Source: Arthrobacter burdickii
Lineage (GTDB): Bacteria > Actinomycetota > Actinomycetes > Actinomycetales > Micrococcaceae
Reading direction: 5' to 3'
Length of the DNA: 64,000 nt
Assembly (NCBI RefSeq): GCF_030433645.1
Contig: NZ_JAROCG010000001.1
Span: 2,046,001-2,110,000, forward strand
Made by a program: the position numbers and the translations under genes. Of this stretch, positions 1 through 64,000 are shown piece by piece; the stretch's first letter is position 1, and each line of letters starts with the position of its first letter. Below the pieces are notes generated by a model that worked only from the letters and a program-made list of their open reading frames with translations, was not told the origin of the DNA and did not search any database.

Positions 1-14
1 AGGCCCGAGGGCCT
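1..14. terminator. Hairpin at left edge, possibly the SBP gene terminator
   Basis: AGGCC-CGAG-GGCCT can form a 5-bp stem with a 4-nt loop. It lies about 30 nt downstream of the minus-strand peptide-binding protein gene. The window edge cuts off any U-tract and any extra stem, so terminator function is only inferred. Confidence 0.35.
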
Positions 15-46
15 GCCCGTCCTCATGCGTTCTCCGGATGATGCAA

Positions 47-1831
47 TCAGGCCTGCTTCGTCCAGCTGTAGGCATTCCAGGTGATGCCGGTCTGCGTCGG
101 GTTGAGTTCCACGCCCTCGAGCTTCGAGGAGTAGCCCGCGATGTTCGGGTTGGCGTAGAGGACCACGTTGTACTGCGTCTCGGCGAGGCGCTGCTCGAGG
201 TCGGTCTTCAGCGGGACGACCGCCTCGGAGTCGGTGCTCGTGACGATCTCGTCCCAGAGGCGGTCCACCTCGGGGTCGCTGTAGCCACCGAAGTTCTGCT
301 CACCGCCGGTGATGTAGATGGACTGGCCCGAGGCTACGAGGCCGGAGCCTGCCCAGCCGAAGACGACAGCGTCCCAGGCACCGGGCTGCGAGAGCTTGGC
401 GCTCCACTCGGCCTCGGGCTGCGGGACGATCTCGAAGCCCGCCTTGTCGCAGGAGTCCTTGATCAGGGCGACCATGTCGGCGCGCAACTGGCTCGTGGAG
501 GCGAACATCAGGCTGACCTTGACGGGCTCGGTCTTGCCGGCCTCGGCGAGGAGCGCCTTGGCACCCTCGATGTCGGCGGTCCCGTCGCCCTCTGCGGCGG
601 GTGCGCCCTCGAGGACCGTCTCGTAGTCGGACTGCGCCGGCTGGTACTCGTGCAGGTTCATGACCGAACCCTCGGGATCGATGGGGGTCACGAACTTGTC
701 GACCATGTCGGCCCTCGGCACGCACTTCCCGAAGGCCTGGCGCACCTTGAGGTCCTCGAAGACGGCACCGGGACGCTGGTCGAGGTCCACATGCGAGAAG
801 GTCAGCGACTGCCCGGTGTCCACCGTGACGGTCTCGCCGATCTGCTCGAGGGCCGCCTTCGTGTCGACGGTCGGGCTGGACGGCTCGATGACGTCGACGT
901 CGCCGTTCTGCAGTGCCTGGACTGCTTCCTCGTCGACGATGGTCTTGAAGACGATCGAGTCCGTCTTGCCGGCACGCTCCTCGCCCCAGTACTTGTCGTT
1001 CTTGACGAGCGTCAGGGTGCCGTCGGTGGCGTTGTCCAGCTTGTACGGGCCGGAGGAGGGGAGGATCGCCGTGTCGGGAAGGGTCGGCAGGTCGGCCTCG
1101 TAGTTCCAGCCGCTGTTCCAGAACTCGGCGACCGGACCAAGGGCCGCACTGTCGTCGTTCTGGATGGCTTCGACGAGTTCGGCGCCGTCGCCCTCGGCGG
1201 ACATCCCGGCCTGCTCGGCAGCGATGTGGGCAGGCATGAAGACGCCGGTGGTGAACAGGGCTTCCCAGTCGGCGTAGGGCTCGGTGAAGACGGCCTCGAA
1301 CTCCTTGGCGCCGGGCTCACCCTCGATCTTCTCCATGGAGGCGAACCCGTTGGTCGAGGCCGCCTGGAAGAGATCGGCCTCGGCGCCCGTCTCGGGATCC
1401 TTCTCACCGCTCGGGTGCGTGCCGGACAGGGCCGCCCAGCTCAGCAGGACGTCGTCGTAGTCGATCGGCGTGCCGTCGGACCAGACAGCATCCTCGTTGA
1501 TGGTGTACTTGATCGTCAGCGGGTCGTCGCTGGTCTTCTCGTAGGTGCCGAACTCCTCGTTGGGCTCCAGGTTGCCGTTGGCGGCGAAGGCAGCGAAACC
1601 GCTCGAGGTCAGGTTGTCCACGTAGGTGTTGTAGACCGCATTGGTGCTGGCGGTGTTGCCGTTGTAGCCGGTGGGCGCCTGGCTGATCGCGATATTGATC
1701 GTCGGGGCGATGTTCTCCGTCGCACCCTGGGATGCCGGTGTCTCGGCCGTACCGCCCGCCGATCCGCAGGCGCTCAGCATGAGCGTTCCGATGGACAGTG
1801 CGGCGAGCGTCATAGTGCGCTTATTACGCAT
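47..1831 (-). CDS. ABC transporter substrate-binding lipoprotein, peptide/opine family 5
   Basis: A 594-aa extracellular solute-binding protein (SBP_bac_5 family), the ligand-capturing part of an oligopeptide/nickel-type ABC importer. The chosen ATG gives a lipoprotein signal (MRNKRTMTLAALSIGTLMLS, then A-C) with lipobox LSAC. AAGGA sits 8 nt upstream. Longer in-frame starts would bury the signal peptide. The mature protein shows family features such as YTINEDAVWSDG near the N-terminus and GPYKL plus LVKNDKYWG in the middle. It is expected to be diacylated and membrane-anchored outside the cell. No permease or ATPase gene lies within the window, so it is either the last gene of an operon continuing to the left or an orphan binding protein. 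The exact ligand cannot be read from the sequence. Confidence 0.93.
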   Translation of the reverse strand: MRNKRTMTLAALSIGTLMLSACGSAGGTAETPASQGATENIAPTINIAISQAPTGYNGNTASTNAVYNTYVDNLTSSGFAAFAANGNLEPNEEFGTYEKTSDDPLTIKYTINEDAVWSDGTPIDYDDVLLSWAALSGTHPSGEKDPETGAEADLFQAASTNGFASMEKIEGEPGAKEFEAVFTEPYADWEALFTTGVFMPAHIAAEQAGMSAEGDGAELVEAIQNDDSAALGPVAEFWNSGWNYEADLPTLPDTAILPSSGPYKLDNATDGTLTLVKNDKYWGEERAGKTDSIVFKTIVDEEAVQALQNGDVDVIEPSSPTVDTKAALEQIGETVTVDTGQSLTFSHVDLDQRPGAVFEDLKVRQAFGKCVPRADMVDKFVTPIDPEGSVMNLHEYQPAQSDYETVLEGAPAAEGDGTADIEGAKALLAEAGKTEPVKVSLMFASTSQLRADMVALIKDSCDKAGFEIVPQPEAEWSAKLSQPGAWDAVVFGWAGSGLVASGQSIYITGGEQNFGGYSDPEVDRLWDEIVTSTDSEAVVPLKTDLEQRLAETQYNVVLYANPNIAGYSSKLEGVELNPTQTGITWNAYSWTKQA

Positions 1832-1917
1832 TCGATAGTCCTTACTGTGCTTGGCGCGAGGAACGCAGGAAGGTCCTCCGCGGCGGATTGCGGCAGTGAC
1901 GGCAATCACACTCGGAC

Positions 1918-1923
1918 AGCATA
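1918..1923 (-). promoter_or_regulatory. Candidate -10 of the SBP gene
   Basis: Reading the minus strand, TATGCT lies about 85 nt upstream of the lipoprotein start. No convincing -35 is visible. It matches the TANNNT form seen at other starts in this window. Confidence 0.4.
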
Positions 1924-2010
1924 GCGGCAGATCGTTGCCTTCGGACACTCAGTGAGCCAGTGATAACCCAACCGTTACCGGAGGGAAACATGGGGCACCC
2001 GAGCACGAGA

Positions 2011-2040
2011 AAGCCCCCGGGATGCGAATCCCGGGGGCTT
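2011..2040 (-). terminator. Strong hairpin terminator after the SGNH-like gene
   Basis: A perfect 13-bp inverted repeat (AAGCCCCCGGGAT, loop GCGA, ATCCCGGGGGCTT). It starts 14 nt beyond the stop of the minus-strand gene and, read on that strand, is followed by a short T-rich stretch (CTTTCTC). It could also stop transcription from the other direction. Confidence 0.8.
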
Positions 2041-2054
2041 CCTGCAGCGTGCCG

Positions 2055-2654
2055 CTACTCAGGAGCGGGCACGTCGAGCCACTGGAACCAGCCGCGGTGC
2101 AGGACGAGCCAGGCGATGAGGCCGTACCCGGCCTGGCCCGGCGTCCCGCCGTTCGCGGCGAGATCGTGGCGCCACTGCTCGTGCGCCAGCAGGGGTGTGA
2201 ACGTGTCGACGAAGACGTGCTTGCGGCGCGTGGTCACGTCGCCGAACGCCGCGGACAGGTCGGCGAGGCGGCGGTTGCGTTCGGCATCGAGGCCCGGCGG
2301 GGGACCGACGACGAGGACCTTGATGCTCATCTGTGCCGCGCCGTCGAGGATGTTGGCGAGGTTGAGCCTGCTCCTCGCGGTCGACAGCTCGAGGTCGAGG
2401 TCGCGGTCCGAGAGGCCGATGACGAGGCGGTTCTCGAACCCGTCGCCGAAGCGGCGTCCGGCCTCCTGCAGCCAGCGGTTCGCCAGGGACTCCGTCCCCT
2501 CGCCGGGAGCCGCGAGGCTGTAGGCCTCGACGAAGGCGTTGTCCGGCCGGGTCCGGGCCATCACGCGTCCGATCCAGCCCAGTGCCCGCGGATCACCGAG
2601 CCCCGCGAGGAGTTCGTCGCCCACTGCTGCTAGCCGGATTCTGCGTTGTTCCAC
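2055..2654 (-). CDS. Degenerate GDSL/SGNH hydrolase-like protein
   Basis: A 199-aa protein with the overall layout of the SGNH hydrolase (GDSL esterase) fold: VGDELLAG at block I (residues ~11-18), a Gly in block II (SLAAPGEG), IGLSD at block III and NGGTPGQAGY where block V (DxxHP...GY) is expected. All three triad positions appear changed: nucleophile Ser to Glu (GDS to GDE), Asp to Asn and His to Thr. The fold is therefore recognisable, but hydrolase activity is doubtful. The GTG start was chosen because GAGGGA precedes it by a few bases and the conserved block I follows directly. It lies downstream of kgd on the same strand, with a hairpin between. No signal peptide is seen, so it is probably cytosolic. 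Function unknown. Confidence 0.75.
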   Translation of the reverse strand: MEQRRIRLAAVGDELLAGLGDPRALGWIGRVMARTRPDNAFVEAYSLAAPGEGTESLANRWLQEAGRRFGDGFENRLVIGLSDRDLDLELSTARSRLNLANILDGAAQMSIKVLVVGPPPGLDAERNRRLADLSAAFGDVTTRRKHVFVDTFTPLLAHEQWRHDLAANGGTPGQAGYGLIAWLVLHRGWFQWLDVPAPE

Positions 2655-2726
2655 TGGTCCCTCGGTGTACTGGTCGTCGGATGGTGCCGGGCTGCCGGAG
2701 AACCCGCGCACGCCCTTAAAGACATC

Positions 2727-2749
2727 GGGTGGGGCCTGAAGCCCCACCC
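2727..2749 (-). terminator. Hairpin after kgd
   Basis: GGGTGGGGC, loop CTGAA, GCCCCACCC: a perfect 9-bp stem starting about 18 nt after the kgd stop. On the minus strand it is followed by GATGTCTTTAAG, a weak U-tract. It separates kgd from the SGNH-like gene. Confidence 0.6.
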
Positions 2750-2766
2750 AACATCATACTGATGGC

Positions 2767-5700
2767 CTACTGTTGCCGGCCGAACGCCCTCTTGATGAGG
2801 AGTTCCTGCTCCACCGCGTGGCTCTTCGCCGATCCCGTGGCGGTCGACGCGGACGCCGGACGCGAGGCCAGGCGCACGCGCCGGTCGAGCTCCTGGGGGA
2901 GGTTGAGCCCGATGAAGGGCCACGGTCCCTGGTTCGCTGGCTCGTCCTGCGCCCACACGATCTCCGCGTTGGGGTAGGTGGCAAGGGCGGCCTTGATCTC
3001 GTCCAGCGGGAGCGGGTACAGCTGCTCCACGCGGACGATGGCCGTCTTGCCGTCGTCGAGCTTCTGCCGGGAGGACAGCAGGTCGTAGTAGAGCCGTCCG
3101 GACACCAGGATGACGCGTTCGACGTCGTTCCCCGGCGTCCCGAGCGTGTCGGGGATGACGGGCTGGAAGGTGCCCTGCGTGAACTCCTCCACCGGACTTG
3201 CCGCTGCCTTCAGGCGCAGCAGCTGCTTGGGGGTGAAGATCACGAGCGGCTTCCGCGGGCGGCGGTAGGCGTGCTGACGCAGCAGGTGGAAGTGCGAGGC
3301 GGCACTGCTCGGGTTCGCGACCACCATGTTCTCCTCGGCACACATCTGCAGGAAGCGCTCGATGCGTGCAGAGGAGTGGTCGGGGCCCTGGCCCTCGTAG
3401 CCGTGGGGCAGCATCAGGACGAGCGAGGAACGCTGTCCCCACTTCTGCTCGGCGGAGCTGATGAACTCGTCGATGATGGTCTGCGCGCCGTTGACGAAGT
3501 CGCCGAACTGCGCCTCCCAGATCACGAGCGCGTCAGGCCGCTCCACGGAGTAGCCGTACTCGAAGCCCATGGCCGCGTACTCGCTCAGCGAGGAGTCGTA
3601 GACCCAGAACTTGGCCTGGTCCTTGCTGAGGTCGTCCAGGGGCAGCCATTCGTGGCCGGTCGCCCGGTCGTGGAACACCGCGTGCCGCTGCACGAAGGTG
3701 CCACGGCGCGAGTCCTGGCCGGCGAGCCGCACGGGCACGCCCTCCATGAGCAGCGACCCGAAGGCCGCAACCTCGCCGAAGCCCCAGTCGATGCCGCCCT
3801 CACGGGACATTTGCTCACGCTTCTCGAGCAGTGCCTTGAGCTTCGGGTGGACCGTGAAGCCCTCGGGGATCGCGATGTGCGCCGCGCCGATGTGCGCCAG
3901 CGTCTCTGCGCTGATCGCCGTCGGCTGCGCGGCGGACTCGCCGCCGTCCGAGGACTGCTGCGCGTAGGGCCGCTCGAGGTTCGAGACCGCCTTCGGGTCC
4001 TTGGTGACGACCGGGATCGGCGACGTCTGGGCCGCGTGGGTCTCGGCGAAGACGCGCTCGAGGCGCTCCTGGTAGTCGCGCAGGGCCTGCTCCGCCTCTT
4101 CCTGCGTGATGTCGCCGCGGCCGATCAGGGCCTCGGTGTACAGCTTGCGGACCGAGCGCTTCGCCTCGATCAGGTTGTACATCATGGGCTGCGTCATCGA
4201 GGGGTCATCGCCCTCGTTGTGGCCCCGACGGCGGTAGCAGACCATGTCGATGACGACGTCCTTGTTGAACCGCTGGCGGAACTGGTAGGCCAGCTGGGCC
4301 ACGCGGACCACGGCCTCCGGATCGTCGCCGTTCACGTGGAACACGGGAGCCTGGACCATCTTCGCGACATCCGTGGAGTACACCGAGGAACGCGACGACG
4401 TCGGGCTCGTGGTGAAGCCGACCTGGTTGTTCACGATCACGTGGATGGTGCCGCCGGTGCGGTAGCCACGGAGCTGCGACAGGTTGAGGGTCTCCGCCAC
4501 GACGCCCTGGCCCGCGAAGGCCGCATCACCGTGGATGAGGATCGGCAGCACGGGGAAGCTGTCGTGCTGGTCGAGGAGGTCCTGCTTCGCCCGGACGATG
4601 CCCTCGAGCACGGGGTCGACGGCCTCGAGGTGTGACGGGTTCGCGGCGAGGTAGACCTTGGTCTCGTTGCCGGCGTCGGAGGTGAACGTCCCCTCGGTGC
4701 CGAGGTGGTACTTCACGTCGCCCGAGCCCTGCACGGAGCGCGGGTCCTGCGTGCCCTCGAATTCGCGGAAGACCTGGGCGTACGTCTTGCCGGCGATGTT
4801 GGTGAGCACGTTCAGGCGGCCGCGGTGCGCCATGCCGATGGCGACCTCGTCGAGGCCGTCGTCGGCCGCACCGGAGAGCACGGCGTCGAGCAGCGGGATC
4901 AGGGATTCGCCGCCCTCGAGGGAGAAGCGCTTCTGGCCGACGAACTTCGTCTGCAGGAACGTCTCGAAGGCCTCGGCGGAGTTCAGCTTGTGCAGGATGC
5001 GCAGCTGCTCCTCGCGGCTCGGCTTGGAGTAGGGGTGCTCCAGCTCGTCCTGGAACCACTGCCGCTCGGCGGGGTCCTGCAGGTGCATGTACTCGATGCC
5101 GGTGGTGCGGCAGTAGGCGTCGCGCAGGACGCCGAGCATGTCCCGGAACTTGAGCATCGGCTGTCCGCCGAAGCCGCCCGTGGGCCATTCGCGGTCGAGG
5201 TCCCACAGCGTGAGGCCGTGGGTGCGGATGTCGAGGTCGGCGTGCTTGCGCTGGACGTACTCGAGCGGGTTGGTGTCCGCCATCAGGTGGCCGCGCACGC
5301 GGTACGCGTGGATGAGCTGCTGGATCCGGGCGACCTTGTTGATCTGGTCCACCGGGTCGACCTGGATGTCGGCGCTCCAGCGCACGGGCTCGTAGGGGAT
5401 GCGCAGCGACTCGAAGATCTCGTCGTAGAAGCCCTGCTCACCCAGCAGCAGCTGGTGGATGATCCGCAGGAACTCACCGCTGCCCGCGCCCTGGATGACG
5501 CGGTGGTCGTACGTCGAGGTCAGCGTGATGGTCTTGCTGATCGCGTGCTTCGCGAGCGTCTTCTCGCTGGAGCCCTGGAACTCGGCCGGGTACTCGAGGG
5601 CGCCCGCCCCGATGATGCAGGCCTGGCCCTTGGAGAGGCGCGGGACCGAGTGGACGGTACCGATGCCGCCGGGGTTGGTCAGGGACACCGTGGTGCCGGC

Positions 5701-6633
5701 GTAGTCGTCGGCGCCGAGCTTGCCGGCGCGCGCCTTCTTCACGAGGTCCTCGTAGGCGTGCCAGAACTCCGAGAAGTTCATGGTCTCGGCCTTCTTGATG
5801 TTCGGCACCACGAGCGAGCGCGTCCCGTCGGGCTTCGGCATGTCGATCGCGAGGCCGAAGTTCACGTGGGCGGGCTGCACTGCCGAGGGCTTGCCGTCGA
5901 TGACGTCGTAGTAGACGTTCTGCGACGGGAACTGGGCGAGAGCCCGGATGATCGCGTAGCCGATGAGGTGCGTGAAGGAGACCTTACCGCCGCGGGCGCG
6001 GGCCAGGTTGCTGTTGATGACCACGCGGTTGTCGATCAGCAGCTTGGCTGGGATGGCCCGGACGCTCGTCGCGGTGGGGACGCTCAGGCTGGCTTCCATG
6101 TTGGTGGAGATCGCCTTGGCGGGCCCGCGGAGCACGCTGACCTTGTTCTCTTCCATCTCGGCATTGCGGTCCGAGGCGGGAAGCTGTGCCGGGATGGGCT
6201 GGGCGGCGGGCTTGTCCTCCCGGGAGGTCTCCGGCTTCTTCGCCGGTTCGTTCGCCACGGGGGGCTTGCCGCTCTGCTGGGTGCTCGCGGGGCTCTCACC
6301 GGAGGCCTTCGGCGCGGCAGCCTCGGTCCTCACGACCGGCAGTTCCTTCGTCGGGGGATGCGCGGGGGCAGCCGGTGCGGGCGGGGTGCCACCATTCGAC
6401 GACGGGGCCGCGGGACGCGTGGCCGTCGGTGCCAGTGCGGGGTTGGCGGGTTCGTCCGCTGCAGTGCGGTCGTTCCCTGCTGCTGTATCTTCTGCGTCGA
6501 ACGAATCGAACAGGTCCCACCACTTCTTGTCGACCGAGTGGCGGTCTTTCTGGAACTGTTCGTAGAGTTCATCAACAAGCCACTCGTTCCCGCCGAACTC
6601 TTCAGGTAGACGGTGGCTGGTTTGTTCTGGCAC
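2767..6633 (-). CDS. kgd: Multifunctional 2-oxoglutarate decarboxylase/dehydrogenase E1 with fused E2 domain
   Basis: A 1288-aa Kgd/OdhA-type enzyme that feeds 2-oxoglutarate into the TCA cycle as succinyl-CoA or succinic semialdehyde, depending on partners. Order: a short E1-type N-terminus (EEFGGNEWLVDELYEQF), a Pro/Ala-rich linker to about residue 165, an E2-like acyltransferase domain with DHRVIQGAGSGEF (His377), then the thiamine-diphosphate E1 region with HGDAAFAGQGVV (~residue 700) and GHNEGDDPSMTQP (~805). This fusion is characteristic of Actinobacteria. There is no lipoyl domain, as usual for the family, so lipoyl groups must come from another E2. The GTG start matches the conserved N-terminus; GAAGAGG precedes it by about 10 nt. 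It is a single gene with its own promoter and terminator. Confidence 0.97.
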   Translation of the reverse strand: MPEQTSHRLPEEFGGNEWLVDELYEQFQKDRHSVDKKWWDLFDSFDAEDTAAGNDRTAADEPANPALAPTATRPAAPSSNGGTPPAPAAPAHPPTKELPVVRTEAAAPKASGESPASTQQSGKPPVANEPAKKPETSREDKPAAQPIPAQLPASDRNAEMEENKVSVLRGPAKAISTNMEASLSVPTATSVRAIPAKLLIDNRVVINSNLARARGGKVSFTHLIGYAIIRALAQFPSQNVYYDVIDGKPSAVQPAHVNFGLAIDMPKPDGTRSLVVPNIKKAETMNFSEFWHAYEDLVKKARAGKLGADDYAGTTVSLTNPGGIGTVHSVPRLSKGQACIIGAGALEYPAEFQGSSEKTLAKHAISKTITLTSTYDHRVIQGAGSGEFLRIIHQLLLGEQGFYDEIFESLRIPYEPVRWSADIQVDPVDQINKVARIQQLIHAYRVRGHLMADTNPLEYVQRKHADLDIRTHGLTLWDLDREWPTGGFGGQPMLKFRDMLGVLRDAYCRTTGIEYMHLQDPAERQWFQDELEHPYSKPSREEQLRILHKLNSAEAFETFLQTKFVGQKRFSLEGGESLIPLLDAVLSGAADDGLDEVAIGMAHRGRLNVLTNIAGKTYAQVFREFEGTQDPRSVQGSGDVKYHLGTEGTFTSDAGNETKVYLAANPSHLEAVDPVLEGIVRAKQDLLDQHDSFPVLPILIHGDAAFAGQGVVAETLNLSQLRGYRTGGTIHVIVNNQVGFTTSPTSSRSSVYSTDVAKMVQAPVFHVNGDDPEAVVRVAQLAYQFRQRFNKDVVIDMVCYRRRGHNEGDDPSMTQPMMYNLIEAKRSVRKLYTEALIGRGDITQEEAEQALRDYQERLERVFAETHAAQTSPIPVVTKDPKAVSNLERPYAQQSSDGGESAAQPTAISAETLAHIGAAHIAIPEGFTVHPKLKALLEKREQMSREGGIDWGFGEVAAFGSLLMEGVPVRLAGQDSRRGTFVQRHAVFHDRATGHEWLPLDDLSKDQAKFWVYDSSLSEYAAMGFEYGYSVERPDALVIWEAQFGDFVNGAQTIIDEFISSAEQKWGQRSSLVLMLPHGYEGQGPDHSSARIERFLQMCAEENMVVANPSSAASHFHLLRQHAYRRPRKPLVIFTPKQLLRLKAAASPVEEFTQGTFQPVIPDTLGTPGNDVERVILVSGRLYYDLLSSRQKLDDGKTAIVRVEQLYPLPLDEIKAALATYPNAEIVWAQDEPANQGPWPFIGLNLPQELDRRVRLASRPASASTATGSAKSHAVEQELLIKRAFGRQQ

Positions 6634-6655
6634 TTGGTATACGCCTCTTCCGTAA

Positions 6656-8350
<1,695 letters not shown>

Positions 8351-8414
8351 CGCCCGGCTGTCCGCGATCGGCGTACAGCTCGGGAATTCGTGTGGCGGGC
8401 GGCGCCCGAGCCGG

Positions 8415-8420
8415 TAAACT
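8415..8420 (+). promoter_or_regulatory. Candidate -10 for the CorC-like operon
   Basis: TAAACT lies 9 nt upstream of a possible small ORF (ATG 8430) and about 210 nt upstream of the first membrane-protein gene. It is the only TANNNT-like element I found in this intergenic region. Confidence 0.45.
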
Positions 8421-8429
8421 GGCCTTCTT

Positions 8430-8627
8430 ATGGACAGTCCTTCTAGGGGCCGGCTCGACGCCGGCATACCCTCCTCTCTTGCCCATCCGCTGCCCGAGCC
8501 CACTGCGGGACGCCCGGCCGACGCCGGTCCCGACCAGGGCGCAGCGCCCCTCCAGTCCGACGCCGCGGACCCCCTCAGACGCGGGCCGCTGCGTTCCCGA
8601 CCCGGTGTGACCGAGGAGGGGATGTAG
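8430..8627 (+). CDS. Possible 65-aa leader ORF upstream of the CorC-like genes
   Basis: A short frame, rich in Pro, Arg and Ala, that starts 9 nt after a -10-like TAAACT, so its message would be nearly leaderless. It stops 2 nt before the GTG of the next gene. No domain is recognisable, and its early codons have weaker third-position GC than real genes here. The position would suit a translationally coupled leader peptide, but the frame may be chance in GC-rich DNA. Confidence 0.3.
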   Translation: MDSPSRGRLDAGIPSSLAHPLPEPTAGRPADAGPDQGAAPLQSDAADPLRRGPLRSRPGVTEEGM

Positions 8628-8629
8628 CG

Positions 8630-10081
8630 GTGGAATGGATCTATCTGGCCGTCGGCCTCCTCCTCGTCCTCGGGACGGGGTTCTTCGTGGCCGTCGAGTT
8701 CGCGCTCGTCGCGCTCGACCAGACCTATGTGCAGCGCGCCGTCGACGACGGCGACACGAAGGCCGAGCCGCTGCTGCGGTGCCTGAAGTCGCTGTCCACG
8801 CAGCTCTCGAGCTGTCAGCTGGGTATCACGCTCACCACGCTGCTCACGGGCTACGTGATGGAACCGTCCGTCGGGCGGCTCCTCGAAACGCCCCTGGGCG
8901 CGCTCGGCCTGTCGGAGGCGCTGGTGGCCTCGACGTCCCTCATCATCGCGATGGTCCTGGCGACACTGCTGTCGATGCTCCTCGGCGAACTCGTGCCCAA
9001 GAACCTCTCCATCTCGCTGCCCTTCCGGGTCGGCAAGGCGCTGGCCCGCCCGCAGCTGGTGTTCACGGCCGTCTTCAAGCCGGCCATCATCGTGCTCAAC
9101 GGTTTCTCGAACCGCATCCTCAACGTCTTCGGACTCGAGGCCAAGGAGGAGATCTCGGGCGCGAGGACGCCGTCGGAGCTCTCGTCCCTCGTGCGCCGGT
9201 CCGCCGAGATGGGCACGCTCGACCAGGGCACGGCCACCTTCCTCGCACGGACGTTCAGCTTCTCGGAGCGGACGGCCGCCGACGTCATGACGCCGCGTAT
9301 CCGCATGGAGGTCATCGACTCCGACCAGACCGTGGCCGACGTGGTCGAGGCCGCACGGCGCACCGGCTACTCGCGGTTCCCGCTCATCGGGGACTCCGCC
9401 GACGACATCCGTGGAGTGGTCCACGTCAAGAAGGCCGTCGCGGTTCCCCGCCACAAGCGTGCGGAGCTGCCCGCCGGCACCATCATGACCGAGGTCCTGC
9501 GCGTCCCGGAGACCGTGCACCTCGACTCACTCCTCCGCGAGCTCCGCGAGGCGAACCTCCAGCTCGCCGTCGTGCTCGACGAATACGGTGGCACCGCCGG
9601 TGTCGCCACGCTCGAGGACCTGGTCGAGGAGATCGTCGGCGAGGTCAAGGACGAGCACGACAAGCTGAAGCCGGGCGTACTGCAGAGCGCCGCGGGAGAC
9701 TGGTTCTTCCCGGGGCTCATGCGTCCCGACGAGGTCACGGTGCAGATCCCTGGACTCGTGGTACCGGATGAAGCCGGCTACGAGACCGTCGCCGGGTTCA
9801 TCATGGCCGAACTCGGCCGGGTCGCGGCGCCGGGTGACCGGGTCGAGCTCCCGGCGGGCACCCTCTCGGTCGAGCGCATGGACGGGCGCCGCATCGACCG
9901 GGTCCAGTTCCGGCCCGCACCGAAACCTGTGGGGGACCATCACGTGGACAGCCCGGACGGGGTGGCCGCTGACAGCGCCGTCGTCCCCGAACACCAGTCG
10001 GTCGACCTGAGCGCCCGCACGCATGACGGGCCGCGGCCCGCCCTCGCCGGCAGTACTGCCGTACGGAAGGACGACCGATGA
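8630..10081 (+). CDS. CNNM/CorC-type membrane protein with CBS pair (hemolysin C family), first copy
   Basis: A 483-aa protein with a DUF21 transmembrane domain (about residues 1-200, several hydrophobic helices), a CBS pair (~215-335) and a C-terminal CorC_HlyC domain (~350-430), followed by a polar tail. Proteins of this architecture are linked to magnesium/cobalt transport or efflux; the old name hemolysin is misleading. Typical sequences include FFVAVEFALVALDQT at the start, GELVPKNLSISLP in the membrane part and AVVLDEYGGTAGVATLEDL before the CorC domain. GTG start, with GAGGAGGG 9 nt upstream. Its stop overlaps the next gene by 4 nt (ATGA), so the two paralogues are translationally coupled and may form a heteromeric unit. 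Confidence 0.93.
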   Translation: MEWIYLAVGLLLVLGTGFFVAVEFALVALDQTYVQRAVDDGDTKAEPLLRCLKSLSTQLSSCQLGITLTTLLTGYVMEPSVGRLLETPLGALGLSEALVASTSLIIAMVLATLLSMLLGELVPKNLSISLPFRVGKALARPQLVFTAVFKPAIIVLNGFSNRILNVFGLEAKEEISGARTPSELSSLVRRSAEMGTLDQGTATFLARTFSFSERTAADVMTPRIRMEVIDSDQTVADVVEAARRTGYSRFPLIGDSADDIRGVVHVKKAVAVPRHKRAELPAGTIMTEVLRVPETVHLDSLLRELREANLQLAVVLDEYGGTAGVATLEDLVEEIVGEVKDEHDKLKPGVLQSAAGDWFFPGLMRPDEVTVQIPGLVVPDEAGYETVAGFIMAELGRVAAPGDRVELPAGTLSVERMDGRRIDRVQFRPAPKPVGDHHVDSPDGVAADSAVVPEHQSVDLSARTHDGPRPALAGSTAVRKDDR

Positions 10082-11166
10082 GCGACTGGGCAGGAATTCT
10101 CTGGCTCGTGATCCTCCTGATGGGCAACGCCTTCTTCGTCGGGGCCGAGTTCGCGGTGATGTCCGCGCGCCGCAGCCAGATCGAACCTCTCGCCGAGGCG
10201 GGCTCGAAGCGCGCCAGGACCACGATCTGGGCCATGGAGCACGTGTCCCTCATGCTCGCCTGCTCCCAGCTGGGCATCACGGTGTGTTCGCTCCTGATCC
10301 TGCAGGTCGCCGAGCCTGCGATCCATCACCTGTTCGTCGTCCCGTTCGAGGCCGTCGGGGTGCCGGAGGGAGTGGCGGACGGCGTCGCCTTCGGCCTGGC
10401 CCTGATGCTGGTCACCTTCCTCCACGTGACCTTCGGCGAGATGGTGCCGAAGAACATCTCGGTCTCCGTCGCCGACAAGGCAGCGCTGCTCCTGGCTCCG
10501 CCGCTCGTCCTGATCGCGCGCGTCGTCCATCCTGTGATCTCCTCGCTGAACTGGTCCGCGAACCACATCCTGCGTGTACTCGGCGTGGAGCCGAAGGACG
10601 AGGTCTCCTCGACCTACACGCTCGAGGAAGTGCAGTCCATCGTGGAGGAGTCCACGAAGAGCGGGCTGGTCGACGACGAGTCCGGGCTCATCACCAGTGC
10701 GCTCGAGTTCTCCGGCCAGACCGCCGAGACCACCATGGTTCCCCTCAGCGAGCTCGTCACCGTCCGGACCGATGCGACTCCCGAGGACTTCGAGCGGGCG
10801 GTGGGCCGTACCGGGTTCTCCCGCTTCGTGATGGTGGACGACCACGGCAACCTCACCGGCTACATGCACCTGAAGGACATCATGTCGATGCCGCAGGCGA
10901 TGTACCGCAGGCCCATCACGGAGAACAAGGTCCGCACGCTCGCCAACCTGTCGCTCCATGACGAGATCGAGGACGCCCTCACCGTGATGCAGCGGACGGG
11001 CTCGCACCTCGCACGCGTCCTGGGACCGGACGGCTCGACCCGTGGCGTGCTCTTCCTGGAGGACGTGATCGAGCAGCTCGTCGGCGAGATCCGGGATGCG
11101 ACGCAGAACCAGGGCGCCCGGAGGACGGGCGAGGGCGTCAACGGGACGGAGACCCCCGTCGCCTGA
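10078..11166 (+). CDS. CNNM/CorC-type membrane protein with CBS pair, second copy
   Basis: A 362-aa paralogue of the preceding gene: DUF21 transmembrane domain (MGNAFFVGAEFAVMSARRSQIE near the start, GEMVPKNISVS), then a CBS pair (GYMHLKDI..., GVLFLEDVIEQLVGEIRD). It ends soon after the CBS region, so unlike its partner it lacks most or all of the CorC_HlyC domain. GGAAGGA precedes the overlapping ATG. Pairs of a long and a short DUF21 protein are common in Actinobacteria. Likely inner-membrane divalent-cation handling; the specific ion is unknown. Confidence 0.92.
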   Translation: MSDWAGILWLVILLMGNAFFVGAEFAVMSARRSQIEPLAEAGSKRARTTIWAMEHVSLMLACSQLGITVCSLLILQVAEPAIHHLFVVPFEAVGVPEGVADGVAFGLALMLVTFLHVTFGEMVPKNISVSVADKAALLLAPPLVLIARVVHPVISSLNWSANHILRVLGVEPKDEVSSTYTLEEVQSIVEESTKSGLVDDESGLITSALEFSGQTAETTMVPLSELVTVRTDATPEDFERAVGRTGFSRFVMVDDHGNLTGYMHLKDIMSMPQAMYRRPITENKVRTLANLSLHDEIEDALTVMQRTGSHLARVLGPDGSTRGVLFLEDVIEQLVGEIRDATQNQGARRTGEGVNGTETPVA

Positions 11167-11188
11167 GGGCCGGTTCCATGCTCCAGAG

Positions 11189-11246
11189 ATGCGAACCATT
11201 CGCATTCGGGTTATGCTCGGTCCGCTAACGTAAATTGTTCTCATTA
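11189..11246 (+). promoter_or_regulatory. Two palindromes upstream of znuA, probable Zur operator region
   Basis: The first is a perfect 7-3-7 inverted repeat ATGCGAA-CCA-TTCGCAT (11189-11205). The second is an AT-rich imperfect palindrome at 11226-11246, of the form TAAxG..AA..TT..CxTTA, which resembles Fur/Zur-family boxes. It ends 17 nt before the znuA ATG and would overlap the core promoter. A Fur-family gene with zinc-binding residues lies 4 kb downstream, so zinc-dependent repression is a reasonable inference. Confidence 0.6.
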
Positions 11247-11263
11247 GTCTGATCGAGGTCCCG

Positions 11264-12295
11264 ATGCCCCTTTCCCGCCGTCTCGCCGTGCCCGCCCTCC
11301 TGGCGGTCTCCACCCTCGGCCTCGCCGCATGCGGGGACGGCGGGTCCGGGGCTCCGGGATCCTCCGGCGCCGACGACGGTGTGCTCACGATCGTGACCCC
11401 CACGAACGTGTACGGGGACATCGCCGCAGCCGTGGGAGGGGACGACGTCGAGGTGACGGCCATCGTCACCAGCCTCAGCCAGGACCCCCACTCCTACGAG
11501 CCAACCGTGCAGGACAAGCTGTCGGTGTCCGGGGCCGATCTCGTGATCGAGAACGGCGGAGGCTACGACGCGTTCCTCGGCAGGCTCGCCGACGAGACGG
11601 GTGTGGCGACGGTGCTCAGCGCCGTCGAGGTGTCAGGCCTCGAGGAGGGTCACGAGGAGGGTCACGAGGAGGGTCACGAGGACACGGACGGCGCCTCCGG
11701 CGCTTCTGCCGGCGCCTCCGGTGATGCCTCTGCCGACGCCTCGGCCCACGAGGAAGGCCACCAGCACGGCACGTTCAACGAGCACGTCTGGTACGACCTC
11801 CCTGCGATGGTGGGGCTCGCCGACGCCATCGCCGAGGAGCTCGGCCGGCTCGACGGGGACAACGCCGAAGCGTACCGCGAGCGGGCGGACGCCTTCGCCG
11901 CGCAGCTCCAGCCGATCCAGGACGGGCTCGCCGCCCTCGCCTCGGACGGACCCGGGGGTGAGGTCGCCGTGACCGAGCCGGTCCCCGCCTACCTCCTGGA
12001 GGCGGCGGGCCTCGAGAACGTCACGCCGGAGGAATTCAGCGAGGCCATCGAGGAGGAGACGGATGTCCCTGTCGCGGTGCTCCAGGAGATGAAGACGCTC
12101 GTGTCCGGCGGGACCCTCGCCTTCCTTGCCTACAATGGGCAGACCGAAGGATCGCAGACGGAAGCGGTACGCTCCGCGGCCGACGACGCGGGCCTCCCCG
12201 TCCTCGACTTCACCGAGACACTGCCCGAGGGCGAGGACTACGTCTCCTGGATGACTGCCAACACGGAGAACATCGAGGCTGCCCTCGCCTCCTGA
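11264..12295 (+). CDS. znuA: Zinc ABC transporter substrate-binding lipoprotein
   Basis: A 343-aa cluster A-I metal-binding protein that captures Zn2+ (less likely Mn2+) outside the membrane for import. Signal MPLSRRLAVPALLAVSTLGL followed by AAC gives lipidation at Cys23. A mobile His/Glu-rich loop (three EEGH repeats, residues 127-138, then HEEGHQHG) is typical of zinc rather than manganese binders. Conserved pieces include DPHSYEPTVQD, NEHVWYDLPAM and the C-terminal LDFTETLPEGEDY. GAGG precedes the ATG by 5 nt. First gene of znuA-znuC-znuB. The loop is encoded by a 12-bp tandem repeat (11642-11677). Confidence 0.95.
   Translation: MPLSRRLAVPALLAVSTLGLAACGDGGSGAPGSSGADDGVLTIVTPTNVYGDIAAAVGGDDVEVTAIVTSLSQDPHSYEPTVQDKLSVSGADLVIENGGGYDAFLGRLADETGVATVLSAVEVSGLEEGHEEGHEEGHEDTDGASGASAGASGDASADASAHEEGHQHGTFNEHVWYDLPAMVGLADAIAEELGRLDGDNAEAYRERADAFAAQLQPIQDGLAALASDGPGGEVAVTEPVPAYLLEAAGLENVTPEEFSEAIEEETDVPVAVLQEMKTLVSGGTLAFLAYNGQTEGSQTEAVRSAADDAGLPVLDFTETLPEGEDYVSWMTANTENIEAALAS
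11642..11677 (+). repeat. 12-bp tandem repeat in znuA
   Basis: Three perfect copies of GAGGAGGGTCAC encode Glu-Glu-Gly-His three times, making the start of the histidine-rich metal-buffering loop. Confidence 0.9.
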
Positions 12296-12377
12296 GGGCC
12301 GGGAGGTCCTACCCCGCACCACCCTGCTCGACCCCGGCACGCTCATATGAACCCCGACAGACTGGAAGCCGCACCGC

Positions 12378-13214
12378 ATGACCTCGACGATGCCCGGCCA
12401 GGCCTCCCCGGACGGGGCAGGCGGGACGCCGGCGATCCGCCTGCGCGGCGCGGCGCTCTCCTTCGGCGACCGGACGCTGTGGGAGGGACTTGACCTCGAC
12501 ATCATGCCCGGCGAGTTCTTCGCCGTGCTCGGCCCCAACGGGTCGGGGAAGACGAGCTTCCTGAAGGTTCTCCTGGGCCTGCAGCCGCTCGACACCGGCA
12601 CGGCGACCATCGCCGGCCGGCCCATCACCCGCGGCAGCCGGAACCTCGGCTACATCCCGCAGCAAAAGTCCTTCCCGCCCGAGACGCCGCTCCGGGCCCG
12701 GGACCTCGTGGGCCTCGGCGTCGACGGCCACCGGTGGGGCCTGAGGATGCGCAACCGCCACTACGACGAGACAGTGCACAGGCTCCTGCGCGACGTCGGC
12801 GCGGAGTCCTACGCGGACGCCCCTGTCGGGCTGCTGTCCGGCGGCGAGCAGCAGCGGCTGCGCGCGGCCCAGGCACTCGCCACGGACCCGGCGGTACTCC
12901 TGTGCGACGAGCCCCTGCTGTCGCTGGACCTGAACCACCAGCAGGCGGTCAGCGCCCTCATCGACCGGCAGCGCCGCGAGAAGAACAGCGCCGTGGTGTT
13001 CGTGACCCACGAGATCAATCCCGTGATCGACTACGTGGACCGCGTGCTCTACCTCGCGGACGGCAGGTTCCGCGTCGGGTCACCCGCCGAGGTCATGACC
13101 AGCGAGGTGCTCTCCGAGCTCTACGACAGCCCCGTCGAGGTCCTGCACAGCAACGGCCGGATCGTCGTCGTCGGACTGCCCGACGCCACCACCCACCACC
13201 ACGAGAGCGCCTAG
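12378..13214 (+). CDS. znuC: Zinc ABC transporter ATP-binding protein
   Basis: A 278-aa ABC ATPase energising metal uptake. Walker A GPNGSGKT (residues 52-59), Q-loop YIPQQKS, signature LSGGEQQR (153-160), Walker B AVLLCDEP (172-179) and switch His in FVTHEIN. The C-terminus carries a small THHHES tail that could touch metal. It begins 82 nt after znuA and ends 3 nt before znuB. No strong Shine-Dalgarno precedes the ATG. Confidence 0.94.
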   Translation: MTSTMPGQASPDGAGGTPAIRLRGAALSFGDRTLWEGLDLDIMPGEFFAVLGPNGSGKTSFLKVLLGLQPLDTGTATIAGRPITRGSRNLGYIPQQKSFPPETPLRARDLVGLGVDGHRWGLRMRNRHYDETVHRLLRDVGAESYADAPVGLLSGGEQQRLRAAQALATDPAVLLCDEPLLSLDLNHQQAVSALIDRQRREKNSAVVFVTHEINPVIDYVDRVLYLADGRFRVGSPAEVMTSEVLSELYDSPVEVLHSNGRIVVVGLPDATTHHHESA

Positions 13215-13217
13215 GCC

Positions 13218-14123
13218 ATGGACTTCCAGGAGATCTTCAGCGCCATCTTCACCTTCGACAACTACGCGCAGCTGCTGCCCCTCGTCCGGAACTCGCTGAT
13301 CGCCGGAGCGGTCCTCGGGCTGCTCGGGGGTCTCATCGGGATGTTCGTGATGATGCGGGACCTCGCCTTCGCGGTCCACGGCATCGCCGAACTCTCCTTC
13401 GCCGGCGCGGCCTTCGCGCTCCTCGCAGGAGCCAACGTGGTCGCCGGTTCGCTCGTCGGGTCCGTCCTCGCCGCGCTCGTCCTCGGGCTGATGGGGATCC
13501 GGGCACGGGACAGGAACTCCATCATCGGTGTCGTCATGCCCTTCGGCCTCGGCCTGGGGATCCTGTTCCTCGCCCTGTACGAGGGCCGCGCTGCCAACAA
13601 GTTCGGCCTGCTCACCGGGCAGATCGTCTCGGTCGACGACGTGCAGCTCAACCTGCTCGTCGGGTGCGCGGTCGTCGTCATCCTCGCGCTGACCGCGATC
13701 TGGCGGCCCCTGACCTTCGCCAGTGCCGACGCAGACCTCGCGGAAGCACGTGGGGTACCCGTGCGGGGACTCTCGATCCTCTTCATGGTGCTGCTGGGGA
13801 TCGCGGTGGCGCTGTCCATCCAGGTCGTCGGAGCACTCCTGGTCCTCGCGCTTCTCATCACGCCGGCCGCCGCGGCACTGAAGGTCACCTCGGCGCCCGG
13901 TCCCGCCGTCCTGCTCAGCGTGGTGTTCGCCTGCACATCCGTGGTGGGCGGCATCCTGCTGGCGCTCGGCGGGCGCATCCCGATCAGTCCTTACGTGACC
14001 ACGATCTCCTTCGCGATTTACCTCGTGTGCCGCTTCATCAGTTCGCGGCGATCGGCGCGGCGGTCCAGGAGTCCGCGGGTCGCCGAACCCGTGCCGGGAC
14101 GTGCGGTGCCGACAGGTTCCTGA
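13218..14123 (+). CDS. znuB: Zinc ABC transporter permease
   Basis: A 301-aa ABC-3 family permease with about eight hydrophobic segments, forming the membrane channel of the ZnuABC importer. Recognisable stretches are GMFVMMRDLAFAVHGIAELS near the N-terminus and VQVVGALLVLALLITPAA-like sequence in the C-terminal half. The C-terminus is short and basic. It overlaps nothing and sits 3 nt after znuC, so it is co-transcribed. It is convergent with the MarR gene 70 nt downstream. Confidence 0.94.
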   Translation: MDFQEIFSAIFTFDNYAQLLPLVRNSLIAGAVLGLLGGLIGMFVMMRDLAFAVHGIAELSFAGAAFALLAGANVVAGSLVGSVLAALVLGLMGIRARDRNSIIGVVMPFGLGLGILFLALYEGRAANKFGLLTGQIVSVDDVQLNLLVGCAVVVILALTAIWRPLTFASADADLAEARGVPVRGLSILFMVLLGIAVALSIQVVGALLVLALLITPAAAALKVTSAPGPAVLLSVVFACTSVVGGILLALGGRIPISPYVTTISFAIYLVCRFISSRRSARRSRSPRVAEPVPGRAVPTGS

Positions 14124-14196
14124 ACCAGGAGCCCCGGATGGGGACCTGACCGGGTCCGAGCCCTGGGCGCGGGCCGACGGGTGAGGAGGCTCGGGT

Positions 14197-14736
14197 TCAG
14201 GAGCCGGGGACGCGGTCCGGCTCGCCGACCGCGTCGGTGATGGCCTGCTCCATGCTCCGCAGGAAGCGGGTGACGGTCTCCGTCTCCTCGCGGGTGAGGC
14301 TGTCCGCCGCCGCCAGGACTCCCCGTTTCTCGATGTCGAAGGCCGCCTGGAATTCGTCGGTGGCCTTCTCGCCCGGCTCGAGGATGACCGCGCGGCGATC
14401 GACGGGGTGACGGCGCCTGCGGATGTAGCCGGCCCTTTCGAGGCGGTCGATCACGAGGGTCGTCGATGCGCTCGAGATGCCGAGTGCGAGTGCGAGTTCC
14501 TTGGGGCTCGCGCCCTGGTCCTGCTGCCATACGGCGAGGAGGTAGCGGAGTGCGGCGAGGTCCGTCTCGTTGACGTTCAGCCGCTGGCTGAGGCTTCGAC
14601 GGAGTCCGCTCTCCACGGCGCGGTAGGCCCTCAGTGCGTTGAGCACGTCGACCCCGGTCGCGGGCCGAGCGGCCGCTCCTTCTCCGGACGGGGGGTACCA
14701 GTAGCCGGCTCCCTGCCGTGCGTCCGAAGGTTTCAT
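14197..14736 (-). CDS. MarR family transcriptional regulator, first of a tandem pair
   Basis: A 179-aa winged-helix regulator. The recognition region is LALALGISSASTTLVIDRLERAGYIRRR followed by the wing (HPVDRRAVIL), flanked by helices that should form the dimer interface. There is an unusual ~40-residue N-terminal extension containing GYWYPPSGEGAA. The ATG lies exactly 6 nt after a -10 hexamer (TAAACT) with no Shine-Dalgarno, so the mRNA is probably leaderless. Its neighbour upstream is a paralogue on the same strand. No dedicated target gene is adjacent, so autoregulation or a remote regulon is likely. Ligand unknown. Confidence 0.88.
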   Translation of the reverse strand: MKPSDARQGAGYWYPPSGEGAAARPATGVDVLNALRAYRAVESGLRRSLSQRLNVNETDLAALRYLLAVWQQDQGASPKELALALGISSASTTLVIDRLERAGYIRRRRHPVDRRAVILEPGEKATDEFQAAFDIEKRGVLAAADSLTREETETVTRFLRSMEQAITDAVGEPDRVPGS

Positions 14737-14742
14737 GGCTAC

Positions 14743-14821
14743 AGTTTAGACCATCTAGTAGTTCAGCTCTCTAGGTAAGCGCTGTTTTCCCTACTTCCAG
14801 ACGGTTTTTCCCTTCTTCCAG
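14743..14821 (-). promoter_or_regulatory. Leaderless MarR promoter with a palindrome and 21-bp-phased direct repeats
   Basis: On the minus strand TAAACT (14743-14748) is the -10. TAGA-CCA-TCTA (14747-14757) overlaps it and could be a repressor half-site pair. Further upstream two 16-bp copies, TTTTCCCTACTTCCAG (14785-14800) and TTTTCCCTTCTTCCAG (14806-14821), differ at one base and start 21 bp apart, two helical turns. This spacing suits two protein dimers on one DNA face. Confidence 0.5.
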
Positions 14822-14830
14822 GATGCCGGC

Positions 14831-15376
14831 TCAAGCCCCGGGGCGTTCCGGCTCCGGGAACGAGAAGTCGAGTTCGAGCATGGCCTTTCCCAGGTCGTCG
14901 AGGAAACGGCGGATGGTGTCGCTCTCCTCGGGTGAGAGGGCGGCGGCGATCTCCATCATCCGCTCGTGCATCGTGCCCATGGTCGAGCGCACCTCGTTGT
15001 CCGTGGCGGCCGTGGGCCAGATCTCGATGGAGCGTCCGTCGGTTCCGCTCCGGCGCCGCTCGGCGTGGCCGCTCTTCTCGAGGCGGTCGATCAGGACGGT
15101 GGTGGCGGCGGTGGAGATCTCGAGCTCGCGCGCGAGTGCGGCGGCGGTAAGAGGGCTTCCCGCCTGCCCTGCGCGGAGCATCAGGCGCAGTGCCGTCATG
15201 TCCGTCTTCCCCAGGTGCATCGAGTCGCGGCTCTTGCCTCGCATGAAGCTCTCCGCGTTGCGGTAGCAGCGCACTGCCTCGACCAGGCCCTCGAGGCGAC
15301 CGGAGTCCTCGCGGACACCGGATTCGGCTGCGAACGTGCTCGGCTCCACCGGGGCGGAGCTGTCGGAAGGCGTCAC
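14831..15376 (-). CDS. MarR family transcriptional regulator, second of a tandem pair
   Basis: A 181-aa winged-helix protein clearly related to its neighbour: it shares the YRxxES...R motif in the first helices and the recognition segment LARELEISTAATTVLIDRLEKSGHAERRR. The wing contains GTDGRSIEI. The GTG start is 6 nt downstream of TAGGCT with no Shine-Dalgarno, suggesting another leaderless message. The gene stops 94 nt upstream of the first MarR start, and that gap contains phased direct repeats. The two genes look like an old tandem duplication, now well diverged. Confidence 0.88.
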   Translation of the reverse strand: MTPSDSSAPVEPSTFAAESGVREDSGRLEGLVEAVRCYRNAESFMRGKSRDSMHLGKTDMTALRLMLRAGQAGSPLTAAALARELEISTAATTVLIDRLEKSGHAERRRSGTDGRSIEIWPTAATDNEVRSTMGTMHERMMEIAAALSPEESDTIRRFLDDLGKAMLELDFSFPEPERPGA

Positions 15377-15382
15377 GGATCC

Positions 15383-15388
15383 AGCCTA
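15383..15388 (-). promoter_or_regulatory. -10 of the second MarR gene
   Basis: TAGGCT on the minus strand, 6 nt upstream of the GTG start; the predicted transcript begins at or next to the start codon. Confidence 0.5.
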
Positions 15389-15493
15389 ATGGACGGCACC
15401 GGCGTCGTCAGCGCTGCGGTGGTGCCCACGGTGGCCCTTCCCGTCTGCGGCAGGGAGTGCAACGGTTGCCCTGCCGACGTCCGGACGGCGATG

Positions 15494-15994
15494 TCAGGAC
15501 CCTGCTGCGAGCGCCGCGCAGTCCGGACAGACCCCGTGGATCTCGACAGTATGGGCGGCATCGGTGAACCCGTGTTCTGCGGCGATGCGCGCGGCCCATT
15601 GCTCGACGGCGGGCGCCTCGACTTCCACGGCCCGTCCGCAGTTCCGGCACAGCAGGTGGTGGTGGTGATGTTCGACGGCGCACCGGCGGTAGACCGCCTC
15701 GTTGTCACCGTTGCGCAGCACGTCCACCAAACCGTCGTCGGCCATGGACTGGAGGATGCGGTAGGTGGTGGCGAGGGACACCGATTCCCCGCGGTCGTGC
15801 AGCACCCGGTGGAGTTCCTGCGTGCTGACGAAGTCGGCCAGTGCGTCGAGGGCGGCGCTGACGGCCCGCCGCTGGCGCGTGACGCGCTGCTCCTTGCGGG
15901 CAGGCTGCGGTGCCGGGGCCGGATCCGGGCTCGACACCGGGACCGACCCGGAGACTGCCGTCGGTACTGCCTCGGATGTCGCCTCAGGCGTCAT
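15494..15994 (-). CDS. zur: Fur family regulator, probable zinc uptake regulator Zur
   Basis: A 166-aa metal-dependent repressor. After a disordered Pro/Ala/Ser-rich N-terminus (~30 residues) comes the Fur winged helix (QRVTRQRRAVSAALDALADF ... SLATTYRILQSMADDGLVDVL) and the dimerisation domain. A run of five His (109-113) plus Cys116, Cys119, Cys156 and Cys159 provide the regulatory and structural zinc sites typical of Fur-family proteins. Closeness to znuACB, with palindromes at the znuA promoter, favours Zur over Fur. It is divergent from the MBL-fold gene. Confidence 0.85.
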   Translation of the reverse strand: MTPEATSEAVPTAVSGSVPVSSPDPAPAPQPARKEQRVTRQRRAVSAALDALADFVSTQELHRVLHDRGESVSLATTYRILQSMADDGLVDVLRNGDNEAVYRRCAVEHHHHHLLCRNCGRAVEVEAPAVEQWAARIAAEHGFTDAAHTVEIHGVCPDCAALAAGS

Positions 15995-16041
15995 GTCCTA
16001 CCCTTTCCGCGGGCACTCGGAGGCCCTGGACCAGAGTCAAG

Positions 16042-16067
16042 ATTATCAGCGCCGCCGCGGGTAGTCT
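16042..16067. promoter_or_regulatory. Divergent promoters of zur and the MBL-fold gene
   Basis: On the plus strand TAGTCT (16062-16067) is 6 nt before the MBL-fold ATG, giving a leaderless start. On the minus strand GATAAT (16042-16047) could be the zur -10, leaving a 5' UTR of about 40 nt. The two -10 elements are only 14 bp apart, so the promoters probably compete. Confidence 0.45.
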
Positions 16068-16073
16068 GGGCCC

Positions 16074-16730
16074 ATGCTGCTCACGAAGTTCACCCATTCC
16101 TGCGTACGGTTCGAGCAGGACGGGCGCGCACTCGTCGTCGACCCCGGAACGTTCTCCGAGGTCGAGGAAGCCCTCGAGGGCGCCGGCGCCGTCCTGGTCA
16201 CCCACGAGCACCCGGACCACATCGACCTGGACAGGGTCGTCGCGGCGCTGTCCCGGAACCTGTCCGTGGAGCTGTGGGCGCCACGGGGCGTGGCCGACGC
16301 GGTCCGCGAGGGCCTGGGCGACGCCGCAGGGGAGCGGGTCCACGCCGTGGCCGGCGGCGAGGAGTTCTCCGCCGCGGGGTTCGGTGTGCGGACCTTCGGC
16401 GGACAGCACGCACTCATCCATCCGCTGGTCCCGCTCGTCGCCAACGTGGGCTTCCTGATCGACGGCGTCTACCATCCGGGTGACTCGTTCATCGTGCCGG
16501 ATGGCATCGACGTCGACACCCTCCTTGTCCCCGTGCATGCGCCGTGGTCGAAACTGGCGGAAGTGGTGGACTTCGTCGTCTCCGTCCGTGCGCCCCGCGC
16601 GTTCCAGATCCACGATGCCCTCCTCAATGACACGGGACTGGGCATGGTCGAGGGCCACGTGACGCGCCTCGGTTCGCGGTACGGCACAGCCTTCGCCCAC
16701 CTCGCGGTCCGCGAGAGCATCGAGATCTGA
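16074..16730 (+). CDS. MBL-fold metal-dependent hydrolase
   Basis: A 218-aa metallo-beta-lactamase-fold protein of the UlaG-like/YtkL type. The metal motif THEHPDHID spans residues 43-51 (HxHxDH). Later ligands are likely His in FGGQHALIHP and Asp in YHPGDSFIVP; HAPW follows. The start MLLTKFTHSCVRFEQ is typical of the family. No signal peptide, so cytosolic. The ATG directly follows a -10 element by 6 nt and lacks a Shine-Dalgarno. The substrate cannot be told from sequence, and neighbours give no pathway clue. Confidence 0.88.
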   Translation: MLLTKFTHSCVRFEQDGRALVVDPGTFSEVEEALEGAGAVLVTHEHPDHIDLDRVVAALSRNLSVELWAPRGVADAVREGLGDAAGERVHAVAGGEEFSAAGFGVRTFGGQHALIHPLVPLVANVGFLIDGVYHPGDSFIVPDGIDVDTLLVPVHAPWSKLAEVVDFVVSVRAPRAFQIHDALLNDTGLGMVEGHVTRLGSRYGTAFAHLAVRESIEI

Positions 16731-16968
16731 GGCGGCGCCTGCCGCCCGCCGTCGTTCCCGCACTCGTTCCCGCACTGAAGGGCAGGACGGGCAGCTGTGC
16801 CCTCCGGGTGCACCTGGACGCGGCGGTGCCCGAAAGGGGGCGGCGAAGAAAAGAGTGTCGGCTGACGGGTCCCTTGGTGTCCGGAGCGCCGTGTGGTGGA
16901 CTGGCCTGCATCAGGACCGGGCGCGGTCACCACCGCGTCCCGGTCGCCCGTCCCGACAGGAGATCTCG

Positions 16969-17796
16969 ATGAAGACTCTGATGGATGTGCAGGAGCTGCA
17001 GGACCGGATGACCTCCGGCGCGCAGACTCTCCTGCTCGATGTTCGCTGGTCCCTGGGCGACCCCGCCGGCCACGAGCATTACCGTGCAGCTCACATACCG
17101 GGCGCCGTGTACGTGGACCTGGAGACGCAGCTGTGCGCTCCCGGTGGGCCCGGTCTCGGCCGCCATCCGCTTCCCGACGCCGATGCCCTGCAGGAAGCCG
17201 CCCGCCAGTGGGGGCTCGACGACGGGGACACGGTGGTCGCCTACGACGATTCGGGCAACCTCGCCGCCGCGCGCCTCTGGTGGCTCCTGCGCGATGCCGG
17301 GTTCGCATCGGTTCGCCTGCTCGACGGCGGCCTCACTGCCTGGCGCGCAGCCGGGTTCGACGTCGAGGGCGGGGAGGAGCGGCACTGCGTGGGCAACGTC
17401 CATCTCTCCACGGGTCATATGCCGGTGGTCTCGATCCCCGACCTCCTCGAGCCGTCAGGAGTCGACGTCCTCCTCGACGCCCGGGCCGGGGAACGCTTCC
17501 GGGGTGAGCAGGAGCCGGTCGACCCACAGGCCGGCCATGTCCCCGGGGCGGTCAGCGCACCCACGACGGACAACCTGGGCGATGACAGGCGCTTCCGGCC
17601 GGTCGAGGAACTCCGGAGCCGCTTCGCCTCGCTGGGCGCCGACCGCGGGAGGGTCGCGGTCTACTGCGGGTCGGGCATCACGGCCGCCCACGAGATAGCG
17701 GCCCTCGAGATCGCGGGCATCGACGCGGCGCTGTTCCCCGGCTCCTGGTCCCAGTGGTCGACGACGCAGGGGCTGCCCGTGGTGACGGGCGGCTGA
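16969..17796 (+). CDS. Sulfurtransferase with two rhodanese domains
   Basis: A 275-aa thiosulfate/3-mercaptopyruvate sulfurtransferase-type enzyme. The N-terminal rhodanese domain (VQELQDRM...LLDVRW...HIPGAVYVDLE) is catalytically inactive, as usual. The C-terminal domain carries the active-site loop CGSGITA with Cys233. It moves sulfane sulfur to thiol acceptors or cyanide in the cytosol. The ATG follows AGGAG by 6 nt. A longer frame reaches back to 16855, but it lacks conservation and a ribosome site. The CGSGIT loop resembles both subfamilies, so the donor is not assigned. Confidence 0.92.
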   Translation: MKTLMDVQELQDRMTSGAQTLLLDVRWSLGDPAGHEHYRAAHIPGAVYVDLETQLCAPGGPGLGRHPLPDADALQEAARQWGLDDGDTVVAYDDSGNLAAARLWWLLRDAGFASVRLLDGGLTAWRAAGFDVEGGEERHCVGNVHLSTGHMPVVSIPDLLEPSGVDVLLDARAGERFRGEQEPVDPQAGHVPGAVSAPTTDNLGDDRRFRPVEELRSRFASLGADRGRVAVYCGSGITAAHEIAALEIAGIDAALFPGSWSQWSTTQGLPVVTGG

Positions 17797-17812
17797 GGGG
17801 AACGGGAGTCCC

Positions 17813-18568
17813 GTGACCGGTCGGCATCTTCCCGTGAAGGCCCATTGGATCCTCCACGGGAAGCTCGTGGTCGAGGAACGCCAGGTCAGTGCTCGAACGC
17901 GGAAGATGCTCTACATCGCGGCGGTCGTCCTGGTTCTGGCCGGCAGCGGCTTCTTCTTCCTCACCCTGACCGATGTGCTGCAGAAGGATGACCTGGCCAC
18001 GCTGGACGAACCGGTCAACTCCTGGTTCGTGGGCCACCGCATCGCGGCGGTGACCGTGGTGATGGTGGTCCTGGCCACGGTTTTCGGACCTGTCGTCCTG
18101 CCGATCGTCGTCGTGATGGTGACCGCGGTCTGGATTGTCAAGGCGCGCCACATCTGGCGCCCCCTGCTCCTGGCCGGCGCCATGACCGCGGGGGTGGTCC
18201 TTGCCGAAGTGATCACGCACCTCGTCGGCCGTGCCCGCCCGCCGGCGAGTGCGATGCTGCTCGGCAGCGACAGCACGTACTCCTTCCCCTCCGGCCACGT
18301 CCTGGGAGCCTCCGATTTCCTGCTCGTCGGAGCGTTCATCGTGTTCTCCCGCCGCAGGCGCCCGGGTCCGGTGCTCGCCGGGTTCCTTGCCGCGTGGGGC
18401 GGTATTGCCGCGCAGGTGGTCAGCCGGCTCTACCTCGGCTACCACTGGCTCACCGACGCCCTCGCCTCCATTGCACTGTCCCTCGTCGTCCTGGGAGTGG
18501 TCATCGCCCTGGACACGTGGCGTACGGCAGGAACGCCGGAGGAACCACGGGCAGGTCCTGGTCCCTGA
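17813..18568 (+). CDS. PAP2 superfamily membrane phosphatase
   Basis: A 251-aa integral membrane protein with about six hydrophobic helices and the PAP2 signature spread over VGRARPP, SFPSGHVLGASD and SRLYLGYHWLTD, supplying the two catalytic histidines and the aspartate. It probably dephosphorylates a lipid phosphate such as undecaprenyl diphosphate or phosphatidic acid on the outer membrane face. The GTG start has GGGAG 4 nt upstream. It starts 16 nt after the sulfurtransferase and may be co-transcribed with it, though the functions are unrelated. Confidence 0.9.
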   Translation: MTGRHLPVKAHWILHGKLVVEERQVSARTRKMLYIAAVVLVLAGSGFFFLTLTDVLQKDDLATLDEPVNSWFVGHRIAAVTVVMVVLATVFGPVVLPIVVVMVTAVWIVKARHIWRPLLLAGAMTAGVVLAEVITHLVGRARPPASAMLLGSDSTYSFPSGHVLGASDFLLVGAFIVFSRRRRPGPVLAGFLAAWGGIAAQVVSRLYLGYHWLTDALASIALSLVVLGVVIALDTWRTAGTPEEPRAGPGP

Positions 18569-18720
18569 TGCGGTGCGTGCTGGCCCGCCGCAGGACGGCA
18601 CGGTAGCGTCGGGGCATGACCCCAGGACGCCCCGTACCGCCACCCCTGCGGAGCAGCGTCCAGCTGCCCGGCCGCCCCTCACGTGAGGGCGTCCGTTCCA
18701 CAACACGACCAGGAGGACCG

Positions 18721-19146
18721 ATGCCGACGCTATTCACCCGTATCATCGACGGCGAGGTGCCCGGGCGGTTCGTGTGGCAGGACGACGACGTCGTCGCGTT
18801 CCTCACGATCGCGCCCATCACCCCCGGCCACACGCTCGTGGTGCCGCGCCGGGAGATCGAGCACTGGCTGGAGGCCGACTCCGAAATCCTGGCGACGGTG
18901 ATGGCTGTCGCGCAGAAGATCGGCCGGGCGCAGCAGGAAGCCTTCGGGGCCCGGCGCGTGGGGGTCCTGCTCGAGGGCTACGAGGTGCCCCACCTCCACG
19001 TCCACGTCTGGCCGACCCAGTCGCCTGCGGACTTCGACGTCAAGCGGGTGGACCCGGCACCGGATCCGGCGGCGATGGACCGGGCCGCCGAGGCTCTCCG
19101 CAGCGCGCTGCGGGACGCCGGGTACGGCGACTCCGTGCCTGCCTGA
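18721..19146 (+). CDS. HIT family protein
   Basis: A 141-aa histidine-triad nucleotide-binding protein, probably hydrolysing adenosine-5'-phosphoramidate-like compounds or dinucleotides. The triad HLHVHVWP lies near residue 94; FTRIIDGEVPGRFVWQDDDVVAFLTI and PITPGHTLVVPR are standard. The ATG at this position has a strong AGGAGG. However, TAGCGT lies exactly 6 nt before an in-frame ATG at 18616, which would add 35 residues through a leaderless start, so two forms cannot be excluded. It is convergent with hrpA, with 9 bp between the stops. Confidence 0.92.
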   Translation: MPTLFTRIIDGEVPGRFVWQDDDVVAFLTIAPITPGHTLVVPRREIEHWLEADSEILATVMAVAQKIGRAQQEAFGARRVGVLLEGYEVPHLHVHVWPTQSPADFDVKRVDPAPDPAAMDRAAEALRSALRDAGYGDSVPA

Positions 19147-19155
19147 CGGTAAGCC

Positions 19156-22100
19156 TCAGCGCGTCGCCGCGAGTGCCTCGTTGAGCGCTGTCCGCACCCG
19201 CTTCTCGGACACCGAGTACGCCGTGCCCAGATCCTGCGCGAACAGGCTGACGCGGAGCTCCTCGATCATCCAGCGCACACGGGTGAGGGCGGCGGGGCGG
19301 TGCCGTCCGGCCGCGAGGGACGCGACGGCGTCGTCGTACTCGTCCTCCAGCCGCTGAACGGCGGCCATGCCGACGCCGTCGCGCTGCACGTTGGTCGGCA
19401 GCTTCTCCAGCCGCACCTCGATGGCCTTGAGGTACCGAGGCAGGTGGAAGAGCTGCGCGTAGCCCGTCGCGGCCACGAAGCCGGGGTAGACGAGGTGCTC
19501 GAGCTGGCTCCGGATGTCGTTGAGGGCCGTGATCAGCGCGAGACTCGTGGTGCCCTTGAGCTGCTTCTGGATACGCCGGTTGCTGGAGAGCACCTTCTCG
19601 ACCGTCGCCGTCACCGTGAAGACCGTGTCGATCAGTTCGGCGCGGACCTCCTCGTACAACCGGGAGAAGGCTTCCTCGGTCCAGGGCAGCTCCTCCGGCA
19701 CGAGCTTGTCGATGGCTGCCAGGGAGCAGTCCCGGATCAGTTCCGCGACGCTGCCGTGCGGGTTCTGGCTGAACGTGAGCTTCTCCGTGTTGCTCAGGTG
19801 CTCGAGCACGTACTTCGCCGGGCTCGGGATGCGCAGGGAGAGGAGCCGGATGATGCCGGCCCGCATCGCGGCGGCCTGCTCACCCGCCGTGGGGAAGACC
19901 CTCAGGCCCACGGAGGAGCCCTCGTCGACGAGGGCGGGGAAACCCGTGACGCGGTGGCCGGCGACGGTGCGCGACACCTCGCGTTCGAGGGTTCCGAACA
20001 CCCAGGTCTTCTCGCCGGTCCGCTCGGCCACGGCGGGCGCGACGGCGACGCCTCCGCGGGGCGTGCCGGACGAGGAGGACGACATGCCCGCCGGCTGTGC
20101 TTCCGCTGCGCCGGCGGTGCGCCCGGATCCCCGGCCGGAGGGATGGCTGCCGTTGTCGCCGCGACCGGCAGGGCCGGTGGCGCCCTTCCCGCGGCCACCG
20201 CCGCGCCCGGGTCCGCCCGCGGGCCGCGTGCTGCCCGGAGTGGCGCCGAGGGACTGCGCGATGGCGCGGCTCACCGCCGGTGCCAGGGATTCCTTCAGCG
20301 ACTCGAGGTCGCGTGACTCGTCGAGCACCCGGCCACCCGCGTCGACGATACGGAACATCATCAGCAGGTGCTGGGGGACAGCCGACCAGTTCCACGATCC
20401 CGGCGGGATGACGTGTCCGCGCAGGCGCCGCAGGGCGAGCTCGAGGGATGCCTCGAGGTCGTCCTGCGCGGGGTCAAAGTCCGACTCGAGGGTGGCGACC
20501 GCCGCCCGGGCGACATCCGGAGCGGGCACGAAGTTCTTCCGTACCTGTTTCGGCAGGGACTTGATCAGGGCCGTGACGAGGTCGACGCGCTGGCCCGGGA
20601 TCTGCCAGCGGAACGGCTTCGGGTCGAGCTGGTTGAGGAACAGGACGGGGATGGTCACGGTGACGCCGTCGTGCGCACCCGGGGTCAGGGGCGAGAACTC
20701 GTAGGCCAGGGGCAGGTCGAAGCCCGCCTGGTGCCACACGCTGGGGAAGGCCTCCTCGTCGAGCTCCGCGGCATCCTCGCTCAGGAGCTTCTCCGGGTCG
20801 AAGTCGAGCAGGTCGGGGCGGTCCTGGCGGGCGGTCTTCCACCAGGAGTCGAAGTGCCTCTCGGACACCACGTCGGCACTGATCCGCTGGTCGTAGAACT
20901 CGAACAGCGTCTCGTCGTCCACGCGCAGGTCGCGCCGGCGCAGGCGGTTCTCCAGTTCCTCCACCTCGGCGAGCCGGGCCTGGTTGCGGCTGAAGAAGGT
21001 GTGGTGCGTCTTCCAGTCGCCTTCGACGAGGGCATGCCGGATGAACAGCTCGCGGGCGACCTCGCGGTCGATCCGGCCGTAATTGATGCGGCGCTGCGGC
21101 ACGATCGGCACGCCGTAGAGCGTCACCTTCTCGTAGGCCATCACGGCGCCCATCTTCTTCGACCAGTGGGGCTCGCTGTAGGTGCGCTTCACCAGGTGCG
21201 GCGCGACCTGCTCCGCCCACAGCGGGTCGATGCGGGCGACGACGCGGGCCCACAGCCGCGAGGTCTCCACGAGCTCGGCGGCCATGACCCAGTCCGGTGA
21301 CTTCTTGAAGAGCGCCGACCCGGGGAAGACGGCGAAACGCGTCCCGCGCGCACCGGCGTACTCGCGCTTGCGCTGGTCGTAGAGCCCGATGTTGCTCAGC
21401 AGGCCCGAGAGCAGGCTGATGTGGATCTGCTCGTGCAGTCCCACCGGGTCCACGGGGCCGGCCGGCAGGGTGATGCCGAGGGGCTTCGCGAGCTGGCGCA
21501 GCTGCTGGAAGAGGTCCTGCCACTCCCGCACGCGCAGGTAGTTGATGAACTCGGTCCGGCACAGCTTCCGGAACTGGGTGGAGGAGAGCTCGTCCTGCTT
21601 CTCCTGGAGGTAGCGCCAGAGGTTGAGGTAGGCGGTGAAGTCGGAGTTCTCGTCGACGAAGCGCTTGTGCTTCTCGGCCGCCTGCTGCTGCTTCGCCGGC
21701 TGGTCCGCCGAGGGCCGCTCGCGCGGGTCCTGGATGGTCAGCGCGGCGGCGAGGACCATGACCTCCTTCACCGAGCCGCGCGAGCCCGCCTCCACGATCA
21801 TGCGGCCGAGGCGGGGGTCCACGGGGAGCTGGGCGAGCTTGCGGCCCACCGCGGACAGGCTGCCGTCGTCCTTCAGCGCCCCGAGTTCGCGCAGCAGGGC
21901 GACGCCGTCGTTGATGGCCTTGGTCTCGGGAGGCTCCACGAAGGGGAACTCGGCGATGTCCTTCGGGCCACGCGTGACACCCATTGCGGCCATCTGGAGG
22001 ATGACGGCCGCGAGGCTCGTCCGCAGGATCTCGGGCTCCGTGAAGGGCCTGCGCGAGGCGAAGTCCTCCTCGGAGTAGAGGCGGATCGCGATGCCGTTCG

Positions 22101-23196
22101 AGACGCGCCCGCTGCGGCCCGACCGCTGGTTCGCCGACGCCTGCGAGACGCGCTCGATGGGCAGGCGCTGCACCTTCGTGCGGTGGGAGTAACGGGAGAT
22201 GCGCGCGGTCCCGGTGTCGATCACGTACTTGATGCCGGGGACCGTCAGGGACGTCTCGGCGACGTTCGTCGCGAGCACGATGCGGCGGTGGCTGCCCGTG
22301 GGACGGAAGACGCGGTGCTGCTCCTCGAGCGAGAGCCGGGCGAACAGGGGCAGGACCTCCGTGCCGCGCAGGCGTGCCGTGGACTGGATGCGGGCGCGGA
22401 GGGCGTCGGCAGCGTCGCGGATCTCGCGCTCGCCGGAGAAGAACACGAGGATGTCCCCGGGGGCCTCGAGCGAGAGTTCGTCCACGGCGTCGCACACGGC
22501 GTCGAGCGGGTCGCGTTCCTCCTCCAGCTCGCTGTCCGCTCCGCCGTCGCCGTCGTCGAGTCCGCCCGGCGGCTGGTCGAGCGGACGGTACCGGATCTCC
22601 ACGGGGTAGGTGCGCCCGGAGACCTCGATGATGGGCGCGGGGGAGGTGTCCTCTATGGCGGCATCGGCGGCGAAGTGGGCCGCGAACCGCTCCGGGTCGA
22701 TGGTCGCCGAGGTGATGATGACCTTGAGGTCGGGCCGCTCGGGCAGGATGCGCCGAAGGTAGCCGAGGATGAAGTCGATGTTGAGGCTGCGCTCGTGGGC
22801 CTCGTCGATGATGATGGTGCTGTACTTGCGCAGCATCCGGTCGTGCTGGATCTCGGCGAGCAGGATGCCGTCGGTCATCAGCTTGATCTTCGTCTTCCGG
22901 CCCACCGACCCGGTGAAGCGGACCTGGTAGCCGACCTCCTCGCCGAGGTCCACCTGGAGTTCCTCGGCGATACGCTCGGCGACCGTGCGGGCGGCGAGCC
23001 GCCGTGGCTGGGTATGGCCGATCAGCCCGTGCTCGGCCAGGCCGAGTTCGAGGCACATCTTGGGGATCTGTGTCGTCTTCCCGGAGCCGGTCTCGCCGGC
23101 GATGATGGTGACCTGGTTCGCTGCGATGGCAGCCATGATGTCTGCCCGGCGTTCCGAGACGGGAAGGTCCGCGGGGTAGGAGATTGTCAGTGCCAT
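19156..23196 (-). CDS. hrpA: ATP-dependent DEAH-box RNA helicase HrpA
   Basis: A 1346-aa helicase of the length usual for bacterial HrpA. Walker A GETGSGKT (residues 34-41), DEAH box DEAH (131-134), SATID, ATNVAETSLTVPGI and QRSGRSGR are present, then HA2, OB-fold and the long C-terminal DUF3418 region. A low-complexity Gly/Arg/Ser insert (~residues 1020-1070) precedes the last domain. Expected role: ATP-driven RNA unwinding, mRNA processing or rescue of collided ribosomes as known for E. coli HrpA. The ATG before MALTISYPADLPVSERR is the conserved start; the longer frame upstream is repetitive and non-conserved. Confidence 0.95.
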   Translation of the reverse strand: MALTISYPADLPVSERRADIMAAIAANQVTIIAGETGSGKTTQIPKMCLELGLAEHGLIGHTQPRRLAARTVAERIAEELQVDLGEEVGYQVRFTGSVGRKTKIKLMTDGILLAEIQHDRMLRKYSTIIIDEAHERSLNIDFILGYLRRILPERPDLKVIITSATIDPERFAAHFAADAAIEDTSPAPIIEVSGRTYPVEIRYRPLDQPPGGLDDGDGGADSELEEERDPLDAVCDAVDELSLEAPGDILVFFSGEREIRDAADALRARIQSTARLRGTEVLPLFARLSLEEQHRVFRPTGSHRRIVLATNVAETSLTVPGIKYVIDTGTARISRYSHRTKVQRLPIERVSQASANQRSGRSGRVSNGIAIRLYSEEDFASRRPFTEPEILRTSLAAVILQMAAMGVTRGPKDIAEFPFVEPPETKAINDGVALLRELGALKDDGSLSAVGRKLAQLPVDPRLGRMIVEAGSRGSVKEVMVLAAALTIQDPRERPSADQPAKQQQAAEKHKRFVDENSDFTAYLNLWRYLQEKQDELSSTQFRKLCRTEFINYLRVREWQDLFQQLRQLAKPLGITLPAGPVDPVGLHEQIHISLLSGLLSNIGLYDQRKREYAGARGTRFAVFPGSALFKKSPDWVMAAELVETSRLWARVVARIDPLWAEQVAPHLVKRTYSEPHWSKKMGAVMAYEKVTLYGVPIVPQRRINYGRIDREVARELFIRHALVEGDWKTHHTFFSRNQARLAEVEELENRLRRRDLRVDDETLFEFYDQRISADVVSERHFDSWWKTARQDRPDLLDFDPEKLLSEDAAELDEEAFPSVWHQAGFDLPLAYEFSPLTPGAHDGVTVTIPVLFLNQLDPKPFRWQIPGQRVDLVTALIKSLPKQVRKNFVPAPDVARAAVATLESDFDPAQDDLEASLELALRRLRGHVIPPGSWNWSAVPQHLLMMFRIVDAGGRVLDESRDLESLKESLAPAVSRAIAQSLGATPGSTRPAGGPGRGGGRGKGATGPAGRGDNGSHPSGRGSGRTAGAAEAQPAGMSSSSSGTPRGGVAVAPAVAERTGEKTWVFGTLEREVSRTVAGHRVTGFPALVDEGSSVGLRVFPTAGEQAAAMRAGIIRLLSLRIPSPAKYVLEHLSNTEKLTFSQNPHGSVAELIRDCSLAAIDKLVPEELPWTEEAFSRLYEEVRAELIDTVFTVTATVEKVLSSNRRIQKQLKGTTSLALITALNDIRSQLEHLVYPGFVAATGYAQLFHLPRYLKAIEVRLEKLPTNVQRDGVGMAAVQRLEDEYDDAVASLAAGRHRPAALTRVRWMIEELRVSLFAQDLGTAYSVSEKRVRTALNEALAATR

Positions 23197-23207
23197 AGTT
23201 GCCTGCC

Positions 23208-23213
23208 AGTCTA
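23208..23213 (-). promoter_or_regulatory. -10 of hrpA
   Basis: TAGACT on the minus strand, 11 nt upstream of the hrpA ATG, predicting a 5' UTR of only about 5 nt. Transcription also could read through from the WYL gene 46 nt upstream. Confidence 0.45.
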
Positions 23214-23242
23214 GTTCGTCGTGCCGACCGGCAGGCCTCCGT

Positions 23243-24331
23243 TCACTGTCGGCTGGGGCTTGCCTTCCCGACGGCGCCGGCTCCGGTTCCGTCCTGGCTG
23301 GTTCCGTCCTGGCCGGTCCCATCCCGTCCGGTCCCGTCCTGTCCGGCTCCGTCCCGTTCGGTCCCGTCCTGTCCGGCTCCTCGGGCGGAGCGGCGGAGGC
23401 GGTCGGCGACGACGAGCGCGCGCTCGCGCATCGCAGCCGGCTCGAGGACCTCGAAGTCGATGTCCCAGCTCGCGAGGTAGGCCAGCGGGAAGTCGAGGGA
23501 GTCGAAGCCCGCCCGGAGCAGCGTGTGCTCCTCTCCGTCCGCCTCCAGGGTCCCCGTGGTTGCCGGGACATGCGCCTCCAGCTCGCTCAGGGGCGCGGAG
23601 AACCGGATGACGGCGTCATAGGAGAAGGGCGACCGCGTGATGGATTCCTGGACGTAGGCGGCGAGGTCCGGCGCCGGCAACGGCCGGGGCACGAACCGGT
23701 CCCTCGCCACGGGCACGCTCTGGCATCTGTCCACCCGGAAGGTCCGCCAGCCCTCCCGCTCGCGGTCGAAGGCGACGAGGTACCAGCGCCGGCCCGTGTC
23801 CACGAGGCGGTACGGCTCGACGACCCGCCGGGAGGATTCGCCGTCGTGCCGGTCGTAGCGGAACGCGACGCAGCGCCGTTCGGTGATGGCTGCGGAGAGG
23901 GCGGTGAGCACCTCGGGATTGACGGGTGTGCTGGCGGCCGCCATCCGGGTCACGGCGGACCGCAGCCCCGAGAACCGGGGCCGGAGGCGGGGCGGCAGGA
24001 CCTGTTCGAGCTTGGTGAGCGCACGGACGGAGGCTTCGCCCACGCCCGAGACCGGGCTGGCCGTGACCGCCGTGAGCCCGATCGCGACGGCGAGCGCCTC
24101 GTCGTCGTCGAGCAGGAGCGGCGGGAGCTGGGCGCCGGCACCGAGCTGGTATCCGCCGGCGATGCCGGGGGAGGCGTTGATGGGGTAGCCCAGGGTGCGC
24201 AGCTTCCCGATGTCCCGCCGGACGGTGCGTTCCGTGACGTCCATGCGCTGGGCCAGGGCCGGGCCGGTCCACTCGCGCCGCAGCTGCAGGAGGGAGAGGA
24301 GCTGCAGCAGGCGGGCCGAGGTCTCGATCAT
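23243..24331 (-). CDS. WYL-domain transcriptional regulator (YafY type)
   Basis: A 362-aa regulator with an N-terminal HTH (ARLLQLLSLLQLRREWTGPA...VTERTVRRDIGKLRTLGYPI) and a central WYL domain (RRWYLVAFDREREGWRTFRVDR) thought to sense nucleic acid or nucleotide ligands, followed by a WCX-type C-terminal extension. The final ~40 residues are a repetitive Asp/Gly/Gln/Thr tail made of six pentapeptides of the form xGQDG/xGRDG. The ATG lies 6 nt after TACCGT with no Shine-Dalgarno, a probable leaderless start. WYL proteins often control DNA-damage or defence genes, but no such genes are adjacent here. Confidence 0.9.
   Translation of the reverse strand: MIETSARLLQLLSLLQLRREWTGPALAQRMDVTERTVRRDIGKLRTLGYPINASPGIAGGYQLGAGAQLPPLLLDDDEALAVAIGLTAVTASPVSGVGEASVRALTKLEQVLPPRLRPRFSGLRSAVTRMAAASTPVNPEVLTALSAAITERRCVAFRYDRHDGESSRRVVEPYRLVDTGRRWYLVAFDREREGWRTFRVDRCQSVPVARDRFVPRPLPAPDLAAYVQESITRSPFSYDAVIRFSAPLSELEAHVPATTGTLEADGEEHTLLRAGFDSLDFPLAYLASWDIDFEVLEPAAMRERALVVADRLRRSARGAGQDGTERDGAGQDGTGRDGTGQDGTSQDGTGAGAVGKASPSRQ
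23285..23374. repeat. 15-bp minisatellite, six units
   Basis: Six contiguous 15-bp units of the form GGTCCCGTCCTGTCC, with substitutions only, then a partial seventh. They encode the pentapeptide repeats at the C-terminus of the WYL regulator. Copies at 23330-23344 and 23360-23374 are identical, indicating recent unit exchange. Confidence 0.9.
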
Positions 24332-24337
24332 GCCACC

Positions 24338-24343
24338 ACGGTA
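24338..24343 (-). promoter_or_regulatory. -10 of the WYL regulator gene
   Basis: TACCGT on the minus strand, 6 nt upstream of the ATG. The hexamer is a poorer match than others, so this is suggestive only. Confidence 0.35.
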
Positions 24344-24421
24344 CGACGGGAAGCGGACGAAAGCTGTCCGCAATCCCGTCCGGTTCCGGCGGGGACCGCA
24401 CGCGGAGCAGGCGTGCAGGGC

Positions 24422-24967
24422 TCACTCCCGGTCCGGGGCCCCCCGGGCCGGTCGTCCGACGAGCCAGAGCACCCACGCTGCAAGGGCACCCACGCCGGCG
24501 AGCACGGCGACGACGCTGGACCCGGAGTCGTCCACCAGCAGTGCGAGGAGGGCCACGGGCTGCGCCACGGCCTGGAGGCGCAGGAAGGACCAGGCGATCG
24601 CCCGGAGCGCCGCACCACTGATCCAGCCGCGGAGGGGCAGTGGCAGGAGCAGCAGATAGAGGAGGAAGACGGCGTGGAGTCCGGCCACGAAGACGGGCAG
24701 CCACGGCGATCCGGACGGCATGTTGACCGCGTAGGCCACCACCAGGAGGAGGAGGGACACCGCTACCACGCCGATCGATGCGATGAACGCCGCGCCCGCC
24801 GCCACCACCACGGGGAGGACGACCCAGACGGAACCGTTCCAGACGAGGGTGCCGAGCAGGACGGCGATCAGGGCGGTGGCTCCACGGACCACCGGGAGGG
24901 GTACGAGTCCCCCGCGGTCGGGGACGGCCCGCGCACCCGCACCCGCAGCCGGGCGTCGCGTGCTCAC
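24422..24967 (-). CDS. Small integral membrane protein, last gene of the MoxR operon
   Basis: A 181-aa hydrophobic protein of unknown family with about five to six transmembrane segments and a polar ~20-residue N-terminus. The GTG start overlaps the stop of the DUF58 gene by 4 nt (GTGA), so it is translationally coupled to it. Much of the frame upstream is only a shadow of the DUF58 gene. It occupies the position where MoxR operons often carry a membrane-bound transglutaminase or von Willebrand domain protein, but neither domain is visible. Confidence 0.75.
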   Translation of the reverse strand: MSTRRPAAGAGARAVPDRGGLVPLPVVRGATALIAVLLGTLVWNGSVWVVLPVVVAAGAAFIASIGVVAVSLLLLVVAYAVNMPSGSPWLPVFVAGLHAVFLLYLLLLPLPLRGWISGAALRAIAWSFLRLQAVAQPVALLALLVDDSGSSVVAVLAGVGALAAWVLWLVGRPARGAPDRE

Positions 24968-26388
24968 GGGACGCTCCAGCCCGAGCCCTGCGGGGAGCCC
25001 TGTCCGAAACCCAGCCCGGTGCGCCTGCCGGCCTGGCGCGCCAGCAGCCGCAGACCCATGGCGAGGTCCGTGCCGGGATCCGCCCCTGAATCCGCCCCTG
25101 GGTAGGTTCCGGAATCCCCGGCTGCTCCGCTCGAGCCGGTGCGTCCGTCCAGCCGGGGGTCCGCAGAAGCTCCCCGGAACACGGGGATGCCCTCGCGCTG
25201 CAGGTCCTCGATCAGCAGGCATCGCCGGAGGAGCGTGAGCCGCACGGCCTGTGCCTGCGCCACCGTCGACTCGCTGCGGTCCAGCGGTGGCATGCAGTCG
25301 ACGCCGGCGACAAGGTGGCCCTGCGCGTGCCACAGGCGCAGGAGTCGCGCCGGTTCCGCGTCGAGGAAGGCGGAGAACACGACGACGACGGCGCCCCGGG
25401 GCGGCGCGGGGTCCCGGCGCCGTCGCCGTCGCGGAACGACCGACGTGCCCGCGAGACGGGTCCGGATCTGCTCGAGGTGCCGGACGCCGGCCGCCGAGCG
25501 CAGAGCCCTGCGTGTGCCGGAGAGGTCGTCCAGACCCACGCGGTCGCCGACGGCGAGATAGGACGCGGCCACCGTCGTGGCGGCGGCGCGCGCCACGTGG
25601 AGCGATCCCGGAACGAGCCGCTGCGGCCCGGCGGCGAACCATGCGGCGGTCGACGCCGGGAGGTCGTGTCCCTGGTCGATGACGAGGAGGACGGATGCCT
25701 CGGCGTCGGCGAAGGTGCGGCGCACCATGAGCCGGTCCTGGTCCGCCGAGCGGCGCGCCGTGGCACGCCAGTCGATGCGTCGCAGCCGGTCACCGGGCTG
25801 CAGCGGCGCGATCGACCTGAGCTCGCCGCCCTCTCCCGGCCGCCGCGACGCATGCGTTCCGGCAAGGCCTACGAGGCGTCGGGACACGGGGTGCGCGAGG
25901 GCCGGTCCGACCGGCGGGAGGATGCTGACGCGAACGGGCGGGGCCGCCACGAACGGCGCTGCGCCCGAGAGGTCGGGCCTGAAGCCGGCCGCGCCGTAGG
26001 ACAGGACGTCGAGTTCTCCCGAGAGCGGCGCATCCACCAGCAGGGGACATTCCTCGTCGGCCCGCAGGACCAGCGCGTCGGGCGGGCATCCCGGTGCGGC
26101 GAGGGTGACCGCGACCAGCCGGCGCCCCGCTGCACCTCCGCCGGGTAGCTGCGGGGCGAGCACCAGCCGGAGGCGGGAGCCCCCGGCCCTCCGGTCTGCG
26201 GTGATGCGCACCGGGGGTTCCCCGGTGGCCCGCGGGCCCGGGCGTCCCGCGAGGGCGAGGAGGGCGAACGGGGTGGCGAGGGCGACCGTGTCCGGACGGC
26301 CGGCCACGAGCCCGGCCACGATGCAGACCAGTGTGATGATGACGGCAAGGGCCCACACGGGGGACCGCGCCTCGGCGCGCCTAGCCAC
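24964..26388 (-). CDS. DUF58 domain-containing protein
   Basis: A 474-aa protein with one or two N-terminal transmembrane segments (VWALAVIITLVCIVAGLVAG), a beta-rich middle and a DUF58 core (LQPGDRLRRIDWRATARR near residue 235) related to von Willebrand A domains. The C-terminus has a short Gly/Asp/Ser repeat (GADSGADPGTD). DUF58 proteins act with MoxR AAA+ ATPases, probably in assembly or activation of envelope complexes. The GTG start overlaps the end of moxR by 8 nt, the start chosen because the hydrophobic N-terminus follows at once. Confidence 0.88.
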   Translation of the reverse strand: MARRAEARSPVWALAVIITLVCIVAGLVAGRPDTVALATPFALLALAGRPGPRATGEPPVRITADRRAGGSRLRLVLAPQLPGGGAAGRRLVAVTLAAPGCPPDALVLRADEECPLLVDAPLSGELDVLSYGAAGFRPDLSGAAPFVAAPPVRVSILPPVGPALAHPVSRRLVGLAGTHASRRPGEGGELRSIAPLQPGDRLRRIDWRATARRSADQDRLMVRRTFADAEASVLLVIDQGHDLPASTAAWFAAGPQRLVPGSLHVARAAATTVAASYLAVGDRVGLDDLSGTRRALRSAAGVRHLEQIRTRLAGTSVVPRRRRRRDPAPPRGAVVVVFSAFLDAEPARLLRLWHAQGHLVAGVDCMPPLDRSESTVAQAQAVRLTLLRRCLLIEDLQREGIPVFRGASADPRLDGRTGSSGAAGDSGTYPGADSGADPGTDLAMGLRLLARQAGRRTGLGFGQGSPQGSGWSVP

Positions 26389-27424
26389 GGGGCACGGTCG
26401 GCGGCGTGGGCACCTCGGCCAGCACCTCGCGCACCACGGCCTCCGTCGCGATTCCCTGTGCCCAGGACGACGGCGTGAGCGTGAGCCGATGCGCGAGGAC
26501 GGCGACGGCGCCCTCCTTGAGGTCCTCGGGAAGGACGAAGGGGCGCCCGTCGAGTACGGCGAGGGCGCGGCCCAGCAGCACGAGTGCCTGGGACCCGCGG
26601 GGCGAGGCGCCGACCTCGACCGCGGGATGGGTGCGCGTCGCGCCCGTGAGCCGCACCGCGTAGTCGATGACGTCGGCGTCCACCCCCACGGACTCGACGA
26701 CGGCCTGGAGGTGCAGCAGCCCATCGGCCGTCGTCACGCTCTCCACCCTGGTCTCGTCCTGCCGGCGCGTGATGCGGCGGGCGATGATGTCCTGTTCGCC
26801 GCCGGGGCCGGGATAGCCGAAGCGCAGGCGGACCAGGAAACGGTCCAGTTGTGCCTCCGGCAGGGGATACGTGCCCTCGAACTCGATGGGATTGGAGGTC
26901 GCGAAGACGTGGAAGGGACGCTGGAGCGGCATCGTGGTGCCCTCGGCGGAGACCTGCGCCTCCGCCATTGCTTCCAGGAGGGCGGACTGCGTCTTCGGGG
27001 ACGTCCTGTTGATCTCGTCGGCGAGGAACAGGCCCGCGAAGACCGGTCCCGGCCGGAACTCGAACTCCCGCGTGGCCGGATTGAAGATGGACGATCCCGT
27101 CACGTCCGACGGCAGGAGATCGGGCGTGAACTGCAGGCGCCGGAAGTCGAGGCCGAGCGCCTGGGCCAGGGTCTTGGCCGCGAGGGTCTTTCCGAGTCCG
27201 GGGAGGTCCTCGAACAGGACGTGGCCGCCGGCCAGTACCGCTGCCAGGGCCAGGCGCAGCGGTTCGTGGGCGCCGACGACGACGGTCCCGGTGCGCTCGA
27301 GGATCGCCCGGCCGAGGGTGGCGGCCGTGTCGACGGGACCGTCGCCGGCATCCGCTCCTGTGGTGGGCCCGGTGGTGGCTCCGGTGGTAGGTGCAGTGGA
27401 ACGGGTGGAGTCAGGGGCGGTCAT
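26381..27424 (-). CDS. MoxR family AAA+ ATPase
   Basis: A 347-aa AAA+ chaperone-like ATPase. After a Thr/Ala/Gly-rich N-terminus come Walker A (EDLPGLGKT), the conserved LQFTPDLLPSDVTGSSIF, Walker B (GLFLADEINR), sensor 1 (VFATSNPIEFEGTYPLPEAQ) and the lid domain. MoxR proteins remodel or mature protein complexes, often together with DUF58 partners as here. It overlaps the upstream small membrane-protein gene by 14 nt and the DUF58 gene by 8 nt, so all are one polycistronic unit. Confidence 0.93.
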   Translation of the reverse strand: MTAPDSTRSTAPTTGATTGPTTGADAGDGPVDTAATLGRAILERTGTVVVGAHEPLRLALAAVLAGGHVLFEDLPGLGKTLAAKTLAQALGLDFRRLQFTPDLLPSDVTGSSIFNPATREFEFRPGPVFAGLFLADEINRTSPKTQSALLEAMAEAQVSAEGTTMPLQRPFHVFATSNPIEFEGTYPLPEAQLDRFLVRLRFGYPGPGGEQDIIARRITRRQDETRVESVTTADGLLHLQAVVESVGVDADVIDYAVRLTGATRTHPAVEVGASPRGSQALVLLGRALAVLDGRPFVLPEDLKEGAVAVLAHRLTLTPSSWAQGIATEAVVREVLAEVPTPPTVPRG

Positions 27425-27956
27425 GGGTCTCCTGGCGTGCGGGTACGGCTGCGTCGGCTCGCGGATGGCGTGCCGTGTCGGCTGTCGCGTCGGCGGTGTG
27501 GAATCGGGGCGTGCTGGACGGTCCGGTTTCCGGCGGTTTCAGGATCATCCGCTCAAGCTCGTCGAGGAAGGTCCTGATCTCGCGATGCGTCAGGTCCGAC
27601 GGGTCGGCCCGCGCGAGGAAGGCGTCGAGTGCATCGCTCCTCGGGGCGTCCGGGCGTGCGGCGACGACCGAGGTGGCGATGGCCTGCACGTCGAGGACCG
27701 CGCGCGTGCCGGGCTCGGTGGACGACAGCGAGAACTCGAGCGCCTGGATGTCTCCGAGGCCGCGGGTAGGCTCGGGCAGTGCCGGCAGGGTGGGCCGGAG
27801 GACGTCGAGAGCTTCGAGGAGCCCGTTGGCGATTCCTGCTGCCAGCGCCGCGCCCACGAGGGCGACGGCGTGGCGGCCATCGAGGCCGAAGAACCAGCCG
27901 GCGACCAGCGCGAGCCCGACCAGTACGCCGGTGACGGCCCATGCGGAGGGCTTCAC
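27411..27956 (-). CDS. Membrane protein of unknown function in the MoxR operon
   Basis: A 181-aa protein with two hydrophobic helices at the N-terminus (MKPSAWAVTGVLVGLALVAGWFFG and a second at ~30-48), followed by a soluble part with a short helical segment (THREIRTFLDELERMILKPP). I do not recognise the family with certainty. It overlaps the DUF4129 gene upstream by 4 nt and moxR downstream by 14 nt, which strongly supports it as a real, coupled gene. Confidence 0.8.
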   Translation of the reverse strand: MKPSAWAVTGVLVGLALVAGWFFGLDGRHAVALVGAALAAGIANGLLEALDVLRPTLPALPEPTRGLGDIQALEFSLSSTEPGTRAVLDVQAIATSVVAARPDAPRSDALDAFLARADPSDLTHREIRTFLDELERMILKPPETGPSSTPRFHTADATADTARHPRADAAVPARQETHDRP

Positions 27957-28711
27957 GGGGGAGTCCCGCCGCGCCGCGACCCGCGCGATGCCAGCGCGGC
28001 CGACAGCTCATCGATGCTGGCGGCGGCCAGTTCACGGTCGGCCGGCAGGAGGCCGGGGGAGCGATCGTGCCTCTCCTGCCCGAAGCGGGCCCGCTGGTAC
28101 AGCCGGTTGAGGGTGGACAGCGGCCGGGGTGGAAGGGCGAGCGCCGAGGACACCGCGACGGCGAAGTCCGTCGTCGTCTCGGCCGGCCTGCGCCCGGCGC
28201 CCGCCGCCGCGCACAGGCGCTCGAAATCCAGCCAGCACCGGATGACGGCGTCGGACGTGTCCGTGCCGGCTGCGAGTGCTGCGCGGGATGCCTCCGCCCA
28301 CGCGGGCAGGGCGTCGGCCATGAGGGAGGTTCCCGGCCGCTGGAGTTCCGTCTGGTCCAGGACCCCGTCCAGCTGCGGCGATCGGAATCGCGGCAGGAAC
28401 CGGAGCAGGAACCGCAGCAGGAGCGCGATCGCGACCATGACCAGGAGCAGCAGGGCGGTGGCCGCCATGTCGCCGCTGATGACGAGGCGCTCGCCGTCGT
28501 CGGGCAGCGCCTCCGGCGACTGCGTCGCGGAGGGTCCCTGCTGCTCCAGGCCGGCGACGGAGGGGTCGATCACCGGCTCGGCCGACAGCTGTCCCATGTA
28601 ACCGGCGGCGATGACTGCGAGAACGAGCACGAGGACGGTGAGCACGGGGCCGGTGAGTGCCGGGACGGTGCGTGGCCGGTGGCTCGACTGCGTCGTGCCC
28701 TTCGTCCCCAC
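27953..28711 (-). CDS. DUF4129 domain-containing membrane protein
   Basis: A 252-aa protein with two transmembrane segments (PVLTVLVLVLAVIAAGYMG and MAATALLLLVMVAIALLLRFLL) and a C-terminal DUF4129 domain (AVIRCWLDFERLCAAAGAGRRPAETTTDFAV ... LYQRARFG), the cytosolic helical part commonly fused to transglutaminases. GTG at 28711 is preferred because GGGGGA precedes it. A TTG at 28774 would lie upstream of a -10-like TAGGCT. First gene of the five-gene MoxR operon, located behind the tRNA-Arg terminator. Confidence 0.85.
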   Translation of the reverse strand: MGTKGTTQSSHRPRTVPALTGPVLTVLVLVLAVIAAGYMGQLSAEPVIDPSVAGLEQQGPSATQSPEALPDDGERLVISGDMAATALLLLVMVAIALLLRFLLRFLPRFRSPQLDGVLDQTELQRPGTSLMADALPAWAEASRAALAAGTDTSDAVIRCWLDFERLCAAAGAGRRPAETTTDFAVAVSSALALPPRPLSTLNRLYQRARFGQERHDRSPGLLPADRELAAASIDELSAALASRGSRRGGTPP

Positions 28712-28772
28712 GATTCCCCCGCCGGTAGGTGCCAGTGCGGGCCCCGCGGGGCCGCGTGCTGTGGAGCCTACC

Positions 28773-28810
28773 AAAAACAGAACCGCCGCCGGCCTGGTGG
28801 CCGACGGCGG
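28773..28810 (-). terminator. Terminator of tRNA-Arg
   Basis: On the minus strand a 12-bp stem (CCGCCGTCGGCC, loop ACCA, GGCCGGCGGCGG, one T-G pair) is followed by TTCTGTTTTTGG, a good U-tract. It begins 22 nt after the tRNA 3' end. Confidence 0.85.
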
Positions 28811-28831
28811 TGGACTCTGCGTGAGTCGGGG

Positions 28832-28904
28832 TGCCCTCGATAGGATTCGAACCTACGACCTTCTGCTCCGGAGGCAGACGCTCTATCCCCTGAGCTACGA
28901 AGGC
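28832..28904 (-). tRNA. tRNA-Arg (anticodon CCG)
   Basis: A 73-nt cloverleaf on the minus strand: acceptor GCCTTCG/CGAGGGC, D-arm GCTC...GAGC, anticodon stem TCTGC/GCAGA with loop CTCCGGA (anticodon CCG, reading CGG), T-arm GTAGG-TTCGAAT-CCTAT. The discriminator is A and CCA is not encoded. A -10-like TAAGCT lies about 40 nt upstream and a terminator follows directly. Confidence 0.96.
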
Positions 28905-28941
28905 AGACACGGGAACTCCCGCATCCGTAAGGGACTCATCG

Positions 28942-28947
28942 AGCTTA
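28942..28947 (-). promoter_or_regulatory. -10 of tRNA-Arg
   Basis: TAAGCT on the minus strand, 37 nt upstream of the mature tRNA 5' end, leaving a precursor leader of about 30 nt. Confidence 0.45.
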
Positions 28948-28990
28948 GCAGGTAGTGCTTCTCCCGGAAAACACGGCGGCGGACGGGCGG

Positions 28991-30499
28991 TCAGTAGCCC
29001 AGGAACGCGTCCGTGCGCACGCGCGGGACGCCGGCCTTGCGGACTTCCGCGCGGATCTCGCCGATGAGCTTCGGCGAACCCGAGACGAGCACCCTGCGCT
29101 TCCTGAGGTCCGGCACGGCGGCGAGGAGGTTCTCCGCATCAGGAGCCGGGCCCCCGTAGGTCCAGCCGTCGGGCAGGGCCGGGGACTCTGCGCCGGGCAC
29201 GAACAGCACCACGCGGGTGCCCAGGTCGGCCAGCTCGTCCCGGAACGCGATGTCCTCCTCGCTCCGGACGACGTAGGCGAGGACGACGTCGCGCTCCTCG
29301 CCACGCGCGGCCAGGTCCCGCAGCTGGCTGATGAACGGCGTCACGCCGATCCCTCCGGCTGCGAGCAGCAGGGGCACCGACCGGTCGCGCGGCAGGCAGA
29401 AATCCCCTCCGACGAGGGTGCCGGTGATGCGTGCCTCCCTGGGCAGTTCGAGGAGGGCCTTCTTGAAGGAGCTGCCCGCTTCCGTGGTCCGCACGCCGAA
29501 GGTGACCGCGGACGTGTCCTGCGGCGCGGACGTGATGCTGAAGACCCTGCGGCTGCCGCGGCCGTCGGCGTCGCGGTGCGGCATGCTGAGTTCCATGTAC
29601 TGGCCGGCACGGAACCGCACGGGCCGCGAGGGCTCGAAGACGAGTTCCGTGCTGGTCGGCGTGAGCTGCCGCGCGCCGGCGAAGGACAGCCGCACGCCGC
29701 GCCGCTGGCCCAGGAAGAAGGCCCCCGCGTTGCCCATGACCAGGGCGAACTCCGGGCCCAGGAAGACCGGGCCGATGGACAGCTGGAGGGCGAGGACGGT
29801 GGCCACGATCGCGGCGAACAGCCACTGCTGCCAGCGAAGCGGCGGCAGTGTGAGCGGCTCGGTCATCATAAAGCCGACCAGGAACAGGAGGGGATACGAC
29901 GTGAGGACCAGCTGCAGGCCCGCACCGGGAGTCATGCCGCCCTGCATCAGTCCGACGAGCAGGATGCCGATGCCCACGACGAGGAACACCACGGCCATGG
30001 AGAGCTTCCGCGTCCGGTAGAGGAGGAGGGCGGCGCCGACGGCGACGACGGGGAGCATGTAGGCGTTGGCGACCCACCATCCCGCTGCGCCCACTCCCAG
30101 CAGGGTCGCGACGACGGCGCCTGTCGCGGCGGGATTGAAGATGTGGCGCCCCCGGAAGGCCAGCAGGAACTTCGAAGCCCCTGCGGCGATGCCGGCCACC
30201 AGGATGCCGCCGAGGCCGGCCGTGGTGCCCGACGGGAACATGATGAGGAACAGGATCAGCCCCGTGATGAGCGACGAGTCCCCGTGCGGACGCAGCCGCA
30301 GGATCAGGGCCAGGAGCCGCGTGCCGATGATCGTTCCGCCGACCGCGGCGAGGAGGGTCCCGCCGAGTTCGGTCGGCGTAAACGCGAGGAGGCCCGCCAG
30401 CGACAGCACGAGGGCCTCGACGGTCAGGACCAGGAGCAGGGCCAGCGTCAGCCGGTACATGGTCAGGCGGCCCAGCAGGGCGTCGAGTGCTGTGGTCAT
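28991..30499 (-). CDS. RnfD/NqrB-like membrane protein fused to a ferredoxin-NADP reductase domain
   Basis: A 502-aa fusion. The N-terminal ~270 residues hold about nine transmembrane helices with the RnfD/NqrB-like GRHIFNPAATGAV. The C-terminal ~220 residues form an FNR-type flavoprotein: FAD motif RVFSIT, flanking FRAGQYMELSMP, and NAD(P) motif LLAAGGIGVTPF. It probably takes electrons from cytosolic NAD(P)H through FAD and passes them across the membrane. It overlaps apbE by 4 nt (ATGA). The next gene product is a flavin-binding lipoprotein, a likely extracytosolic acceptor. The other Rnf/Nqr subunits are absent nearby, so this is a reduced, fused version. Confidence 0.88.
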   Translation of the reverse strand: MTTALDALLGRLTMYRLTLALLLVLTVEALVLSLAGLLAFTPTELGGTLLAAVGGTIIGTRLLALILRLRPHGDSSLITGLILFLIMFPSGTTAGLGGILVAGIAAGASKFLLAFRGRHIFNPAATGAVVATLLGVGAAGWWVANAYMLPVVAVGAALLLYRTRKLSMAVVFLVVGIGILLVGLMQGGMTPGAGLQLVLTSYPLLFLVGFMMTEPLTLPPLRWQQWLFAAIVATVLALQLSIGPVFLGPEFALVMGNAGAFFLGQRRGVRLSFAGARQLTPTSTELVFEPSRPVRFRAGQYMELSMPHRDADGRGSRRVFSITSAPQDTSAVTFGVRTTEAGSSFKKALLELPREARITGTLVGGDFCLPRDRSVPLLLAAGGIGVTPFISQLRDLAARGEERDVVLAYVVRSEEDIAFRDELADLGTRVVLFVPGAESPALPDGWTYGGPAPDAENLLAAVPDLRKRRVLVSGSPKLIGEIRAEVRKAGVPRVRTDAFLGY

Positions 30500-31356
30500 C
30501 GGAACAGGGCTCCTGCGAGGGGGGCGGAATAGCGGGCGCGTCCGTCCGAGTACACCACGACGTAGTCGAATGTGAAGGCCTCCGCGAGCGTCGCGGGGTC
30601 GGTGACGAAGAGGGCCGTGCACAGTCCGTCGGCGGTCATGGCGTCCTCTGCGAGGACCCACGTGGCGACGACCGTGTCGACGCAGCGGCCGGTGCGGGCA
30701 TCGAGGATGTGGTGCAGCCCGTCGCCCCACACCCTGCGGTTGGACGCCGATGCGCAGAGCGCCCCGGAGCCCAGGCGGACCGTCCCGATGGCGGACGACG
30801 GATCGTAGGGATGCTCGAGGGCGACGGTGATCGCGCCGGAGCCGATCCGCCGCATATCCCCGCCGGCGTCCACGATCGCGTCCTCGTGGCCTGCGGCGAC
30901 GAGGCTCTCCAGCAGGAGGTCGACGAGCTGGCCCTTGCCGGCGGCACCGACGTCCAGGAGGGCCGGCTCCCGCAGGGTGATGCCCTGGTCCGTCCACTGC
31001 AGGACGTCGTCCCACGCGCGTGCCGGCGCCGGGTCCGCCGTCACGGCGAAGGAGTAGTCGGCGTCGTACCCCGAGTCCGCCAGCCGGTCACCGACGAGGG
31101 GTGAGACACCGCCGTCGGTGAGGTCGTAGAGCATCCGCAGGAGGCCGCCGAGCCGTGCACCGTGGTCCGGCAGGACGAGCTGACCGCCGTCGGCCGCGAG
31201 CGCTGTGACTCCCGAGTCGCTCCGGAAGCGCGAGTAGAGCCGGTCGTAGTCCTCCACGAGGCGCAGCAGGTCCGTTGTCTGCTCCGGTGACAGCGGCGTC
31301 GTGCAGTCCACGCGCCAGCGGGTGCCGATCGCGTCGAAGCTGAAGGAGTCGGTCAT
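30496..31356 (-). CDS. apbE: FAD:protein FMN transferase (ApbE)
   Basis: A 286-aa ApbE-family enzyme that attaches FMN covalently to Thr/Ser of flavoproteins outside the cytosol using FAD and Mg2+. Family landmarks are RFRSDSGVTAL near the N-terminus, LDVGAAGKGQLVD in the middle, AIVDAGGDMR and the C-terminal ILDARTGRCVD followed by AEDAMTADGLCTALF. No signal peptide or lipobox is evident, which is unusual for an enzyme that modifies exported proteins. The gene is 7 nt downstream of the FMN-binding lipoprotein gene and overlaps the RnfD-FNR gene, so substrate, modifier and reductase are encoded together. Confidence 0.92.
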   Translation of the reverse strand: MTDSFSFDAIGTRWRVDCTTPLSPEQTTDLLRLVEDYDRLYSRFRSDSGVTALAADGGQLVLPDHGARLGGLLRMLYDLTDGGVSPLVGDRLADSGYDADYSFAVTADPAPARAWDDVLQWTDQGITLREPALLDVGAAGKGQLVDLLLESLVAAGHEDAIVDAGGDMRRIGSGAITVALEHPYDPSSAIGTVRLGSGALCASASNRRVWGDGLHHILDARTGRCVDTVVATWVLAEDAMTADGLCTALFVTDPATLAEAFTFDYVVVYSDGRARYSAPLAGALFR

Positions 31357-31363
31357 GCCGGGC

Positions 31364-31972
31364 CTAGAGCCGGGCTTCGCTCTTGATCTTGCCGGTCGCA
31401 TCGTTGAAGCCACCGCTGGTCAGCGAGGACCCCGCCACCTTGTCGACGGAGAGTTCGTCGAGCTTCTTCCCGACGATGGCATCCGAGATGCCCCCCGCGA
31501 AGCGCCCCTGGTACTCCCTCGTGGTCGGGTTGTCGGGCTTCGGTTCGACCTCGACGGCGGTGACGACGTCGGCCTCGAGCGTGAGGGTCACGCCCACTTC
31601 CTCCGGCCCTGCGGGCGACTGGTAGGAACCCGTCGAGGTGTAGGTGCCATCCCTGTAGGCCTGCTCGCCGGCGGCGGCTCCGGTCTCCGCCGGCCCGGTG
31701 GCCGCCGTCTCCTCCGGCCCGGTGGTTGCGGGAGCATCCGCAGCGGCCCCTGCCGGTGTTCCGGCCTCGGCCCCCGCGCAGCCGGCGGCACCGAGGATCG
31801 AGACGGCGGCGAGTGCCGTCAGCACGCGCTTGTGTGCGGGGAAGGCGGTCCTGCCGGTCGTCCCGGGTCGGGACGTGCCGGACGTCGTGCCGGCGGATGT
31901 AGCAGAGGATGGGGCGGCGGATGGGGCAGCGGTTCTGTCAGCGGGTGTGCCGGCCGGGCCTGTTCTGGTCAC
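31364..31972 (-). CDS. FMN-binding domain lipoprotein
   Basis: A 202-aa exported protein: a long Thr/Ser/Ala-rich N-region, a hydrophobic stretch (VLTALAAVSILGAAG) ending in a lipobox-like GAAGC, an Ala/Thr/Glu-rich linker, then a single FMN_bind domain (DGTYTSTGSYQSP ... GVTLTLEADVVTAVEV). The ApbE target motif is DKVAGSSLTSGGF; the usual SGAT is AGSS, so Ser would carry the FMN. It is likely the membrane-anchored extracytosolic electron carrier of the adjacent redox module. GTG start supported by AGGAG 6 nt upstream. First gene of the operon, divergent from argS. Confidence 0.87.
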   Translation of the reverse strand: MTRTGPAGTPADRTAAPSAAPSSATSAGTTSGTSRPGTTGRTAFPAHKRVLTALAAVSILGAAGCAGAEAGTPAGAAADAPATTGPEETAATGPAETGAAAGEQAYRDGTYTSTGSYQSPAGPEEVGVTLTLEADVVTAVEVEPKPDNPTTREYQGRFAGGISDAIVGKKLDELSVDKVAGSSLTSGGFNDATGKIKSEARL

Positions 31973-32188
31973 TGCGTGCTCCTGGTGGTCGTCGCGGTGC
32001 GGGGGACTCCGCACGAGAATGGTTGAATCTGAAAGTAACGCGTGGAGCCGGTCCCGGGTTCCATCGGTGCTTCGTTTCCGGCAGCCCCAGGGACTGTTCC
32101 GTCCGGTCGCGGCCTCTCCCGAAACGGGGCGGCGGCCTGCGCGAGTTGAGCCGCGTCACGAAAATCAGGGTGCCGCGGCCCGTGTCGC

Positions 32189-32194
32189 TATGCT
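32189..32194 (+). promoter_or_regulatory. -10 of argS (leaderless)
   Basis: TATGCT, 6 nt upstream of the GTG start of argS. No Shine-Dalgarno lies between, so transcription probably begins at the start codon. Confidence 0.55.
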
Positions 32195-32200
32195 TGACGG

Positions 32201-33850
32201 GTGACTCCCGAAGAACTCTCTGCCGCTATATCCGCATGCCTGAAGGCCGCCGTCGAGGCGGGCGACCTCAGCATCGACCTCCCCTCCGAGGTGCGGGTGG
32301 AGCGACCGAAGAACCGGGAGCACGGCGACTGGGCGACGAACATCGCCCTCCAGCTCGGCAAGAAGGCGGGCATGAACCCGCGGGCCTTCGCCCAGCTCCT
32401 GAGCGACCGCCTCGCAGCGATCGATGGCGTGAAGAGCGTCGACATCGCCGGTCCGGGCTTCCTCAACATCACTCTCGACGCCGGAGCGGCCGGTGAACTC
32501 GCCCGCACCATCGTCGAGTCGGGACGCACCTACGGGGGCAGCGATGCGCTCGCAGGCCAGAAGATCAACCTCGAATTCGTCTCGGCGAATCCCACAGGTC
32601 CCATCCATATCGGCGGAACCCGGTGGGCGGCGGTGGGAGACGCGCTGGCGCGTGTGCTCCAGTCGCAGGGTGCGTCCGTGGTGCGGGAGTACTACTTCAA
32701 CGACCACGGCGCGCAGATCGACCGGTTCGCCCGCTCCCTCTTCGCGAGCGCGTCCGGGCAGGCCGCTCCGGAGGACGGCTACGGCGGTCAGTACATCGAG
32801 GACATCGCCCAGCGCGTCGTCTCCGCAGAGCCGGACATCCTGTCCCTCGAGGAGGCCGACGCGATCGAACGCTTCCGGGTGGTCGGCGTGGACTTCATGT
32901 TCACCGACATCAAGAAGTCGCTCCACGACTTCGGGGTCGACTTCGACGTCTACTTCCACGAGCACTCGCTGTTCGAGAACGACTTCGTCGGGGGCCTCCT
33001 CGAGCAGCTGAAGGGCTCCGGCAACCTCTTCTACGAGGATGGCGCCTGGTGGCTGAAGTCGACCGACTTCGGCGACGACCGCGACCGCGTGGTCATCAAG
33101 TCGGACGGATCGCCCGCCTACATCGCGGGTGACATCGGCTACTTCGTCAACAAGCGCAGGCGGGGCTTCGACCTCAACATCATCATGCTGGGCGCCGACC
33201 ACCACGGGTACGTCGCGCGCCTGAAGGCTGCCGCCGCGGCTCTCGGCGACGACCCTGACAGCGTCGAGGTCCTCATCGGCCAGATGGTGAACCTCATGCA
33301 GAACGGCGCGCCCGTCCGGATGTCCAAGCGTGCCGGCACGGTCGTGACCCTCGAGGACCTCGTTGATGCGGTGGGCGTCGACGCCGCGCGGTACACCCTG
33401 GCCCGGTTCTCCGCCGACTCCAACATCGACATCGACCTCGACCTGCTCACGCGGCGCACGAACGAGAACCCCGTGTTCTACGTGCAGTACGCCCATGCCC
33501 GGACGCACGCCGTCGCACGCAATGCCGTGTCCGCCGGAGTGGACACCAGCACCTTCGACGCCGCGTCGCTCAGCCACCCCACCGAGGGTGAGCTGCTGGC
33601 GGCGCTCGGCCAGTTCCCCGGCGTCGTCGCGCAGTCCGCGACCTTCCGCGAGCCGCACCGGGTGGCGCGCCACCTGGAGGTCATCGCAGGGACCTACCAC
33701 CGCTGGTACGACGCCTGCCGCGTCGCCCCGCTCGGCGAGGCCGCCGTCGAGGACGTGCACCGCTCGCGCCTGTGGCTGAACAACGCGACGCAGCAGGTCC
33801 TGGCCAACGGCCTGGACCTCCTCGGCGTGTCCGCGCCGGAGAGGATGTAG
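32201..33850 (+). CDS. argS: Arginyl-tRNA synthetase
   Basis: A 549-aa class I aminoacyl-tRNA synthetase charging tRNA-Arg. The N-terminal additional domain (Arg_tRNA_synt_N) is followed by the catalytic fold with the HIGH-like [11 protein letters not shown], the family's [13 protein letters not shown], a MSK motif ([16 protein letters not shown]) and a C-terminal DALR anticodon domain ending in [10 protein letters not shown]. The GTG start is probably leaderless. Gene order argS-lysA-hom-thrC-thrB is characteristic of Actinobacteria, and the stop is 2 nt before lysA. Confidence 0.97.
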
Positions 33851-33852
33851 CC

Positions 33853-35382
33853 GTGGCTGCCGAAGCATCCCCGCTCGCCCCGGAGTGGCTGTCCGTTCCC
33901 GCCGACCCGGCCCGGCTCGACGCCAAGCTGTGGGCCGAGGACGTGGACCGCGGACCCGACGGCGTGCTGCAGGTCGACGGGATCCCCGTGACCGAGCTCG
34001 CCCGGCAGTACGGCACGCCCCTGTTCGTTCTGTCCGAGCGCGACTTCCGCACCCGTGCCGCCACGTTCCGCGACGCGTTCGACGACGCCTTCCGCGACCT
34101 GTGCGGGGGAGTGGACGTCTTCTACGCGGGCAAGTCCTTCCTCTGCACCGAGGTGGCGCACTGGGTCCGCGAGGAAGGGCTCGGGCTCGACACCTGCTCC
34201 GGCGGCGAGCTCGCCGTGGCCCTCCGCGCAGGCCTGCCCGGCTCCCGTATCGGACTCCACGGGAACAACAAGTCGGCGGCTGAGATCACGCGCGCCATCG
34301 ACGCGGACCTCGGACGGATCGTCGTCGACAGCCTCCAGGAGGTCGCCCTCGTGGGGGATCTCGCCCTGCAGCGGGGCCGCCAGGCCAACGTCATGCTCCG
34401 CCTCACGCCAGGGGTCCACGCGCACACGCACGAGTTCATCGCGACGGCCCACGAGGACCAGAAGTTCGGACTCTCCCTGACCACCGAGCAGGGTCCGGGG
34501 CAGGTGGACGGGGCCGACGGCGATGCCTCCTCGCCTGCCGCGCGCGCCGTCGCGGATGCCCTGGCCCACCCCGGCATCAACCTCCTCGGCGTGCACTGCC
34601 ACATCGGGTCGCAGATCTTCGAGCCCGAGGGCTTCGAACTCGCGGCGAAGCGGCTGCTGGGATTCCTGGCCGGAGTCCGCGACCGCCACGGGGTCGAACT
34701 CGCGGAACTCGACCTCGGCGGGGGCTACGGCATCGCCTACACCGAAGCCGACGAGCCGCGCCCCGCCGCGGAGATCGCGCGCGCCATGGCCGCCGTCGTC
34801 GGTGCGACCTGCCGCGAACTGGGACTGCGGGTGCCCCGGATCTCGATCGAACCGGGCCGCGCCATCGTGGGCCCGACGACCTTCACCCTCTACACCGCGG
34901 GCACCACGAAGACGGTGCGCGTCGACGCGGCCGCGAACGGGTCCGAGGTGGTGGAGGACACCTCCGTTACGCATCCGCGACGCTATGTGTCGGTGGACGG
35001 GGGCATGAGCGACAATGCCCGTCCGGTGCTCTACGGCGCGGATTACTCGGCCGTTCTGGCCTCGAGGACCCCGGAGGCGAGCCCCGTGCTCTCCCGTGTG
35101 GTTGGAAAACACTGCGAGAGCGGTGACATTGTGGTGAGGGACGTCTACCTCCCCGATGACACCGGAGCCGGCGACCTCCTCGCCGTTCCGGGAACCGGAG
35201 CCTACTGCTGGGTGCTGTCGAGCAACTACAACTACCTGACGCGCCCGCCCGTCGTGGCGGTGGCCGACGCTGCTGCCCGGTTCATCGTGCGCGGTGAGAC
35301 CGAGGAGGACCTGTTCCGCAGGGACGTCCAGCGCGAACCCGCATTGCCAGCCACGGATTCAGGAGCACCACGGACCGCATGA
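33853..35382 (+). CDS. lysA: Diaminopimelate decarboxylase
   Basis: A 509-aa PLP enzyme making L-lysine from meso-diaminopimelate. PLP-binding Lys94 lies in FYAGKSFLC; HCHIGSQIF, DLGGGYGIAY and the C-terminal CESGD provide phosphate, diaminopimelate and active-site contacts. The sequence is somewhat longer than usual because of an insert around residue 220 (GADGDASSPAAR). GTG start 2 nt after the argS stop, with GAGAGGA upstream in argS, so translation is coupled. Cytosolic, last step of lysine synthesis. Confidence 0.97.
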   Translation: MAAEASPLAPEWLSVPADPARLDAKLWAEDVDRGPDGVLQVDGIPVTELARQYGTPLFVLSERDFRTRAATFRDAFDDAFRDLCGGVDVFYAGKSFLCTEVAHWVREEGLGLDTCSGGELAVALRAGLPGSRIGLHGNNKSAAEITRAIDADLGRIVVDSLQEVALVGDLALQRGRQANVMLRLTPGVHAHTHEFIATAHEDQKFGLSLTTEQGPGQVDGADGDASSPAARAVADALAHPGINLLGVHCHIGSQIFEPEGFELAAKRLLGFLAGVRDRHGVELAELDLGGGYGIAYTEADEPRPAAEIARAMAAVVGATCRELGLRVPRISIEPGRAIVGPTTFTLYTAGTTKTVRVDAAANGSEVVEDTSVTHPRRYVSVDGGMSDNARPVLYGADYSAVLASRTPEASPVLSRVVGKHCESGDIVVRDVYLPDDTGAGDLLAVPGTGAYCWVLSSNYNYLTRPPVVAVADAAARFIVRGETEEDLFRRDVQREPALPATDSGAPRTA

Positions 35383-36710
35383 ACTCACCAGCAACGCCCC
35401 CCGCACAGCCCCTGCGCGTAGCCCTGCTCGGCTGCGGCAACGTCGGCTCGCAGGTAGCCCGCATCCTCCTCGAGGACGCGGAGAACCTCGGCCGCCGTGC
35501 CGGAGCCCCGCTCGAACTCGTCGGTATCGCGGTCCGAACGCTCGACGCCCGGCGCGACGTCGAGCTCCCGGCCGGCCTCCTCACGCTCGACGCCGAGGCG
35601 CTCGTCGAGGACGCGGACATCGTGATCGAACTGATGGGCGGCATCGAGCCCGCCAAGTCCCTGATCCTCCGCGCGATCGAGCACGGAGCGACCGTCGTCA
35701 GCGGCAACAAGGCACTCCTGGCCCAGGACGGACCGGAACTCTACGAGAAGGCGGACGCCGCGGGGGTCCAGCTGTCCTACGAGGCGGCCGTCGCCGGCGC
35801 CGTCCCGATCCTGCGGCCCATCCAGGACAGCCTCTCGGGCGACCGCATCACGCGCGTCCTCGGGATCGTCAACGGCACCACGAACTACATCCTCGACCAG
35901 ATGGACACCACCGGCGCGTCCTTCGCCGACGCCCTCAAGGCGGCCCAGGACCTCGGCTACGCGGAGGCGGACCCGACCGCCGACGTCGAGGGCCACGACG
36001 CCGCCGCGAAGGCGGCCATCCTCGCCTCGCTGTCCTTCCACACGCGCTTCGCCCTCGAGAACGTCTTCTGCGAGGGCATCACGGCTGTCACGGCCGACGA
36101 CATCGCGGCCGCCGCCGAGGACGGCTACGTCATCAAGCTCCTGGCCATCGCCGAGCTGCTGACCGACGACGCAGGATCCGCGGGCGCCGGCGTGCGCGTG
36201 CACCCGACCCTGCTGCCGAGGTCCCACCCGCTGGCCGCGGTCCGCGGAGCCTTCAACGCCGTCTTCATCGAGGCGGAGAATGCCGGCGAGCTCATGTTCT
36301 ACGGCCAGGGTGCGGGCGGCACCCCGACCGCGTCGGCCGTGCTCGGAGACGTCGTCAGCGCCGCACGCCGCATGGTGCTGGGCGGCCCGGGACGCACGGA
36401 GACCACCACCGGCCACGTCCCGGCGCTGAGCATCGACACCGTGCGCACGAGCTACTGCATCGGCCTGGAGGTCGCGGACCAGCCGGGCGTCCTGGCGCGC
36501 ATCGCGCAGATCTTCGCCGAGAACGGCGTGTCGATCGAGACCATGCGCCAGCGCATCCACCAGGGCGGGCCCGACGGCGGCACGACCGCCGAGCTGCGCA
36601 TCGTCACCCACCGCGCACCCGAGGCGTCCCTCGCCGCGACCGTCAAGCAGGTCGCCGCGCTCGATGTCATCACCGCCGTCTCATCCGTTCTTCGAGTAGA
36701 GGGAATCTAA
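35379..36710 (+). CDS. hom: Homoserine dehydrogenase
   Basis: A 443-aa NAD(P)-dependent enzyme reducing aspartate semialdehyde to homoserine, the branch point for threonine and methionine. N-terminal Rossmann motif VALLGCGNVGSQ, central catalytic region VNGTTNYILDQM ... GYAEADPTADVEGHDAAAK, and a C-terminal ACT domain (DQPGVLARIAQIFAENGVSIE), which usually gives feedback inhibition by threonine. The ATG overlaps the lysA stop (ATGA). thrC begins immediately after its stop. Confidence 0.97.
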   Translation: MNSPATPPAQPLRVALLGCGNVGSQVARILLEDAENLGRRAGAPLELVGIAVRTLDARRDVELPAGLLTLDAEALVEDADIVIELMGGIEPAKSLILRAIEHGATVVSGNKALLAQDGPELYEKADAAGVQLSYEAAVAGAVPILRPIQDSLSGDRITRVLGIVNGTTNYILDQMDTTGASFADALKAAQDLGYAEADPTADVEGHDAAAKAAILASLSFHTRFALENVFCEGITAVTADDIAAAAEDGYVIKLLAIAELLTDDAGSAGAGVRVHPTLLPRSHPLAAVRGAFNAVFIEAENAGELMFYGQGAGGTPTASAVLGDVVSAARRMVLGGPGRTETTTGHVPALSIDTVRTSYCIGLEVADQPGVLARIAQIFAENGVSIETMRQRIHQGGPDGGTTAELRIVTHRAPEASLAATVKQVAALDVITAVSSVLRVEGI

Positions 36711-37814
36711 GTGGCCCACCAGTGGCGCGGAGTCATCCGCGAATACGCCGAACGCCTGCCAGTCACGGACGCCACCGAGGTCATCACCCTCGGCGAGGGC
36801 GGAACGCCGCTCGTGCACGCCCGGCATCTGTCCGAGCTGACGGGCTCGGCCGTCTACCTGAAGGTCGAGGGCATGAACCCCACGGGCTCCTTCAAGGACC
36901 GCGGGATGACCATGGCCATGACGGCCGCCGTCGCCGCCGGGGCGAAGGCCGTGGTCTGCGCGTCGACGGGCAACACCTCCGCCTCCGCCGCCGCGTACGC
37001 GACGCAGGCCGGCATCACGTGCGCCGTCCTCGTGCCGGACGGCAAGATCTCCATGGGCAAGCTCAGCCAGGCGATCGCCCACGGAGCCCAGCTCCTGCAG
37101 GTCAACGGCAACTTCGACAACTGCCTCGACGTGGCCCGCAAGCTCGCGGAGGCGTACCCCGTGTTCCTCGTGAACTCGGTGAACCCGGCACGGCTCGAAG
37201 GCCAGAAGACGGCGGCCTTCGAGGTCGTCGACACGCTCGGCGACGCGCCGGACTACCACCTGATGCCCGTCGGGAACGCCGGGAACATCAGCGCGTACTG
37301 GAAGGGCTACAAGGAGTACGCGGCGCCCTACGCCTCGATGCACGCCGGGGAGCTTCCCGCCGTCGCGACCCGCACGCCGATCATGTGGGGATTCCAGGCG
37401 GAGGGTGCCTCGCCGCTCGTCAAGGGCCACCCGATCACCGAGCCGGACACCATCGCCACCGCCATCCGGATCGGCAACCCGGCGTCCTGGGACTTCGCGG
37501 TCGCGGCGCGGGACGAGTCCGGCGGCCTCATCGAGGCCGTGACGGACGACGAGATCCTCGCCGCGCACCGCTGGCTGTCCTCGCGGGAGGGCGTCTTCGT
37601 GGAGCCCGCGTCCGCCGCCGGTGTCGCCGGGCTCATCAAGAAGCACGCGGAAGGGCTCGTCCCGACGGGCAAGACGATCGTCATCACCGTCACGGGCCAT
37701 GGCCTCAAGGATCCGCAGTGGGCGCTGCGCACCGCGGACGGTTCGGATGTGGAGCCCACCAAGGTGGAGTTCGACGTCGTGAGCGTCGCTGCGGCGCTCG
37801 GGCTCGAAGACTGA
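36711..37814 (+). CDS. thrC: Threonine synthase
   Basis: A 367-aa fold-type II PLP enzyme converting O-phosphohomoserine to threonine. The PLP lysine is in [25 protein letters not shown] and [18 protein letters not shown] are the phosphate-binding loops. The GTG start is directly adjacent to the hom stop codon. The length fits the short threonine synthase class common in Actinobacteria. Confidence 0.97.
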
Positions 37815-37815
37815 C

Positions 37816-38805
37816 ATGGCCGGCCTCCACGCGGCACCCGCGTCATCGAATGTGCTCGACCTCCCGACGGTCGACGCCGGCCAGGACATCGTCGTCCGGG
37901 TACCGGCCACGAGTGCGAACCTCGGACCGGGCTTCGACACCCTGGGCCTCGCGCTGACGCTGCACGACACCGTGCGTGTCCGCACGACGACGTCGGGATT
38001 TACGACGGTGCGCGCCACCGGGGAGGGCGCCGAGGCCCTCCCGACCGACGAGACCCACCTCGTCGCGAGCTCGCTGATCAGCACCCTGCATCGCGCGGGG
38101 CGCCGTGCGCCCGGGCTCGAACTCGACACCACGAACGTCATCCCGCACGGCAGGGGGATGGGCTCCTCGGCGTCCGCGATCGTCGCCGGAGTCCTCGCCG
38201 GCAACGCCCTGCTCCCCGTCGGCGAACAGCTCGACGCCGAGCACCTCCTGCAGTGGGCAGCCACGATCGAGGGCCACCCGGACAACGTCGCGCCTGCCCT
38301 GATGGGAGCCCTGGCGATCTCGTGGGAGAGCGGCAGGGCCTACCACAGTAGGCGTGTCGAGGTGCACCCCGACATCATCCCCGTGCTCGCCGTACCGGAC
38401 CTCGCGCTGTCCACGGAGAGCGCCCGGGCACTCCTCCCGCCGTCGGTCTCCCACCGCAGCGCCGCGGCGAATGCCGGACGCGCAGCCCTGCTCGTGCACG
38501 CCCTCGGTGCCGATCCGTCGCTGCTGTTTCCCGCCACGCAGGACTCGCTGCACCAGGACTACCGCGCGCCGGCCATGCTGCCGAGCGCTACCCTCCTGCG
38601 CGGACTGCGGGCGGCCGGTTTCGCCAGCACCATCTCCGGGGCAGGGCCGAGTGTCCTGACCCTCGCGGTGGGCGAGGCCGGGGCACGTGCGGCGGAGGAC
38701 GCCGTGCGCGCACTGGTCGGGCAGGGGGACACGCCGGGGATCTGGCGGGTTCTCCGGCTGGCAGTGGAGCGGGAAGGTGCTAAAGTGGGAGTGCACCAAG
38801 GGTAG
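37816..38805 (+). CDS. thrB: Homoserine kinase
   Basis: A 329-aa GHMP-family kinase phosphorylating homoserine for ThrC. The GHMP ATP loop is PHGRGMGSSASAIVAG; VPATSANLGPGFDTLGLAL at the N-terminus and STISGAGPSVLTL at the C-terminus complete the signature. It starts 1 nt after the thrC stop. A promoter-like TAAAGT near its 3' end probably drives rho. Confidence 0.96.
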   Translation: MAGLHAAPASSNVLDLPTVDAGQDIVVRVPATSANLGPGFDTLGLALTLHDTVRVRTTTSGFTTVRATGEGAEALPTDETHLVASSLISTLHRAGRRAPGLELDTTNVIPHGRGMGSSASAIVAGVLAGNALLPVGEQLDAEHLLQWAATIEGHPDNVAPALMGALAISWESGRAYHSRRVEVHPDIIPVLAVPDLALSTESARALLPPSVSHRSAAANAGRAALLVHALGADPSLLFPATQDSLHQDYRAPAMLPSATLLRGLRAAGFASTISGAGPSVLTLAVGEAGARAAEDAVRALVGQGDTPGIWRVLRLAVEREGAKVGVHQG

Positions 38806-39138
38806 TAACCGCCCAGGCGGAATTACTGCGTCTGTTGAAACGTGAAAGTCTCCAACAGGCATCGTGTGCTTCTGTTGGGCCGGCCGTCCTCTTCTTCAGA
38901 CCGCCGCGACACTGCAGGTTCCATCAGCAGTAGCACAGCCTCCGGTGTAGCCTCCGACCTTATCTTTGTGCGTGCGGACTTCTCCTTTCGCCCATCGACA
39001 TCCTCAGGCTTCCAGCACACCCGGCCTGCCGGATCGTCTCCGGCTCGGCTGAACCCCGCCTGCTTTGACCTGCGGCACGGGGCAAACCACCGCGGACCAC
39101 CGATCAGGTGGCCGCCCGACGAGGGGGAAGGATCCTTC
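38781..39138 (+). promoter_or_regulatory. rho promoter and long 5' leader
   Basis: TAAAGT (38781-38786), inside the end of thrB, is a candidate -10 that would give a leader of about 345 nt. A hairpin near the predicted 5' end pairs AGTAACCGCC (38804-38813) with GGCGG-AA-TTACT (38816-38827, two unpaired A). The rest is C-rich with few strong structures, as expected of a rut-like Rho-loading region. Long leaders allowing autoregulation are known for rho in other bacteria. The frame from an ATG at 38842 is open into rho, but the conserved protein begins at the GTG. Confidence 0.5.
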
Positions 39139-41307
39139 GTGACTGACACCACTGACCTGTTACCAGGTGTGGCAACCCAAGACGCTGAAGCAACCGGCGC
39201 AACAACTTCCAAGAGCAGCGGCCTTGCGGGCCTGAAGCTCGCACAGCTCCAGGCCCTGGCCGGCCAGCTCGGGATCACCGGCGGATCGAGGATGCGCAAG
39301 AGCGACCTCGTGTCCGCGATCTCCGACCACCAGCGCGGTTCCGCCGTCGCCGACCGCCCCAAGGTCGCCGCGGTCCGCACCGAGCGCAGCGCCGATGCAG
39401 AGCGTCCCGCAGCCGAGGCCCCGGCCGAGGCCGCCGGCGACCGCGCCTCCGACGAGCAGTCCGCTCCGGCCGAGCGCCAGCCGCGCACCCGGAACCGCAA
39501 CCGCCGGGCCGGCAGCGACGGCGTCGTGACCACACCCGCCTCCGACGCCGCCGTCGTCACGAGTGACCAGGTCGAGGCCCCCGTGCGCGACGCCGCTCCT
39601 TCGCGCGACGCCGCTGCGAACTCCGGCGACGGCGAGCAGCAGGACCGCGGCGACCGTGACAATGACCGCGACAACGGTGGCCGCAACCAGCGCAACCGCC
39701 GCAGCCGCCGCGGCGAGGACCGTGCGGACGTGCAGCCCGGGCAGAACGGCCAGCAGAACGATGGTCAGAACGGCCAGCAGAACGATGCCCAGAACGGGCA
39801 GCAGGGTGACGCCCAGGGCGACGTCCCGGCCGACCAGGGCGAAAGCCGCGGCGACCGCAACGACCGCCGCAGCCGCTCACGCAACGGACGCGACGAGGAC
39901 CGCTCGAACGGCAACGCGAACGGCGAGAGCCAGAACGACGCCGGGCGCAACGGCAGCGAGCGCAGCGACAACCGCGGAAACGGCGCGAACGACGACGAGG
40001 GCCGCGGCCGCAACCGCCGCAACCGCGCGAACCGCAACGGCGCCGCCCCCACCGAGGATCGCAACAGCCGGTTCCGGGACCGCAACGAGCGCAACGACCG
40101 CCGCCGCGGCCGCAACCAGAACCCAGAGGTCGACGACGTCGAGGTCACCGAGGACGACGTCCTGCTGCCCGTGGCGGGCATCCTCGACGTCCTCGAGAAC
40201 TACGCCTTCGTGCGTACCTCCGGCTACCTGCCGGGCCCGAACGACGTCTACGTGTCGCTCGCCCAGGTCAAGAAGCACAACCTGCGCAAGGGCGACGCCG
40301 TCGTCGGCGCGATCCGGGCACCCCGCGAGGGCGAGACCCAGGCCAGCGCACGCCAGAAGTTCAACGCGCTCGTCCGCGTCACCTCGGTGAACGGCAAGCC
40401 CGCCGAGGACCTGAAGGACCGCGTCGAGTTCGCGAAGCTCGTGCCCCTGTACCCCTCGGACCGCCTGCGCCTCGAGACGGATCCCAAGAAGATCGGTCCC
40501 CGCGTGATCGACCTCGTGGCCCCGATCGGCAAGGGCCAGCGCGGCCTGATCGTCTCGCCGCCGAAGGCCGGCAAGACGCTCATCCTGCAGTCGATCGCCA
40601 ACGCCATCACGATCAACAATCCTGAGGTCCACCTCATGATGGTCCTGGTGGACGAGCGTCCCGAGGAAGTCACCGACATGCAGCGGACCGTGAAGGGTGA
40701 GGTCATCGCCTCGACCTTCGACCGTCCGGCCGACGACCACACCACGGTCGCGGAGCTGTCCATCGAGCGTGCCAAGCGCCTCGTGGAGATGGGCATGGAC
40801 GTCGTCGTGCTGCTCGATTCGATGACGCGCCTCGGCCGTGCGTACAACCTCGCCGCTCCGGCGTCGGGCCGCATCCTCTCCGGTGGTGTCGACTCGGCTG
40901 CCCTCTACCCGCCGAAGCGCTTCTTCGGTGCTGCGCGCAACATCGAGAACGGTGGCTCGCTCACCATCCTCGCCACCGCGCTGGTGGAGACCGGGTCCAA
41001 GATGGACGAGGTCATCTTCGAGGAGTTCAAGGGCACCGGCAACATGGAGCTCCGCCTGTCGCGCAACCTCGCCGACAAGCGCATCTTCCCCGCCGTCGAC
41101 GTCAACGCCTCGGGCACGCGCCGCGAGGAGAACCTGCTCTCGCCCGACGAGGTCAAGATCATGTGGAAGCTGCGCCGTGTGCTGTCGGGTCTGGAGACCC
41201 AGCAGGCGCTCGAGCTGCTCACCAACAAGATCCGGGAGACGCAGTCCAACGTCGAGTTCCTGATGCAGGTCCAGAAGACCACCCTGGGCTCCAAGGACTC
41301 CGACTAG
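39139..41307 (+). CDS. rho: Transcription termination factor Rho with large disordered insertion
   Basis: A 722-aa hexameric RNA helicase/ATPase that ends untranslated transcripts. N-terminal domain LAGLKLAQLQALAGQLGI; then a disordered insertion of about 230 residues rich in Arg, Asn, Asp, Gln and Gly; then the RNA-binding cold-shock domain (LENYAFVRTSGYLPGPNDVYVSLAQVKK), P-loop SPPKAGKT (473-480), Walker B VVVLLDSMTRLGRAYN and the secondary RNA-binding Q/R loops. The insertion is characteristic of high-GC Gram-positive Rho and adds RNA contacts. A 24-bp repeat makes QNGQQND units. GTG start with GGAAGGA 7 nt upstream. A hairpin follows the gene. Confidence 0.97.
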   Translation: MTDTTDLLPGVATQDAEATGATTSKSSGLAGLKLAQLQALAGQLGITGGSRMRKSDLVSAISDHQRGSAVADRPKVAAVRTERSADAERPAAEAPAEAAGDRASDEQSAPAERQPRTRNRNRRAGSDGVVTTPASDAAVVTSDQVEAPVRDAAPSRDAAANSGDGEQQDRGDRDNDRDNGGRNQRNRRSRRGEDRADVQPGQNGQQNDGQNGQQNDAQNGQQGDAQGDVPADQGESRGDRNDRRSRSRNGRDEDRSNGNANGESQNDAGRNGSERSDNRGNGANDDEGRGRNRRNRANRNGAAPTEDRNSRFRDRNERNDRRRGRNQNPEVDDVEVTEDDVLLPVAGILDVLENYAFVRTSGYLPGPNDVYVSLAQVKKHNLRKGDAVVGAIRAPREGETQASARQKFNALVRVTSVNGKPAEDLKDRVEFAKLVPLYPSDRLRLETDPKKIGPRVIDLVAPIGKGQRGLIVSPPKAGKTLILQSIANAITINNPEVHLMMVLVDERPEEVTDMQRTVKGEVIASTFDRPADDHTTVAELSIERAKRLVEMGMDVVVLLDSMTRLGRAYNLAAPASGRILSGGVDSAALYPPKRFFGAARNIENGGSLTILATALVETGSKMDEVIFEEFKGTGNMELRLSRNLADKRIFPAVDVNASGTRREENLLSPDEVKIMWKLRRVLSGLETQQALELLTNKIRETQSNVEFLMQVQKTTLGSKDSD
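39742..39813 (+). repeat. 24-bp tandem repeat in rho
   Basis: Two near-identical 24-bp units encoding QNGQQNDG/QNGQQNDA and a third diverged unit (QNGQQGDA), inside the disordered insertion. Confidence 0.85.
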
Positions 41308-41348
41308 TACCACCGGAACCGCCCGGAACGCGGCCCCGAAGCACGGAC

Positions 41349-41375
41349 CTCCCGCAGGCGCAGAGCCTGCGGGAG
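41349..41375 (+). terminator. Hairpin after rho
   Basis: CTCCCGCAGGC, loop GCAGA, GCCTGCGGGAG: a perfect 11-bp stem about 40 nt after the rho stop. No U-tract follows at once, so termination is likely but not certain. Confidence 0.6.
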
Positions 41376-41507
41376 TCCGGGCCCGGTGGCCGGTTCCAGG
41401 GCGGTTTTCTGGTTAACACCCGGCCGGGAACAGCATCCGGCGCCGGGATGACACGGATGACCGGCTTCCGCGAGGAGATCCGGTCATGTCTGCCATCCCG
41501 TCCTTCG

Positions 41508-41513
41508 TAGACT
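41508..41513 (+). promoter_or_regulatory. -10 of prfA
   Basis: TAGACT, 29 nt before the prfA ATG; predicted 5' UTR about 23 nt containing GAAAGAGG as ribosome site. Confidence 0.5.
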
Positions 41514-41542
41514 GGCTGTAACAGCCGAAAGAGGTACACCCG

Positions 41543-42622
41543 ATGTTTGAGTCCATCCAGGGACTGCTCGACGAACACTCCGAGCTGCAGGACCAGCTCG
41601 CCGACCCCGCGGTGCACGCCGACCAGGCGCTGGCCCGGAAGCTCGGCCGCAGGTACGCGGAGCTCGGCCGCATCGTCGATGCGCACAACCGCTGGAGCAC
41701 CCTGAACGACGACCTCGAGGCGGCCCGCGAGATGGCGTCCGAGGACCCCGAGTTCGCCGCCGAGGTGCCCGTGCTCGAGGAGCAGCTCGCCACCGCGCAG
41801 GAGCGCCTCCGCCGGCTGCTGATCCCGCGAGATCCCAACGACAGCCGCAACGTCATCATCGAGGTCAAGGGCGGCGAGGGTGGCGACGAGGCCGCACTGT
41901 TCGCCGGCGACCTGCTCCGCATGTACGCGCGCTACGCCGAGTCCCGTGGCTGGAAGACCGAGCTCATCTCGGCCAACGAGTCCGACCTGGGCGGCTACAA
42001 GGACGTCCAGATGGCCATCAAGGGGTCCTCCAACGATCCCGCCGAGGGCGTCTACGCGCGGCTCAAGTTCGAGGGCGGCGTGCACCGCGTGCAGCGCGTG
42101 CCCGTCACCGAGTCGCAGGGCCGTATCCACACCTCGGCCGCCGGTGTCCTCGTCCTGCCCGAGGTCGACGAGCCGGAGGAGGTCGAGATCAGCCAGAACG
42201 ACCTGAAGATCGACGTCTACCGGTCCTCGGGCCCCGGCGGGCAGTCGGTGAACACGACCGACTCCGCCGTGCGCATCACCCACCTTCCCACCGGGATCGT
42301 CGTCGCGATGCAGAACGAGAAGTCGCAGCTGCAGAACCGTGAAGCCGCCATGCGCGTCCTCCGGTCCCGCATCCTCGCGCACGAGCAGGAGAAGATCGAC
42401 GCCGCGAACTCCGACATCCGGAAATCGCAGATTCGCACCATGGACCGCTCGGAGCGCATCCGCACCTACAACTACCCCGAAAACCGGATCGCCGACCACC
42501 GGACCGGCTACAAGGCCTACAACCTCGACGCGGTCATGAACGGCGAACTCGAGCCCGTGGTGCAGTCCGCCATCGAGATGGACGAGCAGGCCCGCCTGGA
42601 CGCCATCGGCACGGAAGAGTAG
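41543..42622 (+). CDS. prfA: Peptide chain release factor 1
   Basis: A 359-aa class I release factor reading UAA and UAG. The catalytic GGQ is at residues 232-234 ([20 protein letters not shown]), the glutamine that PrmC methylates. The codon-recognition region has [18 protein letters not shown], with the PxT motif of RF1 rather than SPF of RF2. GAAAGAGG precedes the ATG. prmC follows 2 nt downstream, the usual pairing. Confidence 0.97.
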
Positions 42623-42624
42623 GC

Positions 42625-43497
42625 GTGGAGGAGGCCCTGCGGGCGGCCGAGCGGCAGCTCCGGGAGGCGGGTGTTCCCAGTCCCCGCGTCGACGCCGAAC
42701 TCCTGGCCGCCCACCTGCTGGGCGTCTCCCGCGGCAGGCTCCGGGCCCTTGCCCTGACCGGCGCAGCGGCACCCGACGGCTTCGAGGCGCTCGTCGACGA
42801 GCGCGCCCGGCGCGTTCCGCTGCAGCACCTCACGGGCACGGCGCATTTCCGGCGCATCGACCTGGCGGTCGGCCCCGGGGTCTTCGTCCCGCGGCCCGAA
42901 ACCGAGACGGTCGCGCAGCTCGTGATCGACCGTGCGGCGGGCCTCGAGGCCCCGAAGATCGTCGACCTGGGCACCGGGTCGGGCGCGATCGCTGCCGCCG
43001 TCGCCGACGAGGTGCCCGGCGCCGCCGTCTACGCCGTGGAACTCAGCGACCTCGCACTGGCCTGGGCTGCACCCAACCTGGAGCGGTTCGGGGTGCACCT
43101 GAAGCGTGGTGACCTCGCGACGGCCCTGCCCGAGCACAACGGTTCGTTCGACATCGTCGTATCCAACCCGCCGTACATCCCCGCGGACGCCGTCCCCAAC
43201 GAGCCCGAGGTGGCCGAGCACGATCCGCAGATGGCGCTCTACGGCGGGGGAGCGGACGGCATGGAGCTGCCCCGGGCCGCTGCTTCCTCCGCGGCGCGCC
43301 TCCTCCACCCGGGCGGCTACTTCGTGATGGAGCATGCGGAGGTGCAGGCGCCCTGGGTTGCCGCGTTCCTCCGGCAGTCAGGTCTCTGGACCACGATCCG
43401 GACGCATCAGGACCTCAACGGCCGGGACCGCGCCACGAGCGCCGTGCTCGGCTCGGACAGCGCGTCGCTGGACACGACCGGAAAGGAAAGCCGATGA
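42625..43497 (+). CDS. prmC: Release factor glutamine methyltransferase
   Basis: A 290-aa SAM-dependent enzyme that N5-methylates the GGQ glutamine of release factors. The SAM motif is VDLGTGSGAIAAAVADE, and NPPY at 181-184 (SNPPYIPADAVP) binds the target glutamine. VFVPRPETETV is the family motif before the Rossmann core. The GTG start follows the prfA stop by 2 nt. Its stop overlaps the next gene (ATGA). Confidence 0.96.
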   Translation: MEEALRAAERQLREAGVPSPRVDAELLAAHLLGVSRGRLRALALTGAAAPDGFEALVDERARRVPLQHLTGTAHFRRIDLAVGPGVFVPRPETETVAQLVIDRAAGLEAPKIVDLGTGSGAIAAAVADEVPGAAVYAVELSDLALAWAAPNLERFGVHLKRGDLATALPEHNGSFDIVVSNPPYIPADAVPNEPEVAEHDPQMALYGGGADGMELPRAAASSAARLLHPGGYFVMEHAEVQAPWVAAFLRQSGLWTTIRTHQDLNGRDRATSAVLGSDSASLDTTGKESR

Positions 43498-44489
43498 CTG
43501 GATCCGCCATGGACCCCGGAGGGATGGACGCCGGAGGGATGAACGCCGGAGGAGCGGCCAGCGCTGACACGGGGGCCGACACGGGCGCCGAGAGGGGCAT
43601 CGACACCGTCGCGGTCGCGGCCGTCACCTACGACCGGCACGAGGAGCTCGCCCAGCTCCTGCGTTCCCTCGCGGCGCAGAGCGCACCGATCGCGACCGTG
43701 GCCCTGGTCGACTCGGGCACGAAGCCGGCCACCGCCGTCGTCGACGCCGCGGCGGGGAGCATCCACTACCTCCGTTCGGAAGCCAACCTCGGCGGTGCCG
43801 GTGGCTTCGCGTTCGCCATCCTGGCAGCGATCGCGAGCGGCGCCCGGTGGATCTGGCTCATGGACGACGACGGCCACCCGGAGGACGAGCGCTGCCTCGC
43901 CGAACTGCTCCGCGCGGCGCACGAGCACGACCTCGATATCGTGAGTCCGCTGGTCGCCGCGACCTCGGATCCCACGCGCCTGTCCTTCAACTTCCGGATT
44001 CACGGCCTCCTCACGAACGACCGGGCGAAGCTGGAGCCGATGGGCTACCTGCCCGGCATGGTGCACTTCTTCAACGGTGCGCTGGTCCGGGCCGACGTGT
44101 TCGCGAAGATCGGACTGCCCGACATGAAGTTCTTCATCCGCGGCGACGAGGTGGACTTCCTGGCACGCGTGCGGAAGGCTGGCCTGAGGTACGGCACACT
44201 GGCGACGGTGGCCGTCCGCCACCCTGCGACCTGGTCGGAGATGAAGCCGATCTTCGGCGGCTTCATCACGCCGGTCATCCCCGAGGGCGACTTCAAGCGG
44301 TTCTCCTATTTCCGCAACCGGGCCTACCTGGCCCGCAAGTACCGTAACCTCCGGTGGTTCGGCGCGGACGTCATCGGCTTCCCCTACTGGTTCCTCACCC
44401 AGCGCGACATCAAGGGACTGCGCGCCTGGTTCGCCGCCTATTCGGCAGGCCTCCGGGGGACGGGCTTCGGTCCGCCGCCGTCCTCCTGA
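43494..44489 (+). CDS. Family 2 glycosyltransferase, GlfT-like
   Basis: A 331-aa GT-A enzyme. Conserved are AAVTYDRHEELAQLLRSL, NLGGAGGFAFA (nucleotide-sugar site) and the metal-binding WIWLMDDDGHPEDE; a later acidic RGDEVDF is a likely catalytic base region. It resembles galactofuranosyl/rhamnosyl transferases of cell-wall synthesis. The first ~35 residues are low complexity, with three MxxGG pentapeptides coded by a 15-bp repeat (43509-43553) that carries an ATG in each unit, making the true start uncertain. The first ATG overlaps the prmC stop and is used here. Cytosolic, acting on a lipid-linked acceptor. Confidence 0.87.
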   Translation: MTGSAMDPGGMDAGGMNAGGAASADTGADTGAERGIDTVAVAAVTYDRHEELAQLLRSLAAQSAPIATVALVDSGTKPATAVVDAAAGSIHYLRSEANLGGAGGFAFAILAAIASGARWIWLMDDDGHPEDERCLAELLRAAHEHDLDIVSPLVAATSDPTRLSFNFRIHGLLTNDRAKLEPMGYLPGMVHFFNGALVRADVFAKIGLPDMKFFIRGDEVDFLARVRKAGLRYGTLATVAVRHPATWSEMKPIFGGFITPVIPEGDFKRFSYFRNRAYLARKYRNLRWFGADVIGFPYWFLTQRDIKGLRAWFAAYSAGLRGTGFGPPPSS

Positions 44490-44550
44490 CCGCGGACGCC
44501 GCGCCCCTCCCGATGTGCGGAGCGCCGTGCACGAGTGGAAGGATGGGCAC

Positions 44551-45312
44551 GTGACCACCAGCTACGACTGCTCCGATCCCGTCCAGCGCAGGGAGGGGCT
44601 GACGGCCGCCCAGCGGGCGGTGTCGCTCAAGCAGTGCATCGTCCTGCCCACCGACACCGTCTACGGGATCGGTGCCGACGCATTCTCCCCGCAGGCCGTC
44701 GCCACCCTCCTCGCCTCCAAGGGCCGTGGCCGGAACATGCCCCCGCCCGTCCTCATTCCGCGGATCCAGACACTGGACGGACTCGCGACGGACGTCCATC
44801 CGGACGCGCGCAGGCTCGCCGAGGCGTTCTGGCCCGGGGGCCTGACGCTGATCTGCCATGCACAACCATCGCTCACCTGGGACCTCGGTGACACGATGGG
44901 GACCGTGGCCCTCCGCATGCCGGACGATGACGTCGCGCTGGAGCTGCTCACGATCACCGGTCCGCTGGCCGTGTCGTCCGCGAATCGGACCGGTCACCCC
45001 GCTGCGACCACGGCAGCCGACGCGGCCGCCCAGCTCGCCGAATCCGTCGCCGTCTACCTCGACGCCGGACCGCGGACGGCCGCCGACGGTACGGGGTCCA
45101 CCATCGTCGACGCCACGGGCGAGGTCCTGCGCGTCGTCCGCCAGGGGACCCTCCCGCTGGAGCGCCTGCGCGAGGTGGTCCCGGACATCATCGGTATCGA
45201 CGGGCAGGGCGGGAACGCCGAGACCGACGCCGGCCAGGCGCCTCCGGCCGCTGACACCGGGACCGACGCCGACACCAGGACCGACGCCGACCAGGCGCCC
45301 TCCGACCGCTGA
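44551..45312 (+). CDS. L-threonylcarbamoyladenylate synthase (Sua5/YrdC)
   Basis: A 253-aa enzyme making threonylcarbamoyl-AMP for t6A37 on ANN-decoding tRNAs. The YrdC core has KQCIVLPTDTVYGIGADAFSP, LASKGRGRNMPPPVLIPR and PLAVSSANRTGHPA. A ~40-residue tail after VVPDIIGI is a repeated Asp/Thr/Ala/Pro sequence coded by a minisatellite, so the C-terminus is probably length-variable and dispensable. The GTG start matches the family N-terminus (TTSYDCSDPVQRREGL), with AAGGA upstream. A Sua5 domain is not seen. Confidence 0.93.
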   Translation: MTTSYDCSDPVQRREGLTAAQRAVSLKQCIVLPTDTVYGIGADAFSPQAVATLLASKGRGRNMPPPVLIPRIQTLDGLATDVHPDARRLAEAFWPGGLTLICHAQPSLTWDLGDTMGTVALRMPDDDVALELLTITGPLAVSSANRTGHPAATTAADAAAQLAESVAVYLDAGPRTAADGTGSTIVDATGEVLRVVRQGTLPLERLREVVPDIIGIDGQGGNAETDAGQAPPAADTGTDADTRTDADQAPSDR

Positions 45313-45460
45313 CGCCGGCCAGGCGCCCTCCGGTCGCTGACGCCGCGACCGACGCGGGCCAGGCGCCTCCGGCCGCTGACACCGGGACCGACGCGGGCCA
45401 GGCGCCCTCCGGTCGCTGACGCCGGGACCGACCCCGGCCAGGCGCCTTCCGGCCGCCGAT
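45232..45460. repeat. Minisatellite of ~39-40-bp units spanning the Sua5 stop codon
   Basis: Six copies beginning GGCCAGGCGC or GACCAGGCGC and continuing CTCCGGYCGCTGACRCCG-like, two of them altered in length. It starts inside the YrdC gene, crosses its TGA and fills the gap to the convergent epimerase gene. Units of 39 and 40 bp alternate, so unit changes would shift the reading frame. Confidence 0.85.
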
Positions 45461-45465
45461 GTGCC

Positions 45466-46470
45466 TCAGGTGCGGGCAGCGTCTTGCGGTCCTGCGTGCG
45501 GGCCCGGGTCCTCCTGGGACTCCGGGGCGCCCTGGTCGTTCCGATCGTGCTGTGCTCCCGCAAGGACCTCGCGCGCCCGCGCTGCCGGGACGATGCGCTG
45601 CGCCGAAGCCCATCCCGGTACCTGGTCCTGGCCGAACCACATCAACTCGACGCGGCGGACAGAACCGTCGAGGCGTCCGCGCAGCACGGACGACAGCGCG
45701 TACCCGCTCCCGACCGCGAACCGGCAGAGCGCTGCAGGCAGCACCCGCGGTCGGCCCCCGGCGGCTTCGAGGACGGTACGGACGGTGAGTCCCTCCCAGG
45801 GCTGGAGCACCCTGGGCGGTACCGGTCCCTCGTGCAGGCCGACAGAGAGGACCAGGTCGGCGAGGGCCTCGACGGACGTGACGGGGGACGGGGCGCTGCC
45901 GGGAGCGGCCACCGAGGCGAGGGGGGAGCGGGCCAGCTGCGCCAGCGCCGCCGTCGTCGGCCTGCCCTGACCCTGCACGGACGTGGCACGGATGGTGACC
46001 ACCGACAGGCCGGGGTGAACGGCTGCTACCAGCGCGAGCGCCTGCTCGCCGAGGGCCTTGCTGCGTGAATAGGCGGAGAAGGGGCGGACCGTGTCCGTCT
46101 CGTCGAGCTTCGGCGTCCTGCCCTGCACGGCAGCACTGCTGAGGTGGAGGAAGCGTGGGACTCCCGCGGCCGCTGCGGCACGGGCGACGACGGCGGGCAG
46201 CAGGGCGTTCGCGCCCAGCAGGTCCGCTCCGCCGCCCGCGGAGGGAGTGGCGAGACCGGCCGCGTTGACCACGACCGCATGTCCCTGCAGGATCGCCTCC
46301 AGCTCCGCGGTAGCGACGCGTGCCGCCGCGTCCGCGATGTCATCCGCGGTGTCCGCCGTCGTCGTGAGGCGCGGCGCTGCGGCGGCGGAGGCGTCGATCC
46401 CCGAGGAGCGGAGCGCGCGGAGCACAGCTGACCCGACGAATCCGGAGCCGCCGAGGACCAGCCAGCTCAT
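45466..46470 (-). CDS. NAD-dependent epimerase/dehydratase family protein
   Basis: A 334-aa extended short-chain dehydrogenase: Rossmann motif LVLGGSGFVGSAV at the N-terminus, LHLSSAAVQG with the catalytic Ser region and YSRSK as the YxxxK pair. It likely modifies a nucleotide sugar for the envelope glycan made by its neighbours. The last ~35 residues are polar and Gln/Glu/Asp-rich. The ATG overlaps the upstream GT2 gene by 4 nt. The exact reaction is unknown. Confidence 0.85.
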   Translation of the reverse strand: MSWLVLGGSGFVGSAVLRALRSSGIDASAAAAPRLTTTADTADDIADAAARVATAELEAILQGHAVVVNAAGLATPSAGGGADLLGANALLPAVVARAAAAAGVPRFLHLSSAAVQGRTPKLDETDTVRPFSAYSRSKALGEQALALVAAVHPGLSVVTIRATSVQGQGRPTTAALAQLARSPLASVAAPGSAPSPVTSVEALADLVLSVGLHEGPVPPRVLQPWEGLTVRTVLEAAGGRPRVLPAALCRFAVGSGYALSSVLRGRLDGSVRRVELMWFGQDQVPGWASAQRIVPAARAREVLAGAQHDRNDQGAPESQEDPGPHAGPQDAART

Positions 46471-47468
46471 GAGGCGGTTCCCAGGGAGCCGGACGGGCCG
46501 GGCAGGGAAAGCGGTGGCTCGGGCGTCCAGTCCGGGTCGCGCAGGATGACCCGCGAGGCGCGCCAGCCGCGCCAGAGCGAGGACGCACCGGCGAGGGAGG
46601 ACGCACCGGAGAGGGAGCGCTCGACGGCGACCAGCCGCACGAGCTCCTTCACCGCGGTCAGGACGGTTCCGACGCCAAACCCGACGCGGTGATGGCGGCC
46701 ATGGAGCTGGAGATAGCGCGCGAGGTAGCCGCGATTGCGCATGCCGCAGAACCGCGAGAGGTCGCTCGAGTCGTTCAGGTGCCGGATCCCGAGGTCCACC
46801 TGGCGCTGCGCGCGGGTCTTCCGCAGGACGAAGGCGTCGATGTACGCCACCGGGTACCGCTGTGCGATGAGCCAGCCGTAGGTGAGGTCATCGCCGTTGA
46901 GGAAGAACCGCGCGTCGGGCAGCCCGATCTCACGCACCACGGGGGCGGCCACCAGCATGCCCTCGAAACAGCCCACGTTCGTGTGGAAGACCGGTGACTG
47001 CGCGAAGACGTTGCCGCGGACGGGCAGGTGGACGCCGAGGAACTCGTTGAGGGTGTGCTGCCAGAAGAACGGCCGTCCCTCGGTGTCGTACCGGCGGCCG
47101 TGGATGCAGGAATAGCGGTGCATCCAGGGGCCGAAGGATGCGAGGGCGTCGGGCAGCACGACGACGTCGTCGTCCATCAGCCACAGCCAGTCGGCCCCCT
47201 CGTCGAGGGCGCGTGCCACACCGGCCGCGAATCCACCCGCGCCTCCGAGGTTCCGGGCCGGCCGGTGCACGAGGACCGGCACCGGCAGATCGGCCTCCGC
47301 GAGGATCTCCGCAGTGCCGTCGGTGCTTGCGTTGTCGACCACGACGACTCCGGACGGTGCCGGGTCGAGGGCGGCGACGGAGTCGAGGAGTTTCCTGAGG
47401 TGTGCGGCCCGGTTGAAGGTGGTGATCACGATGAACACGCGCGGGGTGCCGGCGTCGGGGACGTGCAA
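46467..47468 (-). CDS. Family 2 glycosyltransferase
   Basis: A 333-aa GT-A transferase related in layout to the one at 43.5 kb: ITTFNRAAHLRKLLDSVAAL, VVVVDNASTDGT, NLGGAGGFAAG and WLWLMDDDVV, then GDDLTYGW. It probably adds a galactofuranose- or rhamnose-like sugar to a lipid-linked glycan. A TTG start is assigned, since GGAAGGA lies 5 nt upstream; the first alternative (GTG at 47438) would cut the first beta strand. It is coupled to the downstream epimerase and divergent from the CapD-like gene. Confidence 0.88.
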   Translation of the reverse strand: MHVPDAGTPRVFIVITTFNRAAHLRKLLDSVAALDPAPSGVVVVDNASTDGTAEILAEADLPVPVLVHRPARNLGGAGGFAAGVARALDEGADWLWLMDDDVVVLPDALASFGPWMHRYSCIHGRRYDTEGRPFFWQHTLNEFLGVHLPVRGNVFAQSPVFHTNVGCFEGMLVAAPVVREIGLPDARFFLNGDDLTYGWLIAQRYPVAYIDAFVLRKTRAQRQVDLGIRHLNDSSDLSRFCGMRNRGYLARYLQLHGRHHRVGFGVGTVLTAVKELVRLVAVERSLSGASSLAGASSLWRGWRASRVILRDPDWTPEPPLSLPGPSGSLGTAS

Positions 47469-47532
47469 CGTGTTCCTTCCGGGCCGCGCCAGGGCTGTGG
47501 GGCAACAGGCCCGGCACAGGCGGTGCAGTTAG

Positions 47533-47559
47533 TATTCTCGGGTAATAGCAGTCTATTAC
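47533..47559 (+). promoter_or_regulatory. Divergent promoter with a perfect 7-4-7 palindrome
   Basis: TATTCT (47533-47538) is a candidate -10 for the CapD-like gene. The perfect inverted repeat GTAATAG-CAGT-CTATTAC (47542-47559) lies at the predicted transcription start. The site is between two divergent glycan operons and could control both. Confidence 0.55.
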
Positions 47560-47632
47560 ACCGTGTTCCACCCCCGGCCGGTCCGGCCCTGCCGGTGCCG
47601 GGCCCCCGGCGGCCGCACCTCGGGGGAACGCG

Positions 47633-49648
47633 GTGACGGCCTGCATGACACCGTTAGGAATCATGGGACTCAACGAAGGCCGGGCTTCCGCCCGGACACC
47701 AGGCTCTGCCGGAACTCCCGCCGGGGAGAAGCCGGCGATCTGGCTGTGGTCGCAGTACCTGCTCGATGCGGCGGCCTGGATCGTGGCCATCGTCCTCGCG
47801 CTGATCCTCCGCTACGAGCTGCTGGTGAAGGAAGTCAACGTCGCCGGTATCGCGACCTTCTGCGCGGTGGCCGTCATCGCCCAGCTGGTGGTGGGCCTCA
47901 GCTTTGCGCTGTACCGGGGGAGGTACAGCTTCGGCAGCTTCCACGAGGCGAGACTGCTGGTGATCGTCGCCGTCCTCGTCGCCGTGATCCTGGTGCTCGT
48001 CAGCGTCGCGTTCTTCACCGTCATCGAGGTCCCGCGAAGCATCGGCATCATCGCCTTCCCCTTCGCGTGCATGTTCCTCGCGGCGACGCGCTACCTGAAG
48101 CGCATGTATGTCGAGGGCAAGGCGAAGCCGGGGGAGGACGCGCAGCGCACCCTGATCTACGGTGCCGGTTTCCTCGGCAACTCCCTCGTGGTCCGCATGA
48201 TGCAGGATCCCGAGTCCCCCTACTTCCCCGTCGGCCTGATCGACGACGACCCGGCCAAGAAGCACCTCCGTCTGTCCACCGTGCCCGTCCTCGGCAGGAT
48301 CGACGACCTGCGGGAGATCGCCACGCGGACGCAGGCCTCGATCCTCGTCATCGCCTTCGCCGACGTCGAGGCATCGCAGGTGCGCCGGGTCTCGGACCTC
48401 GTGGAGGGTCTCGGCATCAAGGTGCTCGTCCTGCCGCCGCTGCGCGACATGCTCGGCGCCGCGGGCGCGGGCATCGCGGACTTCCGCGAGGTGGCGGTGG
48501 AGGACCTGATCGGTCGGCGCCCCGTGGACATCCACCCGGACGAGGTGGCCGGTTACATCACCGGCAAGCGCGTGCTCGTCACCGGTGCCGGCGGATCCAT
48601 CGGGTCCGAGCTGTGCCGCCAGCTGTCCGGCTTCGCGCCCGCCGAGCTCATCATGCTGGACCGCGACGAGACCGGGCTCCAGTCGACGCAGATCTCCCTC
48701 ACCGGTCGTGGCCTGCTGACCGGACGCGACACCGTCCTGGCCGACATCCGCGACGCGGACGCGCTCCTGGACATCTTCGAGGACCGCAGGCCCCAGGTCG
48801 TCTTCCATGCCGCTGCCCTCAAGCACGTGTCGCTGCTCGAGCAGTACCCGGAGGAGGCCTGGAAGACGAATGTCCAGGGTTCCCTCAACGTCCTCCAGGC
48901 GTCGGCGGCCGTCGGCGTCACCAACTTCGTCAACATCTCGACGGACAAGGCGGCCGATCCGACGAGCGTGCTGGGCCACTCCAAGCGCGTCGCCGAGAAA
49001 CTCACGTCCTGGCAGGCGGAGCGCACGGGGCAGAAGTACGTGTCCGTGCGGTTCGGGAACGTCATCGGAAGCCGCGGTTCCATGCTCCCCCTCTTCACCG
49101 AGCAGATCCGCAACGGCGGGCCGATCACGGTCACCGATCCCGAGGTCACCCGGTTCTTCATGACCATCCCCGAGGCCTGCCAGCTCGTCGTCCAGGCCGG
49201 GGCGATCGGCAGGGGAGGAGAGGTGCTCATCCTCGACATGGGCGAGCCCGTCCGGATCCTCGACGTCGCCCAGCGCATGATCGCGATGTCCGGCAAGGAC
49301 ATCGACATCGTGTTCACGGGCCTGCGGCCGGGCGAGAAGATGCACGAGGACCTGATCGGCGTCGGGGAGAACGATTCCCGGCCCCTGCACCCCAAGATCT
49401 CGCACACCTCCGTGGCGCCGCTCGATCCGCAGCAACTCAGCCTCACGGAGTGGAAGGACAAAGGCGGGTTCGGGGACGGCCGCCGCAGCATCGCTTCGCC
49501 CGAGGGCTCCTCAGCAGGTTCCACGGAGGGTTCACCTGAGGGCCCGCCCGGGCCGGGAGGCGTCCGGCACGACGGACCGGGCGCGACGGCGGCGCACCCG
49601 TCCACGCCGCACCCCACGCCCTCGCGGGCGGGGGGAGGACACTCGTGA
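47633..49648 (+). CDS. CapD/WbpM-like nucleotide-sugar 4,6-dehydratase
   Basis: A 671-aa polysaccharide biosynthesis protein. Four N-terminal transmembrane helices (to ~residue 150), a first Rossmann fold (LIYGAGFLGNSLV, CoA-binding-like) and a second catalytic one (RVLVTGAGGSIGSEL) with NISTDKAADPTSVLGHSKR containing the active-site residues. Such enzymes convert UDP-GlcNAc to 4-keto-6-deoxy sugars. The last ~80 residues are disordered (Gly/Pro/Ser). The GTG start has GGGGGA 6 nt upstream; ATGs at 47645 and 47663 (AGGA nearby) are alternatives. It overlaps the next gene (GTGA). Confidence 0.92.
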   Translation: MTACMTPLGIMGLNEGRASARTPGSAGTPAGEKPAIWLWSQYLLDAAAWIVAIVLALILRYELLVKEVNVAGIATFCAVAVIAQLVVGLSFALYRGRYSFGSFHEARLLVIVAVLVAVILVLVSVAFFTVIEVPRSIGIIAFPFACMFLAATRYLKRMYVEGKAKPGEDAQRTLIYGAGFLGNSLVVRMMQDPESPYFPVGLIDDDPAKKHLRLSTVPVLGRIDDLREIATRTQASILVIAFADVEASQVRRVSDLVEGLGIKVLVLPPLRDMLGAAGAGIADFREVAVEDLIGRRPVDIHPDEVAGYITGKRVLVTGAGGSIGSELCRQLSGFAPAELIMLDRDETGLQSTQISLTGRGLLTGRDTVLADIRDADALLDIFEDRRPQVVFHAAALKHVSLLEQYPEEAWKTNVQGSLNVLQASAAVGVTNFVNISTDKAADPTSVLGHSKRVAEKLTSWQAERTGQKYVSVRFGNVIGSRGSMLPLFTEQIRNGGPITVTDPEVTRFFMTIPEACQLVVQAGAIGRGGEVLILDMGEPVRILDVAQRMIAMSGKDIDIVFTGLRPGEKMHEDLIGVGENDSRPLHPKISHTSVAPLDPQQLSLTEWKDKGGFGDGRRSIASPEGSSAGSTEGSPEGPPGPGGVRHDGPGATAAHPSTPHPTPSRAGGGHS

Positions 49649-50667
49649 CGGCGCTCCTGGCAGTCGTCGCTGCCGTCGCGCTGGGGTTGTCGCTCGCGCT
49701 GCCCACCGTCGTCAAGCCCCTGCTGAAGCGCCTGGGCGTCATCGACATCCCGAACCACCGCTCCTCGCACAGCACCGTCGTGATCCGCGGGATGGGGGTT
49801 GCGGTAGCGGTGGCGATCCTCGTCGCGCTGGCGCTCTCGCTCGCGACCGGCCTCGTCGCCGTCGACCGGTCGCTGATCCTGGTCATCATCTGCATGGTGG
49901 GGGCATCGGCAACGCTCGGGTGGATCGAGGACTTCCGCGGCCTGCCGGTCCGGGTCCGCGCTTCCGCGCAGCTCCTGATCGGCGCCATCGGCACCGCGGC
50001 GCTGGCCACCACCATCGACGAGAGCAGCTACTGGTGGGTGCCCATCGGGGCGATCGCCGTCGCCACCTACATCAACGCCGCCAACTTCATGGACGGCATC
50101 AACGGCATCTCGGGCATGCACGGGCTCGTCGTCGGGCTCTTCTACTCCTACGCCGGCGTGCTGAGCGACCAGTTGTGGCTGACGGTCGCGGGGCTCGTGG
50201 TGGCCGCGGCGTTCGCCGGGTTCCTGCCGTGGAACCTCGGCCGGGGATTCGTGTTCCTCGGAGACGTCGGCAGCTACCTCCTGGGGGCGTCCGTCGCCGC
50301 GATCGCCGTGACCGGCCTGCTGGCGGGGGTCTACCTCGAATACCTGCTCTCGCCCGTGCTGATCTACCTCGCGGACACGTTCACCACGTTCGTCCGCCGA
50401 GCCCGCAGGGGGGAGCGCCTCTACATCGCCCATCGGCAGCATGTGTACCAGCGGCTCACCGACACCGGCCTCAGCCACGTCCAGGTGTCCCTCTTCGTCA
50501 GCATCCTGTCCGCACTGACGGGAGCGGCCGGCTTCGTGCTCGCCACCGCACCGGCGCCGCTGGCGGTCTCCGCCTCGCTCTTCGCCGCCGCCGTCGTCGC
50601 CCTGTACCTCTACTCCCCGCGGATCTTCCGCGCGCTCGCCCGTCGGCGCGCGGCTGCCACATCCTGA
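49645..50667 (+). CDS. WecA/MraY-family undecaprenyl-phosphate sugar-1-phosphate transferase
   Basis: A 340-aa membrane enzyme with about ten helices. Family motifs are GVIDIPNHRSSHS, GWIEDFRGL, ATYINAANFMDGINGI, RGFVFLGDVGSYLLG and the cytosolic HRQHVYQRL. It joins HexNAc-1-phosphate to the lipid carrier, the first step of envelope polysaccharide or teichoic-type glycan synthesis, which fits the neighbouring GT2 and dehydratase genes. WecA-type genes are often found just upstream of the actinobacterial ATP synthase operon, as here. Confidence 0.93.
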   Translation: MTALLAVVAAVALGLSLALPTVVKPLLKRLGVIDIPNHRSSHSTVVIRGMGVAVAVAILVALALSLATGLVAVDRSLILVIICMVGASATLGWIEDFRGLPVRVRASAQLLIGAIGTAALATTIDESSYWWVPIGAIAVATYINAANFMDGINGISGMHGLVVGLFYSYAGVLSDQLWLTVAGLVVAAAFAGFLPWNLGRGFVFLGDVGSYLLGASVAAIAVTGLLAGVYLEYLLSPVLIYLADTFTTFVRRARRGERLYIAHRQHVYQRLTDTGLSHVQVSLFVSILSALTGAAGFVLATAPAPLAVSASLFAAAVVALYLYSPRIFRALARRRAAATS

Positions 50668-50696
50668 CCGCTCCGGGCGTGCCGTTCACGGTGCGG

Positions 50697-50738
50697 TAGA
50701 ATTTCAGGCGCCGGTGCGGCGTGTTCTCCACGCGCACC
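50697..50738 (+). promoter_or_regulatory. Candidate atp operon promoter and leader hairpin
   Basis: TAGAAT (50697-50702) is a -10-like element. Just after the expected start, GGTGCG-g-CGTG (50713-50723) can pair with CACGCGCACC (50729-50738), a 10-bp stem with one bulge. The first operon gene begins about 105 nt after the predicted start. Confidence 0.45.
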
Positions 50739-50814
50739 CGCACCACCCTCCCGACGCCGTCGACGGAGGACCAGCAGGGCGCCGGACGGCGCAGCCGACA
50801 GAGCGGACCAGCAC

Positions 50815-51324
50815 GTGCCACGACCGGACCACCCGGCGAACGGAGCCCAGCCCCTCGTGGCCGCAGCGGAGGCCACCGCGTCCCCCTGGCTGCGCATCCT
50901 CGCGAGAAGCGCCGCTGCAGGCGGGGCGATCGCCCTGGTGCTCGCGGTCGCCGCGACCCTCGCGACCTCCGCCGCCGCCGGTGCCAGCGTGCTGTTCGGT
51001 GCGGCGCTCGTGATCACCTTCTTCGGTATCAGCCTCCTGATCGGGCACTTCACCGGCAGGACCAATCCCTCCGGTGCGCTCGGGCTCTTCGCCGTCACCT
51101 ACGCGATCAAGGTCGTCGGGTTCGCCGCCGTCCTGTTCCTCCTCGGGACGCCGGACTGGCTCGACCGCACCTGGTTCTTCACCGGGGCGCTCGCGACCGT
51201 CGTCGCCTGGCAGGTCGCGGAGGTCTTCGCATTCTCCCGCCTGAGGACACCCCTGTACGACGACGCCGCGTCGGACGGGCCGGCGGGCGCAGCACCGCCC
51301 GCCGATCCGCTGGAAGGACGCTGA
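50815..51324 (+). CDS. ATP synthase protein I-like membrane protein
   Basis: A 169-aa protein with four hydrophobic helices and the ATP-synthase-I pattern (TGRTNPSGALGLFAVTYAIKVVGFAAVLFLL). It is thought to help assemble the c-ring or feed Mg2+ to the synthase. The GTG start lacks a strong ribosome site. It opens the atp operon, 1 nt before the next gene. Confidence 0.75.
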   Translation: MPRPDHPANGAQPLVAAAEATASPWLRILARSAAAGGAIALVLAVAATLATSAAAGASVLFGAALVITFFGISLLIGHFTGRTNPSGALGLFAVTYAIKVVGFAAVLFLLGTPDWLDRTWFFTGALATVVAWQVAEVFAFSRLRTPLYDDAASDGPAGAAPPADPLEGR

Positions 51325-51325
51325 C

Positions 51326-51640
51326 GTGGCGGGCGTCACGCCCGACCCGGACGAGGGTCCCGGAACGCCGCCCCAGGACGTGGACGCGCGCTATTCCAAC
51401 GGCGGCTACAACGCCGGCATCGCCGTCTTCAGCTACATGATTGGCGGGATCGCGGTGTGGAGTTTGATAGGCTGGGGGCTGGATAATCTCCTCGACATGC
51501 GCTGGTTGGTGCTGGCGGGAGCGTTCTTAGGTGCAGCAGGGGGTTTCTACCTCTCCCACATGCACAACCTCACCCGGAACCACACCCCGAAGCCGCAGGG
51601 CGGGCGGACCGTGCCCGGGCCCGAGGCTGAACGCGAGTGA
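51326..51640 (+). CDS. AtpZ/AtpI family protein
   Basis: A 104-aa protein with two transmembrane helices (SYMIGGIAVWSLIGWGLDNL and a second ending in LSHMHN), matching the AtpZ/AtpI family that sits at the head of atp operons. GTG start 1 nt after the preceding gene. Inferred role: c-ring assembly or stability. A weakly structured 85-nt spacer separates it from atpB. Confidence 0.8.
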   Translation: MAGVTPDPDEGPGTPPQDVDARYSNGGYNAGIAVFSYMIGGIAVWSLIGWGLDNLLDMRWLVLAGAFLGAAGGFYLSHMHNLTRNHTPKPQGGRTVPGPEAERE

Positions 51641-51725
51641 ATCCCCATAACTTAACGAGTCGGACCAGTTCCACTGCGACCGAACAGATCTTGCCCAACG
51701 ATGGACACTGCAGAGAGGAAACGCG

Positions 51726-52547
51726 TTGATCGCGCTTGCGCTCCCGGCCGCAACTACCGAAGAGGGATTCGTAGCCCCGACGATCGAGGACACCCACTAC
51801 CGGGACATCCTCCCCTGGGGTGACCACTACGGAGTCTGGTTCGACCCCGGCTTCGGCAAGCAGATGCTCATGGTCATCCTGTCGGTGATCCTCATCGCAA
51901 CCTTCTTCCTCGTCGCGTCCCGCCGCCAGCAGCTGGTGCCGGGGAAGGTGCAGTTCCTCGGTGAGTCGGCCTACGGCTTCGTCCGCAACTCCATCGGCAA
52001 GGACATCATCGGTGGCCGGGACTTCCTCAAGTACGTCCCCTGGCTCTTCACCGCCTTCTTCTTCGTGCTGGTGAACAACATCTTCGGCGCCATCCCGTTC
52101 CTCCAGCTGCCGAGCTTCTCGCACCCGGGCAGCGCCTACGCCATCGCGGCGATCTTCTACATCCTCTGGGTGGGTATCGGTCTCAAGAAGCACGGCCTGC
52201 GCTACTTCAAGCTGGCCGTCGTCCCCTCGGGCGTGCCCTGGTACATCCTCCCGATCGTCGTGCCGATCGAGATCATCTCGAACTTCATCGTCCGCCCGGT
52301 CACCCACTCACTGCGACTCTTCGCCACGATGCTCGCCGGTCACCTCATCGTGACCCTGGCCGGCTCGGCGATCGAGTACATGGTCTCCACCGGCAACATC
52401 CTGCTACAGGGTACGAGCGTTCTGGTCCTCGTCGGGGCCGTCGCCATGTACATGCTCGAGGCGCTGATCATGATCCTCCAGGCCTACGTCTTCACGCTGC
52501 TCGCCGCGATCTACATCGAAGGCGCACTGCACGCCGACGCCCACTGA
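51726..52547 (+). CDS. atpB: ATP synthase subunit a
   Basis: A 273-aa Fo subunit with about six helices, forming the proton half-channels. The essential Arg is in VTHSLRLFATMLAGH; the final helix contains LQAYVFTLLAAIYIEGAL. A TTG start is used, with GAGAGGA upstream and no better ATG/GTG before the conserved sequence. atpE follows after 75 nt. Confidence 0.96.
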   Translation: MIALALPAATTEEGFVAPTIEDTHYRDILPWGDHYGVWFDPGFGKQMLMVILSVILIATFFLVASRRQQLVPGKVQFLGESAYGFVRNSIGKDIIGGRDFLKYVPWLFTAFFFVLVNNIFGAIPFLQLPSFSHPGSAYAIAAIFYILWVGIGLKKHGLRYFKLAVVPSGVPWYILPIVVPIEIISNFIVRPVTHSLRLFATMLAGHLIVTLAGSAIEYMVSTGNILLQGTSVLVLVGAVAMYMLEALIMILQAYVFTLLAAIYIEGALHADAH

Positions 52548-52622
52548 TTCACAACAAGTCTTCCCCGTCGGGGATGATCCCAAACAACCTGTCGCAGCAA
52601 GCGGCATCTTGAAAGGAACACA

Positions 52623-52838
52623 ATGGAAGTACAGGGTAGCCTCAACCTCGTTGGATACGGTCTCTCCGCAATCGGCGGTGGTATCGGTGTGGGTCTCGTG
52701 TTCGCGGCCTACATCAATGGCGTAGCTCGCCAGCCTGAGGCACAGCGTGTCCTCCAGCCCATCGCCTTCCTCGGTCTGGCACTGACCGAAGCCCTCGCGA
52801 TCCTGGGTCTCGTCTTCGCCTTCGTCATCGGCGCCTGA
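52623..52838 (+). CDS. atpE: ATP synthase subunit c
   Basis: A 71-aa hairpin of two helices forming the proton-driven ring. The polar loop has ARQPE (35-39). The proton carrier is Glu56 (LALTEALAI), as in other Actinobacteria, and there is no Na+-binding Gln/Ser pattern. AAAGGAAC precedes the ATG, the strongest ribosome site in the operon, fitting the high copy number needed. Confidence 0.97.
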
Positions 52839-52884
52839 CACCCCGTCCAGATCGTTCGAAGACACGTTGAAGAAAGACGGGTGA

Positions 52885-53441
<557 letters not shown>

Positions 53442-53442
<1 letters not shown>

Positions 53443-54254
53443 TGGCAGGAGTATCGAGCGTCTCCCTGGCAACGGTCCGTGAAGGACTGGAGTCCCGACT
53501 GCCGGGTGCAACCCTCGCATTGGCCGAGGACCTGTTCGGCGTGCTGGCGATCCTCGACAGCAATGCCGGACTGCGCCGCGCGCTGACCGATCCGTCCCGC
53601 ACCGGCAAGGACAAGTCCGTGCTGGTCGACCAGCTCATCGCCGGTCGTGTCTCACCCGAGGCAGCCGACGTGGTCAAGGACCTCGTCAGCCAGCGCTGGG
53701 CCAACGCACGCGACATCGGGGACGCCCTGGAGACCCTCGCGGCGACCGTGGTGATCTCGGTCGCCGAGCAGGGCAGCGGGGCGGAGGGCCTGGACCAGCT
53801 CGAGAACGAGCTGTACTCCTTCATGCAGGTAGTCGCCTCGAACCACGCCCTGCAGCGCGCCCTGTCCGAAGCGCAGGCCACGCCGGAGTCGAAGGTCGCA
53901 CTCGGCCTGAAGCTCGTTCCGCAGGCAGGACCTGCCGGCAGGCTCCTCATCGCGCAGGCCGTGCGGGCACCGCGCGGACTGAAGCCGGCGGCCCTCGTCG
54001 AGAGGTTCCTCGAACTCGTCGCCGCACGCCAGCAGCGCTGGATTGCCAACGTCAGCGTCACCCGTCCGCTGACGGCAAGCCAGCTCGATCGGCTGGAAGC
54101 CGGGCTGAACGCGATGTACGGCCGCGAGCTCAAGGTCAATGTGAACGTCGATCCCTCACTCATCGGGGGAGTCCGTGTCAGCGTCGGAGACGAAATGGTC
54201 GACTCCACCGTGGTCACGCGCTTGTCCGAACTCCGCCGCAGGCTGGCGGGATAG
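53442..54254 (+). CDS. atpH: ATP synthase subunit delta
   Basis: A 270-aa F1 subunit linking the alpha3beta3 head to b. It is longer than the ~180-aa E. coli delta, as is usual in Actinobacteria. The C-terminal signature GGVRVSVGDEMVDSTVVTRLSELRRRLAG is conserved. Its ATG shares a base with the atpF stop. Confidence 0.95.
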
Positions 54255-54338
54255 GCGCGCGCGCCTTGTCACACCCACTGAATCACACCCCGGTCGCCAC
54301 GCATCTGGTGATCACAACACAGGAGAGCAGGGACTGAG

Positions 54339-55973
54339 ATGGCCGAATTGACCATCAACGCCGAAGACGTCCGTAGTGCGTTGAACGACTTTGCGGCGTC
54401 CTACGAGCCCGGAAACGCGGAGCGCGTCGAAGTCGGACGCGTCACCACCGCCAGTGACGGCATTGCCCGTGTCGAGGGTCTTCCCTCCGTCATGGCCAAC
54501 GAGCTGCTGCGGTTCGAGGACGGCACGCTCGGACTCGCCCAGAACCTCGACACCCGTGAAATCGGTGTCGTCGTCCTCGGTGACTACAACGGAATCGAAG
54601 AAGGCCAGGAAGTACACCGCACGGGCGAGATCCTCTCCGTTCCCGTCGGCGACGCCTTCCTCGGCCGCGTGGTCGACCCCCTCGGCCAGCCCATCGACGA
54701 CCTCGGCGAGATCGTCGCCGAAGGACGCCGCGCGCTCGAGACCCAGGCTCCTGGCGTCACGCAGCGCAAGTCGGTGCACGAGCCCATGCAGACCGGGCTC
54801 AAGGCCATCGACGCGATGATCCCGATCGGCCGCGGCCAGCGTCAGCTGATCATCGGCGACCGCCAGACCGGCAAGACCGCCATCGCCGTGGACACGATCA
54901 TCAACCAGAAGGCCAACTGGGCTTCCGGCGACGTGAACAAGCAGGTCCGCTGCATCTACGTCGCGATCGGCCAGAAGGCATCGACCATCGCAGCCGTCCG
55001 CCAGACCCTCGAGGACAAGGGTGCGCTGGAGTACACGACCATCGTCGCGTCTCCCGCCTCCGACCCCGCGGGCTTCAAGTACCTGGCTCCCTACGCCGGG
55101 TCGGCCATCGGCCAGCACTGGATGTACGGCGGCAAGCACGTCCTCATCGTGTTCGACGACCTGTCCAAGCAGGCAGAGGCCTACCGTGCGGTGTCCCTGC
55201 TGCTCCGGCGCCCGCCGGGACGCGAAGCCTACCCGGGCGACGTGTTCTACCTGCACTCCCGCCTCCTCGAGCGTTGTGCCAAGCTCTCGGACGAGCTCGG
55301 TGCGGGCTCGATGACGGGGCTCCCGCTCGTCGAGACCAAGGCGAACGACGTGTCGGCCTACATCCCGACCAACGTCATCTCCATCACCGACGGCCAGATC
55401 TTCCTGCAGTCGGACCTGTTCAACGCCAACCAGCGTCCCGCCGTGGACGTCGGCGTGTCGGTGTCCCGTGTAGGCGGCGCCGCACAGGTGAAGTCGATGA
55501 AGAAGGTCTCGGGCACCTTGAAGCTCGACCTCGCCCAGTACCGCGACATGCAGGCCTTCGCGATGTTCGCCTCCGATCTGGATGCAGCCTCACGCCAGCA
55601 GCTGACCCGCGGTGCACGCCTGATGGAACTGCTCAAGCAGGGCCAGTACTCCCCGATGCCGGTGGAGCAGCAGGTCGTCTCCATCTGGGCGGGAACGAAC
55701 GGGCACCTCGACGACGTACCGGTCGAGGACATCAACCGCTTCGAGACGGAGTTCCTGGAGCACCTCGGCCACACCTCGCCGATCCTCACCACGCTTGCCC
55801 AGACCGGCAAGCTCGAGGATTCGACCGTCGAGGAGCTGAAGACGCAGATCACGAACTTCAAGCAGGGCTTCTTCGGTACCGGTGCGAACGGGATCCACCC
55901 CGGCCACGAGGAGCACGAAGCGATCGACGCCGATTCGGTCGAGCAGGAAAAGATCGTCAGGCACAAGCGCTAG
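54339..55973 (+). CDS. atpA: ATP synthase subunit alpha
   Basis: A 544-aa non-catalytic nucleotide-binding subunit of F1. P-loop GDRQTGKT at 173-180, Walker [14 protein letters not shown] and the arginine-finger region ([16 protein letters not shown]) are present. The C-terminus has the polar extension common in Actinobacteria ([21 protein letters not shown]). A hairpin separates it from atpG. Confidence 0.97.
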
Positions 55974-55983
55974 AGGATCTGCT

Positions 55984-56010
55984 GCCGGGAGGGGCCCGAC
56001 CCCTCCCGGC
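55984..56010 (+). other. Intercistronic hairpin between atpA and atpG
   Basis: GCCGGGAGGGG, loop CCCGA, CCCCTCCCGGC: a perfect 11-bp stem 10 nt after the atpA stop and about 50 nt before atpG. No U-tract follows, so RNA processing or stability control is more likely than full termination. Confidence 0.75.
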
Positions 56011-56061
56011 GTGCAGGACCCTGGCCTGATCGCTTCCCCGGGAGCGAAGGAAAGGACAAGA

Positions 56062-56955
56062 ATGGGAGCCCAGATCCGGGTCTACCGCCAGAAGATCGCC
56101 TCGACCACGTCGACGCGGAAGATCTTCAAGGCGATGGAACTGATCGCGACTTCTCGCATCGGCAAGGCGCGTACGCGTGTCGCCGCTGCGCTGCCGTACG
56201 CGAACGCGATCACACGTGCCGTTTCGGCCGTGTCGTCGCAGACGGAGATCGACCACCCGCTGACCACCGAGCACGGTCAGGTGCGGCGAGCAGCCGTACT
56301 GGTGATGGCCTCCGATCGCGGCCTCGCCGGTTCGTACTCGGCCAGTGCCCTGAAGCAGGCGGAGGGGCTCTTCGAGACGCTCCGCTCCGAGGGCAAGGAG
56401 ATCCAGGCATACCTGGTCGGACGCAAGGCCCAGTCGTACTTCGACTTCCGTGGCCGCGCCTACGAAAGGATCTGGACCGGAGGCACCGATGCTCCCGAGT
56501 TCAGTGTCGCCCGCGAGGTCGGTGAGGCGCTCCTGTCCACCTTCCTGAAGGACTACGAGGACGGTGGCGTGGACGAGATCCACGTCGTCTACACCAAGTT
56601 CCGGTCCATGGTCGTGCAGGAGCCGTCCGTCATGCGGCTGCTCCCGCTCGAGGTCGTGGACGAGGACGAGGCGCAGGACGGCGAGCTCCTTCCGCTCTAC
56701 GAGTACGAGCCCGAGCCCGAGCAGGTCCTGGACGCGCTCCTTCCGAGGTACATCGAGGCGCGCATCTTCGCCGCCATGCTGCAGGCAGCGGCGAGCGAAC
56801 TCGCAGCGCGCCAGCGGGCCATGAAGTCGGCAGGCGACAACGCGACCGAGCTCATCAAGAAGTACACGCGCCTGCGCAACACCGCCCGCCAAGCGGAGAT
56901 CACCCAGGAGCTCTCGGAGATCGTGGCCGGCGCGGATGCGCTGAACGCCTCCTGA
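56062..56955 (+). CDS. atpG: ATP synthase subunit gamma
   Basis: A 297-aa central rotor shaft. The conserved N-terminus [21 protein letters not shown] and C-terminal coiled coil ([40 protein letters not shown]) pack against each other in the shaft. The ATG follows GAAGGAAAGGA. A ~14-residue insert ([20 protein letters not shown]) typical of Actinobacteria is present. Confidence 0.97.
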
Positions 56956-56993
56956 CACCCCATCCGGGTCCTCGCGGGCGCCGGGTGCACAGC

Positions 56994-58499
<1,506 letters not shown>

Positions 58500-58504
58500 C
58501 GCTG

Positions 58505-58798
58505 ATGGCATCGCACGGCGAACTCGAGGTCGAAATCGTTGCGGCCGACCACTTCGTGTGGTCGGGCGCAGCGCGCACGGTCAACGCACGCACCGCCAAC
58601 GGGCAGATCGGGATCCTTCCCGGTCACTCTCCGATCCTGGCGATCCTCGAAGCGGGTGAGCTCTCGGTGGAGCCGGTCGACGGCGAACGCCTGGTGGTCG
58701 GTGTGGACGGTGGCTTCTTCTCTGTCGACTCGAACCGGGTAGTGATCGTGGCGGACAACGCCAGGGTCGGCGGTTCGGTGACTCCGGAATCCGTCTAG
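58505..58798 (+). CDS. atpC: ATP synthase subunit epsilon, short form
   Basis: A 97-aa subunit made of only the N-terminal beta-sandwich (VEIVAADHFVWSGAARTVNARTANGQIGILPGHSPILAIL). It lacks the C-terminal two-helix domain of the usual 120-140-aa forms, which acts as an ATPase brake. The frame is intact with a normal stop, so this is a genuine short form, not a frameshift. It begins 5 nt after atpD. Confidence 0.95.
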   Translation: MASHGELEVEIVAADHFVWSGAARTVNARTANGQIGILPGHSPILAILEAGELSVEPVDGERLVVGVDGGFFSVDSNRVVIVADNARVGGSVTPESV

Positions 58799-58801
58799 GC
58801 T
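58796..58801 (+). promoter_or_regulatory. Candidate -10 of the DUF2550 gene, overlapping the atpC stop
   Basis: TAGGCT shares its first three bases with the atpC stop codon and lies 7 nt before the DUF2550 ATG. This would give a leaderless or nearly leaderless message independent of the atp operon. Confidence 0.35.
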
Positions 58802-58808
58802 TCCCGGC

Positions 58809-59240
58809 ATGGAGCCACTGGGTGTGACGTTCATCTGCCTTGCGGTCGTCTTCGGCCTGCTCGTGCTCGTGATCGGCGCCTTCCTGCTCCGTCGCTACCA
58901 GCTCAACCGTGCCCTCGGCACTTTCGACGCCTCCATCCGCCTCCCTCCTAAGGGCTGGCGGGTGGGGGTTTGTCGTTATACGGACAAGAACCTGGAATGG
59001 CTCAGCCTTCTGTCGCTGAGCCCGATTCCGAAATTCCGTTTCCTCCGCAGTTCCCTCGAGGTGGAAGGCTGGCGGGCTCCCACCGAAGCGGAGCGTGTGC
59101 GGATCCAGCCGGGGGCGATCATCGTCCAGCTGGCCTACGAGGGCAAGCCCTTCGACCTGGCCATGAAGTACGACGTGTACGCAGGGCTCTCCTCCTGGAT
59201 CGAGGCCGGTCCGGTGATCGGTATCGGCACCTGGCGCTGA
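58809..59240 (+). CDS. DUF2550 domain-containing membrane protein
   Basis: A 143-aa protein with one N-terminal transmembrane helix (VTFICLAVVFGLLVLVIGAFLL) and a cytosolic domain of unknown function (GWRVGVCRYTDKNLEWLSLLSLSPIPKFRFLRSSLEV). It is conserved directly after the ATP synthase operon in Actinobacteria. There are 10 nt between it and atpC, so co-transcription is likely despite a possible own promoter. Confidence 0.88.
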   Translation: MEPLGVTFICLAVVFGLLVLVIGAFLLRRYQLNRALGTFDASIRLPPKGWRVGVCRYTDKNLEWLSLLSLSPIPKFRFLRSSLEVEGWRAPTEAERVRIQPGAIIVQLAYEGKPFDLAMKYDVYAGLSSWIEAGPVIGIGTWR

Positions 59241-59281
59241 CGCCGCCATCAGATCGCGCCGGCGGGAACGGTGCTGGCCGG

Positions 59282-60490
59282 CTAGAGTTCCAGCGGTCGG
59301 ACCCAGGTCCCGCTTCGCAGCACACCCTTCAGCTGCAGGTCGGGGGAGACCACCAGGGCGTCGGCACGCAGCCCGCTCCGCAGGCTCCCCACTTCGTCGG
59401 CCAGTCCCAGGACGCCCGCCGGCACTGCCGTCGCGGAGCGGACGGCATCCTCCGCGGGGACGCCCGCCTCGACGGCGCAGCGCACCACGTCGAGCAGGCT
59501 CGCGGCGCCGCCGGCCAGACCGCCCGACGCCGTCAGGACGGCGGAATCTCCGACGATGGCGATCTCGCTCCGTCCCAGCCGGTAGGTGCCGGACGCGCAC
59601 CCTGCGGCCGCCGTCGAGTCGCTGACCAGGCAGATGTTCTCAGAACCCGCGATGGTGAACGCCATGCGTACAGTCTCGGGGTGCAGGTGCACGTTGTCGG
59701 CGATGAGTTCGACGGCGATCTCGCCGGCCCGGGCGCGCTGCAGGAGCAGCGGTACGGGGCCGGGGGAGCGGTGGTGGATCGCGGGCATGGCGTTGAACAG
59801 GTGCGTGGCTGTCGGCCGCCCGCTGAACCCTGCGAAGCCGGTGGAGGCCAGTTCCTCGTTGATGAGGTCGAGGGCCGCGGTGGTCTCCTCCGTCGAGCTG
59901 TCCGTGTGCCCGATGGACGGGATGACGCCGTGCGTGACGAGTTCGTAGACGAGGACGTCGCTGCCGGGCAGTTCCGGGGCGTAGGTCATGGAGGTGAGGT
60001 GCCCTCTTCCCGCGGCGACGAGCCGTGCGACGTCCTCCTGCGTCGGCAGGAGGAGGAACGCCGGGTCATGGGCGCCGTTGCGCTCCCGGGACAGGAAGGG
60101 CCCTTCGGCGTGGATGCCGGCGACCAGTCCGGCCTCGGTCGCCACGGCGAGCCTTTCGAAGGCGGCCTCGAGGTCCTCCAGCGGGGCCGCGCAGGTGCTG
60201 GCGAGCAGCGTCGTCGTGCCGCTGCGGTGCAGGTACGCTGTCGCCGCCTCGAGGTCGGCAGGGGAGCCCGAGGTGAAGTCTCCGCCACCCGCACCGTGGC
60301 AGTGGAGGTCGATGAGCCCCGGGAGGATCAGGAAGCCCTCGGGAAGCCTCTCGGCAGGGGCACCGCCCGCAGCCTGTCCCGCCTCGGTGATGCGTGAACC
60401 GTCCCAGCGCAGCACGCCGTCGTCGACGATGCCCGCGTCGGTCACCAGTCGTCCGGACAGGGCAGTGGGTGTTCCGCTCGAGAGGGCCAT
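59282..60490 (-). CDS. nagA: N-acetylglucosamine-6-phosphate deacetylase
   Basis: A 402-aa amidohydrolase that deacetylates GlcNAc-6-P to GlcN-6-P in amino-sugar and cell-wall recycling. Metal-site LIDLHCHGAGGGDF, substrate loop HLFNAMPAIHHRSPG and the catalytic-Asp region CLVSDSTAAAGC are present. Like other members it probably uses one divalent metal. The ATG lies 6 nt after TAGAAT with no Shine-Dalgarno, a probable leaderless start. No nagB or transporter is adjacent. Confidence 0.94.
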   Translation of the reverse strand: MALSSGTPTALSGRLVTDAGIVDDGVLRWDGSRITEAGQAAGGAPAERLPEGFLILPGLIDLHCHGAGGGDFTSGSPADLEAATAYLHRSGTTTLLASTCAAPLEDLEAAFERLAVATEAGLVAGIHAEGPFLSRERNGAHDPAFLLLPTQEDVARLVAAGRGHLTSMTYAPELPGSDVLVYELVTHGVIPSIGHTDSSTEETTAALDLINEELASTGFAGFSGRPTATHLFNAMPAIHHRSPGPVPLLLQRARAGEIAVELIADNVHLHPETVRMAFTIAGSENICLVSDSTAAAGCASGTYRLGRSEIAIVGDSAVLTASGGLAGGAASLLDVVRCAVEAGVPAEDAVRSATAVPAGVLGLADEVGSLRSGLRADALVVSPDLQLKGVLRSGTWVRPLEL

Positions 60491-60496
60491 TGTCCG

Positions 60497-60502
60497 ATTC
60501 TA
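60497..60502 (-). promoter_or_regulatory. -10 of nagA (leaderless)
   Basis: TAGAAT on the minus strand, exactly 6 nt upstream of the nagA ATG. Confidence 0.55.
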
Positions 60503-60560
60503 GGCCCGTGTGATTCCGGGCCGCCCGATTCACAGCCCGTCCGGTTCAAGGCCCGCCAGG

Positions 60561-60588
60561 GCCGGGGCGGATCAGCCGGGGCGGATCA
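60561..60588. repeat. 14-bp tandem duplication at the nucS stop
   Basis: Two perfect copies of GCCGGGGCGGATCA; the second includes the nucS stop codon. The protein C-terminus (SASRLF) is just outside and unaffected. Loose 15-16-bp repeats also occur between here and nagA. Confidence 0.85.
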
Positions 60589-61281
60589 GAAGAGGCGGGA
60601 CGCGCTGTCGTCGACGCCCCGCATGGCGTCGTAGTCCAGCGTCAGGCAGTCGATGCCCCGGTCCGTGGCGAGCACGCGGGCCTGCGGCTTGATCTGCTGG
60701 GCGGCGAAGACTCCACGGACCGGCGCCATGAGCGGATCGCGGTTGAGCAGTTCGAGATACCGGGTGAGTTGCTCGACGCCGTCGATGTCCCCGCGACGCT
60801 TCAGTTCGATCGCCACCGTGCGGCCCTCCGCGTCCCGGGCCAGGATGTCCACGGGACCGATGGCCGTCATGTACTCGCGGCGGATCAGGGTGAACCCGGC
60901 TCCGAGGAGCTCGATCTGCCCGGCGAGGAGCCGCTGGAGGTCCGCCTCGACGCCGTCCTTGACGAGCCCGGGGTCCACGCCGAGGTCGTGCGAGGATTCG
61001 TGCAACTGCTCGCGGATGCTGATGACGAGCCGATCGTCGCTCTTGGCATGCTGGACGGTCCAGACTTCGGTGATGCCTTCGGCGCGGTCGGCGTCGTCGG
61101 GCTCGCTCACTCGAAGGGTCGCGGGCGGGCTCATCCAGTTCAGGGGCTTGTAGGAGCCGCCGTCGGAATGGACCAGGACGGAGCCGTCCGACTTCACCAT
61201 GAGGAGCCGCGTGGCAAGCGGGAGATGCGCCCGGAGGCGGCCGACGTAGTCGACGGAGCAGCGGGCTATTACTAAACGCAC
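60586..61281 (-). CDS. nucS: Mismatch endonuclease NucS/EndoMS
   Basis: A 231-aa enzyme that cuts both strands at G-T, G-G and T-T mismatches, replacing MutS/MutL in most Actinobacteria. N-terminal DNA-binding domain [20 protein letters not shown] ... [13 protein letters not shown] and C-terminal RecB-like nuclease with [23 protein letters not shown] (catalytic Asp, Glu and Lys). The C-terminal RLF fits a sliding-clamp-binding tail. The GTG start is chosen because GAAGG lies 6 nt upstream; a TTG 6 nt further up would remove that spacing. Confidence 0.95.
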
Positions 61282-61650
61282 GGGCAACCTTCGGATCTAC
61301 TGCGGGGGACATCCCTACAGCACGCTACGGGCAGGTGAGCCGCCGGCGGTAGGACCTGTCCATTCTAGGTGACAGCGCGCGGACCTGTGGCGGCGTCCGG
61401 GGGCGGTATCGCGCGGAGGGGGTCCGCTGCGCGCCGCGTGGAATGTGCTGCACGAGCGAGTGCTGCCCGTAGCGGCGTCGCGACTACCCGGGCAAAGACG
61501 AGTGCCGGGCAAGTGTTGTTAGGCAACGATCGCACGATCACACTGGAACGAGGCGGCCCCGTTCCGGCGGACTGTCCCAGAACGCGAGGACTGCCTCCCC
61601 TCCCGCATCACATGCCCACTACCCGCAGCGATGCGAGGCAGGACATCCCC
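61282..61650. other. 369-bp intergenic region between nucS and the Thr-rich gene
   Basis: No credible gene. It must hold the divergent promoters. A possible plus-strand pair is TTGTTA near 61514 and CACACT 17 nt further on. A small GTTG..CAAC inverted repeat surrounds it. For nucS, TAGATC lies just upstream of its start on the minus strand. Nothing else stands out. Confidence 0.4.
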
Positions 61651-62889
61651 ATGAGATCACGCAGGTACGCGACCACCCTGGCCACCGTCGGATTGCTCAT
61701 CGGAGGTGCCGTCGGGCCCCTCGCACCGGCGGCCTACGCGGACCACACCCGGGCGCACACGTGCCTCGAGGCCGGCGGTGTCTATACAGAAGCGGCCACA
61801 CAGGGCGGGGACCGGTGCGTCGTCACCACGAGGACTGCAGGGCCCATCGTGGTCGGCGCCCCCGAGACGACGTACAGCGATGCGGTGCCTTCCGGTTCCC
61901 CAACAGTCGTCGAATCGGACGCCGCACCGTCGGGCGAAGCGACGGCCGAGACGGAGACGCGGGATGTCGGAAGCCCGGTCGTCGTCGAGAGCAAGCGGTT
62001 CGGCGAGCTCGAGATCACCTCCGCCGACAGTGATGCCGGCGAGCCCGCGGTTGAGTCCGCGGTCGTTCCCGGGGCGCCGACGACCACTACCCGCACCGAG
62101 CGCGGGACGCCCATCAGCACCGATGCACCGGGCACGCGGAACTGCAGGCGCCTCAATGACGACAAGGCTGCGAAGCCCGTCGAGCGGTGCGAGCGGACCG
62201 TCGTGACCACCACCACGACGCCGACGACCGTGATCACCACGGTCACGACCCCGCAGGAGCGCGTCACCACGACGACCCAGCCGCGGGAGACCGTCACCAC
62301 GACGACCACGCCGGTGACCGAGGTCTTCACCTCGACCCAGCAGCAGGAATCCTGTGCCACCACCACGCAGCCCACCTCGTTCACCAGGACCACGACGCAG
62401 GCGACGACGCGAACGCAGACCGTCTCCATCCCGCGGACGAGGACCGTGACGACCACGGTGACCACGTACCGGTACACGCTCAACACGACAGCCCCGCTGG
62501 TGCCCGTGGTGTTCACAGGACCGAATGCGGCTGCGAACCCGCGGATAGCTGTCAACGAGACAGCCCTTGCCCCGTTGGTGACGACCCTCGAGCAGCCAGG
62601 CCCGTTGCAGGTCACCGTCGAGACACTCGCTGGGCCGGACCTGGTGAACACGATCTGTGCATCCACCGCCCCTGAGGTAATCGTCACGGACGGTGCGACC
62701 ACTGATGATGTGCAGAGGGTAACGGCCCCCGCCGATTCCGAGGTCACCGTGACTCGGGAGAACATCGACCCGCTCGTGACCGGAACCAGCGCGCCCGGAC
62801 AGCCGATCGTGACGACGAGTACCCGCGGAACCGGTGCCACCTGTTACAACAACCCCGCCACCGCAGAGCAACGGGCCAGCCGCTGCTAG
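61651..62889 (+). CDS. Secreted threonine-rich protein of unknown function
   Basis: A 412-aa protein with a clear Sec signal (MRSRRYATTLATVGLLIGG, cleavage after PAAYA, residue ~30). The mature part has a short Cys-containing N-terminal region (HTCLEAGGVYTEA...DRCVVTTRT), an acidic linker, then a central zone (~180-275) very rich in Thr with Pro, Val and Gln (TTTTTPTTVITTVTTPQ, TTTTQPRETVTTTTTP), and a C-terminal domain of short beta-like strands with two Cys, ending RASRC. Such Thr/Pro stretches are typical targets of mannosylation or cell-wall spacing in Actinobacteria. No sortase motif or transmembrane anchor, so released or bound by unknown means. CAGGAC precedes the ATG. I do not recognise the family. 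Confidence 0.85.
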   Translation: MRSRRYATTLATVGLLIGGAVGPLAPAAYADHTRAHTCLEAGGVYTEAATQGGDRCVVTTRTAGPIVVGAPETTYSDAVPSGSPTVVESDAAPSGEATAETETRDVGSPVVVESKRFGELEITSADSDAGEPAVESAVVPGAPTTTTRTERGTPISTDAPGTRNCRRLNDDKAAKPVERCERTVVTTTTTPTTVITTVTTPQERVTTTTQPRETVTTTTTPVTEVFTSTQQQESCATTTQPTSFTRTTTQATTRTQTVSIPRTRTVTTTVTTYRYTLNTTAPLVPVVFTGPNAAANPRIAVNETALAPLVTTLEQPGPLQVTVETLAGPDLVNTICASTAPEVIVTDGATTDDVQRVTAPADSEVTVTRENIDPLVTGTSAPGQPIVTTSTRGTGATCYNNPATAEQRASRC

Positions 62890-62900
62890 CAGGGAAACAG

Positions 62901-62950
62901 CGCAACAGGCCTCCCCCGGTGCGGGTAAGCACCGGGGGAGGCCTGTTGCG
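62901..62950. terminator. Very strong bidirectional hairpin
   Basis: A perfect 22-bp inverted repeat: arms 62901-62922 (begins CGCAACAGGC) and 62929-62950 (ends GCCTGTTGCG), loop GGGTAA. It begins 11 nt after the Thr-rich gene. There is no U-tract, but the stem is by far the longest in the window. Confidence 0.8.
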
Positions 62951-63006
62951 TGAACGCGTGCTCCGCCCGGGGCTCGTCCCGATTCCTCGGACGGCCCCCG
63001 GTCAGG

Positions 63007-63012
63007 CAGACT
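63007..63012 (+). promoter_or_regulatory. -10 of the Cys-rich small protein gene
   Basis: CAGACT, 6 nt upstream of the GTG at 63019; same spacing as the other leaderless candidates but with C at the first position. Confidence 0.35.
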
Positions 63013-63018
63013 GGACCG

Positions 63019-63342
63019 GTGCCCCGATCCAACCGACCCAGCCGGCCCGGCAGCAGCGCGCGCGGCAAGTGGGCCCCGCCGCCGGACATCGACCTCGAAC
63101 GGGCACGTGCCGGCCTGCCGCTGCGCGAGTCCGCGCCCGACGGTGAATGGTCGGTCCGGCGGATCACCGAGCGGAACGCGGCCAAGACCTACACGTGCCC
63201 CGGCTGCAACTCGGCGATCGTGCCCGGGATCGCGCACCTCGTGGTGTGGCGTGAGGACTCGCTGTTCGGTCCCGAGACGGCGATCGCGGACCGGCGGCAC
63301 TGGCACGTGAGGTGCTGGCAGACGCGCAGCTTCCGCTACTGA
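63019..63342 (+). CDS. Small Cys-containing protein, function unknown (annotated elsewhere as ATP/GTP-binding)
   Basis: A 107-aa basic protein: an Arg/Ser/Pro-rich N-terminus, then NAAKTYTCPGCNSAIVPGIAHLVVWRED and RRHWHVRCW, where CPGC with later His and Cys could bind one zinc. Homologues in related Actinobacteria are often labelled ATP/GTP-binding protein, but I see no P-loop. The GTG start fits the conserved PRSNRP N-terminus and a -10 element 6 nt upstream. Located between the long hairpin and the hydrolase gene. Confidence 0.75.
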   Translation: MPRSNRPSRPGSSARGKWAPPPDIDLERARAGLPLRESAPDGEWSVRRITERNAAKTYTCPGCNSAIVPGIAHLVVWREDSLFGPETAIADRRHWHVRCWQTRSFRY

Positions 63343-63373
63343 GGCCGGGTCCGGGCTTCGCGCGCGGCCGACC

Positions 63374-63379
63374 TAGACT
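63374..63379 (+). promoter_or_regulatory. -10 of the alpha/beta hydrolase gene
   Basis: TAGACT, 6 nt upstream of the ATG at 63386; probable leaderless start. Confidence 0.5.
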
Positions 63380-63385
63380 GGTGGA

Positions 63386-64000
63386 ATGGCCAGCGATACC
63401 CCCGAGTACACCTTCACGACCAGCGACGAAGCGATAGAGATCCGGGCATCGACGGTGCTGCCCGCAGATCGCCGCGACATCGAACTGCTCACTGCGGACG
63501 GCCTGACCCTCGTGGGCGAATTCGCGGCACCCGAGGGGCGGACGCCGAAGGCCACCCTCGTGACGCTCCACCCGCTGCCCACGCACGGCGGGTTCATGGA
63601 CTCCCACGTGTACAGGAAGGCGTCCTTCCGCCTCCCCGCCCTCGCCGACATCGCGGTCCTGCGGTTCAACACGCGCGGCACCTGCTCCCCCCGGGGCTGC
63701 AGCGAGGGTACGTTCGACGGCGGTGACGGCGAACGCCTGGACCTCCAGGCGGCGGTCGACTGGGCCGTGGCACAGGGGCTTCACAACATCTGGCTCGTGG
63801 GCTGGTCCTTCGGCACCGAGCTGTGCCTCAAGTACGGCGCCCAGGACCCGGTGGCCGAGCTCATCGAAGGGGCCATCCTGCTCTCGCCGCCGCTGCACCG
63901 GGCGGGCGACGCCGACCTCGACGCCTGGGGTGCGAGCGGACTTCCCCTGAAGGTACTGGTTCCCGAGTTCGACGACTACCTGGTGCCGGACGACGCAGCG
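63386..64000 (+). CDS. Alpha/beta hydrolase, cut by the window end
   Basis: The first 205 residues of an alpha/beta-fold hydrolase; the frame is still open at base 64000. After an N-terminal strand-rich part (DIELLTADGLTLVGEF, LVTLHPLPTHGGFMDSHVY), there is FNTRGTCSPRGCSEG and the nucleophile elbow LVGWSFGTELCLKYG (GxSxG). FDDYLVPDDA probably supplies the acid residue; the catalytic His lies beyond the edge. Similar proteins are dienelactone-hydrolase-like or acyl hydrolases. The substrate is unknown. Confidence 0.85.
   Translation, partial: MASDTPEYTFTTSDEAIEIRASTVLPADRRDIELLTADGLTLVGEFAAPEGRTPKATLVTLHPLPTHGGFMDSHVYRKASFRLPALADIAVLRFNTRGTCSPRGCSEGTFDGGDGERLDLQAAVDWAVAQGLHNIWLVGWSFGTELCLKYGAQDPVAELIEGAILLSPPLHRAGDADLDAWGASGLPLKVLVPEFDDYLVPDDAA

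Follow-up and report, generated by a model that had tools for sequence, protein, structure and literature searches.

A compact gene set of Arthrobacter burdickii for probable electron transfer from NAD(P)H to a flavin group outside the membrane

Introduction

Gene clusters in which an NqrB/RnfD-like membrane domain is fused to an NqrF-like NAD-binding domain were described as NQR/RNF-like systems by Meheust et al. (2021, eLife; PMC8238504), who reported 127 of them, primarily from Actinobacteria and the candidate phyla radiation, and proposed a one-way flow of electrons from NAD(P)H to an FMN-binding domain. Such a complex, including the loss of the RnfD-type flavinylation site, was modelled by Huang et al. 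(2024; PMC10979944/PMC11334425). The MsrQ-like systems of the 2021 survey (PMC8238504), broadly conserved in Actinobacteria, also combine a NAD-binding domain fused to a membrane protein with an FMN-binding protein and ApbE; their membrane part is heme-based, whereas that of the genes described here is RnfD-like.

The Rnf and Na+-NQR complexes contain homologous RnfD/NqrB and RnfG/NqrC parts and are served by a flavin transferase, but consist of several subunits, with a semicircular electron path, ion pumping and covalent FMN also on RnfD/NqrB. The extracellular electron transfer (EET) system of Listeria (FmnB/PplA), which uses another membrane donor, has a flavinylated protein outside a Gram-positive membrane. 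It differs in that its ApbE-like FmnB is extracytosolic and depends on FAD export (PMC9973259). Statements on published systems refer to those passages of the source works that treat them.

Here we describe three adjacent genes within a stretch of 64,000 nucleotides of A. burdickii (contig NZ_JAROCG010000001.1; hereafter the window), which share with the NQR/RNF-like systems two apparent redox subunits, an RnfD-type site that is not conserved, and their occurrence in Actinobacteria. The initial annotation had taken this compact version to be undescribed; its architecture was in fact published in 2021 (PMC8238504) and modelled in 2024 (PMC10979944/PMC11334425).

Results

The window encodes, all on the minus strand, an FMN-binding lipoprotein, ApbE, and a fusion protein that joins an RnfD/NqrB-like membrane domain to an FNR-type domain (Table 1), with the identities and positions that the initial annotation had assigned to them. 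The ATG of ApbE is located 7 nt past the lipoprotein stop codon, and that of the fusion overlaps the ApbE stop (ATGA).

Table 1. Features of the gene set, in window coordinates
Feature	Position	Strand	Details
FMN-binding lipoprotein gene	31364..31972	minus	202 aa, GTG start
Lipoprotein layout	within 31364..31972	minus	long n-region, signal HKRVLTALAAVSILGAAGC, spacer, one FMN_bind-type domain
Flavinylation motif DKVAGSS	31424..31444	minus	predicted FMN acceptor is the last Ser, 31424-31426
ApbE gene (FAD:protein FMN transferase)	30496..31356	minus	286 aa, ATG start
Fusion gene, RnfD/NqrB-like membrane domain and FNR-type FAD/NAD(P) domain	28991..30499	minus	502 aa
RnfD/NqrB-like membrane domain	29702..30499	minus	residues 1-266, about 10 helices, RGRHIFNPAA and FMxTEPLTLPP motifs
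FNR-type domain	28991..29698	minus	residues 268-502; RRVFS, GGIGVTPF, VSGSP, C-terminal DAFLGY
tRNA-Arg(CCG)	28829..28905	minus	just downstream, bounds the gene set

The FNR part of the fusion protein matched NAD_binding_1 (PF00175) with 28.9 bits (cut-off 22, E 1.9e-6), and a Foldseek search with the model of the fusion yielded 275 matches to structures at E <= 0.001, including NqrF (7qu3); the best 50 of these 275, judged by their titles, were FNR-type proteins or contained such a domain. Among its sequence motifs, for which conserved positions provide support, we take RRVFS to be a flavin motif, and likewise assume FNR-domain roles for GGIGVTPF, VSGSP and DAFLGY.

For the membrane domain, the window protein gave no match of its own to PF03116, so that it would go unnoticed under the published Pfam rule by itself; nine of 29 fusions did match at E <= 0.1 (best 2.6e-7). 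Since a profile of the domain found no match at E <= 1 among the sequences of solved structures, it was aligned with hhalign to RnfD-type proteins from 12 of 20 PF03116 loci, which resulted in a probability of 90 and an E-value of 1.7e-6 over 231 columns. With a pLDDT of about 30-50 the model of this domain was too poor for use, and its fold assignment therefore rests on profile homology. The K/R-rich loops fit 10 membrane helices, as counted by eye, with both ends inside; by this positive-inside topology the FNR domain faces the cytosol, as previously supposed, and not the outside.

In the RnfD-type proteins, [DN]-x-x-[ST]-x-A-T follows FNPA in 11 of the 12, the twelfth reading DAIARAS. The corresponding flavinylation motif, [DN]-x-x-[ST]-x-A-[ST], was found in the membrane part of none of the 29 fusions. 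The region of the RnfD Thr aligned in hhalign near residue 145, where 16 of the 29 carry Thr and the window protein Asn; judging from this alignment, some fusions may still use a remnant of the RnfD-type Thr.

No other Rnf/Nqr subunits were recognised beside the trio. The genome search covered PF03116 and gave one weak, sub-threshold match elsewhere, which supports the initial proposal that the trio works with no other such subunit as far as a second PF03116 subunit is concerned. Elsewhere in this genome, a ferric-reductase/NOX-like FNR fusion, read by eye, is a likely MsrQ-like example.

In the lipoprotein, the lipobox LGAAGC has its Cys codon at 31778-31780. The domain behind it reached 17.6 bits against FMN_bind on its own, below the Pfam cut-off of 22, and 31 of 32 members of the lipoprotein family matched at E <= 1 (best 9.2e-7). 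In Foldseek, its model resembled the FMN-bind structures 8p2a and 3o6u and RnfG/NqrC chains, all at E > 0.001; as IscU/SufU and lipoyltransferase chains scored alike or better, these matches are supportive only.

Flavinylation motifs follow the rule D-x-x-[ST]-G-A-[ST], and ApbE favours Thr over Ser as acceptor according to a review (PMC12052999). The window lipoprotein reads D-K-V-A-G-S-S, confirming the AGSS acceptor motif noted in the initial annotation. The predicted acceptor was Ser in all 71 FMN proteins found as partners of fusions; these motifs were off consensus, with Ser at position 6 in 70 of the 71 and a first residue other than Asp in many, and in one distant trio (L165) the FMN protein keeps the canonical D-T-V-S-G-A-T site.

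The membrane domain was present in 51 of 396 genomes of the order. A search across the phylum gave matches in 19 of 396, eight of them at E < 1e-39; the other 11 are weaker and could represent ordinary RnfD or other proteins, and one phylum match (G577) overlaps a full PF03116 match. Around the domain, 81 loci were counted, one per genome: ApbE was found at 73 and both ApbE and the FMN protein at 71, with the FMN protein preceding ApbE by 130 nt or less at 69; at 63 of the latter the start of the fusion lies between -60 and +150 nt from the ApbE stop. The trio thus recurs beyond the window, in the order FMN protein-ApbE-fusion, in dozens of genomes, and its arrangement is not a matter of chance.

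Clustering of 717 called genes around 74 of 94 loci (L004-L016 and L167-L173 were excluded) yielded no cluster beyond the trio common to all lineages that would name an electron acceptor. The commonest neighbours include a divergent argS (with a Pfam match in the window), followed by genes that we take to be lysA and hom, and what is presumably an HrpA-like helicase. One representative each of eight smaller clusters was scanned with Pfam, giving a P-type cation ATPase, a MacB/FtsX permease, a phosphoribosyl pyrophosphokinase, a histidine kinase, a zinc dehydrogenase, an AraC/PfpI regulator, Emfourin and DUF3145. The P-type cation ATPase (9 genes at 8 loci) immediately precedes the trio in L138, L145 and L156 and is not a general neighbour.

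ApbE itself was identified by a PF02424 match above the Pfam cut-off (E 1.3e-32) and by matches of its family profile to solved ApbE structures (best E 5.2e-27). It has kept LHHILDARTG and ADGLCTAL, which we take, partly from PMC12052999, to be active-site segments.

Export signals were assessed by a simple rule, the mean hydropathy over 14 residues, with N-terminal extensions of the trio ApbEs cut 8 codons before the stop of the FMN protein. By this rule none of 69 trio ApbEs, 10 of which were too short to score, has a hydrophobic N-terminal segment, the highest mean being 1.36, and in 12 of the 69 the open frame reaches no further than 11 codons upstream of the domain. The signals of the FMN proteins scored 1.54-2.47, with 66 of 71 reaching 1.7; as they go down to 1.54, a very weak ApbE signal could be missed. 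A lipobox was present in all 71 FMN proteins under a permissive pattern (a narrower one missed 4).

As a control within the phylum, 30 other ApbE loci were sampled from the best-scoring places, one per genome. A strong hydrophobic N-terminus, reaching 2.0, was found in 24; of the remainder, two reached 1.7 (L190, doubtful at 1.71, and L198 at 1.76) and four were low. A PF03116 match was present in 27 of the 30 genomes, which include those of all 24 strong-signal ApbEs. Among 21 further ApbE loci, 20 hand-picked from the remaining places of the same search and one the second ApbE of this genome, none reached 2.0 (highest 1.70), so the absence of a signal is not peculiar to the trio; the second ApbE, the only other one of this genome, likewise starts without a hydrophobic segment. 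We found no discussion of the missing signal in the passages on NQR/RNF-like systems.

Discussion

We consider it likely that the trio is a one-way electron-transfer module from NAD(P)H to an extracytosolic flavin and belongs to the published NQR/RNF-like class. It has the clustered ApbE and FMN-binding genes of that class and a C-terminal PF00175 domain in the same protein, predicted to be cytosolic; it differs in that the window member falls below the FMN_bind cut-off and gives no PF03116 match, in its acceptor Ser in AGSS and in its signal-less ApbE. While gene set, domains, order, lipobox and the two missing elements, ApbE signal and RnfD-type site, are read from the sequences, we infer the donor, electron path, covalent flavin and compartment of flavinylation. 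NAD(P)H would reduce the FAD of the cytosolic FNR domain, and electrons would traverse the membrane via the RnfD-like domain, which is expected to use a non-covalent flavin because the covalent-FMN site of RnfD is missing. They would then reach, on the outside, FMN covalently bound to a Ser of the membrane-anchored lipoprotein and pass to an acceptor. The FMN-Ser bond would be made by ApbE.

Given an ApbE that acts on a lipoprotein yet shows no recognisable export signal, we favour flavinylation in the cytosol, ahead of export: FMN would be attached near the C-terminus of the precursor, which would then leave by Sec or, in some lineages, possibly by Tat.

It is somewhat unlikely that the same module is instead flavinylated outside, with ApbE exported along a route that went unrecognised or through a signal too weak for the test. 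The ApbEs characterised so far do work outside, with FAD export for this purpose known in Listeria (PMC9973259), and the weakest FMN-protein signals score low on the same scale; against this speak the hydropathy ceiling of the 69 trio ApbEs, the frames closed close to the domain, and the second ApbE of the genome with its equally non-hydrophobic start.

That the lipoprotein both receives its flavin and folds in the cytosol, with Tat then exporting it, is unlikely. The long n-region of the window lipoprotein would suit this route, as would the RR that 20 of 71 signals carry in their n-region, for example RRVLT in several Arthrobacter; the other 51 have no twin-arginine, the window signal has KR, and, as read from the strings, not all of the 20 stand at the normal Tat position. 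Tat export was rejected as a general answer to the question of compartment, with RR in only 20 of the 71 signals.

We regard it as quite improbable that the fusion is chiefly a ferric or other reductase that works directly through FNR and membrane flavin, the lipoprotein being an accessory. VIT1 adjoins six published clusters (PMC8238504), and in one genome (locus L105) the fusion is retained near argS with FMN protein and ApbE absent, but both partners accompany it at 71 of 81 loci and no iron family occurs among the eight neighbour representatives scanned. Least probable is a different, cytosolic target of ApbE and a lipoprotein devoid of covalent flavin, for which the fumarate reductase of Klebsiella (PMC12052999) provides a precedent and the atypical acceptor motif an argument, and against which stand the tight pairing of FMN protein and ApbE in 69 of the 71 loci having both, the invariant acceptor Ser and the canonical site of the distant trio.

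The trio adds another, hard-to-annotate actinobacterial branch to the minimal electron-export class. With flavinylation ahead of export as the favoured reading, its signal-less ApbE raises the question whether FMN can be attached covalently to a protein in the cytosol and the loaded protein then exported. Tentatively, it is possible that in much of the Actinomycetota signal-less ApbEs load FMN in the cytosol onto extracytosolic electron-transfer proteins, the flavin-bearing precursors then taking Sec or, in few lineages, Tat. If this is true, a large group of bacteria would be an exception to the rule that extracytosolic FAD is needed for extracytosolic flavinylation. Loading in the cytosol would make the FAD export on which extracytosolic ApbEs depend unnecessary, and ApbE biology would split into cytosol-first loading in one-way, NAD(P)H-linked systems and loading outside in Rnf-bearing lineages.

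Identity and layout of the trio

The features discussed here are collected in the table, with loci fetched from genomes labelled by L-numbers. The genome containing the window measures 3.95 Mb, and the closest named relative of the fusion, at 96% identity, comes from Arthrobacter agilis strain 4041. At window positions 39175-39273, ARAGORN called a tRNA-SeC; a long gene (38842-41307) was called on the other strand here, and the tRNA is probably a false positive.

Features of the window and of two comparison loci
Feature	Position	Strand	Remarks
FMN-binding lipoprotein	31364-31972	minus	first of trio
ApbE	30496-31356	minus	second of trio; 7-nt gap after lipoprotein
Fusion	28991-30499	minus	third of trio; ATGA overlap with ApbE
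argS	32201-33850	divergent	upstream of trio; Pfam
tRNA-Arg			downstream of trio
DUF4129 gene			downstream of trio, with tRNA-Arg; domain match
L165 trio	L165:4133-7033		distant AT-rich member; canonical SGAT acceptor, ApbE without signal
L249, second flavinylation locus of the genome	L249:3397-6739 (G000:C1 about 962.9-966.2 kb, outside window)
L249 membrane protein			ferric-reductase/NOX-like, with FNR part (our reading of the sequence)
L249 FMN-binding proteins			two, both above PF04205 cut-off
L249 ApbE			second ApbE; no recognisable signal

By sequence, the assignment of ApbE, as initially annotated, is unambiguous: the protein matches PF02424 with E 1.3e-32, the family profile matches solved ApbE structures with a best E of 5.2e-27, and the HH..D and AD...TA regions are preserved in a 31-row alignment (H215, H216 and D243 invariant, T247 in at least 90%). 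The FNR-type assignment of the fusion's second part is clear.

The matches of the lipoprotein and of the membrane domain to their families are remote. FMN_bind found 31 of the 32 lipoproteins of the family at E <= 1, the best at 9.2e-7, and scored the window's domain at 17.6 bits, below the cut-off of 22. PF03116 matches with E <= 0.1 were obtained for 9 of 29 fusions, and none for that of the window; an own-genome scan with this family listed a single other, sub-threshold place, the window fusion being absent. Profile-profile alignment with hhalign against 12 phylum members of PF03116, taken as RnfD on the strength of their flavinylation site, covered 231 columns at a probability of 90 and E 1.7e-6; the FNPA motifs were paired, as were the FM.T motifs in the later helix.

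Distribution and gene order

Genomes in which the membrane domain was found numbered 36 of 149 in the family, 51 of 396 in the order and 19 of 396 in the phylum (8 of the 19 strong). For the neighbourhood study 80 loci were retrieved, a subset of all matches; counts refer to 81 loci, one per genome, including the window. The search across Actinobacteria proposed in the initial annotation showed that the trio recurs: ApbE was found at 73 of the 81 loci and both partners on the fusion's strand at 71. The FMN protein and ApbE lay <=130 nt apart at 69 loci, with the fusion start close behind ApbE in 63 of these; in the other six, the gap is longer or an open frame blurs the distance. The genes of L159 run FMN protein, fusion, ApbE; in L163, ApbE follows the FMN protein after about 2.65 kb. 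The AT-rich L164 and L165 gave no FMN profile match, though ApbE is present at both; reading of the L165 ORFs revealed an FMN-type protein with D-T-V-S-G-A-T. At L167-L173, which are weak membrane-domain matches, neither partner was found by profile.

In L105 (4461-7389) the fusion lies near argS, with a transporter-like gene where lipoprotein and ApbE would stand. A P-type cation-transporting ATPase directly precedes the trio in L156 (1783-4479; Pfam assignment made on this copy only), with the same cluster in L138 and L145, and a link to metal handling is possible. L011, from a record titled Vibrio cholerae strain 35D, carries a fusion 81% identical to that of the window with FMN protein and ApbE upstream, and is probably a contaminated assembly.

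Topology and flavin sites

Across 17 aligned membrane domains, K/R-rich loops alternate in a pattern fitting 10 helices (the count is our reading) with both termini inside, which therefore places the FNR domain on the cytosolic side, and not outside. A [DN]-x-x-[ST]-x-A-T motif follows FNPA in 11 of the 12 RnfD-type rows (DAIARAS in the remaining one) and occurs in the membrane part of none of 29 fusions. There, hhalign set the RnfD ATPL region opposite WWxATPAML, or ANAYML in the window fusion; at window position 145, 16 of 29 fusions have Thr, whereas that of the window has Asn. The apparent loss of the RnfD-type site agrees with the available text of Huang et al. (2024; PMC10979944/PMC11334425). 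The AGSS acceptor noted initially was confirmed, the window lipoprotein reading D-K-V-A-G-S-S; the final residue is Ser in 71 of 71 family members and the penultimate one Ser in 70 and Ala in one.

Compartment of flavinylation

All 71 FMN proteins carry a lipobox under a permissive pattern, a narrower one having failed on L097, L099, L115 and L128. An N-terminal hydrophobic segment was seen in none of the 69 ApbEs adjacent to them (top 14-residue mean 1.36, with 10 sequences too short for scoring). Extensions ahead of the domain span 5-45 residues as cut here, and in 12 of 69 the open frame ends no more than 11 codons upstream. Under the same rule, 24 of 30 control ApbEs, from the best-scoring places of a phylum search for ApbE, had a strong hydrophobic N-terminus; all 24 belong to genomes with a PF03116 match, as found in 27 of the 30 control genomes. 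No such N-terminus was seen among 21 further ApbEs, including the second of this genome. The L165 ApbE has no signal; 7 of 8 other ApbE loci examined in its family (f28) have a strong hydrophobic N-terminus.

Export by Tat is not a general answer, since RR occurs in the n-region of only 20 of 71 FMN proteins, and in some of these off the Tat position. According to the available text of PMC12052999, ApbE modifies a seven-residue tag, best when terminal, and cytosolic ApbEs acting on cytosolic targets are known. With the acceptor Ser about 20 residues short of the lipoprotein C-terminus, flavinylation of the precursor in the cytosol is chemically plausible; Sec would then transport the FMN-bearing chain.

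Relation to published systems

The initial annotation regarded the compact version as undescribed, which does not hold: the available text of Meheust et al. (2021; PMC8238504) reports the same architecture in 127 clusters, mainly from Actinobacteria and the candidate phyla radiation, and already puts forward one-way electron flow. To be retained in that survey, a cluster needed at least one target gene bearing a signal or lipidation site. In the available text of the literature on ApbE export and compartment (including PMC8238504, PMC11334425 and PMC12052999), we found no account of actinobacterial ApbEs that lack a signal and have exported partners; supplementary tables may give signal predictions. 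The trio is genuine and recurrent, but it belongs to a published class and is not a new system; the part worth following is its ApbE without an export signal.
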